Source of the DNA: Erysipelotrichaceae bacterium
GTDB taxonomy: Bacteria > Bacillota_I > Bacilli_A > Erysipelotrichales > Coprobacillaceae
NCBI GenBank assembly: GCA_021201315.1
Contig: JAJQFG010000135.1
Location: forward strand, 1-55,789
Direction: 5' to 3'
Length of the DNA: 55,789 bases
The translations under genes were made by a program, and so were the position numbers. The notes below the pieces were generated by a model. It was given only the letters and a program-made list of their open reading frames with translations. It searched no databases and was not told the origin of the DNA. How positions within the stretch are numbered: position 1 is the stretch's first letter; each line of letters begins with the position of its first letter. This document shows, one piece after another, positions 1-55,789 of the stretch.

Positions 1-2
1 CT

Positions 3-53
3 ATCATCATCGCTATTTATCTTTTTATAAAAATAAGAAAACAGTATAAATAA
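3..53 (+). CDS. 3' end of an unidentified membrane protein (partial)
   Basis: One frame is open from the window edge to TAA at 51-53. It encodes a hydrophobic stretch followed by a basic tail (KIRKQYK), the usual look of a last membrane segment with a cytoplasmic end. The other two forward frames are also open for part of this stretch, so the call rests only on the composition of 16 residues. Confidence 0.3.
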   Translation: MIIAIYLFIKIRKQYK

Positions 54-63
54 TCATTTTAAA

Positions 64-91
64 CCTCAATTATGATATAATAATTGAGGTG
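64..91 (+). promoter_or_regulatory. Palindrome overlapping a -10 box and the ribosome site of the next gene
   Basis: Arms ACCTCAATTA (63-72) and TAATTGAGGT (81-90) are perfect inverted repeats around an 8-nt centre. A TATAAT lies at 76-81 and the right arm contains the GAGGTG ribosome site of the gene at 98. If transcription starts just after this -10, only the right arm would be in the mRNA, so a protein operator is more likely than an RNA hairpin. No good -35 was found. Confidence 0.4.
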
Positions 92-97
92 ATTTTT

Positions 98-490
98 ATG
101 GATGAAAAAGCTTATCAATATAGTAGTATTGTTTTAACAATAGTGACTGGTATTTTATCAATATATTATTTGATACATACTAATTGGATGTTGTTATCAT
201 TTATATTGTTTTATTATATTTGTTTTTTGATATTACATATATTAAGTATGAATAAATATATGTCTATTTCTCAAAGTATTGTATTACTTATGATTATTAG
301 TTTAATAATGATGATAGTATCCTATTTTATAATAAATAGTACAATTATAACTGATTTAATTTTTGTGATATTTATGCCATTTATTATTTGTTTTTATGGT
401 ATAAAAGGATATTATGAGGATGAACATTATTTGTTTGTAGCTGTATGTTGGCTTATATTGTTGATGATAAAAATAGGAGGAGATTTTTAA
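98..490 (+). CDS. Small polytopic membrane protein, unknown function
   Basis: A 130-residue protein with about five hydrophobic segments (roughly residues 9-27, 29-50, 58-80, 85-103 and 110-127) and very short loops. I do not recognise a family. The ATG at 98 is chosen over the in-frame GTG at 89 because GAGGTG at 86-91 sits six bases upstream of the ATG and overlaps the GTG. It has its own promoter-like region (see the palindrome at 64-91) and is convergent with carB. The two genes share a strong hairpin that overlaps this gene's stop codon. It could be a short-lived or accessory membrane protein; the sequence does not say more. Confidence 0.6.
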   Translation: MDEKAYQYSSIVLTIVTGILSIYYLIHTNWMLLSFILFYYICFLILHILSMNKYMSISQSIVLLMIISLIMMIVSYFIINSTIITDLIFVIFMPFIICFYGIKGYYEDEHYLFVAVCWLILLMIKIGGDF

Positions 491-503
491 TCTCCTCCTA
501 TTT
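471..503. terminator. Bidirectional terminator between convergent genes
   Basis: 15-bp arms AAATAGGAGGAGATT (471-485) and AATCTCCTCCTATTT (489-503) surround a 3-nt loop. On the minus strand the stem is followed by a U-rich run, so it serves carB best. It overlaps the stop codons of both flanking genes. Confidence 0.8.
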
Positions 504-3500
504 AATTGCTTTATGATATTCTTGTAATGATTTTACTTCATGATATCCATGAATATTCGTTTCAATAATACCTTCTAAGGCAGCTTTTGCAGCTGCAATA
601 TTTGTCATATAAGGTAATCCCATCTTTATAGCATTCTTTCTAATATAACTATCATCATGAGCACTTTGTTTACCACTTGGTGTATTGATAACCATAGCCA
701 ATTCTCCATTGATCAATGCATCATTGATGTTTGGTTGACCTTCATAGAGCTTTTTAATCTTTGTGACAGGAATACCCGCATCTTTAATAAGTTGATATGT
801 TTTGCCCGTTGATACAATCTCAAAGCCTGCATCATAATATCCTTGAGCTAAAGATACAACTTCTGATTTATCTCTATCATTTACACTAATCAATACTTTG
901 CCACTTGTAGGTAAAGGTGTTTTCGTAGCTTCTTCAGCTTTATAGATAGCTGCACCAAATGATGATGCAATACCTAATACTTCACCTGTTGATCTCATTT
1001 CCGGTCCTAAGATTGGATCAACTTCAGGGAACATGTTGAATGGGAATACAGCTTGTTTAATGCCCACATGAGGTATTTTCTTTTCTGTTAAGCCTGGAAC
1101 TGGAGAAGGTCTTCCGGTTAAATCATCAGTAATAATTTCAGTAGCTATTTTTACCATATTGATATTACATACTTTAGATACTAGAGGTACAGTACGAGAA
1201 GCTCTTGGATTAGCTTCTAAGACATAAACCTTATCATCTTCAATGGCATATTGCATGTTCATAAGACCACGTACATTCATTTCTTTAGCTATCTTTTTTG
1301 TATATTCTTTGATTGTATTTAAATGTCTTACTGGAATATGTTGTGAAGGCAAGATACACGCTGAATCACCTGAGTGTATACCCGCTAATTCAATATGTTC
1401 CATAACAGCTGGTACAAATACATTTTCACCATCACTAATCGCATCTGCTTCACATTCCATAGCATTATGTAAGAATCTATCAATAAGAATAGGTCTATCA
1501 GGTGTCACCCCAACAGCAGCAGCCATATATTCTTTCAATTGTTCATCATCATAAACAACTTCCATACCTCTACCACCTAATACATAAGATGGTCTAACCA
1601 TTAGTGGATAACCAATGCGTTTAGCAATTTTCAATGCTTCATCAATATCTGCAGCCATACCTGATTCAGGCATAGGAATATTCAACTTTTCCATCATAGC
1701 ATTGAATAAATCTCTATCTTCAGCCATATCAATTGTTTCAGGTGTTGTACCTAAGATATTAACTCCATTAGCTTTAAGTTGAGAAGCTAAATTTAATGGT
1801 GTTTGTCCACCAAATTGAGCAATAACGCCTAATGGTTTTTCTTTATGATAAATACTTAATACGTCTTCTAATGTTAATGGTTCAAAATATAACTTATCAG
1901 AAGTATCATAATCAGTAGAAACTGTTTCTGGATTACAGTTAACAATAATTGTTTCAAAACCTAATTTCTTTAAAGCTAATGCGGCATGAACACAACAATA
2001 ATCAAATTCAATACCTTGACCAATTCTATTAGGTCCACCACCCAATATCATAACCTTCTTATTATCTGAAACTATATCATGATCTTCGTCATTATATGTA
2101 GAATAATAATAAGCATTATCCTTTGTTCCACTAACATGAACTGGTTGCCATGTTTGTTCAATATGATTATCTAATCTTTCGTTTCTGATTATATCCTCAT
2201 CAATATCTAAAATTTGACTTAAATACTTATCAGAGAAACCATCCAACTTTGCTTGTTTCAATACTTCTACAGGTAATTCTTTACCTTTATAAGTTAATAT
2301 ATTCTCTTCTTCTTCAACTAATTCCTTCATTTGTTCAATAAAATAAGGCTTAATAGAAGTTAACTCATACAATTCATCAACAGTAGCACCTTTTCTTAAA
2401 GCTTCATACATAATAAATTGTCTTTGACTTGTAGGCACAATCAATAATTTCAACAATTCTCCCTTAGACATTTCATGATAATTTTTCGCATAACCTAAAC
2501 CATATTGTCCAATCTCTAAAGAACGAATAGCCTTTTGGAACGCTTCTTTATATGTCTTGCCAATACTCATGACTTCTCCAACAGCTTTCATCTGTGTACC
2601 AAGCTTATCTTCAGCACCTTTAAATTTTTCGAAAGCCCATCTTGCAAACTTAATAACTACATAATCACCATCAGGAACATATTTATCTAAAGTACCATAT
2701 TTACCACATTCAATTTCATCTAATGTTAAACCCGCAGCCAACATCGCTGATATTAAAGCAATTGGGAAACCTGTAGCTTTAGAAGCTAAAGCAGATGATC
2801 GAGAGGTACGAGGATTAATCTCTATAACAATGATTCTTCCACTTTTAGGATCATGAGCAAATTGGACATTTGTACCACCAATAACACCAATCTTTTCAAC
2901 AATTCTAAATGCTTGATCTTTTAAAGAATCCTGAACTTCTTGTGATATTGTCAACATTGGTGCACTACAGAATGAATCACCAGTATGAACACCCATTGGA
3001 TCAATGTTTTCAATGAAACATACAGTAATCATATTGTTTTTGGCATCTCTAACAACTTCAACCTCTAATTCTTCCCAACCCAATACGGATTCTTCGATTA
3101 AGCATTGATGCACTAAACTAGCAGATAAACCACGTGATACAACTGTTTTGAGTTCATCAATGTTGTATACAAGGCCCCCACCAGCCCCGCCCATTGTATA
3201 GGCAGGTCTAACAACAACAGGATATCCTAATCGTTCAGCAATGGCTAAGGTTTCATCCACTGTATTGGCAATTTCACTTCTAGCCATTTCAATGTTCAAT
3301 TCATTCATGGTTTTCTTAAATTCCAAACGATCTTCACCACGTGTAATGGCATCAATTTGGACACCTAAAACTTGAACACCATATTTATCTAATACACCAC
3401 TGTTACTTAATTCTTCACTTAAGTTTAACGCTGATTGGCCTCCTAAGTTTGGAAGTAAAGCATCTGGTCTTTCTTTTTCAATAATCTGTGTTAATCTTTC

Positions 3501-3713
3501 TAAATTAAGTGGTTCAATATATGTTACATCAGCCACTTCTGGATCTGTCATAATTGTAGCAGGATTAGAATTAACTAATATAATCTTATATCCTAAACTT
3601 CGTAGTGCTTTACATGCTTGTGTTCCTGAATAATCAAATTCACAAGCTTGACCAATAATAATTGGTCCTGATCCAATAACCAATACTGATTGTATGTCAT
3701 CTCTTTTTGGCAT
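498..3713 (-). CDS. carB: Carbamoyl-phosphate synthase, large subunit
   Basis: CarB makes carbamoyl phosphate from bicarbonate, ammonia and two ATP, for pyrimidine and arginine synthesis. The 1071-residue product has the family's full length. It begins MPKRDDIQSVLVIGSGP and has two ATP-grasp halves, each with a glycine-rich loop (near RPAYTMGGAGGG and RPSYVLGGRGME) and an EINPR/EANPR metal-binding motif. A C-terminal MGS-like regulatory domain follows. The start at 3713 is set by AGGAGG eight bases upstream; an upstream in-frame extension has no SD. No carA lies next to it, so the glutaminase subunit must be encoded elsewhere. It is transcribed alone from a promoter at 3860-3888, through a leader containing a terminator-like hairpin. 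Confidence 0.97.
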   Translation of the reverse strand: MPKRDDIQSVLVIGSGPIIIGQACEFDYSGTQACKALRSLGYKIILVNSNPATIMTDPEVADVTYIEPLNLERLTQIIEKERPDALLPNLGGQSALNLSEELSNSGVLDKYGVQVLGVQIDAITRGEDRLEFKKTMNELNIEMARSEIANTVDETLAIAERLGYPVVVRPAYTMGGAGGGLVYNIDELKTVVSRGLSASLVHQCLIEESVLGWEELEVEVVRDAKNNMITVCFIENIDPMGVHTGDSFCSAPMLTISQEVQDSLKDQAFRIVEKIGVIGGTNVQFAHDPKSGRIIVIEINPRTSRSSALASKATGFPIALISAMLAAGLTLDEIECGKYGTLDKYVPDGDYVVIKFARWAFEKFKGAEDKLGTQMKAVGEVMSIGKTYKEAFQKAIRSLEIGQYGLGYAKNYHEMSKGELLKLLIVPTSQRQFIMYEALRKGATVDELYELTSIKPYFIEQMKELVEEEENILTYKGKELPVEVLKQAKLDGFSDKYLSQILDIDEDIIRNERLDNHIEQTWQPVHVSGTKDNAYYYSTYNDEDHDIVSDNKKVMILGGGPNRIGQGIEFDYCCVHAALALKKLGFETIIVNCNPETVSTDYDTSDKLYFEPLTLEDVLSIYHKEKPLGVIAQFGGQTPLNLASQLKANGVNILGTTPETIDMAEDRDLFNAMMEKLNIPMPESGMAADIDEALKIAKRIGYPLMVRPSYVLGGRGMEVVYDDEQLKEYMAAAVGVTPDRPILIDRFLHNAMECEADAISDGENVFVPAVMEHIELAGIHSGDSACILPSQHIPVRHLNTIKEYTKKIAKEMNVRGLMNMQYAIEDDKVYVLEANPRASRTVPLVSKVCNINMVKIATEIITDDLTGRPSPVPGLTEKKIPHVGIKQAVFPFNMFPEVDPILGPEMRSTGEVLGIASSFGAAIYKAEEATKTPLPTSGKVLISVNDRDKSEVVSLAQGYYDAGFEIVSTGKTYQLIKDAGIPVTKIKKLYEGQPNINDALINGELAMVINTPSGKQSAHDDSYIRKNAIKMGLPYMTNIAAAKAALEGIIETNIHGYHEVKSLQEYHKAIK

Positions 3714-3745
3714 AAATATATCCTCCTTATTTATATAGTTTTCAC

Positions 3746-3774
3746 AAAAAAACATATCTTATTAGATATGTTTT
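3746..3774 (-). terminator. Terminator-like hairpin in the carB leader
   Basis: On the minus strand, arms AACATATCT and AGATATGTT, extended by flanking A:T pairs, are followed by seven U residues at 3752-3746. It lies between the carB promoter and the carB ribosome site, so it can only act as an attenuator or a partial block. A candidate 23-codon reading frame ends inside the first arm. Confidence 0.65.
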
Positions 3775-3836
3775 AAAGAAATAGTAAAAAGATATTTCAA
3801 ATTATTCAATTTTACGCCACTTGACTTACACATTTT
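3765..3836 (-). CDS. Possible 23-residue leader peptide upstream of carB
   Basis: Within the carB leader an ATG, preceded by AGAGG nine bases upstream, opens a short frame starting MCKSSGVK. It ends in ...KHI and a TAA that falls in the 5' arm and loop of the terminator hairpin at 3746-3774. A ribosome finishing this frame would melt the hairpin. Translation is not demonstrated, and the coordinates are approximate by a few bases. It could be a chance frame. Confidence 0.3.
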
Positions 3837-3859
3837 ACCATTCCTCTTTTCTTTAAAAC

Positions 3860-3888
3860 AGTATATTTTAAAAAGACAAACTATTCAA
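3860..3888 (-). promoter_or_regulatory. carB promoter
   Basis: Minus-strand -35 TTGAAT (3888-3883), a 17-base spacer, then -10 TATACT (3865-3860). The implied leader before the carB start is about 145 bases. Confidence 0.7.
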
Positions 3889-3918
3889 GAAAATGACATA
3901 AAATTATCATTATGATTA

Positions 3919-5253
3919 TTATTCATTAAATTCTTTCATACATCGCATTAATAGGAATAATGATATAAATATAGAAATATAATCTGCGACTGTTTGCGTA
4001 TACATAATACCATTTAATCCAAGCAATGCATCTAATATATATAATAATGGTATAAATATGAGACCTTGTCTACATACTGATAATAATGTAGCTGGCAGGG
4101 AATGTTCCATTGCTTGCATACTATTAATACTTAAGAATAATATACCTAATATAGGTCCTGCTAAAGATGTGGCTATTAACATTGATTTTCCATATGCTAT
4201 AACTGCTGCATCATTAATAAATAATTGAATCACTTGTTCGCTAAAGACAATATAAATAATTGTTAGAACTAATCCTATACCAATACTTAATATTGCACTA
4301 AATTTTAAAACTGATTTAAATCTATCTTGAAGCTTTGCTCCAAAACAATAACCCAATAATGGTTGAATACCATTGGCAATACCCATATGAGAAAAAGAAA
4401 TCAACATATAGGCTTTCGTAACAATCCCCATAGCTGCGACAGGATTATCACCATATTTCACTAATGCATTATTTAATAGTATTGTAGCAACACTCATTAA
4501 AGCTGAATTAATACCTGAAGGGACACCAATGCTAATAAGTCTTCCTAAAAGATTTTTTCCTTTAATACATAATTTCAAGCTTAAACCTAACAACGGACTT
4601 TTAAACTTAAAATAATATAAATAATAGATACAACCTAAGATATTACCTAAAACAGTTGCAATAGCGGCTCCTGCTACACCCATATTAAGTACTAATATAA
4701 ATATTGGATCTAACACAATATTAGCAATTGTCCCAATCATACCACCTAGCATAGCTGACTGCGCAGCTCCCTCACCTCTTAAAGCATGTCCAAACGTATT
4801 GGCAAATAATATAAATGGAGCACCAGCCGCAATATAATATAAATAATTTCTAGCATACTCTATTGTATTTTCACTACTACCCAAAATATTAAGTAGTGGA
4901 TCCATAAATACAAAAATAATAACTGCAAAAATAATTCCAACTACAAATGATCCAAAACCACATAACGATGATACCTGCTTTGCTTCATCTTTTTTATCTT
5001 GTCCAATAAGTATTGATATTAACGCACTACCACCAATGCCGAACAAATTAGCAACAGCCATAAACATGACAAATACAGGATTTGTAAGCGATACAGCGGC
5101 TACTTGCATCGCATCATTGGCTTGTCCTACAAAGAATGTATCAGCCAAGTTATAACAAACTGTTACTAATGACATGACAATCGTTGGTATGGCCATTTTT
5201 AAAACTGCTTGAGATACAGGTGCATCTCTAAAAACTTGTTCATTGTCATTCAT
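3919..5253 (-). CDS. MATE family multidrug/cation efflux transporter
   Basis: A 444-residue integral membrane protein with about 12 hydrophobic segments, the normal MATE size. MATE proteins export drugs or metabolites in exchange for Na+ or H+. The N-terminal part reads PTIVMSLVTVCYNLADTFFVG, and the TLGHALRGEG-like region at the middle of the first half is typical of the DinF/NorM-like branch of Firmicutes. GGAGG lies seven bases before the ATG. The start overlaps the stop of the MarR gene by four bases (ATGA), so the two are translationally coupled and probably co-regulated. The substrate cannot be told from sequence. Confidence 0.92.
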   Translation of the reverse strand: MNDNEQVFRDAPVSQAVLKMAIPTIVMSLVTVCYNLADTFFVGQANDAMQVAAVSLTNPVFVMFMAVANLFGIGGSALISILIGQDKKDEAKQVSSLCGFGSFVVGIIFAVIIFVFMDPLLNILGSSENTIEYARNYLYYIAAGAPFILFANTFGHALRGEGAAQSAMLGGMIGTIANIVLDPIFILVLNMGVAGAAIATVLGNILGCIYYLYYFKFKSPLLGLSLKLCIKGKNLLGRLISIGVPSGINSALMSVATILLNNALVKYGDNPVAAMGIVTKAYMLISFSHMGIANGIQPLLGYCFGAKLQDRFKSVLKFSAILSIGIGLVLTIIYIVFSEQVIQLFINDAAVIAYGKSMLIATSLAGPILGILFLSINSMQAMEHSLPATLLSVCRQGLIFIPLLYILDALLGLNGIMYTQTVADYISIFISLFLLMRCMKEFNE

Positions 5254-5678
5254 ATATTTTCCTCCAATCCTTTAAGCATTTTTTGACTTATTAATTTAAA
5301 TTGCATAATTTCTTCATCAGTTAAAGATGCTGTTAATGTATTTTCTAATGTTTTTCTGACATCAACAGCTGTTTGATGTAACTCTAATCCTTTATCTAAA
5401 AGAATAATTTTCTTTAATCTAGCATCATGATTAGATGGTACTCGTTGTACCATTTGTTTATCTTCCATCAGTTTAAGCATCTTAGATGCAGTTGCACGAT
5501 TTATTGAGAATTCTTTTTCAATATCCTTTTGATAAACATCATCTTCTTGATCATATAAAAAATCTATAACCCATAAATGATTAATAGAACATTCTTTTTG
5601 ATCATAAAGTGTATAATGAAGTTTTTCGATATAGTTATTTAATATTTTTATATAATAATGAATATCTGTATTTTTCAT
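5250..5678 (-). CDS. MarR family transcriptional regulator
   Basis: A 142-residue winged-helix protein. The recognition region reads INRATASKMLKLMEDKQMVQR, and the wing carries the usual DARLK-type basic turn (NHDARLKKIILLDKG). MarR proteins repress neighbouring efflux genes and release DNA on ligand binding. The ATG at 5678 follows AGGAGG; an upstream TTG has no SD. The gene is first in an operon with the MATE transporter and sits just behind a consensus promoter and a palindrome, which suggests autoregulation. Confidence 0.9.
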   Translation of the reverse strand: MKNTDIHYYIKILNNYIEKLHYTLYDQKECSINHLWVIDFLYDQEDDVYQKDIEKEFSINRATASKMLKLMEDKQMVQRVPSNHDARLKKIILLDKGLELHQTAVDVRKTLENTLTASLTDEEIMQFKLISQKMLKGLEENI

Positions 5679-5693
5679 ATTGCCTCCTTTTTT

Positions 5694-5737
5694 GTTTGCT
5701 TGCAAACTAATTATATAGAAATATGATGAAATGTCAA
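5694..5737 (-). promoter_or_regulatory. marR-MATE promoter with candidate MarR operator
   Basis: The minus strand has consensus -35 TTGACA (5737-5732), a 16-base spacer and -10 TATAAT (5715-5710). Immediately downstream is a perfect inverted repeat, GTTTGC-TT-GCAAAC (5694-5707), over the expected transcription start. MarR-family operators are often TTGC/GCAA palindromes at this position. Confidence 0.75.
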
Positions 5738-5746
5738 TCCAAGAAT

Positions 5747-5778
5747 AAAAAAAGAATAACTAGGTATTTGTTATTCTT
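5747..5778 (-). terminator. Terminator of the RhuM-Fic gene
   Basis: Arms AAGAATAAC (5752-5760) and GTTATTCTT (5770-5778) enclose a 9-nt loop. On the minus strand a run of seven U residues follows. Confidence 0.8.
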
Positions 5779-5797
5779 GTATTATCAACGTTTATGA

Positions 5798-6742
5798 TTA
5801 TTTAATAATGGTTTTGATTAATTCTAAAATGATATCTTTATCTTCAGGTCTAGAAGTAGCAACTAAAATAGTCAAGCAAGCTAAAGCATCATTATTAATT
5901 CTTTCTTTTCCATCTTTATATAACGAATGATTTTTTTCTAAAAAATATACGAAAATAGTTGCTCCAATTCTTTTATTACCATCGATGAAACTATGATTTT
6001 TTACTATAAAATATAACAACGCACTTGCTTTATCTTCTAAGGTAGGATATAAATCAATACCTCCAAAGCTTTGATAAATTGTAGATATGCTACTTTTAAA
6101 TGACTCATCTTTTTCTATCGCAAATTGATCCCCTTTTTGTGCAAATACAGTATTTTGTATTAATTGGATACATTCATCATATTGAATAACATATGTATCT
6201 TTTTGACCTTTAGGTATTGATAAATGGTGATGATCATAATCATCTAAAATCTTAAATCCTCTTTGATAAGCTTTCAAAAATTCTAACATAGCATCACTGT
6301 TAGGCAACTCTCCACCAGCCTGCTTATATTGTTCGAGCATTTGCGTAACATACTCAATATCTTGAAAATGTTTATCATTAACAACATATCCTTTCAACAA
6401 ATAATTTCTTAATATATTATTTGCCCATTTTCTAAAAAGAATACCATTTTTAGACTTGACTCTATATCCAACAGAAATAATGACATCTAAATTGAAATAT
6501 TCTACCTGATATGTTTTTCCATCTTGTGCAGTTGTCGCAAATTTTGAGACAACTGCATTTCTTTCCAACTCTTCTTCATTAAATATATTTTTAATGTGTT
6601 TTCTTATTGTTTTATCGTCTCTACCATATAATTTTGATAATTGGTTAACATTTAACCACACAGTATCTTCTTGTGGTGATACAGTAACATCTAACTTAAA
6701 TTCACCATTATCAAAAGTAATAATTTCGCTGTTATTATCCAT
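5798..6742 (-). CDS. RhuM-type protein with C-terminal Fic/DOC domain
   Basis: The 314-residue protein has two parts. Residues ~10-120 match the virulence RhuM (DUF/PF13310-like) pattern: VWLNVNQLSKLYGRDDKTI, then EYFNLDVIISVGYRV and FRKWAN. Residues ~185-314 form a Fic/DOC fold with the core HSFIDGNKRIGA at 250-261, whose His and Asp-Gly-Asn match the HxFx(D/E)GN active site for nucleotidyl or phosphate transfer to protein targets. The ATG follows GAGG ten bases upstream. No antitoxin gene lies beside it. It is a single-gene unit with its own terminator. Such proteins occur scattered in accessory regions; the target is unknown. Confidence 0.88.
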   Translation of the reverse strand: MDNNSEIITFDNGEFKLDVTVSPQEDTVWLNVNQLSKLYGRDDKTIRKHIKNIFNEEELERNAVVSKFATTAQDGKTYQVEYFNLDVIISVGYRVKSKNGILFRKWANNILRNYLLKGYVVNDKHFQDIEYVTQMLEQYKQAGGELPNSDAMLEFLKAYQRGFKILDDYDHHHLSIPKGQKDTYVIQYDECIQLIQNTVFAQKGDQFAIEKDESFKSSISTIYQSFGGIDLYPTLEDKASALLYFIVKNHSFIDGNKRIGATIFVYFLEKNHSLYKDGKERINNDALACLTILVATSRPEDKDIILELIKTIIK

Positions 6743-6882
6743 TATATTAATTCCTCACTTTCTTATATTTTCTATATGTTATTATATCATATATGCAAAA
6801 CAAATAAAATATAGATTTGGGAATTTCGCATTAAAAATATCATTGTTTTTTAATATATAATCATAAGTAACAAAAAACATTT

Positions 6883-6912
6883 AAAAACATGGAGTTTTGC
6901 CTCCATGTTTTT
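6883..6912 (-). terminator. Terminator of the ATP-grasp/esterase operon
   Basis: Arms AAAAACATGGAG (6883-6894) and CTCCATGTTTTT (6901-6912) enclose a 6-nt loop, giving a U-run on the minus strand right after the stop codon of the last gene. Confidence 0.85.
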
Positions 6913-8121
6913 CTACATCCAATCAGTTCCGTCTCCACGTTTTAAAATAAAACGTATCATATCGAATAATTCTTCTTTAGTTGTACATCTTACAATAAAT
7001 ACATAATTACCCATTGCTGCTGAAAGAGCTTCTGGTACTTCAGCTTCTAAAGCAATATTATGACCATATTTAGCTCTAATATCATCATAATTATACATAT
7101 AATCAATACCATTTCGTCTACCAGTATAAGCTACCCAATATTTTCTTTGGATATCATAGAAACATTGATTATATTTAATCATATCTGCCCAAATAGTATA
7201 AACATCAACATCATATGCAAAGTTCATCATATCAGGCATATAAGTTCCAGGTGCACGCATATTGACTTCAAGACCGACGATATCACCTTTTTTACCTAAA
7301 CCTTCTCTATCTTCATCCAATCTAAAGAATTCAAAATGATAGAAACGACTTCTTGTATCAAAGGCTTTAACAGCTCTTGTACCTACTTCGGCTAAGTCTA
7401 ACCCTTCTACTGGTTGGGAATAGAAAGCTGTATCTGTAGCTTCATTAACATTATCCATAATAGAATTCAACATAACATGACTTGTACAAACAAGGATATT
7501 TTTATCTTTATCTGTAATACCATCAAATGTTTCTACATGTCCTGGTACCATTTCTTCAATAATGAATTGTACATCATTATCTTTAGTAGCAAAGAAATAT
7601 TCTAATTCAGAATCACTCTTTAATTTATATGTAGAACTAGCACCTACACCATTATCAGGTTTAACAATAACAGGATAACCAACTTCATTTGCAAAAGCTT
7701 TAGTCGATTCAAAATCATTAACTAATAAATATCTAGCAACTGGTATATTAGCTGATTTATAAACATCTTTCATCTTTGATTTATATTTCATAGATGACAT
7801 ATCTTGAATCTTTGTACCTGTTGTAACATTAAAGTCATTACGTAATGTAGCTTCTAACTCTAACCAATATTCATTTTCAGATTCAATCCAATCAATCTTA
7901 CCATACTTCCATGTAAAATAAGCACATGCCTTATAAACACTATCATAGTCTTCTAAGCTTGTAAGATAATAATATTCAGTAACTGCTTGTTTTGTATGAT
8001 CAGGTAAAGTATCATATGGTGCATCACCAATACCTAAAACATTTACACCACGTTCTTTTAAACGTTGACAAAAATTATAATAATATAATGGGAAATGCGG
8101 AGAAATAAATACTAAATTCAT
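6913..8121 (-). CDS. ATP-grasp ligase-like protein, copy B
   Basis: A 402-residue ATP-grasp protein of unknown substrate. It has a Rossmann-like N-terminal part (MNLVFISPHFPLYYYNFC), a central ATP-binding domain with VGYPVIVKPDNGVGAS around residue 155 and FIIEEMVPGHVETFDG, and the metal-site strand GLEVNMRAPG near residue 290. These enzymes join a carboxylate to an amine or thiol through an acyl-phosphate. It is a clear paralogue of the protein at 8891-10072, sharing almost every motif and the GLGKKG(D/E)IV block. Its start overlaps the esterase stop by one base (TAATG), so it is coupled to it and last in the operon. Confidence 0.88.
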   Translation of the reverse strand: MNLVFISPHFPLYYYNFCQRLKERGVNVLGIGDAPYDTLPDHTKQAVTEYYYLTSLEDYDSVYKACAYFTWKYGKIDWIESENEYWLELEATLRNDFNVTTGTKIQDMSSMKYKSKMKDVYKSANIPVARYLLVNDFESTKAFANEVGYPVIVKPDNGVGASSTYKLKSDSELEYFFATKDNDVQFIIEEMVPGHVETFDGITDKDKNILVCTSHVMLNSIMDNVNEATDTAFYSQPVEGLDLAEVGTRAVKAFDTRSRFYHFEFFRLDEDREGLGKKGDIVGLEVNMRAPGTYMPDMMNFAYDVDVYTIWADMIKYNQCFYDIQRKYWVAYTGRRNGIDYMYNYDDIRAKYGHNIALEAEVPEALSAAMGNYVFIVRCTTKEELFDMIRFILKRGDGTDWM

Positions 8122-8879
8122 TATTTAAGCACCTCACTTAAAAAATAAGGCAATTGTTTACGCCACCAAGGCCAATCATGATTCACATCATAACCCCAGA
8201 AATCAATCCATGCAGGAATATCTTTATATTCTAATAATTCCTTCATACGTGTTGTACTTCTAATCATTTCATCTTCCCATGAACCTTGACCACAACAAAT
8301 AATAATATCGCAATGACGATACATTTCTACATAAGGATGATCATAAGCCATACCATTTAAATATTGAATAGGACAATTGCGATATAAAATATCATCATGA
8401 TAATCACCAAAGAAAATATCACCATCATAATAACCACTTAATGCGATTGTACCATTAAAAATATCAGGTCTTCTAAACATAAAATTCACTGCATGTGTGG
8501 CTCCCATAGAGCATCCTGTTGTCATAATACCATCTGCATAATTGCCATCATTACCATACGAATTAATTTCAAAGATTCTTGGTGCCAATTCATTCACAAT
8601 ATAATAGAACCATTGTTCCGTCATATACGTACGATGACGTGGATCATCATTCACTGCAGACCATGATTCCTGATCTAAACTATCACAGCAGAACAATTGA
8701 ATCTTTCCTTCTTCAATAAACCCTTCTACAGCTTTAACCATTCCAAAACCTTCAAAATCGAAGTAACGTCCATCTTGTGCTGGAAACACTAAAATAGGTT
8801 TACCACTATGCCCATATACTTTAAATTCCATATCTCTATTAAGGCATTGACTATATTCCTTATACCATTCTACTTTCAT
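8121..8879 (-). CDS. Alpha/beta-hydrolase of the esterase D-like family
   Basis: A 252-residue cytoplasmic alpha/beta hydrolase. The nucleophile elbow is GCSMG in TTGCSMGATHAVNF (about residue 125), and a C-terminal VNHDWPWW supplies the likely catalytic His. A PILVFPAQDG strand near the N-terminus fits an oxyanion-hole region. There is no signal peptide. It lies between two paralogous ATP-grasp genes, 11 bases after the first and overlapping the second by one base. It probably hydrolyses or transfers the acyl or peptide product of the ligases; that role is inferred from context alone. Confidence 0.85.
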   Translation of the reverse strand: MKVEWYKEYSQCLNRDMEFKVYGHSGKPILVFPAQDGRYFDFEGFGMVKAVEGFIEEGKIQLFCCDSLDQESWSAVNDDPRHRTYMTEQWFYYIVNELAPRIFEINSYGNDGNYADGIMTTGCSMGATHAVNFMFRRPDIFNGTIALSGYYDGDIFFGDYHDDILYRNCPIQYLNGMAYDHPYVEMYRHCDIIICCGQGSWEDEMIRSTTRMKELLEYKDIPAWIDFWGYDVNHDWPWWRKQLPYFLSEVLK

Positions 8880-8890
8880 CTCTTCTCCTC

Positions 8891-10072
8891 CTAGCCTAAA
8901 ACATATTCAACAAAAGCATTCACTTCATCCATTGTTGTAAAACGTGCTGTATATGTAAAATTTCCCATAGCACCACTTAAAATATCAGGCATTCTTTCAG
9001 CCATAACCATACTATAACCATATTGATTCATAATTTCATCATGGTTATGTGTATAATTCAAGCCATCTCTTCTACCGCAATAGACACAATGATAAGGTCT
9101 ATGGTGATCATATTCACTATAACCTTTTGTAACCATATCAGCATAAATCTCATAAACATCAATATCATTAGCATAATTCATCATATCAGGTGTATAACCA
9201 CCAGGCGTTCTTAAGTTAACTTCCAAAGCAACTATTTCACCCTTCTTACCCAAACCTTCTTTATCTTCTAATAATCTAAAGAACTCCATATGGAAACATC
9301 TACCAGCAGTATAGAATTCCTTAACACAAGCTTCTCCCAATTTTCTTAAGTCTTCTGGTATTTCTCTAACTGAATAATAATACATACTACTCATATCATT
9401 CACAACATCCATAATTGGATTAGGGAAAACATGTGATGTCTCAAATAAGATATCTTTATTCAAATTCGCAATACCATCAAAAGACACAATTAATCCATTA
9501 ACAAATTCTTCCATAATATATTGAGTAAATGGTTCTTCATTATAAAAAGCTCTTAATTCATCTTCATTAGAAATCTTATATGTTTTAGCAGCTCCTACAC
9601 CATTATCAGGTTTAACTACTACAGGATATCCCACTTCTTCAATAAATTTTAAGCCTTCTTCTAAAGTAGATACCATATGATATCTTGCAGTTTTAACCCC
9701 TGCTCTTTCATAAAAAGCTTTCATCTTAGATTTACATTTAATATCTTCAATATGATTTGTATGAATACCTGTTGTAATATTAAAGTCTGTACGTAATCTA
9801 GCATCTTGTTCCAACCAATATTCATTATTAGATTCTAACCAATCAATATGACCATAATGGAAAGTAAAATAACCCATTGCTTTCACCATCTCATCATAGT
9901 TTTCCATAGTAACGACTTGATAATAATCAGTGACAGCATTCTTTAATTCTTCAGTTAATTGATCATATGGTGTATCTCCTATAGCGAGTACATTAACGCC
10001 TTTATTTTTTAAACGATCACAGAAATTATAAAAGTTTTTTGGAAACGTTGGTGATACGTAAACAAAATTCAT
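8891..10072 (-). CDS. ATP-grasp ligase-like protein, copy A
   Basis: The first gene of the three-gene operon encodes 393 residues with the same layout as the 402-residue copy: MNFVYVSPTFPKNFYNFC at the start, VGYPVVVKPDNGVGAAKTY in the ATP-binding domain, EEFVNGLIVSFDG, and ALEVNLRTPGGYTPDMMNY at the metal site. AAAGGGG lies seven bases before the ATG. The N-terminal part is closer to biotin carboxylase-like ATP-grasp proteins than to D-Ala ligase. Two paralogues kept in one operon suggest either two successive couplings or a heteromer. Substrate unknown. Confidence 0.88.
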   Translation of the reverse strand: MNFVYVSPTFPKNFYNFCDRLKNKGVNVLAIGDTPYDQLTEELKNAVTDYYQVVTMENYDEMVKAMGYFTFHYGHIDWLESNNEYWLEQDARLRTDFNITTGIHTNHIEDIKCKSKMKAFYERAGVKTARYHMVSTLEEGLKFIEEVGYPVVVKPDNGVGAAKTYKISNEDELRAFYNEEPFTQYIMEEFVNGLIVSFDGIANLNKDILFETSHVFPNPIMDVVNDMSSMYYYSVREIPEDLRKLGEACVKEFYTAGRCFHMEFFRLLEDKEGLGKKGEIVALEVNLRTPGGYTPDMMNYANDIDVYEIYADMVTKGYSEYDHHRPYHCVYCGRRDGLNYTHNHDEIMNQYGYSMVMAERMPDILSGAMGNFTYTARFTTMDEVNAFVEYVLG

Positions 10073-10105
10073 AACAATTCCCCTTTCTCTATTTTTTACT
10101 TTTTC

Positions 10106-10114
10106 ATTATAACA
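10106..10114 (-). promoter_or_regulatory. Extended -10 promoter of the ATP-grasp/esterase operon
   Basis: The minus strand reads TGTTATAAT (10114-10106), a perfect extended -10. No good -35 lies at the expected distance, which extended -10 promoters tolerate. The start codon is 34 bases downstream. Confidence 0.6.
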
Positions 10115-10191
10115 TAGTTTTAACCGTGATAAAAAATTATTTGTGAAAATATTCTAAAAAACCTAAAAAAAGATACCAAAGGTATCTAAAT

Positions 10192-10848
10192 TTAAACATT
10201 TTTTACGATTTTTTTATTAACTTGCATCAAATCATTTTGTATATTGTAAGAAGAATTAAGTATTTTAATACATTCTTTAGCTTGATCATCATTAATAATA
10301 TCACACGTCCTTACATAATGACCATCTAAGCCAGCATTATATAAATCCATATCATCGATTACTACATAATTAGTAATATCATCATGATTAAGCAAATAGT
10401 CAACTATTTCTACAACTCTTTTACGAAATCCTTCGACATCATAATCTTTAAGATATTCTTTTGCCTTATCCATCTTCATACCACGATTAGATGATTCTCT
10501 CCATAATACTTCTGTTTCACCAAGATAATATTTGTCCAAATCCCATATATGTAACAAATCCCTTAAGTGTGTAGGATCATCTTTTCCATAGGTACTTGGA
10601 CGCCAACCTGATGACATCACTATCTTCGCATCCGTTTTCTCACAAATATGTCTTATTCGTCTAATAGCTTTTACATCCCAATCTAAAAGACAATAACGAA
10701 CTTCTAAACTATAATGCATAAAATAATCACGTTGATATTTTAACGAAATATATTTTATCAATAAATCTCTTGGTATTTTATTACAAAAAGCATACTCATT
10801 ATTATATGGTTGTAATACGCCATCTATATCTAAAAACATTACTTTCAT
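10192..10848 (-). CDS. HAD-fold protein of the HAD_SAK_2 type, copy 1
   Basis: The 218-residue protein begins MKVMFLDIDGVLQPY, with the HAD nucleophile Asp in DIDGV. Motif II is IVMSSGWRPS, and the acidic motif is YVVIDDMDLYN. The layout matches the small HAD domain found in RNA-repair-like 'Swiss army knife' proteins, here standing alone. The ATG at 10848 follows GGAGG; the longer frame upstream has no SD. A tandem paralogue follows at 10948-11538 but lies upstream in transcription order, with its own terminator in front. Substrate unknown; a phosphatase or nucleotidase activity is only inferred. Confidence 0.8.
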   Translation of the reverse strand: MKVMFLDIDGVLQPYNNEYAFCNKIPRDLLIKYISLKYQRDYFMHYSLEVRYCLLDWDVKAIRRIRHICEKTDAKIVMSSGWRPSTYGKDDPTHLRDLLHIWDLDKYYLGETEVLWRESSNRGMKMDKAKEYLKDYDVEGFRKRVVEIVDYLLNHDDITNYVVIDDMDLYNAGLDGHYVRTCDIINDDQAKECIKILNSSYNIQNDLMQVNKKIVKNV

Positions 10849-10860
10849 ACAGTTACCTCC

Positions 10861-10902
10861 ATTGCATATTGCAATGATAACATATATGGTAAAAATTTGC
10901 AA
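10861..10902 (-). promoter_or_regulatory. Promoter and palindromic operator of the HAD gene at 10192-10848
   Basis: The minus strand has -35 TTGCAA (10902-10897), a 17-base spacer and extended -10 TGTTATCAT (10882-10874). A perfect palindrome, ATTGCA-TAT-TGCAAT (10861-10875), covers the start site. TTGCAA in the -35 repeats half of the palindrome. Confidence 0.65.
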
Positions 10903-10947
10903 TATTTTATTTATTGTTTTGTTTTTAGTAAATTATTTAATGATTAA

Positions 10948-11538
10948 TTACACATTTAAGATACTTATACATTCTTCAGCCTGCTCATCCGTAATAAGAT
11001 TTGATGTTCTTACAAAATGATAATCTAGTCCAATCAGATTCATATCATCCAAAACCACATAATTTGTAATCTCATTATGCTTAAGTACATAATCTATGAT
11101 TTCTATAGTTCTTTCACTATAGTTAATTATACCCTTTGACTTCAAATATTCCTCTGCTTTTTTCATCTTCTCACTCTGTCTTTTTGAATCCAACCATAGT
11201 GTATCAGTATCTCCTATCCAATATTGGTCCATATGCCATAAATGCAATAAATCACGCATTTCATTAGGATTTTCATGAAATAAACAAGGTCTCCAATCAC
11301 TTGATATAACAATCTTAGCTTTTGTTTCATCGATGATATGTTTGATACGTTTCATGGCTTGTTTATTCCAATCCAGATAACAGGCTCTTACAATCCAAGG
11401 ATTATAAACTGTATAATCACGTTGATATCTTAAAGATAAGTATTTGATAAATAGTTTTAATAATGTTTTATTATTTGAATGATGTTTTGTATCATATGGA
11501 TTAATAACACCATCAATGTCTAAAAAAATCACTTTCAT
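10948..11538 (-). CDS. HAD-fold protein of the HAD_SAK_2 type, copy 2
   Basis: The 196-residue paralogue of the neighbouring HAD protein starts MKVIFLDIDGVINPYD, with IVISSDWRPC as motif II and YVVLDDMNLIGL as the acidic motif. All catalytic positions of the fold are kept. AGGTGA is a modest SD close to the ATG. It lies directly behind the terminator of the threonine ammonia-lyase gene and about 100 bases ahead of the other HAD gene, which has its own promoter. The copies are clearly diverged, so the duplication is not recent. Confidence 0.8.
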   Translation of the reverse strand: MKVIFLDIDGVINPYDTKHHSNNKTLLKLFIKYLSLRYQRDYTVYNPWIVRACYLDWNKQAMKRIKHIIDETKAKIVISSDWRPCLFHENPNEMRDLLHLWHMDQYWIGDTDTLWLDSKRQSEKMKKAEEYLKSKGIINYSERTIEIIDYVLKHNEITNYVVLDDMNLIGLDYHFVRTSNLITDEQAEECISILNV

Positions 11539-11551
11539 AAGTCACCTATAT

Positions 11552-11573
11552 AAAAAGACATGCAAAGCATGCC
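11552..11573 (-). terminator. Terminator of the ilvA operon
   Basis: The minus strand has GGCATGC-TTT-GCATGTC (one G-U pair), followed by five U residues. It overlaps the ilvA stop codon. Confidence 0.8.
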
Positions 11574-12796
11574 TAATTAATTCTTGTCAGTGTATAGCCT
11601 TCTTTAGTGAAAGCATCAATAATAGATTGAATATGAGATTCACCATTGGTTTCACATGTAATACGCAATTCTACTTCTAAGAATCTCGCAAAATTCTTAA
11701 ACTGATTATGTTCCACACCAATAACATTAGCATTACATTGTGTTAAAACATGAGAAACAAACTCTAATTCACCTGGTTTATCTAATAATTGAACTGTAAA
11801 TGTAAAGATTCTACCTCTAGCAATCAATCCCTTATTGATCATTGAAGAAATAGTCATCACATCAATATTGCCACCACTTACCAATGAAACAACTTTCTTA
11901 TTCTTTTCATTCAATTTCTTTAAACCAGCTAAAGCTAAAATACCTGAATTTTCAGCAATCAATTTATGTTTTTCTGCTAATAATAAGAAAGCATCCATTA
12001 ACTCATAATCAGAAACAGTAATAATACCATCAACATATTCCTTAATATAATCAAATGTTAAATCACCAATTTCTTTAACAGCTGTACCATCCGCAATAGT
12101 ATTTGCTTCTTTTAAAGCAACTACATTATCTTCATTAATAGCGGCTAAAGCTGAAGCTGCTCCTTCGGGTTCAACACCAATAATCTTAACATTTGGATTA
12201 ATAAGCTTAGCTGCACAAGCAACACCACTAATAAGTCCTCCACCACCAATAGGAACTAATATAACATCAGCATCTGGTAACTCTTCTAATATTTCCAAGG
12301 CAATCGTTCCTTGACCTTCAATAACATCCTCATCATTAAATGGATGAACAAAAGTATAACCATGTTCCTTTTGTAAATCTAATGCTTTTTGATAAGAATC
12401 ATCATAAACTTCACCTGCTAATACAACATTAGCACCATAAGATTCAGTAGCTTCTACTTTAATCAAAGGCGTATGAGCAGGCATAACGATGGTTGCAGGG
12501 ACACCCAATTTATGAGCTGCATAAGCAACACCTTGAGCATGATTACCAGCCGATGCAGCAATTAATCCTTTAGATTTTGCTTCATCATCTAATTTCATAA
12601 TTTTATTATAAGCACCTCTAATTTTAAAAGCACCTGTTCTTTGTAAGTTTTCTGGTTTGATATATACTTGATTTCTACATTCTTTTGAAAAAGCCTCACT
12701 ATAAATTAAATGTGTAGGTAGAATAACTTCGTCCACTCTTTTCTTAGCTTCTTCAAATTGTTCTAATTTTAACACTTCTTTATATTCCCCTTTCAT
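11573..12796 (-). CDS. ilvA: Threonine ammonia-lyase with one ACT domain
   Basis: Deaminates L-threonine to 2-oxobutanoate and ammonia using pyridoxal phosphate. The PLP lysine is K58 in RTGAFKIRGAYN, and the phosphate-binding glycine loop is PIGGGGLISG. A single C-terminal ACT domain (about residue 325 on, beginning RIFTFTVQLLDKPGELEF) matches the 400-residue single-ACT form rather than the two-ACT biosynthetic form. The start overlaps the DUF4250 stop by four bases (ATGA); no SD precedes this ATG, so coupling is likely. A GTG seven codons in, behind AAAGGGG, is an alternative. No other branched-chain genes are nearby. Confidence 0.93.
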   Translation of the reverse strand: MKGEYKEVLKLEQFEEAKKRVDEVILPTHLIYSEAFSKECRNQVYIKPENLQRTGAFKIRGAYNKIMKLDDEAKSKGLIAASAGNHAQGVAYAAHKLGVPATIVMPAHTPLIKVEATESYGANVVLAGEVYDDSYQKALDLQKEHGYTFVHPFNDEDVIEGQGTIALEILEELPDADVILVPIGGGGLISGVACAAKLINPNVKIIGVEPEGAASALAAINEDNVVALKEANTIADGTAVKEIGDLTFDYIKEYVDGIITVSDYELMDAFLLLAEKHKLIAENSGILALAGLKKLNEKNKKVVSLVSGGNIDVMTISSMINKGLIARGRIFTFTVQLLDKPGELEFVSHVLTQCNANVIGVEHNQFKNFARFLEVELRITCETNGESHIQSIIDAFTKEGYTLTRIN

Positions 12797-12966
12797 TTAA
12801 ATTGATTATTTGTTTCATCATATTGATAATTAATGCTTTCTAATTTATCAATAATATCTTGTTTAGATACATCTAGATCATCACACAAACTATCTAGACT
12901 ATCATATTGATCTCTTAATTTCATATTAATAAAGCTTAAAAGCATCACTGGATCATTTGGTATCAC
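12793..12966 (-). CDS. DUF4250 family small protein
   Basis: A 57-residue protein reading (M)IPNDPVMLLSFINMKLRD at the start and YQYDETNNQF at the end. This matches DUF4250, a helix-turn-helix-like small family common in Firmicutes. The GTG at 12966 is chosen because GGGAGGG lies six bases before it and family members begin at this IPNDP. An ATG 18 to 36 bases further upstream would add non-conserved residues. It is co-transcribed with ilvA. Function unknown. Confidence 0.85.
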   Translation of the reverse strand: MIPNDPVMLLSFINMKLRDQYDSLDSLCDDLDVSKQDIIDKLESINYQYDETNNQFK

Positions 12967-13071
12967 GGTTGTCCCTCCCTTGTGCATATATATCTTAATC
13001 AATTTTAATTGGTTTGTCTAGATAAATACACAGAAAATCCATAAGGAAAAAATATACTTATTTTATATTTA

Positions 13072-13100
13072 TTGTTTTAAATGAATAGTTAATATATAAT
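13072..13100 (+). promoter_or_regulatory. Promoter of the GNAT pair
   Basis: -35 TTGTTT (13072-13077), a 17-base spacer, -10 TATAAT (13095-13100). It is divergent from the DUF4250-ilvA operon. Confidence 0.65.
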
Positions 13101-13124
13101 TTTATAACAGATTGGAGGAATGCT

Positions 13125-13535
13125 ATGGAAATAAGATATAAAATCAGTCCACAAGATTTATATGATATGAGAAAAGCTGTAGATTGGAGAACTATTCATT
13201 TGAAGCAATTAGAAAAAGCTTTAGATAATAGTATGATTGTCGTGGGAATATATGAAAAAAATACAATAGTAGCAACTGCTAGATTGGTCGGTGATTACTC
13301 ATGTAAAGGCATGTTAACAGATGTTATTGTTAAACCTGAATATCAAGGAAAAGGCTATGGAAAACTAATTGTAACAAAGATTTTAGAACAATGTAGAAAG
13401 AATTTAGATGTTGGAGACAAAATATGTATCGAAGCTAATCCTACTACTGGAAATAGAGCTTTTTATATAAGTTGTGGTCTAGAATATAAACCTGAGGAGC
13501 AAGATGGTGTTTATATTTGGTTAGAGAATATATAA
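13125..13535 (+). CDS. GNAT family N-acetyltransferase
   Basis: A 136-residue single GNAT domain. The acetyl-CoA pyrophosphate loop is VKPEYQGKGYGKLIV (about residues 76-90), and the C-terminal CGLEYKPEEQDGVYIWLE is typical of small GNATs acting on amines. GGAGG lies six bases before the ATG. It forms a two-gene unit with the next GNAT, 12 bases downstream. The acceptor is unknown. Confidence 0.9.
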   Translation: MEIRYKISPQDLYDMRKAVDWRTIHLKQLEKALDNSMIVVGIYEKNTIVATARLVGDYSCKGMLTDVIVKPEYQGKGYGKLIVTKILEQCRKNLDVGDKICIEANPTTGNRAFYISCGLEYKPEEQDGVYIWLENI

Positions 13536-13547
13536 GGAGTAAAACAA

Positions 13548-13991
13548 ATGAATATACAAATTAGAGAAGGTACAATAACAGATGCGTCAGCTATTCATAA
13601 TTTAAATGCTCAAGAATTAGGATATGATTATTCAGAAGATAAAACGCAAGAAAAATTAGCAAAAATTTTAAATAGTAATAAAGATAAAATCTACGTTGCT
13701 GTAATTGATAATAATGTTGTTGGCTATGTTCATGCGAGTGATTATGATGTCATTTATGCACCTCATATGAAAAATATTATGGGGATTGCTGTTTCAAGCA
13801 ACTATCAAAAAATGGGCATCGGTAAAGCATTATTGAATGCAGTTGAAGATTGGGCAATCAATTCTGGTGCATGTGGTATTCGATTGGTTTCAGGAGCAAC
13901 AAGAATGGATGCCCATGAGTTTTATCGTCATTGTGGATATAGTGGCGATAAGCAACAAATCAATTTTAAGAAAATGTTTTATCATAACTAA
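13548..13991 (+). CDS. GNAT family N-acetyltransferase
   Basis: A 147-residue GNAT with the loop VSSNYQKMGIGKALLNAVE (about residues 83-101). It ends in HEFYRHCGYSG, the usual last strand. AAGGAG precedes the ATG. It is only distantly related to the preceding GNAT. A terminator follows at 14013-14037. Substrate unknown. Confidence 0.9.
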   Translation: MNIQIREGTITDASAIHNLNAQELGYDYSEDKTQEKLAKILNSNKDKIYVAVIDNNVVGYVHASDYDVIYAPHMKNIMGIAVSSNYQKMGIGKALLNAVEDWAINSGACGIRLVSGATRMDAHEFYRHCGYSGDKQQINFKKMFYHN

Positions 13992-14012
13992 ACTCAGAAT
14001 TCACATAAGTTT

Positions 14013-14037
14013 AAAGACAGTTCATCTGTCTTTTTTT
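14013..14037 (+). terminator. Terminator of the GNAT pair
   Basis: AAAGACAG (14013-14020), loop TTCAT, then CTGTCTTT followed by further T residues to 14037. Confidence 0.9.
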
Positions 14038-14100
14038 AACAAATTTTATCTAAATAATTAGGGAAATTAAAAATTTTATTAAATTAATTTAAAATTATTA

Positions 14101-14129
14101 TTGCAAATAAGAAAAAATTATTATATACT
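14101..14129 (+). promoter_or_regulatory. asnB promoter
   Basis: -35 TTGCAA (14101-14106), a 17-base spacer, -10 TATACT (14124-14129). The start site would be about 14136, at the base of the T-box leader. Confidence 0.75.
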
Positions 14130-14136
14130 AGTAACA

Positions 14137-14402
14137 TCTTAAAAGCAAAGACGAGGAGAGTAGTCCTTGACAGATGTTTAAAGCGAGTTAGTGATGGTGA
14201 AAGTCTAACAACGGAGTCATTGTATGAAGAACACCTCTGAGCTGTCTACCGAAAGGCAACAAGTAGGCTAGAACGTCTTCAGCCATGTTACGGCTGGCGG
14301 GTATCGAGTACTCTTTGAAGTATTTTCCGTACCATGTAACTCAATACGTTAGGTTATAATGGTCTGATACTCGCTTTATATTATGCGAGTTTTTATTTTT
14401 TT
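14137..14402 (+). ncRNA. T-box leader, Asn specifier (AAC), controlling asnB
   Basis: Stem I features are present: GAGGAGAGTAG (AG bulge and loop-E side, from about 14149), AGCGAG and the distal GGTGAAAG loop. The specifier region reads GAAG-AAC-ACC-TCTGAG. Aligned with the trp T-box in this same window (AAA-UGG-ACC-AUUGAG), the specifier is AAC, asparagine, which fits the downstream enzyme. A stem III hairpin CAGCC...GGCTG follows. The terminator is ACTCGC (14369-14374), a 10-nt loop and GCGAGT (14385-14390), then a long U-run. The alternative antiterminator pairs GCGGGTATC (14297-14305) with GATACTCGC (14366-14374). The tRNA-end bulge has UGGU at 14360-14363, but the rest of the usual GGUACCGCG block is missing, so this is a divergent T-box. 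Confidence 0.85.
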
Positions 14403-14421
14403 AAGGGGGGGGAAGAATTTT

Positions 14422-16008
14422 ATGTGTGGATTTTTAACAGTTGGTAGTGAAGAGTTTTCATTAGAAGTGTTTGATGAAGCTTTAGGAGCAGTTCACGGTA
14501 GAGGTCCAGATCAATGTGGATATACTTATGGATTAGGTAAAACTTGGGGATTTAATAGATTAGCTATTATGGATTTAACAAGCGATGGCATGCAGCCATT
14601 TCAATATAGAGGATGTATGTTGGTATGTAATGGTGAGATATATAACTATCCTGCTTTAAAAGAAAATCTAAAAGATGATTATAAATGTTATAGTGGTAGT
14701 GATTGTGAAGTATTGATTCCTTTATATTTGAAGTATGGTATAGATGTGATGAGTCGTATGTTAGATGGTGAATTTGCGTTAGTATTGTATGATGCCATGA
14801 ATAAAAAGATGATAGCAGCTAGAGATCCTATGGGTATTCGTCCAATGTTTTATGGATATAGTAATGAAAAGAATGAAATTTGTTTTGCTTCAGAGGCCAA
14901 AGCATTAATGAAGATATGTCATGATATTATGCCATTTCCACCAGGACATTATTATGATAATGGAGAGTTTGTTTGTTTTAATGATTTAAGTGATGTAAAA
15001 TTGATTCATACTGATAGCAATGAAGAGATTGCTTATAACTTACGTACAAAGTTAGAAAAAGCAGTGGAAAAGAGATTACAATCTGACGCTCCTGTAGGTT
15101 ATTTATTAAGTGGTGGGTTAGATTCATCTTTGGTTTGTGCGATAGCTCAAAGAATGCATGATAAGCCTATTCGTACTTTTGCGATTGGTATGGACACTGA
15201 TCCTATTGATTTAAAATATGCTAAACAGGTTGCTGATTATTTAGGTACCGATCATACGGAAGTAATTATGACTAAAGATGATGTGTTAGGTAATCTAAGA
15301 AAAGTTATTAAAGCTCTAGAAACATGGGATATTACAACTATTCGTGCGAGTATGGGGATGTTCTTATTATGTCAATATATTCATGAAAATACTGATTTAA
15401 AAGTTATTCTAACCGGTGAAGTTTCAGATGAATTATTTGGTTATAAATATACAGATTTTGCACCTAATCCTGAAGCTTTTCAAAAGGAATCACAAAAACG
15501 TATTAAAGAATTATATATGTATGATGTTTTAAGAGCAGATAGATGTATTTCTGCTAATGCATTAGAGGGTCGTGTGCCTTTTGCAGATATTGATTTTGTG
15601 GATTATGCTATGCGTATTGATCCTGCTAAGAAGATGAATACTTATGGTAAAGGTAAATATTTATTAAGACATGCTTTTGAAGGTTTGGATTATTTACCTG
15701 ATGATATTCTATTTAGAGAAAAAGCTGCATTTTCTGATGCAGTAGGACATTCTATGGTTGATTATTTAAAGGAATATGCTGATAGTTTATATACAGACGA
15801 AGATGTTATAAAAGCTAAAGATAAATATCCATATTGTCCACCTTTTACGAAAGAATCATTATTATATCGTGATATCTTTGAAGAATATTATCCTGGACAA
15901 GCCAAATGGATTAAAGATTTCTGGATGCCTAATAAAGAATGGGAAGGATGCGATGTTGATGATCCTAGTGCCCGTGTTCTTAAAAATTATGGTGATAGTG
16001 GAAAATAA
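14422..16008 (+). CDS. asnB: Asparagine synthase (glutamine-hydrolysing)
   Basis: Forms asparagine from aspartate, ATP and glutamine. The 528-residue protein starts MCGFLTV, so Cys2 becomes the N-terminal nucleophile of the glutaminase domain, followed by GRGPDQCG. The synthetase half carries the PP-loop YLLSGGLDSSLV near residue 230. Its size is close to E. coli-type AsnB (about 550). The ATG at 14422 has the poly-G SD at 14405-14412; an upstream in-frame start would displace Cys2 and is rejected. It is a single gene behind the Asn T-box, so it should be expressed when tRNA-Asn is uncharged. Confidence 0.94.
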   Translation: MCGFLTVGSEEFSLEVFDEALGAVHGRGPDQCGYTYGLGKTWGFNRLAIMDLTSDGMQPFQYRGCMLVCNGEIYNYPALKENLKDDYKCYSGSDCEVLIPLYLKYGIDVMSRMLDGEFALVLYDAMNKKMIAARDPMGIRPMFYGYSNEKNEICFASEAKALMKICHDIMPFPPGHYYDNGEFVCFNDLSDVKLIHTDSNEEIAYNLRTKLEKAVEKRLQSDAPVGYLLSGGLDSSLVCAIAQRMHDKPIRTFAIGMDTDPIDLKYAKQVADYLGTDHTEVIMTKDDVLGNLRKVIKALETWDITTIRASMGMFLLCQYIHENTDLKVILTGEVSDELFGYKYTDFAPNPEAFQKESQKRIKELYMYDVLRADRCISANALEGRVPFADIDFVDYAMRIDPAKKMNTYGKGKYLLRHAFEGLDYLPDDILFREKAAFSDAVGHSMVDYLKEYADSLYTDEDVIKAKDKYPYCPPFTKESLLYRDIFEEYYPGQAKWIKDFWMPNKEWEGCDVDDPSARVLKNYGDSGK

Positions 16009-16030
16009 GATGGTCACATGACCATCTTTT
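16007..16030 (+). terminator. Terminator of asnB
   Basis: AAGATGGT (16007-16014), loop CACATG, ACCATCTT (16021-16028), then a short T-run. It overlaps the asnB stop codon. Confidence 0.75.
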
Positions 16031-16046
16031 ATTATATCCTTTTATT

Positions 16047-16955
16047 TCATTTTGACTGCTTAAATAACCAATCTCTGACATTCCTAATTTTATATGCATG
16101 ATCAAAGGAATACATGTGTTCTACTCCTCTACTATTCCCATCAACATCATCTGGTAATACACTACCTTTTTTCCAACTTATAAAATTAGCATGATATCCC
16201 TTAGAAATCACATCATCAATTAATTCATTTATTTCATTATTTGGTGCTTTAGCATCAAGTATTTCTTGTACATAGTTAACATTATCTTTATCAAACATTG
16301 CTTTCACATTTTCCATGCCTTTAGATGCTTTCTTATCTCCTTGAGCTGAAAAATAGAAAAACTTTTGATTTTCTAATGGTTGCAAAATATCTGTATTCCA
16401 TTGCCCATCAACATAAATACTTGCCGCAAATAAATCAGGATGAGTACCATTTAAATATAATGCCGTCATGCAACCCATAGACTGCCCTGTTATATAAAGT
16501 CTATTAGTATCAATATTATAATCTTTCTGGATAATTTCCAACAAATTTAAGGTTGCATCAACATAGCTAGTTACTTTATCTTCACCGTTCAATATATTTT
16601 CAGGATATTCAGGTGCAACAATAAAACAAGGATGTTTTTGTTGTTCTTCTTTTAAAGCCCATACAACAGCGCCATATCCTTGTGTAAGAGCAACTTTGGT
16701 TTCTTCTCCAACAGCACTGGCATCTATCAAAAATAAAACTAATGGATATGCTTTAGTAACATTATAATTTTTTGGAATAAATATGTTATATGAAAACTTC
16801 CTGCCTGTTTTTATATCACTATAATCTATTTGATTAAATTTACTTACCGTTTCATCTAAAATTAATTGCAATTCTACATCATTACTTTTATCGATTATTC
16901 CTTGCTTTCTATTTTTTGACATTACTTTAAAAGCCCTTGTACTATTTTCTTCCAT
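16047..16955 (-). CDS. Alpha/beta-hydrolase (prolyl oligopeptidase/PHB depolymerase-like esterase)
   Basis: A 302-residue alpha/beta hydrolase without a signal peptide. The nucleophile elbow is TGQSMGCMTALYL, a strand YPLVLFLIDAS precedes it, and a C-terminal SFDHAYKIRNVRDWLF gives the likely catalytic His (FDHAY). The family cleaves ester or peptide bonds of small substrates; the substrate here is unknown. GAGG lies five bases before the ATG. The N-terminal ~60 residues are polar and lack an obvious domain. It is convergent with asnB and followed in the other direction by the aldo/keto reductase gene 25 bases away. Confidence 0.82.
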   Translation of the reverse strand: MEENSTRAFKVMSKNRKQGIIDKSNDVELQLILDETVSKFNQIDYSDIKTGRKFSYNIFIPKNYNVTKAYPLVLFLIDASAVGEETKVALTQGYGAVVWALKEEQQKHPCFIVAPEYPENILNGEDKVTSYVDATLNLLEIIQKDYNIDTNRLYITGQSMGCMTALYLNGTHPDLFAASIYVDGQWNTDILQPLENQKFFYFSAQGDKKASKGMENVKAMFDKDNVNYVQEILDAKAPNNEINELIDDVISKGYHANFISWKKGSVLPDDVDGNSRGVEHMYSFDHAYKIRNVRDWLFKQSK

Positions 16956-16979
16956 TTTTACCTCACTTCCTAAAATTTC

Positions 16980-17819
16980 CTATACAATATCTAAATATGT
17001 TTTATGTGTTGGTGCTGGAAATTCTTGATCAATCATATCTAGTTCTTCATTAGTTAATGTAACATTTAAAGCTTTTGCATTTTCTAATACATGTCTAATA
17101 TTACCACTTTTCACAATAGCTATAATATTTGGCTTTCTAATTACAAAAGCCAACATAATTTGTGGTACAGTTGCTTGATGATTGATAGCTATTTGATTAA
17201 GCACTTTATTTTGATAAAGATTCTTCCTTAACTTACCACCATGTGCAATCGGACAATAGGCCATAATAGGAATATTATGTCTTTCATGCCAAGGAATCAA
17301 ATCATATTCAATGCCTCTTGAAGCTACGTGATATAAAACTTGATTCACTGCACATTGATTTCCATTAGGAACTTTCCATAACTCTTCCATATCATCTGTG
17401 TCAAAATTAGAAACACCCCAAGCTTTAATCATACCCCTACTTTTTAATTCTTCCATACATTCTACCGTTTCTTTTAAAGGAACACTACCTCGCCAATGCA
17501 ACAAATACAAATCTAAATAATGAGTATTCAATCTTTTAAGTGATTCTTCCAAACTTATAAATATATGATTTCTACCTGCATTATGAGGATACACTTTTGA
17601 TACTAAATATAAAGATTGTCTATCAAAATCTTTTATAGCGTCACCTATTAATATTTCTGATAGCCCATCTCCATACATTTCAGCTGTATCTATCACATTT
17701 AATCCATTTTGTATACCTGTTATAATGGCCTCTTTTTCTTGTTGATAAGTATGAGGATTTTCTCCTATATACCATGTTCCTTGTCCAATTTGAGGAAGTT
17801 CTTTATTATTAATTTTCAT
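16980..17819 (-). CDS. Aldo/keto reductase
   Basis: A 279-residue NADPH-dependent reductase of the aldo/keto family. Visible elements are LPQIGQGTWYIGE at the start, VIDTAEMYGDG (catalytic Asp and Tyr), YLVSKVYPHNAG (catalytic Lys) and LDLYLLHWRG (catalytic His). The C-terminal IAIVKSGNIRHVLENAKAL binds the cofactor phosphate. The ATG at 17819 is chosen: a longer in-frame extension overlaps the UPF0178 gene and its terminator. The SD here is weak (GGTGAT). It lies just behind the terminator of the rhomboid operon, so it may be read by read-through. Substrate unknown. Confidence 0.9.
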   Translation of the reverse strand: MKINNKELPQIGQGTWYIGENPHTYQQEKEAIITGIQNGLNVIDTAEMYGDGLSEILIGDAIKDFDRQSLYLVSKVYPHNAGRNHIFISLEESLKRLNTHYLDLYLLHWRGSVPLKETVECMEELKSRGMIKAWGVSNFDTDDMEELWKVPNGNQCAVNQVLYHVASRGIEYDLIPWHERHNIPIMAYCPIAHGGKLRKNLYQNKVLNQIAINHQATVPQIMLAFVIRKPNIIAIVKSGNIRHVLENAKALNVTLTNEELDMIDQEFPAPTHKTYLDIV

Positions 17820-17845
17820 GTTTATCACCAATATTATTGTAACAT

Positions 17846-17871
17846 AAAAAATAGAACTACGTTCTATTTTT
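17846..17871 (-). terminator. Terminator of the Ig-like/rhomboid/UPF0178 operon
   Basis: AAAATAGAAC (17848-17857), loop TAC, GTTCTATTTT (17861-17870). On the minus strand it is followed by U residues. It overlaps the UPF0178 stop. Confidence 0.8.
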
Positions 17872-18300
17872 AAGTTTTCTATTAAGATTTTGTATAAAGT
17901 TATTTGTGGTTTGAGTTGTTCTTTTTTTAGGTCCTTTAAGATGTGTTTTCCCATGCGAATGTCGTGCCTTAGCAGATTGATAACGAGAATTGATATAAAA
18001 GTCAATATTATCTTTATCTAAAGTTTTACCAGAAATATGCATAACCTGAATATTTTTTGAAATCAACAATGATGCCAAACCATAATCTTGAGTAATAACC
18101 AAATCACCTTTTTGACTATCATTAAACAATTTCATATCAACACTATCATTACCAACTTCACAATAGATTGTTTGAAAATAATCATCATTCAATTGATGTG
18201 CATAATCAATATAAACAATCATTGGTATATCATATTTCTTAGCCAAATTCTTCATTTCAGCCACATCTGGGCAACCATCACCATCTACTAATAATCTCAT
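17857..18300 (-). CDS. UPF0178 (DUF188, YaiI/YqxD) family protein
   Basis: The 147-residue protein begins MRLLVDGDGCPDVAEM, the conserved DGDxCPV-like start of this family, with DLVITQDYGLASLLI in the middle and FYINSRYQSAKARHSHGKT near the end. The family has a PIN-like fold and no firmly established role. Its ATG overlaps the rhomboid stop by four bases (ATGA). Length is normal for the family (about 150). Confidence 0.93.
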   Translation of the reverse strand: MRLLVDGDGCPDVAEMKNLAKKYDIPMIVYIDYAHQLNDDYFQTIYCEVGNDSVDMKLFNDSQKGDLVITQDYGLASLLISKNIQVMHISGKTLDKDNIDFYINSRYQSAKARHSHGKTHLKGPKKRTTQTTNNFIQNLNRKLKNRT

Positions 18301-18866
18301 ATAAATCCAATCAACAACAAAAATACAACTGCAACAATACCGCCAACCAAACCACCAATATGTCCAGTCTTAGAAATATCTCTATTGATAAAAGTATAAA
18401 CAAGATTAATCAATATAACATATAAACTACTCATAAGCCATGATAAATAAGGTCCACGTACCAATATTCCTAAAGCTATCATAGCCCCAAAGAAACCATA
18501 TACAACACCGCTTGCTCCTATCGTTAACGTATAATAAGATGACTCATGCATTTGTGTAGATATATATGTTATTAACATACTAATAATCATACTTACAATA
18601 ATAAGATACAAATAGCCAACAGTTCCTAATATATATTCAAAACTACTGCCTAATACATACATTGCATACATATTCATCAACAAATGAAAAAAATCAATAT
18701 GAATAAAATGGCAAGTAATAAAACGCCAATATTCATTATTTTCATAAATAGCAGGCATATAAAAGCCGCCTAAACGCATTGCTGTATCATATTTATCATC
18801 ATGACTTATAAAATTAATATAAGCCCAAACAACCACACATACAACAATATAAATATTAGTAATCAA
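18297..18866 (-). CDS. Rhomboid family intramembrane serine protease
   Basis: A 189-residue six-helix membrane protein with the catalytic Ser in GASGVVYGFFGA and catalytic His in KTGHIGGLVGG. The conserved HFIHIDFFHLLMNMYAMYVL segment forms helix 2. It is the minimal bacterial rhomboid, with no extra domains. The start is TTG at 18866: GGGTGGTG lies seven bases upstream and no ATG is available before helix 1. It overlaps the preceding Ig-like gene by 11 bases, so expression is tied to that gene. The neighbour, an anchored extracytoplasmic protein, is a possible substrate (inference). Confidence 0.93.
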   Translation of the reverse strand: MITNIYIVVCVVVWAYINFISHDDKYDTAMRLGGFYMPAIYENNEYWRFITCHFIHIDFFHLLMNMYAMYVLGSSFEYILGTVGYLYLIIVSMIISMLITYISTQMHESSYYTLTIGASGVVYGFFGAMIALGILVRGPYLSWLMSSLYVILINLVYTFINRDISKTGHIGGLVGGIVAVVFLLLIGFI

Positions 18867-19641
18867 TAACGTTCACCACCCTTGTTTCCTCTGTTATATT
18901 TCCAGCACTATCACTAACACTATAAACAATCTCATAAACACCCGCAATATGTGTATTCACTACGCCTTCAACTTCAATGCTACTTGTAATCCAACCATCT
19001 GTTTCATCATAAGCACTAACACCTTCTAATTCATCAAAAGTATCATCTAATCGAATCGTTATATCATCTATACCATAAATAATTGGTAGTGTTGTGTCAC
19101 TAGATAAAACAGTTATCTTTACTCTTAATGATGTTGATTGGTTACCATGTTCATCTATGACAATAATACGTTCCACATGAGATCCACTTGTATAATAAGT
19201 CTTTGATTCACTTGTTTCCTGTGTATCTTCATCAATAAAATAAGCTGCAGTTGCTGAATTATCTTCAACATCAATAAGATCTTCTGCATAAATAGTTTCT
19301 CCAATGGCTATTTCCCATGTAACCTTCTTTAAAACAACTTTTGGTTGTACAGTATCTACAACAACAATCTCAAATGTTTCTACCTGTGAATAATATGTTG
19401 CAGTTGCTGTGTATGTACCTACTTCATAAGATACATTAGATAAATCTAAAACCACTTCTGCAAGTACAGAATCTGTTGCATTGACATATTCACTAGCTTC
19501 AGTAGGTATTATTTCTCCATATTGAAACGTGAAAGTATTTCTTTTAAGTCTCATTGGTGAAATATGCGTTGCTAAATAAATAAGACCAACATCAACAATG
19601 ACAAAAAAGCTTAGGATTGTTAGTATAATTTTATTATGCAT
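18856..19641 (-). CDS. Membrane-anchored protein with bacterial Ig-like repeats
   Basis: A 261-residue protein with an N-terminal signal-anchor (about residues 5-25, IILTILSFFVIVDVGLIYL) and no cleavage motif. Residues ~95-260 hold at least two Ig-like modules with the VEDNSATAAYF-type and YEIVYSVSDSAGNITEE-type ends that mark DUF5011/cadherin-like bacterial Ig domains. The rest is acidic and Thr/Ser-rich, as expected outside the membrane. AGGAGGTGA lies close to the ATG. It is first in a tight operon with rhomboid and UPF0178. It probably acts at the cell surface; no ligand can be inferred. Confidence 0.85.
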   Translation of the reverse strand: MHNKIILTILSFFVIVDVGLIYLATHISPMRLKRNTFTFQYGEIIPTEASEYVNATDSVLAEVVLDLSNVSYEVGTYTATATYYSQVETFEIVVVDTVQPKVVLKKVTWEIAIGETIYAEDLIDVEDNSATAAYFIDEDTQETSESKTYYTSGSHVERIIVIDEHGNQSTSLRVKITVLSSDTTLPIIYGIDDITIRLDDTFDELEGVSAYDETDGWITSSIEVEGVVNTHIAGVYEIVYSVSDSAGNITEETRVVNVIDY

Positions 19642-19821
19642 TATTTCACCTCCTTGTAATACTATAACACATCTATATGAAAATTGTATGACAAATGTTA
19701 AAAATTCGCACCTAGATATTGTTTGTTTTTTGTATTATTTTAACACTAAAATGTTGTTTTTAATAGTTTCATAATTAATAAAAATATGATAAACTATTGA
19801 ATATATATGGGGGTGTATCTT

Positions 19822-21492
19822 ATGGATAAAGAAATCAGCAAAAATTTTATTGAAAAAATTATTGATCAAGATTTAAAAGAAGGAAAATATACAAAAATAG
19901 CAACGCGTTTTCCTCCTGAACCAAATGGTTATTTGCATATTGGACATGCAAAATCTATTTTATTAAATTATGGATTAACTCAAGAATATAATGGTATTTT
20001 TAATTTAAGATTTGATGATACAAATCCAACAAAAGAAAAAACTGAATTTGTTGAAAGTATAGTTGCTGATGTTGAGTGGTTAGGGGCTGAATATGATGGT
20101 GAAGTAAAATTTGCTTCTAACTATTTTCAGGATATGTATGAAGGAGCTATTAAATTAATCAAAAAAGGGAAAGCTTATGTTTGTGATTTAAGTGCAGAAG
20201 AAATAAAAGAATATCGCGGGACACTCACTGAACCAGGTAAGAATTCTCCTTATCGTGATAGAACAATCGAAGAAAATTTAGACTTGTTTGAAAGAATGAA
20301 AAATGGTGAATTCGAAGATGGTTCTAAAGTTTTACGTGCAAAAATTGATATGAGTTCTCCAAATATTAATATGCGTGATCCTGTTATTTATAGAATTGCT
20401 AGAATGACACATCATAACACAGGAGATGAATGGTGTATTTATCCAATGTATGATTATGCGCATCCAATTGAGGATGCTGTTGAAGGAATCACACATTCAA
20501 TTTGTACTTTAGAATTTGAAGATCATAGACCTCTATATGATTGGGTTGTTCAAGAGTTAGAATATGAACATCCACCTAAACAAATTGAATTTGCGAAACT
20601 TTATCTAACAAATGTTATTACAGGTAAACGCTATATTAAACGCCTTGTTGATCAAGGTATTGTAGATGGTTGGGATGATCCACGTCTTGTAACAATTGCA
20701 GCACTAAGAAGAAGAGGTTTTACTCCAGAATCATTAAAGAATTTTATGGAATTGGTTGGTGTAGCTAAAAGTAATTCTTCGGTTGATTATGCTATGTTAG
20801 AATATTGTATTAGAGATGATTTGAAACCAAAAGCGCCAAGAATGATGGCTGTTTTGGATCCTATAAAATTAGTTATAGATAATTATCCTGAGGATCAAGT
20901 TGAATACTTAGATGCTCAAGTTAATATGGAAAATCCTGAACTTGGTGTTAAACAAGTTCCTTTTGGAAGGGAATTATGGATTGAAAGAGAAGACTTCATG
21001 GAAAATCCGCCTAAAAAATATTATAGATTATTCCCAGGTAATGAAGTTCGTTTAATGAATGCCTATTTTGTTAAATGTGTTGACTTTGAAAAAGATGAAA
21101 ATGGAAATGTAACTGTTGTTCACTGCACATATGATCCTATTACAAAAAATGGTACTGGCTTCACCGGAAGAAAAGTTAAAGGAACGATTCAATGGGTTCC
21201 TGTTAAACAAGCTAAAAAAGTGACAGTAAGATTATATGAAAATCTAGTAGATGAAGAAAAAGGTGTTTATAACGAAGATGGTAGCGTTAATCTTAATCCT
21301 AATTCATTAACAGTTTTAGATAATTGTTATATTGAACCTTCTATTGAAGAATATAAACCAGGAGATTCTTTCCAATTTGTTAGAAATGGCTATTTCTGTA
21401 TTGATACAAAAGATTCAACTGAAGGCAATCCAGTCTTTAATAGAATTGTATCACTCAAAAGTTCATTTAAATTACCAAAAAAGCAGATGTAA
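19822..21492 (+). CDS. glnS: Glutaminyl-tRNA synthetase
   Basis: Charges tRNA-Gln with glutamine. The class I HIGH motif is in [17 protein letters not shown], and [10 protein letters not shown] follows as in all GlnRS/GluRS. The KMSKS-equivalent is divergent: [15 protein letters not shown] where many GlnRS have VMSKRK. The C-terminal beta-barrel anticodon domain is complete (total 556 residues, normal). The ATG at 19822 follows GGGGGTG; an upstream ATG has no SD. The gene is convergent with gltX and shares its terminator. Many Firmicutes lack GlnRS and use GatCAB; its presence here is a lineage marker. Confidence 0.95.
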
Positions 21493-21502
21493 TCTGCTTT
21501 TT
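21478..21502. terminator. Bidirectional terminator between glnS and gltX
   Basis: AAAAAGCAGAT (21478-21488), loop GTA, ATCTGCTTTTT (21492-21502), with A/T runs on both outer sides. Confidence 0.85.
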
Positions 21503-22922
21503 ATAATCTCGATAATACTTTTTCTTTACCAAGTAACATAATTGAACTTGCTAAATCAGGACCATGCATAATGCCAGTTGTAGCTATTCTAAGAGGCATA
21601 TATAACATTTTTCCTCTTACTTTTGCTTCTTTTTGAGTAGCCTTAATACATGCAAATATATTTTGCTCTGTAAATTCATCATCAGATAATTGTTCTAAAT
21701 GTGATTTGAATACTTTTAAGGTATTTGGAATTGTTTCATCTTTCATAAATTCTTGAGCTTCTTCATTTGGATGAACTTCATCTTCAAAGAATAATTGAAC
21801 CTGTTCAATGATTTCTTCACCATATGATATATGATCTTTATGTACAACAATTAAGTTTTCAATCCATTTTTGATCTTTATCTGATAAATCATATGCTTTT
21901 TCTAAGAATGGTTGACATAATTGAACTAACTCTTCTGTAGATTTTTTCTTTAAATATTGGCTATTCATCCATTTTAACTTATTGATATCAAAAATAGCAC
22001 CTGATTTTGAAATACGTTTAACATCAAATTCTTGGATTAATTCATCTAATGTAAATAGTTCCTTTTCTCCTTCAGGAGACCAACCTAATAAAGCAATATA
22101 GTTAAGAATAGCTTCATTTAAAAAGCCTTTTTCTATTAAATCCTGATATGAAGCATCGCCATTACGTTTACTTAGTTTGTGCTTTTCATCTTTCATAACA
22201 GGTGGACAATGAATATAAGTAGGAACATCCCACCCAAAAGCTTCATAAATCAAATTATATTTAGGTGTAGATGATAAATATTCATTTCCTCTTACAACAT
22301 GCGTAATTTTCATCAAATGATCATCAACAATATTAGCAAAATTATATGTAGGATAACCATCACTTTTTAATAAAACACCTTCAGATAATCCAGCATTTTC
22401 TACTTCAATATGTCCATAAACTTCATCTTCAAAAGAAGTAATTCCTGTATCAGGAATGGTTTGTCTTACAACATATTTTTCACCATTAGCTATTCTTTGT
22501 CTTGCTTCTTCTAATGAAATATTCTTACATGGATCAATATATCCTAATTCTTCATTTTCATTTTCTTGTTTTGCATCTTCAATCATTTCTTCGTCACAGA
22601 AACAATAATGTGCTCCACCTAATTCCACCAATTTATCTGCATATTCTTTATAAATAGATAATCTCTCAGATTGAACATATGGTCCTACATTTCCTGGAAT
22701 ATCTGGTCCTTCATCATAAGATAATCCTGTTTGTCTCATAACTTGATAAATCATATCAGTAGCACCTTCAACTTTTCTACCTTGATCTGTATCTTCAATT
22801 CTTAATATAAAATCTCCATTATCATGTTTAGCTATTAAGTATTCATATAATGCCGTCCTTAAATTTCCAATATGCATATACCCAGTTGGACTAGGTGCAA
22901 ATCTTGTTCTAACTTTACTCAT
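21501..22922 (-). CDS. gltX: Glutamyl-tRNA synthetase
   Basis: Charges tRNA-Glu. The 473-residue protein has RFAPSPTGYMHIGNLRTAL (HIGH) and KHKLSKRNGD (KMSKS) motifs, plus an all-helical C-terminal anticodon domain ending MHGPDLASSIMLLGKEKV. Its length is normal for bacterial GluRS. AAGGA precedes the ATG. Its start lies one base after the ispF stop, so the two are co-transcribed from the extended -10 at 23422-23430. Confidence 0.96.
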   Translation of the reverse strand: MSKVRTRFAPSPTGYMHIGNLRTALYEYLIAKHDNGDFILRIEDTDQGRKVEGATDMIYQVMRQTGLSYDEGPDIPGNVGPYVQSERLSIYKEYADKLVELGGAHYCFCDEEMIEDAKQENENEELGYIDPCKNISLEEARQRIANGEKYVVRQTIPDTGITSFEDEVYGHIEVENAGLSEGVLLKSDGYPTYNFANIVDDHLMKITHVVRGNEYLSSTPKYNLIYEAFGWDVPTYIHCPPVMKDEKHKLSKRNGDASYQDLIEKGFLNEAILNYIALLGWSPEGEKELFTLDELIQEFDVKRISKSGAIFDINKLKWMNSQYLKKKSTEELVQLCQPFLEKAYDLSDKDQKWIENLIVVHKDHISYGEEIIEQVQLFFEDEVHPNEEAQEFMKDETIPNTLKVFKSHLEQLSDDEFTEQNIFACIKATQKEAKVRGKMLYMPLRIATTGIMHGPDLASSIMLLGKEKVLSRL

Positions 22923-22923
22923 A

Positions 22924-23403
22924 TTATCCTTTTTTATTCAATAATACAACACTCTGTGAAACAATGCCTTCTTTTCTCCCAACAAAGCCCAATTTTTCGC
23001 CACGTGTTGCTTTAATATTTACTTGGTTGATATCACAATGAAGAGTTGTCGCTACATTTTGACGCATCTGCATAATATGGGGAGCCATCTTAGGTTCTTC
23101 ACATAAAATAATACTATCAATATTACCAATGGTATAACCATTTTCTACCATCATATCATAAGTATATTGTAATAGTATCATTGACGAAATACCTTTATAC
23201 TTATCATCAGTGTCTGGGAAATGTTTTCCAATATCACCTAACCCCATAGCACCAATAATGCTTTCTATAATAGCATGTAATAACACATCTGCATCACTAT
23301 GACCTTTTAATCCTTTTTCATAAGGTATTTCAACGCCACCTAATATCAATTTTCTACCCTCAACCAATTGATGAATATCAATAGATTGCCCAATCCTCAT
23401 CAT
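22924..23403 (-). CDS. ispF: 2-C-methyl-D-erythritol 2,4-cyclodiphosphate synthase
   Basis: Fifth enzyme of the MEP isoprenoid pathway. The 159-residue protein has SIDIHQL (zinc ligands of the DxH motif), [14 protein letters not shown], and [17 protein letters not shown] at the C-terminus. The ATG at 23403, the first of two adjacent ATGs, is chosen because GGAGGTG lies six bases upstream; an earlier in-frame start has no SD. It forms an operon with gltX. The other MEP genes are not in this window. Confidence 0.96.
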
Positions 23404-23421
23404 TGCTATCACCTCCAAAAT

Positions 23422-23430
23422 ATTCTAGCA
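23422..23430 (-). promoter_or_regulatory. Extended -10 promoter of ispF-gltX
   Basis: The minus strand reads TGCTAGAAT (23430-23422), an extended -10, just upstream of the GGAGGTGA ribosome site. No clear -35. Confidence 0.5.
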
Positions 23431-23455
23431 CAAATTCATCGTATTTTCATTATAA

Positions 23456-24823
23456 TTATTTCATTGCAGGAATATAAATAGCACCTATAACTTCATTATC
23501 ATCTAACACTTGAAAAGTATACACAGGTTGATAATAACCTTTACTATCCTCATGATAGCGTATACCCAAATATTTAATATCCATATCATTTGGTAAATAA
23601 TTAATATAATCAGTAATAAAATAACCATCATTAATCATTTGATAAGCTTCATTGGGTGATATAATTGGTACTTCTTTATAAGTATCAAAAATTACAGTAT
23701 TATAGTTTATATAAGTTATATGATTATCATTTATTTGAATATCAATAGTACCATTAAGTATATAATCTCCTTTACTTTCCATATCTATAAACACTGAATA
23801 CATATTTTCCTCTTGAGTTATTGTTACATCATCTGGTATTTCAATACCAATTCTTTTTAATAATGCTTTAATATTTGATGATGTAAGATTAGAAGAATTT
23901 TCATCACTTAAAGTTCCATATTGATAAGTGCCATCGCTATTAATGGTGATAATATGATTATCTGAGGAAGTATAAATATAAGCATCTTCTCCTTTTTCAA
24001 TAGTATCAATAGTTAGATTAAGATTATCAAAAATTGTTTGTACGATATCATTACATTCTTCCTGATTAAAAGTACAAATAGTATAGATATAATCATTTGA
24101 TTTTTCTTCATCTAATTCATTCAATAATGATAAAGAAACATCAGACATATCGATAATCTGATTATAATTTTCTTTTAGATTACCTAACTCTTGTTGATGA
24201 TAAATAACAAATATTGAAGTAAAAACTACAAATGTTAAAACAAGTGGCAATTGTGCTAATATAATCTTCCATTTTGGTTTCTTATCAACTTTAATAACAT
24301 GACTATAAAGATAATGAAACAATGTAAATAAGCCATATCCTATCATACCACCTAAAAGATTATTTAAAATATCATCTGCTTCAAATATACCTCTATGACT
24401 AACCAACTGTGATGTTTCAATTAATAATGTAAAAACCAATGAAAACAATGTTGTCTTATAAAAAGCTCGCATTTTTACAAAAACTAATGGAACTAAAAAT
24501 CCAATTGGTAAGAACATTAATATATTTAATATAATATAACGCCATTCAGAAATTGAAAAGTTATTCCAAGCATAACGATAACTGCTCAATAATTGTAAAC
24601 TCACACCATAGCTAGATGATTCTCTTGAAAATAATGTAGCAATAAAAACAACAATCAAATAAACAGCTAATAATATATATTTTAAAGATTGACGTTTACT
24701 CAACGTATTCTTTTTTAAAACATGTTTATGGATATAAGCATATAAAGAAGCAATAATTATGACTATAATAAATGCAACGATTAGGCATTGAAAAGCAAGT
24801 GAAAAAAAACTTGAAAATTGCAT
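23456..24823 (-). CDS. VanZ-like family membrane protein with a large C-terminal domain
   Basis: The 455-residue protein has a VanZ-like N-terminal half (residues ~1-180) with five membrane spans, including NILMFLPIGFLVPL and SRRGIFEADDILNNLLGGMIG-like signature stretches around residues 105-165. A sixth span at about 195-215 (LPLVLTFVVFTSIFVIYH) is followed by about 240 residues outside the membrane. That part holds two weakly similar alpha/beta modules, of a kind seen in regulatory or PepSY-like domains. AGGAGG precedes the ATG. The gene has its own divergent upstream region. VanZ itself gives low-level teicoplanin resistance, but most members have no known role. Confidence 0.8.
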   Translation of the reverse strand: MQFSSFFSLAFQCLIVAFIIVIIIASLYAYIHKHVLKKNTLSKRQSLKYILLAVYLIVVFIATLFSRESSSYGVSLQLLSSYRYAWNNFSISEWRYIILNILMFLPIGFLVPLVFVKMRAFYKTTLFSLVFTLLIETSQLVSHRGIFEADDILNNLLGGMIGYGLFTLFHYLYSHVIKVDKKPKWKIILAQLPLVLTFVVFTSIFVIYHQQELGNLKENYNQIIDMSDVSLSLLNELDEEKSNDYIYTICTFNQEECNDIVQTIFDNLNLTIDTIEKGEDAYIYTSSDNHIITINSDGTYQYGTLSDENSSNLTSSNIKALLKRIGIEIPDDVTITQEENMYSVFIDMESKGDYILNGTIDIQINDNHITYINYNTVIFDTYKEVPIISPNEAYQMINDGYFITDYINYLPNDMDIKYLGIRYHEDSKGYYQPVYTFQVLDDNEVIGAIYIPAMK

Positions 24824-24844
24824 AATTAGTCCTCCTTACAAAGC

Positions 24845-24880
24845 AATTATACACACTTATTAAAATAAGTGTGTATAATT
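24845..24880. promoter_or_regulatory. 17-bp perfect inverted repeat between divergent genes
   Basis: Arms of 17 bp (24845-24861 and 24864-24880) flank a 2-nt centre; the core is TTATACACACTTATT. TATAAT occurs on both strands within the arms (24846-24851 and 24874-24879). It sits between the VanZ gene and the PTS IIB gene. No long U-run follows on either strand, so a bidirectional operator is likelier than a terminator. Confidence 0.6.
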
Positions 24881-24980
24881 TTATGAAAAATAAATAATTT
24901 TTTTAAAATATTCATTTTTTAAGCCAATCTCTCTAAGTTTATGTTACAATATAAATAAATATGAAAGGAGATTACATTTT

Positions 24981-25286
24981 ATGAAGATTTTATTATGTTG
25001 TAAAGCTGGTGTTACTTCTAATATGTTCGCTGCTGCATTAAAAGATGAAGCAGAAAAGAAAGGTATTGAAGAAGTTATTGTTTGGGCTGCTGCAGAAACT
25101 GCTGTTGAATATTCTGCACAAACTGCTGATATTATTTTAGTGACTCCACAACTTAGAAGTTCACTTACTAAATTTGAAGATTTAGCTAATCCTGGTACCC
25201 CTGTTATTTTAATTAGTGATGATGATTTTGTACAATTCAATGCCAAGAAAGTTTTAGATGAAGCATTAGCTCAATATAATGCATAA
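24981..25286 (+). CDS. PTS lactose/cellobiose-family IIB component, stand-alone
   Basis: A 101-residue protein with the IIB phosphocysteine in MKILLCCKAGVTSNM. Two adjacent Cys, at residues 6 and 7, occupy the active-site position. The rest reads ADIILVTPQLRSSLTKFEDL, typical of IIB-Lac/Cel. No IIA or IIC gene is next to it. AAAGGAG lies nine bases before the ATG, and a terminator follows at 25291-25313. It is convergent with an RpiR regulator that could sense a related sugar phosphate. It may work with an unlinked transporter or have become regulatory. Confidence 0.85.
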   Translation: MKILLCCKAGVTSNMFAAALKDEAEKKGIEEVIVWAAAETAVEYSAQTADIILVTPQLRSSLTKFEDLANPGTPVILISDDDFVQFNAKKVLDEALAQYNA

Positions 25287-25290
25287 TATT

Positions 25291-25313
25291 GCTGGATTAT
25301 TCCAGCTTTTTTT
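25291..25313 (+). terminator. Terminator of the PTS IIB gene
   Basis: GCTGGA (25291-25296), loop TTAT, TCCAGC (25301-25306), then T7. Confidence 0.9.
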
Positions 25314-26163
25314 ATTTTTTCATATCTGCCATTTTTTCATAATAATTAAGTTTATTACTAATATTTTGATCATAATCAAGTTTAAAATAACATGTATATA
25401 GACAATCTAGAATATATAATATAGATAAACGAGTTGCGAAGGATGATATTTTATTATAGTGATCTTCATAAGATGACATGTAGAGAATATGAGTAGCATA
25501 AGGTATGATTTTATCATTATCTGTAGAAGTAATTAAGATAATAGGCGTTTTATTTTTCTTTAAATGCATCACTAAATCTTTAACAAGCATTCCTCTGCCT
25601 CCAAAAGATATCACTATAGCACAATGCGTATGATCACTAATTGAGACTGATAAACGCTGTAAATATTCATCAACAGGCACATTAACATAAACACCTATTT
25701 CCTGCATTTGAAATTTGAAATTCTCAGCAAAATAAATGTTTCCTGCAGAAGTATAAACATCTATCATTTTGGCTTTTTTGAGTTTAGATACTGAAAGACG
25801 TAATTCTTCTAAATCTAGTAGATTTATAGTAGATGTAATTGTTTGATCATAGACTGTTTGTAATTGATGGGTTATTTGGTATTGGGTGGCATTTTTATCT
25901 ACAGGATAATTATAGTTTAAATTATCTGATTCTTTCATATAATTATCTTTATTAGATGATACCAATACTTTAAGTTCTGATAAACCTGATATATCTAATT
26001 TCTTACATAAACGATATATTGTTGAAACGGATACAAAACATGAAGATGCAATTTCCGATGCACTTTTTTCTATAAAATCTTCAGTATGATTTTTGATATA
26101 AGATACTAATGTTTCCTCTGATTCAGTTAAATTCATAAGATTAAGTTTATTAAAAATGTTCAT
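25312..26163 (-). CDS. RpiR/MurR family transcriptional regulator
   Basis: The 283-residue protein has an N-terminal RpiR-type helix-turn-helix (residues ~30-60, SASEIASSCFVSVSTIYRLC) and a C-terminal SIS sugar-phosphate domain (from about residue 125, with MIDVYTSAGNIYFAENF). This group represses sugar or amino-sugar genes until a sugar phosphate binds. The ATG at 26163 follows AGGAGG; the longer frame upstream is rejected. It is the last gene of an operon with two Cof-type HAD phosphatases, suggesting control of a sugar-phosphate step. Confidence 0.9.
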   Translation of the reverse strand: MNIFNKLNLMNLTESEETLVSYIKNHTEDFIEKSASEIASSCFVSVSTIYRLCKKLDISGLSELKVLVSSNKDNYMKESDNLNYNYPVDKNATQYQITHQLQTVYDQTITSTINLLDLEELRLSVSKLKKAKMIDVYTSAGNIYFAENFKFQMQEIGVYVNVPVDEYLQRLSVSISDHTHCAIVISFGGRGMLVKDLVMHLKKNKTPIILITSTDNDKIIPYATHILYMSSYEDHYNKISSFATRLSILYILDCLYTCYFKLDYDQNISNKLNYYEKMADMKK

Positions 26164-26188
26164 AAGAATTCCTCCTATGAACATTATA

Positions 26189-27061
26189 CTAATTTATTGT
26201 GTTACAAACAAACTTTTTTATTTCTGGCATATATTTATATAAAGATTCAGCAATACCATCTTCATCATTTGATAATGTTACATCTTGTGCTATAGCTTTT
26301 AATTCGTCAACAGCATTAGCCATGGCTACACCAATGCCAGCATAATTAACCATAGATGCATCGTTTTGTCCATCACCAAAAGCAATCATTTCGTCTTGTA
26401 TATATCCTAAAGGTTTTAACACGGCATCTAATGCTTTGGCTTTATCAATACCCATAGCTGTAAATTCAAAGTAGAAAGGTCCTGTAAACATACAACTTAA
26501 TTTACCGTCAAATGGTGCCATCATTTCTTTGTAATTATCTTGTAGATATTCTGGATCACCGAAAGTAAGAATTTTATTAATTTCATAATCTAAAAATTCA
26601 GCTAAATCATCAACTTCACATAATTTGTATTTTCCACCACGTGATTCATATTCCATAACATTGAAAGGTTTGCCGTTTAATGTAATCATATTATCATAGA
26701 CGTTATTAACATACATATATTCACCTTTATCAATCATAGGACGTACTCTATCAAATTTTTTCATATGTTCTAAGACAGCTTTACCTTCAGATACACTCAT
26801 AGCTTGATTAAATAACACCTCATTTGTTTCACAATCAACCACTTTAGAACCATTATAACAAACCAATAAGCCATGATTTTTATCCATTTGTAATTCTTGT
26901 TCAAAATCTCTTAAACCTGAAGTAGGTCTGCCTGAGGCTAATATTAATATAGCTCCTGCTTTTTGAGCTTTCAACAAAGCTTCTTTTGTTTTTGGTGAAA
27001 TTTTCTTTTGTGAATTGGTAAGTGTACCATCCACATCCATCATTATAACTTTTATACTCAT
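26189..27061 (-). CDS. Cof-type HAD-IIB family phosphatase
   Basis: A 290-residue HAD-IIB hydrolase. The nucleophile block is IMMDVDGTLTNSQK, motif II is LILASGRPTSGL, and motif IV is AFGDGQNDASMVNYAGIGVAM. A C2-type cap lies between about residues 90 and 200. Such enzymes dephosphorylate sugar phosphates, FMN or PLP. AGGAGA precedes the ATG. It follows a second HAD gene by 10 bases and precedes the RpiR regulator by 25 bases. Confidence 0.9.
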   Translation of the reverse strand: MSIKVIMMDVDGTLTNSQKKISPKTKEALLKAQKAGAILILASGRPTSGLRDFEQELQMDKNHGLLVCYNGSKVVDCETNEVLFNQAMSVSEGKAVLEHMKKFDRVRPMIDKGEYMYVNNVYDNMITLNGKPFNVMEYESRGGKYKLCEVDDLAEFLDYEINKILTFGDPEYLQDNYKEMMAPFDGKLSCMFTGPFYFEFTAMGIDKAKALDAVLKPLGYIQDEMIAFGDGQNDASMVNYAGIGVAMANAVDELKAIAQDVTLSNDEDGIAESLYKYMPEIKKFVCNTIN

Positions 27062-27071
27062 TATTTATCTC

Positions 27072-27911
27072 CTAAATTAATCCAATATGTTTAAATGCAT
27101 TATATAATCCATCATCATCAACATCTGTTGTAATATAATCAGCTGCTTCCTTGATTTCTGGTCCACCATTACCCATAGCAACATTATAAGCACATAATTC
27201 AAACATTGATAAATCAATCTTAGCATCGCCAAATGAAATTGTATCTTTTTGATCCGCACCCAAGTAATCCAATAATACTTCAATTGCATGTTTCTTTGTA
27301 ATACCTGTAGGTCCTAAATCACCAAACAATGCCAATTCTCCTTTACCACCCCAAGTATTAGCTTCTAATGCAGGAAATTCAGCTTTAGAATCTAAATGAT
27401 CCTGATAGTCACTTAAAATAAAACTGATCTTATTAACATCATCTCTATATAGATCTTCTCCTGTTAAATGAATAAAACTATTTATAAAACTTTTAGCAGA
27501 TTCTGTAGCCTTTTCTAAATCTGCACCTTTACCTTGACTATATTTAATCATTGTAGGAATACCTTGTTCCAACATATAATCATTACAATACATACCACTA
27601 TTAGCTTCTAAATAAAAACCTAAATGTCTCTCATTACACCAATCAACAATATGTTTTACTTCTTCTTTAGTCAAACCTTGATGCATAACAACATGTCCAT
27701 TATCTTCAACATAAGCACCATTACCACCAATCATACCATCTAAATCGCATAAATTTCTTTGTTCTATCTCTGCTTTAGAACAACCAGTACAAATATATAC
27801 CTTATGTCCATTCGCTCTTGCTTCATCAACCGCTTTAGCAGCAGATTCAGGTAATTCTGCCTCATAATTAATCAATGTTCCATCAACATCTAAAAATACT
27901 ATTTTTCTCAT
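27072..27911 (-). CDS. Cof-type HAD-IIB family phosphatase
   Basis: The 279-residue HAD-IIB protein begins MRKIVFLDVDGTLINYE, has YICTGCSKAEIEQ in motif II (a Cys where Gly/Arg is common) and ends with ISFGDAKIDLSMFELCAYNVAMG, where GDxxxD is kept. AAGGTGG precedes the ATG. It is first in the operon HAD-HAD-RpiR. A 10-bp inverted repeat lies in the promoter region (27929-27956). Its substrate may differ from the next gene's because the caps differ. Confidence 0.88.
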   Translation of the reverse strand: MRKIVFLDVDGTLINYEAELPESAAKAVDEARANGHKVYICTGCSKAEIEQRNLCDLDGMIGGNGAYVEDNGHVVMHQGLTKEEVKHIVDWCNERHLGFYLEANSGMYCNDYMLEQGIPTMIKYSQGKGADLEKATESAKSFINSFIHLTGEDLYRDDVNKISFILSDYQDHLDSKAEFPALEANTWGGKGELALFGDLGPTGITKKHAIEVLLDYLGADQKDTISFGDAKIDLSMFELCAYNVAMGNGGPEIKEAADYITTDVDDDGLYNAFKHIGLI

Positions 27912-27928
27912 TTTTCCACCTTCCTATA

Positions 27929-27956
27929 TTTAGTTTATCATCTTATATAAACTAAA
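27929..27956 (-). promoter_or_regulatory. Inverted repeat upstream of the HAD-RpiR operon
   Basis: Arms TTTAGTTTAT (27929-27938) and ATAAACTAAA (27947-27956) are perfect, with an 8-nt spacer. The repeat sits over the likely promoter, so it is a candidate RpiR operator. Confidence 0.6.
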
Positions 27957-28001
27957 CAATGTTATTTCTTTAATCTTGATATAATTCTATCATCGATAAT
28001 G

Positions 28002-28026
28002 AAAAAATGCCATTATATAATGACAT

Positions 28027-28028
<2 letters not shown>
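28002..28028 (-). terminator. pyrG terminator
   Basis: AAATGCCATTA (28005-28015) pairs with TAATGACATTT (28018-28028), with one G-U in RNA, followed by U on the minus strand. It overlaps the pyrG stop. Confidence 0.75.
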
Positions 28029-29691
<1,663 letters not shown>

Positions 29692-29697
29692 TTTACT

Positions 29698-29726
29698 ATT
29701 CTAGCAAAAAACATTTTACATGGCAA
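29698..29726 (-). promoter_or_regulatory. pyrG promoter
   Basis: The minus strand has -35 TTGCCA (29726-29721), a 17-base spacer and -10 TAGAAT (29703-29698). Six bases later comes GGGC, so initiation falls on the G run. Confidence 0.75.
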
Positions 29727-29747
29727 TCACTTTCTTTCATAATTTAC

Positions 29748-29775
29748 TTGTTGTTTTTGAGAATTTCTTTATAAT
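29748..29775 (+). promoter_or_regulatory. Promoter of the two-component system
   Basis: -35 TTGTTG (29748-29753), a 16-base spacer, -10 TATAAT (29770-29775). It is divergent from pyrG. Confidence 0.55.
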
Positions 29776-29795
29776 AGATATTGGAGATGATAAAT

Positions 29796-30494
29796 ATGAC
29801 AACAACACCTCATATTCTTGTAGTGGATGATGAACAAGAGATAACAGATTTAATAGAAATTTATTTAATACAGGAAGGTTATACTGTAGAAAAGAGATAT
29901 GATGCTACTACTTTAATTGATGATATAAATCATTTTAATATTGATTTGGTTTTATTAGATGTGATGATGCCTGGTATTGATGGTATTGAAGCTTTAAAGC
30001 TTATTAGAGAAAAATATAATATTCCTGTTATTTTAGTATCTGCTAAAACTGCAGATAATGATAAAATTGATGGTTTATTGACTGGTGCTGATGATTATAT
30101 TACAAAACCATTTAATGCTATGGAATTAGTTGCAAGAGTAAAGGCACAGCTTAGAAGAGCACAAATTTTTAATAAACCTATTGAAGATCAATCGCATATT
30201 ATCGTAGCTACTGATTTAATTATTGATACAAAAAAGAAATCAGTAACTGTTGATGGTAAACAAGTCTCGCTTACAAGAATTGAATATGAAATACTCATAT
30301 TACTTGCAAGTCAACCTGGAACAGTATTTTCTATAGAAGATATTTTTGAAAGTGTATGGCATGAAAAATCCAATAATCCAGCTAATACAGTGATGGTTCA
30401 CATTAGAAAATTAAGAGAAAAAATTGAAAGGCAGCCTAGACGTCCACAGCATATTAAAACAGCTTGGGGTAATGGTTATAAGTTTGATTTATGA
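29796..30494 (+). CDS. OmpR/VanR-type response regulator
   Basis: The 232-residue regulator has a receiver domain, HILVVDDEQEITDL (acidic pair) and DLVLLDVMMPGIDG with the phospho-Asp, then a conserved Lys in DDYITKPFNAMEL. The C-terminal winged helix ends GNGYKF. The ATG at 29796 follows GGAG; an upstream TTG is not supported. It overlaps the histidine kinase start by four bases. The architecture matches VanR-like cell-envelope regulators, but no van or other target genes are adjacent. Confidence 0.93.
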   Translation: MTTTPHILVVDDEQEITDLIEIYLIQEGYTVEKRYDATTLIDDINHFNIDLVLLDVMMPGIDGIEALKLIREKYNIPVILVSAKTADNDKIDGLLTGADDYITKPFNAMELVARVKAQLRRAQIFNKPIEDQSHIIVATDLIIDTKKKSVTVDGKQVSLTRIEYEILILLASQPGTVFSIEDIFESVWHEKSNNPANTVMVHIRKLREKIERQPRRPQHIKTAWGNGYKFDL

Positions 30495-31681
30495 TAATTC
30501 TTCAAAATATTTCAAATATCATTCTAAGAATTTTACATCGTATTAGAAGACTTTTTATGAGTAGTTTTCGTTGGCGTTTATTGATTAATTTGATATTAGC
30601 TTATGTTTTAACATTTATTTGTTATAGTGCTTTAAATATTATAGTTAATTGTTTTGATTTGTTTGGGATGCCAACAGAGATAATCTATTTTATTAATTTT
30701 ATTATTTCATTAATCTTGTTTTTAAATATTTTCTTTGATTTAATGGATATTACATTGAACTATATAAGTGTATTAAGCAATAAAATTCAACAAGTTACGC
30801 AAGGTGATTATAGTGTTGATATATCAATTGATTATGATGATGAATTAGGTATGTTAGCGGCTAATATTATAGCTTTAGCTAATACTTTAGAGCAAAAAGA
30901 GAAAGAAAGTATTATTCTTAAAGAGAATGAAAGATTGGCTTTGGATGCTGAAAGAAATGCCGAAAAGCAAAAGAATGATTTGATTACTAATGTTGCTCAT
31001 GATTTACGTACACCATTAACAACTATTGTAGGTTATTTGGAATTAATCAAAAACAAGGAAGATTTAACAAAAGAAGAGATTCAAAAATATTCTTCGGTTG
31101 CTTATGAGAAATCTAAAAGATTGCAAGCTATGATGGATGATTTATTTGAATTTACAAGTCTGAATCAGGCAGATATTAAATTGAATAAAACTATTATTAA
31201 TATCTCAGAATTGATGATGCAGATTATTGATGAATTTTATCCATCTTTTCAGGAACATCACTTAAATCCTATTGTGACAATGAGCCATACACATTTATAT
31301 ATTAATGGAGATGGTCAATTAATAGCTAGGGTTTTTGATAATTTGATTTCGAATGCTATTAAATATGGGGATGATGATAGTGATATCGAAATAGAAGTTA
31401 TGAACGATGATCAAAATATAACGATTAAAATTATTAACTATGGTCAAACTATTGATGAAGAAGACCTTCCATATATATTTGATAAATTTTATAGGACGGA
31501 TTCTTCACGTTCTTCATCTACTGGAGGAACTGGTTTGGGTTTAGCCATAGCTAAAAATATCGTGCAGATGCACGGTGGTCAAATTTTGGCAACAAGTCGA
31601 TATAGCAAAACAACATTTGTTGTTATCTTTAATCGACTTAATGTAACTAATGAAACAACTGAAACGCAATTCATTAATTAG
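30491..31681 (+). CDS. Sensor histidine kinase, VanS-like
   Basis: A 396-residue kinase with two membrane spans (residues ~28-52 and 62-83) and only a short external loop, so it may sense membrane state. A HAMP domain follows (~85-135). The HisKA box is NVAHDLRTPLTTIVGYL, with His170 as the phosphate site. The catalytic domain shows NLISNAIKYG, the G1 block and GGTGLGLAI. Its partner is the response regulator that it overlaps by four bases. A small basic protein gene follows. Confidence 0.93.
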   Translation: MIILQNISNIILRILHRIRRLFMSSFRWRLLINLILAYVLTFICYSALNIIVNCFDLFGMPTEIIYFINFIISLILFLNIFFDLMDITLNYISVLSNKIQQVTQGDYSVDISIDYDDELGMLAANIIALANTLEQKEKESIILKENERLALDAERNAEKQKNDLITNVAHDLRTPLTTIVGYLELIKNKEDLTKEEIQKYSSVAYEKSKRLQAMMDDLFEFTSLNQADIKLNKTIINISELMMQIIDEFYPSFQEHHLNPIVTMSHTHLYINGDGQLIARVFDNLISNAIKYGDDDSDIEIEVMNDDQNITIKIINYGQTIDEEDLPYIFDKFYRTDSSRSSSTGGTGLGLAIAKNIVQMHGGQILATSRYSKTTFVVIFNRLNVTNETTETQFIN

Positions 31682-31691
31682 AGGGAAAATG

Positions 31692-31829
31692 ATGGAAGAG
31701 GAATCAAAAGAAAAGCAAAAGAAAAAGAAGTCTCATAGAACAGGAGTTAAATTTGATCCGTTCTATATTGAGGGAAGTATTCAAGGTTTAAAGAAAACCA
31801 AAAAAGGCAAGAAAAAAGAATCGCAATAA
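31692..31829 (+). CDS. Small Lys-rich protein downstream of a histidine kinase
   Basis: A 45-residue frame with GAGGG six bases before the ATG at 31692 (an adjacent ATG at 31689 is too close to the SD). It encodes Lys/Glu-rich ends around a non-repetitive core (TGVKFDPFYIEGSIQGLKK) that looks like a real peptide. It starts 10 bases after the kinase stop and ends at the shared terminator. It may be a small modulator or just a basic protein; no family recognised. Confidence 0.5.
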   Translation: MEEESKEKQKKKKSHRTGVKFDPFYIEGSIQGLKKTKKGKKKESQ

Positions 31830-31842
31830 GCGATTCTTTTGC
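31816..31842. terminator. Bidirectional terminator
   Basis: AAGAATCGC (31816-31824), loop AATAA, GCGATTCTT (31830-31838), with T/A runs on both sides. It serves the small basic protein and the convergent DUF134 gene. Confidence 0.85.
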
Positions 31843-31848
31843 TTTTGT

Positions 31849-32592
31849 CTAATGACAATGATGTTCACATCCACCACCATGATGGTCATGATGATCACAC
31901 TGTGCATCTGGATCATATGCTAAATGGCCTGCTGCAAAATCTTTTACAACATCATCTGCGTTTCCACTAACACCAGGGAATAATTCAATACCTGAACTAG
32001 CCATCGCATTTTGAGCTCCAGGGCCAATACCGCCACAAATAAGCGCATCAACATTCATAGCTGTTAAAATCCCAACCAATGCTCCATGTCCAATCCCATT
32101 ATTGTCAACAACTTCACTACTTATAATTTCACCATTTTCAATATCATACACTTTAAAAAATGCTGTACGTCCAAAATGTTGAAAAACCATTCCATCTTCA
32201 TAAGTTACTGCAACTCTCATGACATCTTCTCCTTTATCTCTTTCAAAATCTGTTAAAATTTGTTTCATCTGACAGTCATTTTTATAACAGTATCTAGGGT
32301 TTCCATTACATAAATGAAACTGTCCTCCTTCAATTTTTAGAGGCAATCCTAATACCAAAGCATCTGCAATTTTCTTTCTAGCATTGTCATATATTTTTTG
32401 AACTGTTGTTCTGCCTACACCTAATTGTAATCCACATTCTTCCTGTGATAATCCTTCTTTATCTATCAACCTAATAGTTTCATATTCATCAATAGTAAGA
32501 ATAATAGGATCATTTGCAAATTCACCTTTAGGTATAAATTCAAGTGTTTCAGGGAAATAACATATTCGTCGACATTTCACTGGTCTAACCAT
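31849..32592 (-). CDS. DUF134 DNA-binding domain fused to a NifX/NifB-like FeMo-co domain
   Basis: A 247-residue two-domain protein. Residues 1-95 match DUF134 (UPF0251), with VKCRRICYFPE and a helix-turn-helix GLSQEECGLQLGVGRTTVQKIY. Cysteines in CRRIC and a C-rich linker (CNGNPRYCYKNDCQM) could bind a metal or Fe-S cluster. Residues ~120-225 match the dinitrogenase FeMo-cofactor biosynthesis fold (RVAVTYEDGMVFQHFGRTAF, ICGGIGPGAQNAM). A His/Cys-rich tail ends the protein (CDHHDHHGGGCEHHCH). The fusion suggests a metal- or cluster-responsive regulator. No nitrogenase genes are near. Confidence 0.88.
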   Translation of the reverse strand: MVRPVKCRRICYFPETLEFIPKGEFANDPIILTIDEYETIRLIDKEGLSQEECGLQLGVGRTTVQKIYDNARKKIADALVLGLPLKIEGGQFHLCNGNPRYCYKNDCQMKQILTDFERDKGEDVMRVAVTYEDGMVFQHFGRTAFFKVYDIENGEIISSEVVDNNGIGHGALVGILTAMNVDALICGGIGPGAQNAMASSGIELFPGVSGNADDVVKDFAAGHLAYDPDAQCDHHDHHGGGCEHHCH

Positions 32593-32612
32593 AGCCTCAC
32601 CTCTTGCAACTT

Positions 32613-32641
32613 AGCATATCAGAGTTAATGGCATATATCAA
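32613..32641 (-). promoter_or_regulatory. Promoter of the DUF134-NifX gene
   Basis: -35 TTGATA (32641-32636), a 17-base spacer, -10 TATGCT (32618-32613), just upstream of a GAGGTGA ribosome site. Confidence 0.65.
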
Positions 32642-32663
32642 TAATGACATATAAACAAAAGAT

Positions 32664-33473
32664 CTAGCCAATACGCAATGCCTTTGATGTTTTACTATGA
32701 CCAACTTCATTGGTTTTAGCTACAAACATATCTTTATTAATATATTGTTGTAATAATTCATAAACTGTTGGTTTTAATTGTTGCTTTTCCATTTGTGTAA
32801 ATGTTCCAAGCAATATTCCATTCACCTGTTGAAAGGCTCCGATTTGATCAAGTTGTGCTAAATAAGTAGATATTTGTGTTACTTCTCCATTCATTGCTTC
32901 TAAAAATAATAACTTATTATGTAAATCAGGCATGTACTTTGTTCCTGCAAGTTTTAGAAAACATCGTGTATTTCCACCAACAATAGTTTGATTGTTTATC
33001 GTTCCATGTCCTTGTAAAGTATTCCACTTAACATCAAACAAATCATTTTGTCCTTGAAGATATTTTTTAAATCTTTCGATTTGTTTTCCTGTATCATCTT
33101 TCACAAGATTCTTTATTTGAAATAATATAGAAGTATTACTAGTTTGAGCATAAATGGCATTAATAACTGTTGTGAGATCACTATATCCAAAGAATGGCTT
33201 ATTATTTTTTACTATTAAATCATAATCAAGGTAAGGCAAAATAGTATTTGCTAAGTCTCCACCAGATAAATCAAAGATAGCATCTATACTATTATCTTCA
33301 TAGAAATAATTTAATGCATCTGCTTTATCTTTTCCTGAAGCATAACCATATAAGCAAGGACTTTCAACAACTTCAATATTCATAGAATATAATAGTTTTT
33401 TAAGTGCTATAATTATTTCTACATCCTTATCAGTTTGTCCATTAGAACAAGCGACAAATGCTACTTTTTTCAT
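32664..33473 (-). CDS. Peptidase S66 (LD-carboxypeptidase/MccF-like)
   Basis: A 269-residue member of the S66 family, which cleaves LD-bonds in murein peptides or detoxifies microcin-type nucleotides. The catalytic Ser is in FFGYSDLTTVI, the catalytic Glu in LLFLEAMNGE, and the catalytic His in NEVGHSKTSK. The protein is short for the family (often about 300). Its start overlaps the upstream HAD gene by four bases, so the two are coupled. The pair may work on a cell-wall or nucleotide-like metabolite. Confidence 0.9.
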   Translation of the reverse strand: MKKVAFVACSNGQTDKDVEIIIALKKLLYSMNIEVVESPCLYGYASGKDKADALNYFYEDNSIDAIFDLSGGDLANTILPYLDYDLIVKNNKPFFGYSDLTTVINAIYAQTSNTSILFQIKNLVKDDTGKQIERFKKYLQGQNDLFDVKWNTLQGHGTINNQTIVGGNTRCFLKLAGTKYMPDLHNKLLFLEAMNGEVTQISTYLAQLDQIGAFQQVNGILLGTFTQMEKQQLKPTVYELLQQYINKDMFVAKTNEVGHSKTSKALRIG

Positions 33474-34129
33474 TTTAATAGCTCCAATACTTCATATAAT
33501 GATGTACATACTTTATATTCATCACTATTTCTCGTATTTGTTCTATCTAATAAGATTGGTTGAATACCAACAGATAATGCCCCTTTAACATCAGAACTTT
33601 CGGAATCACCAATATGAATAACTTCATTAGCATTACATTGACTAACCTCTAAAGCTTTTTCAAATATTTCTTTATGTGGTTTATAAGCCCTTACCATATC
33701 CCCACAAATAATACCTTGAGGATGTAAGTCATGATCTTCTAAGAAGATATTGACATACTCTTTACCATTATTTGTAATAATATAGATAGGTAATGGACAT
33801 TGATCAAAGAATTCTTTGACATCATCAAAAATCGGTGATTTTGACCAATATTGATGATCTAAAGCTCTAAATTCTTCGACATCCATTTTTAAATCATAGT
33901 TTTCTTCTAAATAATGAAATGATTGTGTAATAATTTCATCTTCCGTTAAAAATGTATCCAAATAACTTTCTGTTTCTGCTTTTATGACCAATCCCCACCA
34001 TAATTGAATAGCTTCCTTAATACTGGATATATTACTATTTTCTGTTGCTTGTTTAGCCATTTCTATAGCATAATGATTTTCTTCTTGAGTCATTGTACCT
34101 GTATAATCTATAAATACTGCTTTTATCAT
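33470..34129 (-). CDS. HAD-IA family hydrolase
   Basis: A 219-residue HAD-IA protein. The nucleophile block is IDYTGTMTQEE, unusual in having Tyr-Thr where Asp-x-Asp-Gly is common. Motif II is IYIITNNGKEY and motif IV is IHIGDSESSDVKGALSVGI. A C1 cap lies between. AGGAGG precedes the ATG. It is first in a two-gene operon with the S66 peptidase. Confidence 0.88.
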   Translation of the reverse strand: MIKAVFIDYTGTMTQEENHYAIEMAKQATENSNISSIKEAIQLWWGLVIKAETESYLDTFLTEDEIITQSFHYLEENYDLKMDVEEFRALDHQYWSKSPIFDDVKEFFDQCPLPIYIITNNGKEYVNIFLEDHDLHPQGIICGDMVRAYKPHKEIFEKALEVSQCNANEVIHIGDSESSDVKGALSVGIQPILLDRTNTRNSDEYKVCTSLYEVLELLK

Positions 34130-34155
34130 ATAAGCCTCCTATCTTTCTTCATAAT

Positions 34156-34184
34156 ATCATAAACGAATTTGTTATCTTTTACAA
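34156..34184 (-). promoter_or_regulatory. Promoter of the HAD-S66 operon
   Basis: -35 TTGTAA (34184-34179), a 17-base spacer, -10 TATGAT (34161-34156). Confidence 0.6.
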
Positions 34185-34202
34185 GTTTATATAATTCATG
34201 TT

Positions 34203-34643
34203 TTATGTATCCATTCTTTCTATCTCTACAAGTGATTTATTACGATAAATCAAATCATTTCTTACACTAAAACCTTGTTTCTCCCAAAATGCATTACCTG
34301 CTTCATTTCTTTCAAAAACCACTAATGCTACTTTTGAAATACCTATTTCATATAAAGCATTGATAACTTTATCAACAAGTTGACTTGCTATTCCATGATT
34401 GTGATATTTTTCAGATACAGCTGTATGATAAATATACCCTCTTCTACCATCATGACCTGCCATAATAACACCTACTATTTTATGATCAATTTCTCCCACA
34501 AAACAAGTATCAGGATTTCTTTTAAGAAATCTATCAATTCCATCTTTTGTATCATCAATATTATTTAATCCCATACCTTTACATGATAACCACAAATCAT
34601 AAACAGCTTGATAATCATCAATTGTCATAACTCTTATATTCAT
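34203..34643 (-). CDS. GNAT family N-acetyltransferase
   Basis: A 146-residue GNAT with YIYHTAVSEKYHNHGIASQL as the acetyl-CoA loop region and an FWEKQGFSVRND strand. The second of two adjacent ATGs (34643) is preferred because AGAGG then lies seven bases upstream. It has no clear partner genes. Confidence 0.9.
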   Translation of the reverse strand: MNIRVMTIDDYQAVYDLWLSCKGMGLNNIDDTKDGIDRFLKRNPDTCFVGEIDHKIVGVIMAGHDGRRGYIYHTAVSEKYHNHGIASQLVDKVINALYEIGISKVALVVFERNEAGNAFWEKQGFSVRNDLIYRNKSLVEIERMDT

Positions 34644-34691
34644 CATATCACCTCTTGTTCATTATACTTTAATTTAAGTTTTAAAAGATAT

Positions 34692-34713
34692 AAAAAAGCC
34701 TCTAAAGAGGCTA
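34692..34713 (-). terminator. Terminator of the XRE regulator gene
   Basis: AGCCTCT and AGAGGCT arms with a very short loop, followed by six U residues on the minus strand; it reaches the stop codon. Coordinates may be off by two bases. Confidence 0.75.
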
Positions 34714-35202
34714 AATATGCTTTCTGCTATTCCACCATAAAATTATCAGATAAATACAATTTATAACAAGCGCTCCTAATAACATGCCTGAGATAAAATA
34801 TAAAATTCTTAAATATGATTCACTTATAAAAATACCTAATCCACTGATATTTTGTATTAAGATGCTTATTATAAATATAACTATAATAACAAGCGATATA
34901 TGAATCATCTTGTTTTTAAGATTTTCTTTTTCTGCCATTTGATATTCAATTATAGTTTTTAATGATGTTTCTTCTTTTATATCCATATCATTTCTTTCAC
35001 CATTGAGTATTTCTATAATATCGATATGATAAAATTCTGATAATTCCATGAGAATACTTAAATCAGGCATATTCACACCTGTTTCCCAACGTGAAACAGT
35101 TCGATTAGATACATTAAGCTGTTGAGCCAATTGCTGTTGTGTGATTCCTTTTTCTTGACGTAGTTGTTTTAAAAAACATCCTATCTTTTGTTGATCAATC
35201 AT
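34711..35202 (-). CDS. XRE-family regulator with two C-terminal membrane spans
   Basis: The 163-residue protein has an N-terminal HTH_3 domain (residues ~5-60, KGITQQQLAQQLNVSNRTVS) and two hydrophobic segments at about 102-122 and 130-155 (ISLVIIVIFIISILI and RILYFISGMLLGALVI). It is thus a membrane-tethered DNA-binding protein. The ATG at 35202 has GGAGG seven bases upstream; the longer frame is rejected. It likely senses envelope or membrane signals. It sits between the trp operon and a GNAT gene. Confidence 0.88.
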   Translation of the reverse strand: MIDQQKIGCFLKQLRQEKGITQQQLAQQLNVSNRTVSRWETGVNMPDLSILMELSEFYHIDIIEILNGERNDMDIKEETSLKTIIEYQMAEKENLKNKMIHISLVIIVIFIISILIQNISGLGIFISESYLRILYFISGMLLGALVINCIYLIILWWNSRKHI

Positions 35203-35269
35203 AATATATCCTCCATCCATTCTTATCATATCTTAAAACAATAATAAATGAAACGACATAAAACGAGAA

Positions 35270-35566
35270 TCACTCAGAAATAATAACTTCTCCACCACGA
35301 TCCGTAAAATAATCTTCAATTTGAGCAATTAAGATATCAGCATCACTATATTGTTCATCATAAGTCACACTAAAATAGTATTCTTCATCATTCAAAGTAC
35401 AAGTTAAATCAACGGTCGTTAGTTCACCTGTATTATCCACATATTTATATGAAATAATACCTGCAAAATTGAAGATAAAACAAGTCAACACAACAACAGC
35501 AACTGTAATTAATATAGTTTTTATTATTCTTTTATTACGTCTACTTTTATGAGCTAGTTGTTCTGC
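35270..35566 (-). pseudogene. Headless small membrane protein directly behind the trpA stop
   Basis: The frame that ends in trpA's TAA stays open for 98 more codons. It reads AEQLAHKSRRNKRIIK, then one hydrophobic segment (TILITVAVVVLTCFIF), then a compact acidic domain ending EDYFTDRGGEVIISE. The positive-then-hydrophobic start looks like a genuine N-in anchor, yet no ATG or SD precedes it; the first GTG (35491) lies inside the membrane segment. The likeliest explanation is a deletion that removed the start of a downstream gene and fused the rest to trpA's end. Stop read-through or a non-AUG start are alternatives. Confidence 0.5.
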
Positions 35567-36334
35567 TTAATTAAACTGTGTCATATCTTTGACATAATCA
35601 TATAATGCTTGACGTGCATTTTCGCCATGTTCAGCAATGATTCTAACAATAGCACTACCTACAATGGTACCATCAGCATATTGATTCATTTCCTGAACTT
35701 GTTTTGGTGAGTGAATACCAAATCCAATAGCTACTGGTACATCCGTTACTTCTTTGATATCTTTAATGATTGTAGATAAATCGGTATGGATTTCATCTCT
35801 CATACCAGTGACACCTAATGATGATACAAGATAGATGAATCCTTCAGCTTCTTTAGCAATCATTTTTATTCTTTCCTTAGATGTTGGAGCAATCATGGAA
35901 ATGACTTTCACATCATAATTTTTAGCGACTTCTTTCACTTCACCAGATTCTTCATAAGGACAATCAGGAATGATAATGCCATCTACACCAACTTCTTGAC
36001 AATTTTTAAAGAAACGATCATAGCCATAATGAAAAACTGGATTAAGATATGCCATCAAACATAAAGGTATATCAGATTTTTCTCTGACAGCTTTTACGAT
36101 TTCAAAGACACCATCAGTTGTCATATGATGTTTTAAAGCACGAATGTTGGCTTCTTGAATAACAGGCCCTTCAGCGATTGGATCACTAAAAGGAATACCA
36201 ATTTCAATGAGAGATGCACCAGCTTTTTCTAATTCAAATATATATTCTATTGTTTTTTCTTTGATAGGATCGCCTGCAGTTAGAAAAGCAATAAAGGCTT
36301 TTTTGTTTTCAAAGGCTTTTTGTATTCTATTCAT
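35567..36334 (-). CDS. trpA: Tryptophan synthase, alpha chain
   Basis: Cleaves indole-3-glycerol phosphate; the indole passes to TrpB. The 255-residue TIM barrel begins [20 protein letters not shown] and contains [30 protein letters not shown] and [11 protein letters not shown], the usual catalytic Glu/Asp region. The ATG at 36334 overlaps the trpB end by eight bases, with AGGGGG ten bases before it. It ends ...DMTQFN just before a conspicuous open frame. Confidence 0.96.
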
Positions 36335-37511
36335 TGATTTCAATCCCCCTATACTTAGCAATAGCTGCTACATCTTTGTCTCCACGACCAGATAAACAAA
36401 TAATCACAATATCATCTTTAGACATTGTTGGAATAATCTTTCTCGCATAGGCAACAGCATGCGCACTTTCAATAGCACAAATAATACCTTCTACTCTAGC
36501 TAAATATTCAAAAGCTGAAACAGCTTCATCATCAGTAACAGGTACATATTGAGCTCTGCCAATATCATGTAGATAAGCATGTTCAGGACCAACTCCAGGA
36601 TAGTCTAAACCAGCAGAGATTGAATAAACTGGAGCAATTTGTCCATATTCGTCTTGACAGAAATATGATTTCATACCATGGAATACACCTAGTGTACCTG
36701 TATTCATAGTTGCAGCTGTTAAAGCTGTATCAACACCTTTACCTGCAGCTTCACAACCTATCAATTGTACATCTTTATCATTAATAAAATTATAGAACAT
36801 ACCCATGGCATTACTTCCACCACCAACACAAGCCATAACAGCTGTTGGTAATTTTCCTTCAGCAGCTAGAATCTGTTCCTTAGCTTCTTTAGAAATAACA
36901 CTTTGAAAATCTCTAACCATCATAGGGAATGGATGTGGTCCCATAACAGAACCTAAAACATATAAAGTATCATCTACACGCTTTGTCCATTCACGCATAC
37001 ATTCATTAACTGCATCCTTTAAAGTCATAGAACCAGTTGTGACAGGATGAACTTTAGCTCCTAATAATTCCATACGATAAACATTCAATGATTGTCTATC
37101 AGTATCTTCTTTACCCATAAAGATTTCGCATTCTAAGTCTAATAAGGCTGCAGCTGTTGCCGTTGCGACACCATGTTGACCAGCACCAGTTTCCGCTATA
37201 GCTCTAGTTTTACCCATCTTTTTAGCCATCAAACATTGACCCAAAACATTATTAATCTTATGAGATCCTGTATGATTCAAATCTTCTCTCTTTAAATAAA
37301 CCTTAGCTCCACCTAAGTCTTCAGTCATCTTTTTCGCATAATATAATAAAGATGGTCTACCTGCATATTCTACTAATAACTTATTTAATTCAGCTTGAAA
37401 TGCTTCATCATGTTTATAAAACTCGTAAGCTTCTTCTACTTTATGAATTTCACTCATTAATGTTTCAGGAATATATTGACCACCATGCTGTCCATATCTA
37501 CCTACACCCAT
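36327..37511 (-). CDS. trpB: Tryptophan synthase, beta chain
   Basis: PLP enzyme joining indole and serine. The 394-residue protein has [15 protein letters not shown] with Lys85 as the PLP lysine, and the GGGSNAMG phosphate loop. It begins with the [13 protein letters not shown] motif. GGAGGG precedes the ATG. It overlaps trpF by 14 bases. Confidence 0.98.
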
Positions 37512-38079
37512 TATGTACCCTCCTTACAACTTCTTTTATCTTTTCTTTATCTTTATATCCATTGGTTTCTACACCACTACTTAAATCAATACCAAAACAA
37601 TCTTGTTTCAATGCTTCATCTAAATTATCTAAATTAATACCACCTGCTAAAAAGTAAGGTTTATCCATTTTTGGAAGTAAATTCCAATCAAATGTTTTTC
37701 CACTACCAGCAACTGGTGAATCCATCAAATAATAATCAACATCACATTGTCTATAATTAGATATATTCATTGCTTTAATAATAGGAACATGAATTTTATC
37801 TTTTAATGATTGAATATAGTTATCATCTTCTTGTCCATGTAATTGCACATAATCAATAATATTTAAATTGACTAAATGAACAATAAATTCAATATCTTCA
37901 TTCACAAAGACACCTACAGATGGTATATCCTTAATAAGTTTATTCTTTAATAATTGTGCCTTTTCCAAAGTTACTTGCCTTCTACTTTTCGCAAATACAA
38001 AACCCATATAATCTGGTTTAATTTCATTGACATAATCAATATCTTCTTCTCTAAATAACCCACAAATCTTAACTTTCAT
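37498..38079 (-). CDS. trpF: Phosphoribosylanthranilate isomerase
   Basis: A 193-residue TIM barrel. It begins KVKICGLF (catalytic Cys) and has [21 protein letters not shown] and [10 protein letters not shown], then GIDLSSGVE, all typical of PRAI. It overlaps trpC by 11 bases and is normal in size. Confidence 0.95.
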
Positions 38080-38851
38080 GATAACCTCTTAATTTATCAA
38101 ACATCGCTTGTTTATCAGATGCTCGCATTAATGTTTCGCCAATCAATACAGCAGTCACATTATTTTCTTCTAATGCATGAATATCCTCATATGTCTTAAT
38201 ACCACTTTCAGAAACAAAGACTATATCATCATCAACCATATTTCTTAAACGTATACTATTATGAAAATCAACAGTAAAATCTTTTAAATTACGATTATTC
38301 ACACCAATAATTCTTGCCCCTGATTTTAATGCTCTATGCATTTCTTCCTCATCATGGGTTTCTACAATAGCACTTAATCCTAAATCATGAGCAAGTTTTA
38401 AATAATTGGTTAATTGTTGATCATCTAAAATAGCACAAATAAGAAGTATTGCATTGGCTCCATAAACTTTCGCTTCATAAATCATATATTCATCGATTGT
38501 AAAGTCTTTTCTAAGTAGTGGAATTGAAACATTTTGTCTTATTTCTTTTAAATATTGAATACTACCTTGAAAGAAATCTGGTTCTGTTAATATGGAAATA
38601 GCACTTGCTCCTATTTTTTCATAATCTTTAGCAATTTCTATATAAGGAAAATCAGGAGCGATTAAACCTTTAGAAGGAGATGCCTTTTTCACTTCCATAA
38701 TAAAAGACATACCTTCTTTTCTTAACGCTTTTTCAAATGGATAATCATAAGTTATCTTTGGTAATTGTGATTTTAATTCTTCTAAAGATACTTTTTCTTT
38801 ACTTTGTTCGACTCTTGTTAAAGTTTTATCAACGATTTTATCTAAAATCAT
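38069..38851 (-). CDS. trpC: Indole-3-glycerol-phosphate synthase
   Basis: A 260-residue TIM barrel with FIMEVKKASPSKGLIAPDF (catalytic Lys/Glu), ISILTEPDFFQGS, LLRKDFTIDEYMIYEA and IIGVNNRNL. It ends in VSESGIKTYEDI, then VLIGETLMR. The start overlaps the trpGD stop by one base (TAATG). Confidence 0.97.
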   Translation of the reverse strand: MILDKIVDKTLTRVEQSKEKVSLEELKSQLPKITYDYPFEKALRKEGMSFIMEVKKASPSKGLIAPDFPYIEIAKDYEKIGASAISILTEPDFFQGSIQYLKEIRQNVSIPLLRKDFTIDEYMIYEAKVYGANAILLICAILDDQQLTNYLKLAHDLGLSAIVETHDEEEMHRALKSGARIIGVNNRNLKDFTVDFHNSIRLRNMVDDDIVFVSESGIKTYEDIHALEENNVTAVLIGETLMRASDKQAMFDKLRGYHES

Positions 38852-40419
38852 TAAGCATTGCTCGCTTTCACAAAAGCATCTAATTTTTCTAAAGCTAAGC
38901 CATCATCAATTATTTGTGCAGCTTTTTCAATACCTTCAGCTAAGCTATCAGCTTTACCTCCAATATAAATACCAGCACCTGCATTCATTAATACAGTATC
39001 TCTCTTAGGACCTTTCTCACCTTTTAAGATAGATAAAGTAATTTGCACATTTTCTTGAGGTGTACCACCTAATAAATCATCTTTTGTGCATCTTGTAAAA
39101 CCAAATTCTTCTGGAGTAATGGTATAAGATTTAAAATCACCATTATTGATTTCACATACAAAAGTATCAGAAGAAGATGTAATTTCATCTAAACAATCTT
39201 TTCCATAAACAACCATAGCACGTTTAACACCTAATAAGCTTAAAACGCGCGCTAATGGTTCAACCATATCTTCACTATAAACACCCATAACCTGCATAGT
39301 TGCCCCTGCTGGATTTGTAAGTGGGCCTAAAATATTAAAGACTGTTCTAATACCTAATTCTTTTCTTACAGGCGCAACAAAACGCATAGCTGTATGATAT
39401 TTTTGGGCAAATAAGAAACAAATATTGATATCGTTTAGTATTTGTGTACTCTTAGCAGGTGAAATATCAATATTAACGCCTAAAGCCTCTAATACATCAG
39501 CAGCACCACTTAATGAACTTGCTGCACGATTACCATGTTTTGCAACCTTAACACCAGCCGCTGCAATAACCAAAGATGATGTTGTAGAAATATTAAATGA
39601 ATGAGCTCCATCGCCACCAGTACCAACAATTTCTAATACTTCTTCATCATTAAGTAACTTAACCCCATGTTCTCTCATACTTTTAGCACTACCAGTGATT
39701 TCTTCAATTGTTTCACCTTTCATTGATAATGCTGTCAAGTAAGATGATGTTAAGATTTGAGATGTTTCCCCACTCATAATTTCATCCATACATTGATACG
39801 CTTGTTCTCTTGTTAAATCTTGATTCTTTACTAATAATTGAATTGCTTCCTTAATCATTTTTTCTCCTCCTAAAAAGTTCTTCATTATTCTTAATCCATC
39901 CTTGGTCAATACTGACTCTGGATGAAATTGTAAACCATATACTGGATAATCCTTGTGTTTGACTGCCATTACCTCATTATCATCCGTTTTCGCAATCACT
40001 TCTAAACATTCAGGTAAATCAACCGCTACTAAAGAATGATATCTAGCAACACTTATTCGTTTATCAATTCCTTTAAATAATGGATCATCTGTTAATTCGA
40101 TTTCCGATACCTTTCCATGCATTAATTGTTTAGCATAAGTAATCCTTGCTCCAAATACCTCACATATAGCCTGATGCCCTAAGCATATACCTAAAATTGG
40201 TTTAACTTTATAAAATGCTTCAATAATATCTTCCATATTACCTGCATCACTTGGTTTACCTGGACCAGGTGATAAAATAATTGCTTCTGGATTTAAGCTT
40301 TTAACTTCTTCTACAGTTATTTTATCATTTCTTACAACTTTAATATTGGGATTAACAGCTCCTACTAATTGATATAAATTATAAGAAAAACTATCATAAT
40401 TATCTATTAATAAAATCAT
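38851..40419 (-). CDS. trpGD: Anthranilate synthase component II fused to anthranilate phosphoribosyltransferase
   Basis: The 522-residue fusion has an N-terminal glutaminase (residues 1-187) with Cys79 in [10 protein letters not shown] and His166 in LQFHPESV. It supplies ammonia to TrpE. From residue ~188 the TrpD domain follows, with [17 protein letters not shown] (PRPP-binding) and [15 protein letters not shown]. The same fusion occurs in enterobacteria; separate trpG is more usual in Firmicutes. GGAGGG lies eight bases upstream of the ATG. Confidence 0.96.
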
Positions 40420-40423
40420 ATCA

Positions 40424-41872
40424 TTATCCCTCCGCTAAAGCTTTCAAAATAGCTGCTGCCTTATTACAACACTCCTGGAATTCTTTTTCAGGTACACTAT
40501 CTGCAACAATACCTGCGCCACTACCAACATAAACAATATCTCGTGCTTTATAAGCAAAACGTATTGCAATACATGTATCTAATTGACCAGTAAAATCAAT
40601 ATACCCAATAGCTCCGCCATATAAATAACGCTTATGTTGTTCTAAAGAATATATAAGTTCACTTGCTTTAATCTTTGGTGCACCAGATAGTGTACCAGCT
40701 GGAAGCAAGGAATCGATAGCTGACAAGGCATCACAATCCTTCCTTATCTTTCCACTAACAGTAGAACCAATATGCATAACATGTGAGAACTTCAATATAT
40801 CCATATAGTTTTCAACTTTAACACTGTTAAATTCACTTATCTTACCAATATCATTTCTACCTAGGTCTACTAACATATTGTGTTCTGACAATTCTTTTTC
40901 ATCACTTAATAAATCTTTGATTAATAATTTATCTTCCTCATCATCTTTACCTCTAGGTCTAGTACCTGCTAAAGGATAAGTATATAAACGATGATCTTCT
41001 AATTTAACCAATGTTTCAGGTGATGCTCCTACAACTTCTACATCTTTAGTGGATATGTAAAACATATAGGGTGAAGGATTGATTTTTCTTAATACTTCAT
41101 ATGTTTTAAGTAAGCTACCAGTAGCTCTTGCTTTAAATTGATTAGCTAATACTATTTGAAATATATCACCTTCATAGATATGTTTCTTAGCTATTTCTAC
41201 CATTTCACAATAACGATTTTTGGATAATCGCGTATTGAAGTCTTCTAATATATGCAAATTTTCTATTTCTGATTCTTGTTTTGCTTGTATAATTGTTTCT
41301 AAATTATCTAATCTTTTTAATCCTAATTGATATTCCTCTTCAATATTATTGGTTTTAATATTTGTAATAAGTTTAATCTTTTTCTCTAAATGATCAAAAC
41401 ATATCATTGTATCAAATAACATTAAATAAACATCTGGTATATGTTCTTTGTTTTCTTCATTAGTTTTAAGTGTTGGCTCATTATAGTGAAAATATTCGTA
41501 TCCAAAATATCCAACCAATCCACCTGTTAAAGTAGGAAGTGTTTGAATTCGTGGACTTCTATAATGAGATAATAGTTCTCTAATATAATCATGTGGATGT
41601 TCAATTGCTAACGTTTTTCCATCTACTTCCATTATATTATCATAACAAGCAATATGCAAAAGTGGTTTATAACCCAAGAAAGAATAACGGCTCCATCGTT
41701 TTTGTTGATCAACACTTTCTAACAGATAACAATCTTCATTTTTAGCTTTAAATTTTTTTAATACATTGGTTGGTGTTAAATGATCAACAGGAATTTCTTT
41801 ATAAATAGGAACAATATCATAATCTCCCTGATTGATAATCTTTTTAACTTCTTCTATGGTTGCCTTATACAT
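40424..41872 (-). CDS. trpE: Anthranilate synthase component I
   Basis: The 482-residue chorismate-binding enzyme forms anthranilate with TrpG. Visible blocks are [46 protein letters not shown] and [12 protein letters not shown], then the C-terminal [17 protein letters not shown]. The ATG at 41872 follows GGGAGG six bases upstream. A longer in-frame extension runs back into the T-box and is rejected. It is first in the trp operon. Confidence 0.96.
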
Positions 41873-41890
41873 CTTCTTCCTCCCTATAAA

Positions 41891-42155
41891 CAAAAAACCG
41901 TCCTTGCAGTATAAAACTGCCAAGGACGGATAATCTCCGCGGTACCACCTTGTTTTATGCTTTCGCATACACTTTGTAGAATGCCACCACATTCTTAACT
42001 ACTAACGTAAGTTTTTACGTCAAGGAATACTCAGCTTCCGCCTTTGACCTTGCCCTCAATGGTCCATTTAATAGATTGCCACTGCCTGTTTCCACCATCC
42101 AGACTCTCTAAAAGTACATCTTCTATTTTTATCTCCACTTCATCGGTTTGTATAT
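41891..42155 (-). ncRNA. T-box leader, Trp specifier (UGG), controlling the trp operon
   Basis: On the minus strand, stem I features are AGAGAGUCUGGAUGGUGGAAAC. The specifier reads AAA-UGG-ACC-AUUGAG, so UGG at 42066-42064 matches tRNA-Trp. The canonical T-box block AAGGUGGUACCGCGG is at 41951-41937. The terminator is CCGUCCUUG...CAAGGACGG (41929-41921 with 41906-41898), then a run of U at 41897-41892. Uncharged tRNA-Trp should pair with UGGU and allow read-through into trpE. Confidence 0.95.
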
Positions 42156-42159
42156 GTAT

Positions 42160-42188
42160 ATGATAGACAAACTGATAAAAAAAGTCAA
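42160..42188 (-). promoter_or_regulatory. trp operon promoter
   Basis: -35 TTGACT (42188-42183), a 17-base spacer, -10 TATCAT (42165-42160). It is placed to transcribe the Trp T-box. Confidence 0.75.
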
Positions 42189-42224
42189 TAACAATTTAAA
42201 ATTTTAATAAAAAGTTTGTTTTAA

Positions 42225-44132
42225 TTACAAATTCTTCACAAACAAAGCTCTAATAGCATTAAGAACCGCTATAATCATAACACCTACATCAGCAAACACA
42301 GCTAGCCACATATTCGCTAAACCGACAGCCACCAATAATAAACATAAAAGTTTTATAACAATAGAAAATACAATATTTTGATAAACAATTCGTAACGATT
42401 TTCTAGATATTTTAATAGCCTTAGCAATCTTCAATGGATCATCATCCATCAATACAATATCAGCTGCTTCTATAGCCGCATCGCTGCCCATAGCCCCCAT
42501 AGCAATACCAATATCTGCTCTACGAAGTACTGGTGCATCATTAATTCCATCACCTACAAATGCTAATACTTCATTATTATCCTTCTTCATTTGTAATAGC
42601 TCTTCTACTTTTGTAACTTTATCGACTGGTAATAACTCAGCATAAACTTCATCAATAGCCAATTCTTTGGCTACTGATTCTGCCACACTTTTAGCATCGC
42701 CACTTAACATAATTGTTTTCTTAACACCATTCTTTTTAAGTTCCTTAATGGCTTCTTTAGAATGAGGTTTAATAATATCGGAAATAACTATATGCCCTTC
42801 ATATTGATTATCTATAGCCATATGAATAATAGTTCCTACACTATGACATTCATAATATTGTATATCTAAAGAATTCATTAACTTATCATTTCCAACCGCA
42901 ACACTATGTCCATCCACAATCGCTATAACTCCATTACCACTTATTTCTTTGATATTAGAAACACGTGTTCTATCTATTTCTTTTCCATATGCTTTTTGTA
43001 TACTTTTACTAATTGGATGTGAACTAGCTGATTCAGCTAAGGCAGCGTATTCGATTAATTGTTCTTCAGAAATACGATTATAATGAATACCATTAACCTC
43101 AAATACGCCTTGTGTTAATGTTCCAGTTTTATCAAATACAACCGTCTTTGTTTTAGAAAGAATTTCCAAATAATTAGATCCTTTAACTAAGACTCCCTCA
43201 TTACTTGCACCACCTATACCCGCAAAAAAACTAAGTGGTATACTAACAACCAACGCACATGGACAACTAGCTACTAAAAAAGTTAAAGCACGATAAACCC
43301 ATATATTCCATTGTGGTTCATTTGATAAAAATAATATATTTACTATTGGTGGAATGAATGCAAGCGCTATGGCAGCATATACTACTGCAGGTGTATATAC
43401 ACGAGCAAATTTTGTAATAAAATCTTCTGATTTAGATTTTCTACTTGTCGCATTTTCTACCAAATCTAATATTTTAGATACTGTTGAATCCCAAAATTCC
43501 TTGGTTGTTTGAATCTTTAACACACCTGTTTCATTAATACATCCACTAACAATTTCATCACCAACACCAACATCTCTAGGTAAACTTTCACCTGTAAGTG
43601 CTGCTGTATTTAAAGTTGAAGTTCCCTCAATAACAATACCATCTAAAGGTACTTTTTCCCCTGGTTGAACAACAATAATACTATCAATTTCAATTTCATC
43701 TGGATCCACTTTTTCAAGTTTTCCATCTATTTCAATATTGGCATAATCTGGTCTAATATCCATAAGTTCTGAAATATTCTTTCGACTTTTTCCAACGGCA
43801 TAGGATTGAAACCACTCTCCTACCTGATAAAATAGCATAACAGCTATTGCTTCCGTATAATCACCACTTTGTGAATATATAGCAAGTGCAATTGCTCCAA
43901 TCGTGGCAACAGCCATTAAAAAAGCTTCATCAAAGACTTGTTTATTCCTTATACCTTTAAACGCTTTTAGTAAAATATCATATCCTATAATTGCATACGG
44001 AATCATATAAGTTATAAAACGAATAGGTCCATTTTCAGGTAATATTGAAATACTGCTTAAACATTGCAAGACAACAAGAAGAATAGCTGAAATAATAATA
44101 CGTATAAGCATCTTTTTTTGTTTTTTATTCAT
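42225..44132 (-). CDS. cadA: P-type ATPase for Cd/Zn/Pb export (PIB-2 type), lacking its HMA domain
   Basis: A 635-residue heavy-metal pump. Transport motif ASCPCALVVSIP, phosphorylation motif VVFDKTGTLTQG, actuator TGESLP, hinge FVGDGINDAPVL and the TM8 motif ADVGVMII are those of CadA/ZntA-type divalent exporters. The usual N-terminal metal-binding HMA domain is absent. A separate HMA protein lies upstream at 44203-44424, so the function is split over two genes. A copy of the metal-locus operator lies between them. Which metal is pumped is inferred from the CPC and TM8 motifs. Confidence 0.93.
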   Translation of the reverse strand: MNKKQKKMLIRIIISAILLVVLQCLSSISILPENGPIRFITYMIPYAIIGYDILLKAFKGIRNKQVFDEAFLMAVATIGAIALAIYSQSGDYTEAIAVMLFYQVGEWFQSYAVGKSRKNISELMDIRPDYANIEIDGKLEKVDPDEIEIDSIIVVQPGEKVPLDGIVIEGTSTLNTAALTGESLPRDVGVGDEIVSGCINETGVLKIQTTKEFWDSTVSKILDLVENATSRKSKSEDFITKFARVYTPAVVYAAIALAFIPPIVNILFLSNEPQWNIWVYRALTFLVASCPCALVVSIPLSFFAGIGGASNEGVLVKGSNYLEILSKTKTVVFDKTGTLTQGVFEVNGIHYNRISEEQLIEYAALAESASSHPISKSIQKAYGKEIDRTRVSNIKEISGNGVIAIVDGHSVAVGNDKLMNSLDIQYYECHSVGTIIHMAIDNQYEGHIVISDIIKPHSKEAIKELKKNGVKKTIMLSGDAKSVAESVAKELAIDEVYAELLPVDKVTKVEELLQMKKDNNEVLAFVGDGINDAPVLRRADIGIAMGAMGSDAAIEAADIVLMDDDPLKIAKAIKISRKSLRIVYQNIVFSIVIKLLCLLLVAVGLANMWLAVFADVGVMIIAVLNAIRALFVKNL

Positions 44133-44148
44133 TGAAATTCCCTTCTTT

Positions 44149-44170
44149 CGATTAAGTATTTGTTTAATTG
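44149..44170. promoter_or_regulatory. Metal-locus operator, copy A (upstream of the ATPase)
   Basis: A 22-bp element, CGATTAA-N8-TTAATTG, matching copy B at all but two positions. The match to B continues past it, giving a shared 29-bp block (44151-44179). It lies between the HMA stop and the ATPase start. Confidence 0.65.
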
Positions 44171-44202
44171 TTGATTTTAATAAATGGGAACTTTATAGTT
44201 CC

Positions 44203-44424
44203 CTATTTCAAAAAGATTTCACAATCGCTTTCAACCTTTTTACAATTATTACGCACTTCATTCATAACTGCTTTTGGATCTTGACCATCTTCAAATTCAA
44301 CAAGCATCTTTAATGTCATAAAGTTTACAGTTGCTTTTTTTACTCCTTCTGTTTTATTAGCAGCAACTTCCATTTTATCTGCACAAGCAGCGCAATCAAC
44401 ATCAATTTTATAACTTTTTTTCAT
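44203..44424 (-). CDS. Stand-alone HMA metal-binding protein
   Basis: A 73-residue ferredoxin-like HMA domain with the metal site DVDCAACADKMEV (CAAC), and MTLKMLVEFEDG as the second strand pair. It is the domain normally found at the N-terminus of CadA. It could act as a metallochaperone to the ATPase encoded 70 bases downstream. The ATG at 44424 follows GGAAGGAAG. Confidence 0.9.
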   Translation of the reverse strand: MKKSYKIDVDCAACADKMEVAANKTEGVKKATVNFMTLKMLVEFEDGQDPKAVMNEVRNNCKKVESDCEIFLK

Positions 44425-44445
44425 AATATAAATCTTCCTTCCTAT

Positions 44446-44467
44446 CAATTAAGTATTTATTTAATTG
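44446..44467. promoter_or_regulatory. Metal-locus operator, copy B (upstream of the HMA gene)
   Basis: CAATTAA-N8-TTAATTG (44446-44467). It sits just downstream of the -10 at 44476-44481, where a repressor would block elongation or initiation. Confidence 0.7.
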
Positions 44468-44475
44468 TTGATTTT

Positions 44476-44504
44476 ATTATATATTCAATTTTTTTAATCG
44501 TCAA
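44476..44504 (-). promoter_or_regulatory. Promoter of the HMA/ATPase genes
   Basis: -35 TTGACG (44504-44499), a 17-base spacer, -10 TATAAT (44481-44476). Confidence 0.75.
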
Positions 44505-44603
44505 TCTATTTGAATTCGCTTCTTCTAAATGGATTATAATAATTTCTATTTGGGCTATTTTTTTATTTCATTCTTGATTTTATGCTTATAATGACCTATT
44601 ATT

Positions 44604-44625
44604 CAATTAAATAATTATTGAATTG
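44604..44625. promoter_or_regulatory. Metal-locus operator, copy C (upstream of arsR)
   Basis: CAATTAA at 44604-44610 and AATTG at 44621-44625. It aligns with copies A and B over 22 bp with a few changes, and also contains ATTCAAT-N9-ATTGAAT (44602-44624). It overlaps the likely arsR promoter. Confidence 0.65.
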
Positions 44626-44649
44626 TATTATAAGAAAGGACTTTTTATT

Positions 44650-45018
44650 ATGGATTTTTCACATTTACCACATAATCATCATCCTATTAGTGATGAATTA
44701 TTAAATAACACACCAGATTTTGAAACTTTTCAATCAGCTGCTGATATTTTAAAAATATTAGGAGATGCTAATCGTATTCGTATTTTTTGGATTCTTTGTC
44801 ATTGTGAGGAATGTTTAATTAATCTATCAGCTATGATTGGCATGAGCAGTCCTGCTATTTCATATCATCTAAAAATATTGAAATCATGTAATCTTATTAC
44901 AAGTAGAAGAGATGAAAAAGAAATGTATTATACGGTGGCTGATAATCCACAAGCATATTTTCTTCATAAAACTATTGAACAAATGATAGCTCTTAATCAA
45001 AACACTAAAGGAGAATAG
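44650..45018 (+). CDS. ArsR/SmtB family metal-responsive repressor
   Basis: A 122-residue winged-helix repressor. The recognition helix is SSPAISYHLKILKSCNLI, and the metal site CHCEEC (Cys50, 52, 55) lies at the alpha-3 position typical of CadC/ArsR-type thiol sensors. An N-terminal His cluster (HLPHNHHP) may add ligands. The ATG at 44650 follows AAAGGA nine bases upstream. It is divergent from the cadmium-type ATPase and should bind the three repeated operators. It is followed three bases later by an AraC gene. Confidence 0.92.
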   Translation: MDFSHLPHNHHPISDELLNNTPDFETFQSAADILKILGDANRIRIFWILCHCEECLINLSAMIGMSSPAISYHLKILKSCNLITSRRDEKEMYYTVADNPQAYFLHKTIEQMIALNQNTKGE

Positions 45019-45021
45019 TTT

Positions 45022-45879
45022 ATGACTAATAATACATTATATGCAGATGCCATGGTTATTTATCCTGGAATTTACGTAAAATATCATCATTTTGAATGTA
45101 ATCATATTGATTTACATCATGAATCTTTAAAAAATGTTATGGAAATTAATCATTGTCATTATGGACGTGTGGGATGGAATCTTAAAAGTGGTCAATCAAT
45201 ATATATGGGTGAAGGTGATACCACTTTTCATAGTTCTGTTTTATGTTGTGACTCTAGTATGGATTTTCCTTTAGGCTTTTATCAAGGTTTAACCATTATT
45301 ATCGATTTTGATAGAATCATACAAAATCCACCAGAACTACTTAATGATGCTTCTATTGATTATGAAGAATTAAAAAAACAATATTGTCGTACTGATAATT
45401 CCATAATAGTGAATTCGGGAAGCTATATAGATTATATTATTCATGAACTTTATCATATTCCAGAGAATTTACAAAAAAGTTATCTTAAGATTAAAACGAT
45501 TGAATTAATTTTATATTTAAGCCGAAATCCATCACTTACTACTCAAACGACCCTTTATAATTCAGAAATTATTGCAACAATTAGAGAAATCCATGATTTC
45601 ATAACTGAGCATTTAGATAAAAGATACACCATTGATGAACTGTCTTCTAAATACCTTATTAACACATCAACCTTAAAAGAAGCATTTAAAGCTGTTTATG
45701 GCATGCCTATAGCTACTTATATGAAAGAATATCGTATTCGCCAAGCCGCCAAATTATTACAACATACTTCTGATAGTATTGCATCTATTGGATTACAAGT
45801 TGGTTATAAAACATCAAGCGAATTTACAAAAGCATTTAAAGAAGTTCTTGGATGTTTACCAAGTGAATATCGTATATGA
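45022..45879 (+). CDS. AraC family transcriptional regulator
   Basis: A 285-residue regulator with a C-terminal double helix-turn-helix (from about residue 185), with YTIDELSSKYLINTSTLKEA and GYKTSSEFTKAFKEVLGCLP. The N-terminal ~180 residues are cupin-like but unlike sugar-sensing AraC, and contain several Cys/His (HFECNHID, INHCHYGR) that could bind metal. The start lies three bases after arsR, with AAGGAG inside the arsR end. It forms a two-regulator operon. What it activates is not visible. Confidence 0.85.
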   Translation: MTNNTLYADAMVIYPGIYVKYHHFECNHIDLHHESLKNVMEINHCHYGRVGWNLKSGQSIYMGEGDTTFHSSVLCCDSSMDFPLGFYQGLTIIIDFDRIIQNPPELLNDASIDYEELKKQYCRTDNSIIVNSGSYIDYIIHELYHIPENLQKSYLKIKTIELILYLSRNPSLTTQTTLYNSEIIATIREIHDFITEHLDKRYTIDELSSKYLINTSTLKEAFKAVYGMPIATYMKEYRIRQAAKLLQHTSDSIASIGLQVGYKTSSEFTKAFKEVLGCLPSEYRI

Positions 45880-45881
45880 CT

Positions 45882-45903
45882 GAGTACTCTGTACTCTTTT
45901 TTT
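45882..45903 (+). terminator. Terminator of arsR-araC
   Basis: GAGTAC (45882-45887), loop TCT, GTACTC (45891-45896), then T7. Confidence 0.85.
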
Positions 45904-45958
45904 AATGGACAAATATCGTTTTTTGTCTATTTCGTAAACAATTGATTTTGTTTGTTTC

Positions 45959-45987
45959 TTCAAAATAGTTCCGTAAATTATTATGAT
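45959..45987 (+). promoter_or_regulatory. Promoter of the metK-radical SAM operon
   Basis: -35 TTCAAA (45959-45964), a 17-base spacer, -10 TATGAT (45982-45987). The 5' leader would be only about 15 bases, so no SAM riboswitch is present. Confidence 0.5.
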
Positions 45988-46007
45988 ACATTTGTAGGAG
46001 GGAAATA

Positions 46008-47093
46008 ATGATGAAAAATTATATTTTTACATCAGAAAGTGTGACCGCAGGTCATCCAGATAAGATTTGTGATTATATTGCAGATAGTATTTTGGATGAA
46101 GCATTAACTTATGATTCAAATGCCAAAATGGCAGTAGAGGCAACTATTAAAGATGATTTAATTTTCATATATGGTGAAGCCAATACAACTGCTACACTAG
46201 ATTATAAATGTATTGCAGAGCGTTGTATGAAAGAAATTGGTTATAACGAAGAATATCGTGTTCTTACAAGAGTTTCTAAACAATCTATGGAAATCAATTA
46301 TGCTGTAGAGAAAAATCAAACAATATATGCTGGTGATCAAGGTATTATGTTCGGCTATGCGACTGATGAAACAGATACTTATATGCCAGCACCAATCTAT
46401 TATGCTAATAAATTAGCAAAAAAATTAGGCGATTTACAACATCAATCAGATCTACTTGGACCTGATGGCAAAACACAAGTAGGTGTTGAATACGAAAATG
46501 ATCAAGTTAAAAGAATTGATAGTATTGTAATATCTACTATGCATAAAGAGCATGTGACTACTGATGAATTAGAAAAATTAATCAAAAAGGAAGTAATCGA
46601 TCAAGTCATTCCTATTAATCTTATAGATGAAAATACAAAATTCTATATTAATCCAAGTGGCAGTTTTGTAGTTGGTGGAAGTTTTGGAGATTCTGGTACA
46701 ACAGGCAGAAAAATAGTATGTGATAGTTATGGTGGTATGGGGCGCATTGGTGGTGGATGTTTTTCTAGTAAGGATCCATCAAAAGTTGATCGTACGGGCG
46801 CTTATTATTGTCGTTATGTAGCTAAAAATATTGTGGCTAATGGATATGCAAAGAAGTGTGAAATACAAGTATCATATGCAATCGGGCAAGAAGACCCATT
46901 ATCTATTTATGTAAATACATTCAATACAGGAAATGAAGAAGAAATATATAAAATAATTAATAATAACTTTAGTTTTAGAGTTAATGATATGATTAATGAA
47001 TTGGATTTAAAAAAACCAATATATAAATATACTGCAGCTTATGGTCATTTCGGAAGAAATGAGTTTAGCTGGGAAAAGATAAAGGAGATTTAA
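46008..47093 (+). CDS. metK: Divergent S-adenosylmethionine synthetase
   Basis: The 361-residue protein is about 30 residues shorter than usual MetK. It keeps ESVTAGHPDKICDYIAD, the ATP loop YAGDQGIMFGYATDE and VGGSFGDSGTTGRKIV. The second phosphate block is GGGCFSSKDPSKVDRTGAYY where most MetK have GGGAFSGKDP. GGAGGG precedes the start; the next ATG is adjacent. The radical SAM gene starts two bases after its stop, so it may supply SAM to that enzyme. Housekeeping use is the alternative. Confidence 0.92.
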   Translation: MMKNYIFTSESVTAGHPDKICDYIADSILDEALTYDSNAKMAVEATIKDDLIFIYGEANTTATLDYKCIAERCMKEIGYNEEYRVLTRVSKQSMEINYAVEKNQTIYAGDQGIMFGYATDETDTYMPAPIYYANKLAKKLGDLQHQSDLLGPDGKTQVGVEYENDQVKRIDSIVISTMHKEHVTTDELEKLIKKEVIDQVIPINLIDENTKFYINPSGSFVVGGSFGDSGTTGRKIVCDSYGGMGRIGGGCFSSKDPSKVDRTGAYYCRYVAKNIVANGYAKKCEIQVSYAIGQEDPLSIYVNTFNTGNEEEIYKIINNNFSFRVNDMINELDLKKPIYKYTAAYGHFGRNEFSWEKIKEI

Positions 47094-47095
47094 TT

Positions 47096-48427
47096 ATGGG
47101 TATTAAAGATAAAGCAACATCAGTTGGTGTGAAACAAGTTTTAAAATATTTAGATAAGAATCCTCAGGATAATATTCCTAAGATTATTGATTGGTTAGAA
47201 AAAGCAGATGTAAACGGATCAATGGCATCACAATTACCAATTGTTAAAGAAAAATTAAATGATTCAGATAATAATTGGAATCAATTGGTTATGAGTTTAT
47301 ATACAGATATTGATAAAAATGTAAGAAATAAGTTGTTTGAAAACTTTTTAGTCAATTCACTTATGAAATGGAATAAACGTAGTAACGAAGTAAAAGAACA
47401 GTATGGATGTAATGTACCTTGGACTATATTATTAGATCCAACTAGTGCTTGTAATTTACATTGTACAGGATGCTGGGCTAGTGAATATGGAAATCGATTG
47501 AATTTAAGTTTTGATGAAATAGATGATATTATTAGTCAAGGAAAAGATTTGGGTATTTATATGTATATTTATACAGGTGGAGAACCAATGGTCAGAAAAG
47601 ATGATTTGATTAAGATTTGTGAGAAACATAATGATTGTGTTTTCTTAACTTTTACTAATGGTACTTTGATTGATGAAAAGTTTGCAGATGAAATGTTAAG
47701 AGTTAAAAACTTTGTACCTGCCATAAGCATCGAAGGTAATGAAGAAGTCACTGATGCAAGACGCGGTAAAGGTACTTATCAAAAAGTTATTAAAGCAATG
47801 AAACTATTAAAGGATAAGAAGTTGCCATTTGGCGTTTCTTGTTGTTATACAAGTATTAATGCTGATTCTATCAGTAGTGAAGAATTTATAGATCAATTAA
47901 TTGATTTTGGAGCAAAATTTGCTTGGTTCTTCCATTATATGCCAGTAGGCAATGATGCAGTAAAAGATTTATTACCTAACCCAACACAAAGAGAAATGAT
48001 TTATCATAGAATTAGAGATTATAGAAATACAAAAGCTTTATTTACTATGGACTTCCAAAATGATGCTGAATATGTAGGTGGATGTGTTGCTGGCGGACGT
48101 TATTATTTCCATATTAATCCTAATGGTGATATGGAACCTTGTGTATTTATTCATTATTCAGATAGTAACATTAGGAAGAATACTCTATTAGAAGCATTAT
48201 GCAATCCATTATTCATGGCATATAAAGAAGGTCAACCATTTAATGATAACATGTTAAGACCTTGTCCAATGTTAGAAAATCCTGAAAAATTAAGAAAAAT
48301 GGTATATGATTCAAATGCTAAATCAACAGATATGGAATCAGTTGAACCTGTTGATCATTTATGTGATAAATGTGAAGATTATGCTAAAAATTGGCAGGTC
48401 AAAGCTGATGAACTTTGGAATAAATAA
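47096..48427 (+). CDS. Radical SAM protein with SPASM-like C-terminus
   Basis: A 443-residue radical SAM enzyme. The cluster motif is SACNLHCTGCWASEYG (CxxxCxxC, about residue 120), followed by YTGGEPMVR. The C-terminal part has several further Cys (GGCVAGGRYYF, MEPCVF, RPCPM, LCDKCEDYA) that could hold auxiliary clusters as in SPASM proteins. About 110 residues precede the core and look like a dedicated helical domain (GVKQVLKYLDKNPQDNIPK). It is directly coupled to metK. Its substrate is unknown; lipid- or peptide-modifying radical SAM enzymes are possible. Confidence 0.88.
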   Translation: MGIKDKATSVGVKQVLKYLDKNPQDNIPKIIDWLEKADVNGSMASQLPIVKEKLNDSDNNWNQLVMSLYTDIDKNVRNKLFENFLVNSLMKWNKRSNEVKEQYGCNVPWTILLDPTSACNLHCTGCWASEYGNRLNLSFDEIDDIISQGKDLGIYMYIYTGGEPMVRKDDLIKICEKHNDCVFLTFTNGTLIDEKFADEMLRVKNFVPAISIEGNEEVTDARRGKGTYQKVIKAMKLLKDKKLPFGVSCCYTSINADSISSEEFIDQLIDFGAKFAWFFHYMPVGNDAVKDLLPNPTQREMIYHRIRDYRNTKALFTMDFQNDAEYVGGCVAGGRYYFHINPNGDMEPCVFIHYSDSNIRKNTLLEALCNPLFMAYKEGQPFNDNMLRPCPMLENPEKLRKMVYDSNAKSTDMESVEPVDHLCDKCEDYAKNWQVKADELWNK

Positions 48428-48428
48428 G

Positions 48429-48460
48429 CCCACCCTTTTCCCTCCGGTCACAGTGGTGGG
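48429..48460 (+). other. GC-rich hairpin with a CCCTCC loop in the 3' UTR
   Basis: CCCACC (48429-48434) pairs with GGTGGG (48455-48460). The 20-nt loop contains CCCTCC (48440-48445), complementary to the GGAGG ribosome site. It lies between the radical SAM stop and the terminator and is far more GC-rich than its surroundings. Confidence 0.4.
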
Positions 48461-48469
48461 AAATTGTTA

Positions 48470-48496
48470 AAGGATCACAAACGTGATCCCTTTTTT
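48470..48496 (+). terminator. Terminator of metK-radical SAM
   Basis: GGATCAC (48472-48478), loop AAAC, GTGATCC (48483-48489), then CTTTTTT. Confidence 0.85.
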
Positions 48497-50440
48497 AATA
48501 GTTCGTTATAAGTACTTCTTTTGTAATAGCTGTTTTATCTTTAATATGGTAAGAAGCATTACTATATGTTTTAGATATATAATTGATATTATAGGAATTA
48601 TCTAAACACCAATTAATAAGCAGTTCATGTGTTTGTCCCTTATGTTCTATCACATTAGATAACGCAAATTTGATGCCTAAATTATCGCAGCGATTAAGAA
48701 ATTCTAATAAATCTTTTTCATCTTGTAATGTCCATCCACCATTTTCATTATAAGCAGCATCCCCTAAATAATAAGGTGGATCCAAATACAAGAAAGATTG
48801 ATACTGACTTATTTCTTCTATATCCATATCTCTAAAATTTTGACAAACAAAGTTGATATTATGAACATGCATTTTATCAATGAAAGTTGCTAATTTCTTA
48901 CGCAAACTAGCATTAAAATCTCTTTTACCTACTGGTAGATTAAACTCACCTTTATTATTAAAACGAATTTGATTATTAAAACCATATATAATCAACAATA
49001 AGAATAAATCATCTCTTGGCGAAAGATTGTAATCATTCTTAAGTCTACTATATGCTTCCTTATTATACTTACCTACACCATGACTACTATCACATTTATA
49101 ATAAGCATAACCATTTTGATACGTATCACTTAATCCATATTGGTCTATAAGTTGGTCTAAATGTTTGATTAAATCATAAGAATTTGATTGTTTAAGATAT
49201 TGTAGCAAGGATATAACATGTTCATCTATATCCACACATATAACATTATCACAATTCATATTAATACCAACATTAGCACCTCCACAAAAAACATCATAAA
49301 ACACATCTATACCTTCTGGAAATTTACTTACCAATTGAGGTAATATTTTATATTTACCGCCAGTAAAATTTAATGGTGATTTAATAAATTCATCAGTATT
49401 TATTAAATTCTTTGATGTATCTTTTTTACCTACAGTACATAAAAATAATCTTTCTTTATGATTCTCCAAATTTGTTTTACCTGTGGTATAAGCCCCATAT
49501 TCTTCTTCAAATATTTTAACTTCGCCTTTTGTCTTCAATATTTCTAATATCTGTTTATCAGATATTTTAGCGTTTGAACGAGGATCTCCTTGTTTTCCCA
49601 TATTGTTATAAGATACTAAAATATATTTTGCATCAATATTTTCAATCAGTTCTTCATAAGCTAAAGGTGCTTTAGATGAACAATATACACTTTTAAGATG
49701 CTTTCTATCCATCTTTTTGGCAACACCTTTAACTTCTGGCTTCATATTTAATGCAACATTTTCCAAGAAATGATAAGCATCACAAAACTGTCTAGAATTA
49801 TATGGTGGATCAATATATACTAAATCTGCTTTAACATTTTTAACTAATTCATTAGCATCCATTTTATATATTTGATTATTTTTATTATATGAATCTTCTT
49901 CTAAATTAGGAAATGATAAAATAAGTTGATGGTTCAAATCACCGTTTTTACGATAAGCATCATAGTGTCCAACAGTATTCGCTATTCTATCAATTGCGTA
50001 TATTAAGCTACATATAAGAATATTTTTTCTCTAAGGTTAATCAAATTATTATCATATAAACTATCTATATCATCTCTAATATAACCTACTTTAGACATAT
50101 TTTCTTTACTTAAATATGTATCAGCAAAATTCATAGAGTAATAATTATCTTCATTAGTACTTAAATTATTATAATTATCTATAAGATTCATTAACTTATC
50201 TCTATCTACTTCTTCATCATCAAAAAAAGTATAATAAGCTACCTCGTTGGTTGTTAGAGTATCATTCACAATAATATCATAATCCCTATTAAAACTATAA
50301 CCAACAACTCCAGTTCCAGCAAACAAATCACATACACTAGTAATATCCTGACAATGATTATCCACAACCTTATGAATAAAATCAATAAGTTTATATTTAC
50401 TTCCTAAATATCTACGATTATTAATACTAAACTCTTTCAT
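48495..50440 (-). pseudogene. FokI-like double-domain adenine methyltransferase, broken at an A6 tract
   Basis: The coding strand has an N-terminal part (50440 down to about 50023) with RRYLGSKYKLIDFIHK, CDLFAGTGVVGYSFN (motif I) and no motif IV. The next frame (down to 48495) continues it with NTVGHYDAYRKNGD, then VYIDPPYNSRQF (motif IV of domain 1). A second full domain follows: NFTGGKYKILPQLVSKFP, FCGGANVGIN and FLYLDPPYYLG. Adding one A to the A6 at 50028-50023 rejoins them into about 648 residues, close to M.FokI (647), which also has two such domains. The present sequence stops six codons after the tract. The ATG at 50440 has GGAG seven bases upstream. No restriction gene is adjacent. 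Confidence 0.88.
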
Positions 50441-50480
50441 CTTATCACTCCATTTCCAAAATATGCATCTTACGCATCAT

Positions 50481-50489
50481 ATTATAACA
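50481..50489 (-). promoter_or_regulatory. Extended -10 promoter of the methyltransferase
   Basis: The minus strand has TGTTATAAT (50489-50481). An imperfect ATGC...GCAT palindrome lies just downstream. No clear -35. Confidence 0.5.
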
Positions 50490-50504
50490 TTTTATAAGCA
50501 TAAG

Positions 50505-50526
50505 AAAAAGCCCTTATGGGCTTTTT
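50505..50526 (-). terminator. Terminator of the 89-residue protein gene
   Basis: AAAAAGCCC (50505-50513), loop TTAT, GGGCTTTTT (50518-50526), giving U residues on the minus strand. It overlaps the stop codon. Confidence 0.85.
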
Positions 50527-50794
50527 AACTTAATTCTTGTATCAAATATTCTCCTTCAACAATACTTCTAAACTGTTTTGATATTTCATGATTTGTTTGT
50601 ATTCTAATGGATTTAAGTAATATTTCATGAAAATCAGAATCGATAATACCAACAGGATTATCTTGAATAATTTTAAGAATAATTAATAAATTATCATCTG
50701 ATATGATAACATCATGTTTAATACATAATTCTTTAAGACTTATAAGTGACAAGTTTTGTAGTTTTCTGTTTAATTCACTAATAGCTTTGAACAT
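50525..50794 (-). CDS. Small helical protein, unknown family
   Basis: An 89-residue, Leu/Ile-rich, all-helical-looking protein (SELNRKLQNLSLISLKEL at the start). The pattern is loosely like the DUF2624 (YqfT) family, but I am not confident. AGGAGG lies seven bases before the ATG inside a palindrome. It has its own terminator and lies upstream of the broken methyltransferase in the same direction. Confidence 0.6.
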   Translation of the reverse strand: MFKAISELNRKLQNLSLISLKELCIKHDVIISDDNLLIILKIIQDNPVGIIDSDFHEILLKSIRIQTNHEISKQFRSIVEGEYLIQELS

Positions 50795-50798
50795 ATAG

Positions 50799-50833
50799 AT
50801 ACCTCCTTATACAATAATTATATAAAGAGGTAT
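50799..50833 (-). promoter_or_regulatory. Palindrome overlapping -10 and SD of the 89-residue gene
   Basis: ATACCTCCTTATA (50799-50811) and TATAAAGAGGTAT (50821-50833) are inverted repeats with one mismatch, which is a G-U pair in RNA. The minus-strand TATAAT lies in the centre (50822-50817), and the AGGAGG of the next gene lies in one arm. Confidence 0.45.
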
Positions 50834-50871
50834 GTTAAGTTTCTATCAAATGAGATAAATATTGTATGAAA

Positions 50872-51519
50872 TTAAAGTTTAAATTTATGACCTCTTGAAT
50901 ACTTTTCAACCAGCAGAAATTGTGAAGCATCATAAGGTTTCATAAAAATATCTTTGTTGTGTTTTAACCATTTATCTGTTTCCTTATTTTTGTTCAAAAA
51001 TATAATTAAACCTGTTTGAAAGTATATTCTACCATAATGAACAACATGCAAATAAAGATATGCATCATCTAGTTGTCCAAATGCTCCTAATCCTCTATCA
51101 ACCAAATTGATTTGCTCATGCGTAAAAACATTCTCTACACATGTGATTGCTTTCATATCATCTCTATATACAACTTCATACATACCATGAGTAGAATCAA
51201 TCATGGCTTTTATCATTTTTAATTTTTCAGCTTTTCTTATGCGTGTATGTTCTTGTAGATATTCAATTTTTGATTGAATTCCTGATATCTGCGGATATAT
51301 AAGAAACTCACCATATATTTTTGAATGTTGTGGATCATAAAAATCAAAATCTATATTTCCACAATTTGAAGCTTTTACAATGTTTGTAAACATTGTATAA
51401 TCCTCTTCATCAAAAGAAAGATTCATTTTATCATAAAGTTCCTGATGTATTTTTCTAGCTTCCATATATTTTTTAACATGGGGTTGTTTCATTTGCATTT
51501 GATTGAGCATACCCATCAT
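50872..51519 (-). CDS. Protein of unknown family, paralogue 1
   Basis: A 215-residue soluble protein with no recognised domain. It starts with a short Gln/Met-rich helix, then KKYMEARKIHQELYDKMNLS, and ends DKWLKHNKDIFMKPYDASQFLLVEKY. It is a diverged paralogue of the protein at 51600-52310: the blocks EARKIHQE, GEFLIYP, GMYEVVYRDDMKAIT and FQTGLIIFL match in order. The start has only a weak SD (GGATTATTATAGT), so it may be read with its upstream partner. Confidence 0.7.
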   Translation of the reverse strand: MMGMLNQMQMKQPHVKKYMEARKIHQELYDKMNLSFDEEDYTMFTNIVKASNCGNIDFDFYDPQHSKIYGEFLIYPQISGIQSKIEYLQEHTRIRKAEKLKMIKAMIDSTHGMYEVVYRDDMKAITCVENVFTHEQINLVDRGLGAFGQLDDAYLYLHVVHYGRIYFQTGLIIFLNKNKETDKWLKHNKDIFMKPYDASQFLLVEKYSRGHKFKL

Positions 51520-51599
51520 ACTATAATAATCCGTTTTAAATCTCCTATCTTATTACTCTTCTTAATGTTTCTTTACTTATATAAATATATATTATTTGT

Positions 51600-52310
51600 C
51601 TATTCCTTATTTCCTAACAAATGTTCATCTACAACATGACGTTCTTCATGAATACCATCCCCACGATTACGATAATGTTTTTCAACAAATAATAATTGAT
51701 CAATATCATATGGTTTCGTAAAAATATTCTTACTTTGTTTTAACCATTTAGTGGTTGATTTATTGATTTTAAAAAACATACATAAACCTGTTTGAAAATA
51801 AATATCATGATAATAAATAATATGCAAATAAATATATATTTTTTTATCTTGATCTAAAGCACCAAAGTTCATATCTGTTAATGTTGTTCTTTCATGTGTA
51901 TAAATATTTTCTACTGTTGTCAACGCATTAAGATCATTTCTACCAACAATTTTATACATTCCATAAATGGAATGAAGCATTGCTTCTAACATATCTTTTT
52001 GTTCAGGTGATTCTAATAAATTATTAATTTTATAATATTCGCACTTGCTTTGAACAGCTTCATGTTGAGGATAAATAAGTACTTCACCATATATATTTTC
52101 ATCATGACTATTAGAAATATTAAATCTCATGTTTTGATATCGTGATAAATATATAATATCAGAAAACATGCGAGCATGTTCTTTATTATAGGTAACATCC
52201 ATTAAATCATACATTTCCTGATGTATTTTTCTTGCTTGCAAGTATTCTTGTACATTTTGTTGTTTTAATTGTTCTTGATTTAATATATTAAGTCTTGTTC
52301 TAATGTCCAT
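51600..52310 (-). CDS. Protein of unknown family, paralogue 2
   Basis: A 236-residue soluble protein with QARKIHQEMYDLMDVT, GEVLIYPQH, GMYKIVGRNDLNALT, FQTGLCMFFKINKSTTKWLK and KNIFTKPYDIDQLLFVEKHY, all matching paralogue 1. It has a longer polar tail. AAGGTGG lies six bases before the ATG. The start overlaps the GH32 gene end by 11 bases, so it is the last gene behind the sucrose hydrolase. No function can be assigned. Confidence 0.72.
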   Translation of the reverse strand: MDIRTRLNILNQEQLKQQNVQEYLQARKIHQEMYDLMDVTYNKEHARMFSDIIYLSRYQNMRFNISNSHDENIYGEVLIYPQHEAVQSKCEYYKINNLLESPEQKDMLEAMLHSIYGMYKIVGRNDLNALTTVENIYTHERTTLTDMNFGALDQDKKIYIYLHIIYYHDIYFQTGLCMFFKINKSTTKWLKQSKNIFTKPYDIDQLLFVEKHYRNRGDGIHEERHVVDEHLLGNKE

Positions 52311-53622
52311 CTTGTTCCACCTTTATTGTATAAGTTGCACTACATTCAAATTCATCATTTAGTTCATAAACGATTTGTGAGAATACATAATAACCATTAT
52401 TAATATAGATTTCAAAAATATGTTGATCATAATAGATATCTAAATCAAAGTGATCTAATGGTGGTGTATACGTAATATTACATACTTGATCATGTTGAAT
52501 AGATACGTTTTCTCTATTGGCATATAAACAATTGTCTTGAATATAGAGTTTTAAACCACCTAAATTGATTCTTTCATTATTTTTTAATGATACCTGCATT
52601 TTAAATGGTTGATTAAAATTAATAGTTTTTACTTCTTTTGTAAATAATTGTTCAATATGAGGATGCACATTTTGATAAATATGCTTATCCTTAGTTGATA
52701 AAATACGTGGATATGTGAATAAACCACACCAATTTTCACCTTTTGCAGGTATACGCATTCTTAACCAACCAAACATAATACGATTTCCATATTCATCAAT
52801 AAATGTTTGGGGTGCATAGAAATCTAAGCCATAATCTAAATACATATAATTATCTAATTTGGTAAGTGTACATGTATCTTCATTAAAATCAACTGGCATA
52901 ATGACAGCATTGCTGTTAGGTTCTGGTGGCAGATTGATATGTTCTGGAGAAAAGATTAAATAATATTGATTATCAAGTTTAAATAAGTCAGGACATTCCC
53001 ACATATCACCTATGGTTTCATCCACAAATTTATTTTGATATTCAAAATGTAAACCATCACTACTCTTATAGAATAAAACTTCTCCATTATATTTATGATT
53101 ACCTAATACCTTAGATCCAATAATCATATAAAGATTTCCATTATCGCCAAGCCAAACTTTTGGATCTCTCGCATGTCTAATATCACCAATTTGTGGATCG
53201 ACAATGACATCTACAACCTTATATTTATGATCTTTATTATCAAAGGTATAACCATCTTCAGATATCACTAAAGATTGTGATGAAATCAAATCATCATCGC
53301 TATATTGTATATGTACAAAGTTTGGATTTTCTTTAGCATATCTAATAGATGTATAGTATAAATACATTTTATGATTATATTCTACAGCACTTCCAGAAAA
53401 ACAACCATTGCGATCATAATCCTTTGATGGATATAAAGCAATTGGTAAATATTCAAAATGAACTAAATCTTGACTAACAGCATGTCCCCAATGCATTGTT
53501 CCCCATTCACAAGTATAAGGAAAATATTGATAAAAGATATGATATTGACCTTGAAAATAAATAAGACCATTAGGATCATTCATCCAATTTCTCTCTGGTG
53601 TAAAGTGTAATTTAGGTTTCAT
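52300..53622 (-). CDS. GH32 sucrose-6-phosphate hydrolase / fructanase
   Basis: The 440-residue GH32 enzyme splits fructose from sucrose, sucrose-6-phosphate or fructans. The nucleophile Asp is in ERNWMNDPNGL (Asp16), the transition-state stabiliser in HARDPKVWLG, and the acid/base Glu in MWECPDLFKL. A C-terminal beta-sandwich of about 140 residues follows the propeller. There is no signal peptide, so it is likely intracellular and prefers a phosphorylated disaccharide. The ATG at 53622 has AGGAGG five bases upstream. No sucrose PTS gene is adjacent. Confidence 0.93.
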   Translation of the reverse strand: MKPKLHFTPERNWMNDPNGLIYFQGQYHIFYQYFPYTCEWGTMHWGHAVSQDLVHFEYLPIALYPSKDYDRNGCFSGSAVEYNHKMYLYYTSIRYAKENPNFVHIQYSDDDLISSQSLVISEDGYTFDNKDHKYKVVDVIVDPQIGDIRHARDPKVWLGDNGNLYMIIGSKVLGNHKYNGEVLFYKSSDGLHFEYQNKFVDETIGDMWECPDLFKLDNQYYLIFSPEHINLPPEPNSNAVIMPVDFNEDTCTLTKLDNYMYLDYGLDFYAPQTFIDEYGNRIMFGWLRMRIPAKGENWCGLFTYPRILSTKDKHIYQNVHPHIEQLFTKEVKTINFNQPFKMQVSLKNNERINLGGLKLYIQDNCLYANRENVSIQHDQVCNITYTPPLDHFDLDIYYDQHIFEIYINNGYYVFSQIVYELNDEFECSATYTIKVEQDGH

Positions 53623-53634
53623 AGCTTCCTCCTT

Positions 53635-53665
53635 TAAAAGAAAAGATGTTTCATTTAGAAACATC
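53635..53665 (-). terminator. Terminator between HAD and GH32 genes
   Basis: GATGTTTC (53645-53652), loop ATTTA, GAAACATC (53658-53665), then U-rich on the minus strand. It overlaps the HAD stop, so GH32 may depend partly on read-through. Confidence 0.65.
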
Positions 53666-54307
53666 CTCTAAATAATCAATAACATCTAATAATGAATCAT
53701 AGATATGTATTGGTAGCTTTGCATATTCCTCTTCTGGATATTTCATATCTGGTATACAAATACAATCAATATCACCATTATGAGCAGCTAATACTCCTGC
53801 TTCACTATCTTCTAAGACAATTGCTTCTTCTTTAGATACACCTAACTTTTCACATGCTGTTAAAAATATTTCAGGATTAGGCTTACCATGAGTAACTTCA
53901 TCACCACAAATACTATCATCAAAATATTCTGTAATTTGAGCATTTGCTAAAATCTCATCCACTCTAGATCTAGCACTAGAAGTAGCAACTATTGTTTTAT
54001 AATTATTATCTTTTAAATATTTTAATAATTCATCTAATCCTTTTTTCTTAGGCACATGTTTTCTTAAAGTATCATCTAACATCACATGACAATCATCCCA
54101 TACTTCAACCATTGGAAAATCTTCACCATAATGATCAATAAAAACCTGACAAATACCTGGTTTCTTTTTACCTAAACATTGTGTATATAATTCTTCTGTA
54201 AAATCATCATGTCCTAATTCATGTAATTTTTCTACATAGCAATTATAAGTCGTACGTTCACTATCAATCATCAAACCATCCATATCAAATATTACTGCCT
54301 TTTTCAT
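53651..54307 (-). CDS. HAD-IA hydrolase, beta-phosphoglucomutase-like
   Basis: A 218-residue HAD-IA protein. It has VIFDMDGLMIDSE (nucleophile), IVATSSARSRVDEIL and HGKPNPEIFLTACEKLG, then VLEDSEAGVLAAHNG, a set usual in beta-PGM and related sugar phosphatases. The cap lies between. GGAGG precedes the ATG. It is next to the GH32 gene, so a sugar-phosphate role is plausible. Confidence 0.9.
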   Translation of the reverse strand: MKKAVIFDMDGLMIDSERTTYNCYVEKLHELGHDDFTEELYTQCLGKKKPGICQVFIDHYGEDFPMVEVWDDCHVMLDDTLRKHVPKKKGLDELLKYLKDNNYKTIVATSSARSRVDEILANAQITEYFDDSICGDEVTHGKPNPEIFLTACEKLGVSKEEAIVLEDSEAGVLAAHNGDIDCICIPDMKYPEEEYAKLPIHIYDSLLDVIDYLEDVSK

Positions 54308-54346
54308 AATCTAACCTCCATTAATATTATCTTATCAATTATTAGT

Positions 54347-55693
54347 CTATTTATCAATTGATAATTGTTTTTTCAAGAAAATTCTAAAGGCAAAAGTATT
54401 GGTTATAGTTGTAAGCAAGTCTGAAATAGGTTCTGCTAGAATAACTGCATAAACACCATATGGTAATAAATTAGGTAACAAATAAATTAAAGGTATTAAT
54501 AAGATAATCTTACGATAGAAAGCAAAGAAGAATGATCTTGCACCAAAACCTAAAGATGTATAAGATTGTTGATATATAGAGTTAGCACCCATGATAATGA
54601 AACCAAGGACATAAATTCTTAGTAATTGACTAGATAATTCAATGAGTTCTGCATCTTTCGCAAATAATGATACAAAAGTTGTAGGCATTAATTCCATAAT
54701 GACTACACCTATAACACTATATGCCAAACATATTTTAATAGATACTGAAATTGTATCTTTAACACGTTGATAATTTTTAGCACCATAATTATAACTTAAG
54801 ATAGGTTGAGCGCCTTGGGCAAAGCCCTCCATTGGTAAAAAGAGAATTTGTTGCATAGAATGCAGTATCGTCATAGTACTTACCGCAATATCTCCACCAA
54901 AGAATAACATCTGTCTATTAAACGCCACTTGTAAAAGACCTTCAGTTGAACTCATAAAGAATGGTGAAAAACCTAGTCCTAGTATCTTTTTAATAATACC
55001 AAAATCTAACTTCATATATTTTCTTCTTAATTTTAAATTAGAACGTTTACTACATAAAAAAGATAACACCCAAACACATGATATTGCCTGGGAAATAACA
55101 GTTGCTGTAGCAGCACCAGCTACATTCATATCTAATACAAAAATAAATATAGGATCAAGTATTATATTAATAATGCCACCTATCAATAAAGTAATCATAC
55201 CAAACTTAGCATAACCCTGTGTATTAATAAAGAAATTCATACCCACACCAAGCATACAAAAAACTGTTCCTAAACTATAAATACGTAAATAACTTAAAGC
55301 ATAAGGTAAAGTATTCTCACTTGCACCAAATAACATTAATATATCTTCACCAAATACTTCTAAAACAACCATTGTTATAATAGAAGAAATAACTAAACAT
55401 ACAAAAGAATTCCCCATAATCTTTTGTGCTTCCTCATCATCATGTTCACCCATTTTAATAGATGATAGTGGTGCACCTCCTCTACCAAACAATTGTAAAA
55501 TTCCTGTAATAATAGAAATAATTGAAGCACATAATCCAACACCTGCAATAGCCAATGCGCCATCAGCCAATTGTCCAATATAGATACGATCAACCATATT
55601 ATATATAAGTGTTACTAACTGTGCTAATATTGAAGGTAAAGCTAATGAAAACAACAGCTTTGTTAAATTTTCATTTTCTAATCTCTCGTTCAT
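54347..55693 (-). CDS. MATE family efflux transporter
   Basis: A 448-residue membrane protein with about 12 spans, starting LPSILAQLVTLIYNMVDRIYI. It is more distant from the MATE at 3919-5253 than close neighbours would be. GAGGTGG lies four bases before the ATG. It begins 41 bases from an IS-like sequence. Its promoter's -35 overlaps the apparent end of that element. Confidence 0.92.
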   Translation of the reverse strand: MNERLENENLTKLLFSLALPSILAQLVTLIYNMVDRIYIGQLADGALAIAGVGLCASIISIITGILQLFGRGGAPLSSIKMGEHDDEEAQKIMGNSFVCLVISSIITMVVLEVFGEDILMLFGASENTLPYALSYLRIYSLGTVFCMLGVGMNFFINTQGYAKFGMITLLIGGIINIILDPIFIFVLDMNVAGAATATVISQAISCVWVLSFLCSKRSNLKLRRKYMKLDFGIIKKILGLGFSPFFMSSTEGLLQVAFNRQMLFFGGDIAVSTMTILHSMQQILFLPMEGFAQGAQPILSYNYGAKNYQRVKDTISVSIKICLAYSVIGVVIMELMPTTFVSLFAKDAELIELSSQLLRIYVLGFIIMGANSIYQQSYTSLGFGARSFFFAFYRKIILLIPLIYLLPNLLPYGVYAVILAEPISDLLTTITNTFAFRIFLKKQLSIDK

Positions 55694-55710
55694 TCTACCA
55701 CCTCGATATT

Positions 55711-55739
55711 ATTATAATAACTAATTTTCAAAAATTGAA
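55711..55739 (-). promoter_or_regulatory. MATE promoter whose -35 lies at the IS junction
   Basis: -35 TTCAAT (55739-55734), a 17-base spacer, -10 TATAAT (55716-55711). The TTCAA of the -35 is also the terminal bases of the neighbouring IS-like end. Confidence 0.6.
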
Positions 55740-55789
55740 GCCTCTCCTGGTTAAAACCAGAAGATTCTAGCAGAGTAATAAACTCCGCC
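55735..55789 (-). mobile_element. End of an IS200/IS605-type (TnpB) element, truncated by the window
   Basis: The minus strand reads GAATCTT, a CTGGTT-TT-AACCAG hairpin (55747-55760), then GGAGAGGCTTCAA. This is the layout of IS605-family right ends: GAAnCC..stem..GAGG.TTCA. A frame open from the window edge ends in the hairpin (GGVYYSARIFWF, stop at 55751-55753), consistent with the C-terminus of TnpB. The element body lies outside the window. Confidence 0.55.

Follow-up and report, generated by a model that had tools for sequence, protein, structure and literature searches.

A solitary AlwI-type double adenine methyltransferase gene, intact in three sister species, with a frame break best explained by a very recent single-base deletion

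The window, as we call the whole 55,789-nucleotide stretch of DNA from a gut-type bacterium analysed here, carries a gene for a double adenine methyltransferase of AlwI type whose reading frame is broken at a run of six A residues. The gene has no partner endonuclease in any of the four species of the genus that were compared, is uninterrupted in the other three and has been kept under purifying selection across the genus. As for the break itself, a very recent single-base loss-of-function deletion is the most likely reading, and we consider it probable, if with reserve; an error of the consensus sequence comes second, and switching between A6 and A7 is a possible third. A sequence-only reading of the window had recognized the frame break, its position, the double methyltransferase and the missing partner, all of which stood up; its proposals of phase variation and slippage rescue found no support, and its FokI label gives way to AlwI. 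A plain recent loss-of-function mutation, which its title did not list, fits best.

The broken gene and its intact orthologues

The sequence and the list of open reading frames place a single 648-residue protein, with two adenine methyltransferase domains of the D12 class (M1 and M2), in two frames of the minus strand. The N-terminal piece (50003..50440, 145 aa), whose translation ends in NLREKIFLYVA, contains motif X (RRYLGSK) and motif I (DLFAGTG) of M1 up to the break, after which six out-of-frame residues lead to a TAA stop. The second piece (48495..50027, an open frame of 510 codons) holds the remainder of M1, with its catalytic motif IV (IDPPYNS), and all of M2, for which alignment to the intact orthologues identifies FTGGKYK, DVFCGGANVG and LDPPYY. 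The junction reads GAG-AAAAAA-TATTC, the A6 run lying at 50028-50023 as originally described, and the second frame is offset from the first by -1. The Pfam D12 model matches both pieces (1.9e-15 for the N-terminal and 8.3e-41 for the second, which also matches the Dam family TIGR00571 at 9e-44). An intact orthologue contains two PF02086 stretches, and the window pieces align to both domains. The break falls inside M1, between the SAM-binding motif and the catalytic DPPY, and leaves M2 entirely downstream. M2 alone could in principle work if it were translated; the earliest in-frame ATG, GTG or TTG of the second piece is a TTG at 49937, within the M1 remnant, and inspection of the window sequence by eye found no convincing translation restart.

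We compared the window genome (G000) with three congeneric species (G001, G002 and G003), each represented by one genome; a search of genome contigs for further strains of the window species brought up these three sisters alone, and viral contigs yielded none. All three sisters carry one uninterrupted frame (ORFs of 660-668 aa, 648 codons from the shared start) that is exactly one base longer than the window gene and 86-87% identical to it at the DNA level, which establishes that the split frames are one gene. The locus is shared by all four species, with a metK copy, a radical SAM protein and the methyltransferase on the opposite strand. At the break the tract reads A6 in the window, an uninterrupted A7 in G001 and AAAAGAA in both G002 and G003, and the nucleotide tree groups the species as ((window,G002),(G001,G003)) with full support. 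The simplest history suggested by this tree and by the tract of G002 and G003 is that AAAAGAA was ancestral and that one base was lost in the window lineage; dropping the interrupting G would yield A6 in one step, and a two-step route through A7 is possible as well.

Selection on the gene has been purifying, with dN/dS values of 0.059-0.085 over the whole gene and 0.047-0.071 after the break for all pairs of the four species. Outside the missing base, the window frame contains no further stop or indel. The window lineage has 15 nonsynonymous and 34 synonymous changes of its own, and the three sisters between them have 20 and 109 (Fisher p = 0.034); this excess of nonsynonymous change is weak, comes from one among several comparisons and loses significance when only the sequence past the break is counted (p = 0.16).

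The surroundings deserve a few remarks. The radical SAM/SPASM gene (47096..48427, plus strand), convergent with the methyltransferase, belongs to the neighbourhood that all four species have in common. Each of the four has two genes for SAM synthetase (metK; in the window genome, 46008-47093 and G000:C76:16284-16703), the second copy lying directly before the radical SAM/SPASM gene, near the methyltransferase; in G002 this second copy (L036, G002:C34, 2557-3643) occupies two frames beside an A run and is either an error or a pseudogene. Upstream of the methyltransferase, an ORF of 89 aa (50525..50794, minus strand), also adjacent in G001 and G002 where the contig reaches, has a weak, below-cut-off resemblance to DUF2624, its link to the methyltransferase being positional. 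Two similar-looking neighbouring ORFs (50872-51519, 215 aa; 51600-52310, 236 aa) are partly conserved in G001 and matched no Pfam family at E 0.001. Further away, the 1085-aa window ORF 498-3755, whose start looks carbamoyl-phosphate-synthase-like by eye, has a frame-broken counterpart in G001 (L125 4398-7653) that is about 98% identical. The window genome also encodes a second adenine methyltransferase (L001 697-2256, G000:C31, 519 aa), seemingly a D12 domain joined to another methyltransferase domain, which adjoins a tyrosine-recombinase-like ORF.

System type and the missing endonuclease

Beyond the genus, homologues were found in seven genomes of the order, six of which have RE_AlwI (PF09491); in these six, the ORF layout has the methyltransferase followed at once by the next gene, which puts the endonuclease immediately downstream. 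Plasmid homologues in Lactococcus (L. lactis pUC11B), Priestia (P. megaterium) and Staphylococcus (S. aureus pPH1-2) adjoin annotated AlwI-family endonucleases as well. Identity between the window protein and these RE_AlwI-paired homologues, whether plasmid-borne or from genomes of the order, is about 48-52%. PF09491 is missing from all four species of the genus, in a search that found it in five other genomes, and this agrees with the earlier remark that no restriction partner is present. Because the relatives adjoin AlwI-family endonucleases and the genus has none in four of four species, we take the gene to encode a solitary AlwI-type double adenine methyltransferase, an assignment drawn from the neighbouring genes of its relatives; its constant locus and its low dN/dS suit a solitary enzyme. 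The FokI-type filing was rejected, the endonucleases next to the closest paired relatives being of the AlwI family; a search for the FokI-type domain PF09254, run without a positive control, found none in the genus. The AlwI cleavage site is GGATC; any methylation target of the window gene is putative, as sites differ among AlwI-family enzymes.

Type II double D12 methyltransferases of the AlwI family share the M1-M2 order over the full length and are thus the closest known systems, from which the window differs in lacking the endonuclease and in its broken frame. An N-terminal extension resembling a helix-turn-helix, which Pfam scores under the curated cut-offs, is also present in several of the paired homologues, whereas in the alignment the versions of the genus lack it. 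In two genomes of the comparison (G148 and G151; L055 and L056), M1 and M2 each have an ORF of their own, side by side, and an AlwI-type endonuclease comes next. We considered whether the window frames could be such a natural pair and rejected it: the natural splits, in L. lactis pUC11B as in G148 and G151, fall between the domains, while the window split lies inside M1.

M.FokI likewise joins two adenine methyltransferase domains in one protein, and each of them modifies one strand according to the work of Sugisaki 1989 as cited in PMC12898733; the likeness is one of description, not of compared sequences, and the endonucleases beside the relatives of the window gene are AlwI-family. Mycoplasma hominis M12.MhoVII also fuses M1 and M2 and acts on a non-palindromic site, and a TA repeat within its gene led the authors to suggest phase variation (PMC12898733); it differs in its M1 of the YhdJ/beta class, in the TA nature of the repeat and in having an endonuclease. 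Dam-like orphan adenine methyltransferases resemble the window gene in lacking a partner endonuclease, in genus-wide conservation and in purifying selection, and M2 matches both the Dam family and Dam proteins of solved structure; compared with Dam, the window gene has two domains, presumably an asymmetric site, and a regulatory role only as a possibility. Solitary methyltransferases often derive from restriction systems minus the endonuclease (PMC12898733), and the window gene fits such an origin.

What broke the frame

The account that we favour is that the genus inherited the solitary methyltransferase as a chromosomal gene, kept by selection, and that one very recent base deletion at the A run of the window genome cut M1 short of its catalytic motif. 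As the sequence reads, the cell would then make a dead fragment of 145 residues and would be devoid of a methyltransferase acting on both strands, M2 being active only if translation restarted downstream. In favour of a deletion are the three sisters, intact at the same locus, and the loss of G in one step on the species tree; as a counterpoint, the A7 of G001 indicates that an unbroken A run is compatible with an intact gene. The pattern of changes fits a break recent enough for little decay to have set in.

Frame breaks are not rare in these genomes, which also speaks for the deletion. In stretches totalling 0.94 Mb of the window genome and 0.98 Mb of G001, 6 of 254 comparable genes and 5 of 246, respectively, are frame-broken, about 2% in both; in several the difference is one base at a run of A or T, and others are away from homopolymers or differ by at least two bases. 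The window break is therefore an ordinary one for these assemblies, whether mutation or consensus error. Accordingly, the second explanation, that the organism has an intact gene from which the consensus dropped one base, draws on the same rate, on the metK copy of the G002 metagenome-assembled genome likewise broken beside an A run, and on the otherwise perfect frame past the break. We hold it to be possible but rather doubtful, as a run of six is short for a homopolymer error and some of the broken genes do not have the form of one. The window branch is slightly richer in amino-acid changes, a pattern that leans towards a real loss and matches recently relaxed constraint, yet it might equally accompany an error or a switch and is not decisive.

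A third reading sees in the run a phase-variable switch, in which the tract would slip reversibly from A6 (off) to A7 (on) and back, turning methylation on and off within the population. An intact A7 allele does exist in G001, the gene body is preserved in the window genome, and poly-G or dinucleotide tracts are known switches of methyltransferase genes, as in Mycoplasma agalactiae, where poly-G and GA tracts were shown to vary in length (PMC9465063). The tract, however, is merely 6-7 bases long and interrupted by a G in two of the three sisters, so that no hypermutable repeat is maintained across the relatives; runs of at least six A or T abound, the 55.8-kb window holding 113 of them, and breaks at a rate of about 2% in both genomes call for no special mechanism. 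We therefore regard the proposed phase variation as unlikely, and still more so its genus-wide form, in which part of the population would lose two-strand methylation of an asymmetric site, or keep one strand through M2, with altered gene expression. Least probable is a rescue of the A6 allele in which transcriptional or translational slippage or programmed frameshifting would yield some full-length protein: although slipping by -1 at GAA AAA ATA would unite the frames and the coding sequence downstream is conserved, these codons at the window site form no canonical X XXY YYZ heptamer, the RNA structure predicted past the run does not surpass that of shuffled sequences (z = 0.63), and no frameshift is used at the corresponding point in the sister species.

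Meaning for the genus

The gene belongs to an already known kind of system, and the weight of the case is modest. A caution follows for these low-GC assemblies, in which single frame breaks at A or T runs are common: to be read as phase variation, such a break needs a second strain or the reads, and the interest of the present one would stay low unless A6/A7 variation turned up within the species. If the deletion is real, the gene is a clear-cut example of a methyltransferase of restriction type retained throughout a genus without its endonuclease and then inactivated in one species, and the window species and its intact sisters would make a natural pair for probing the role of solitary methylation.
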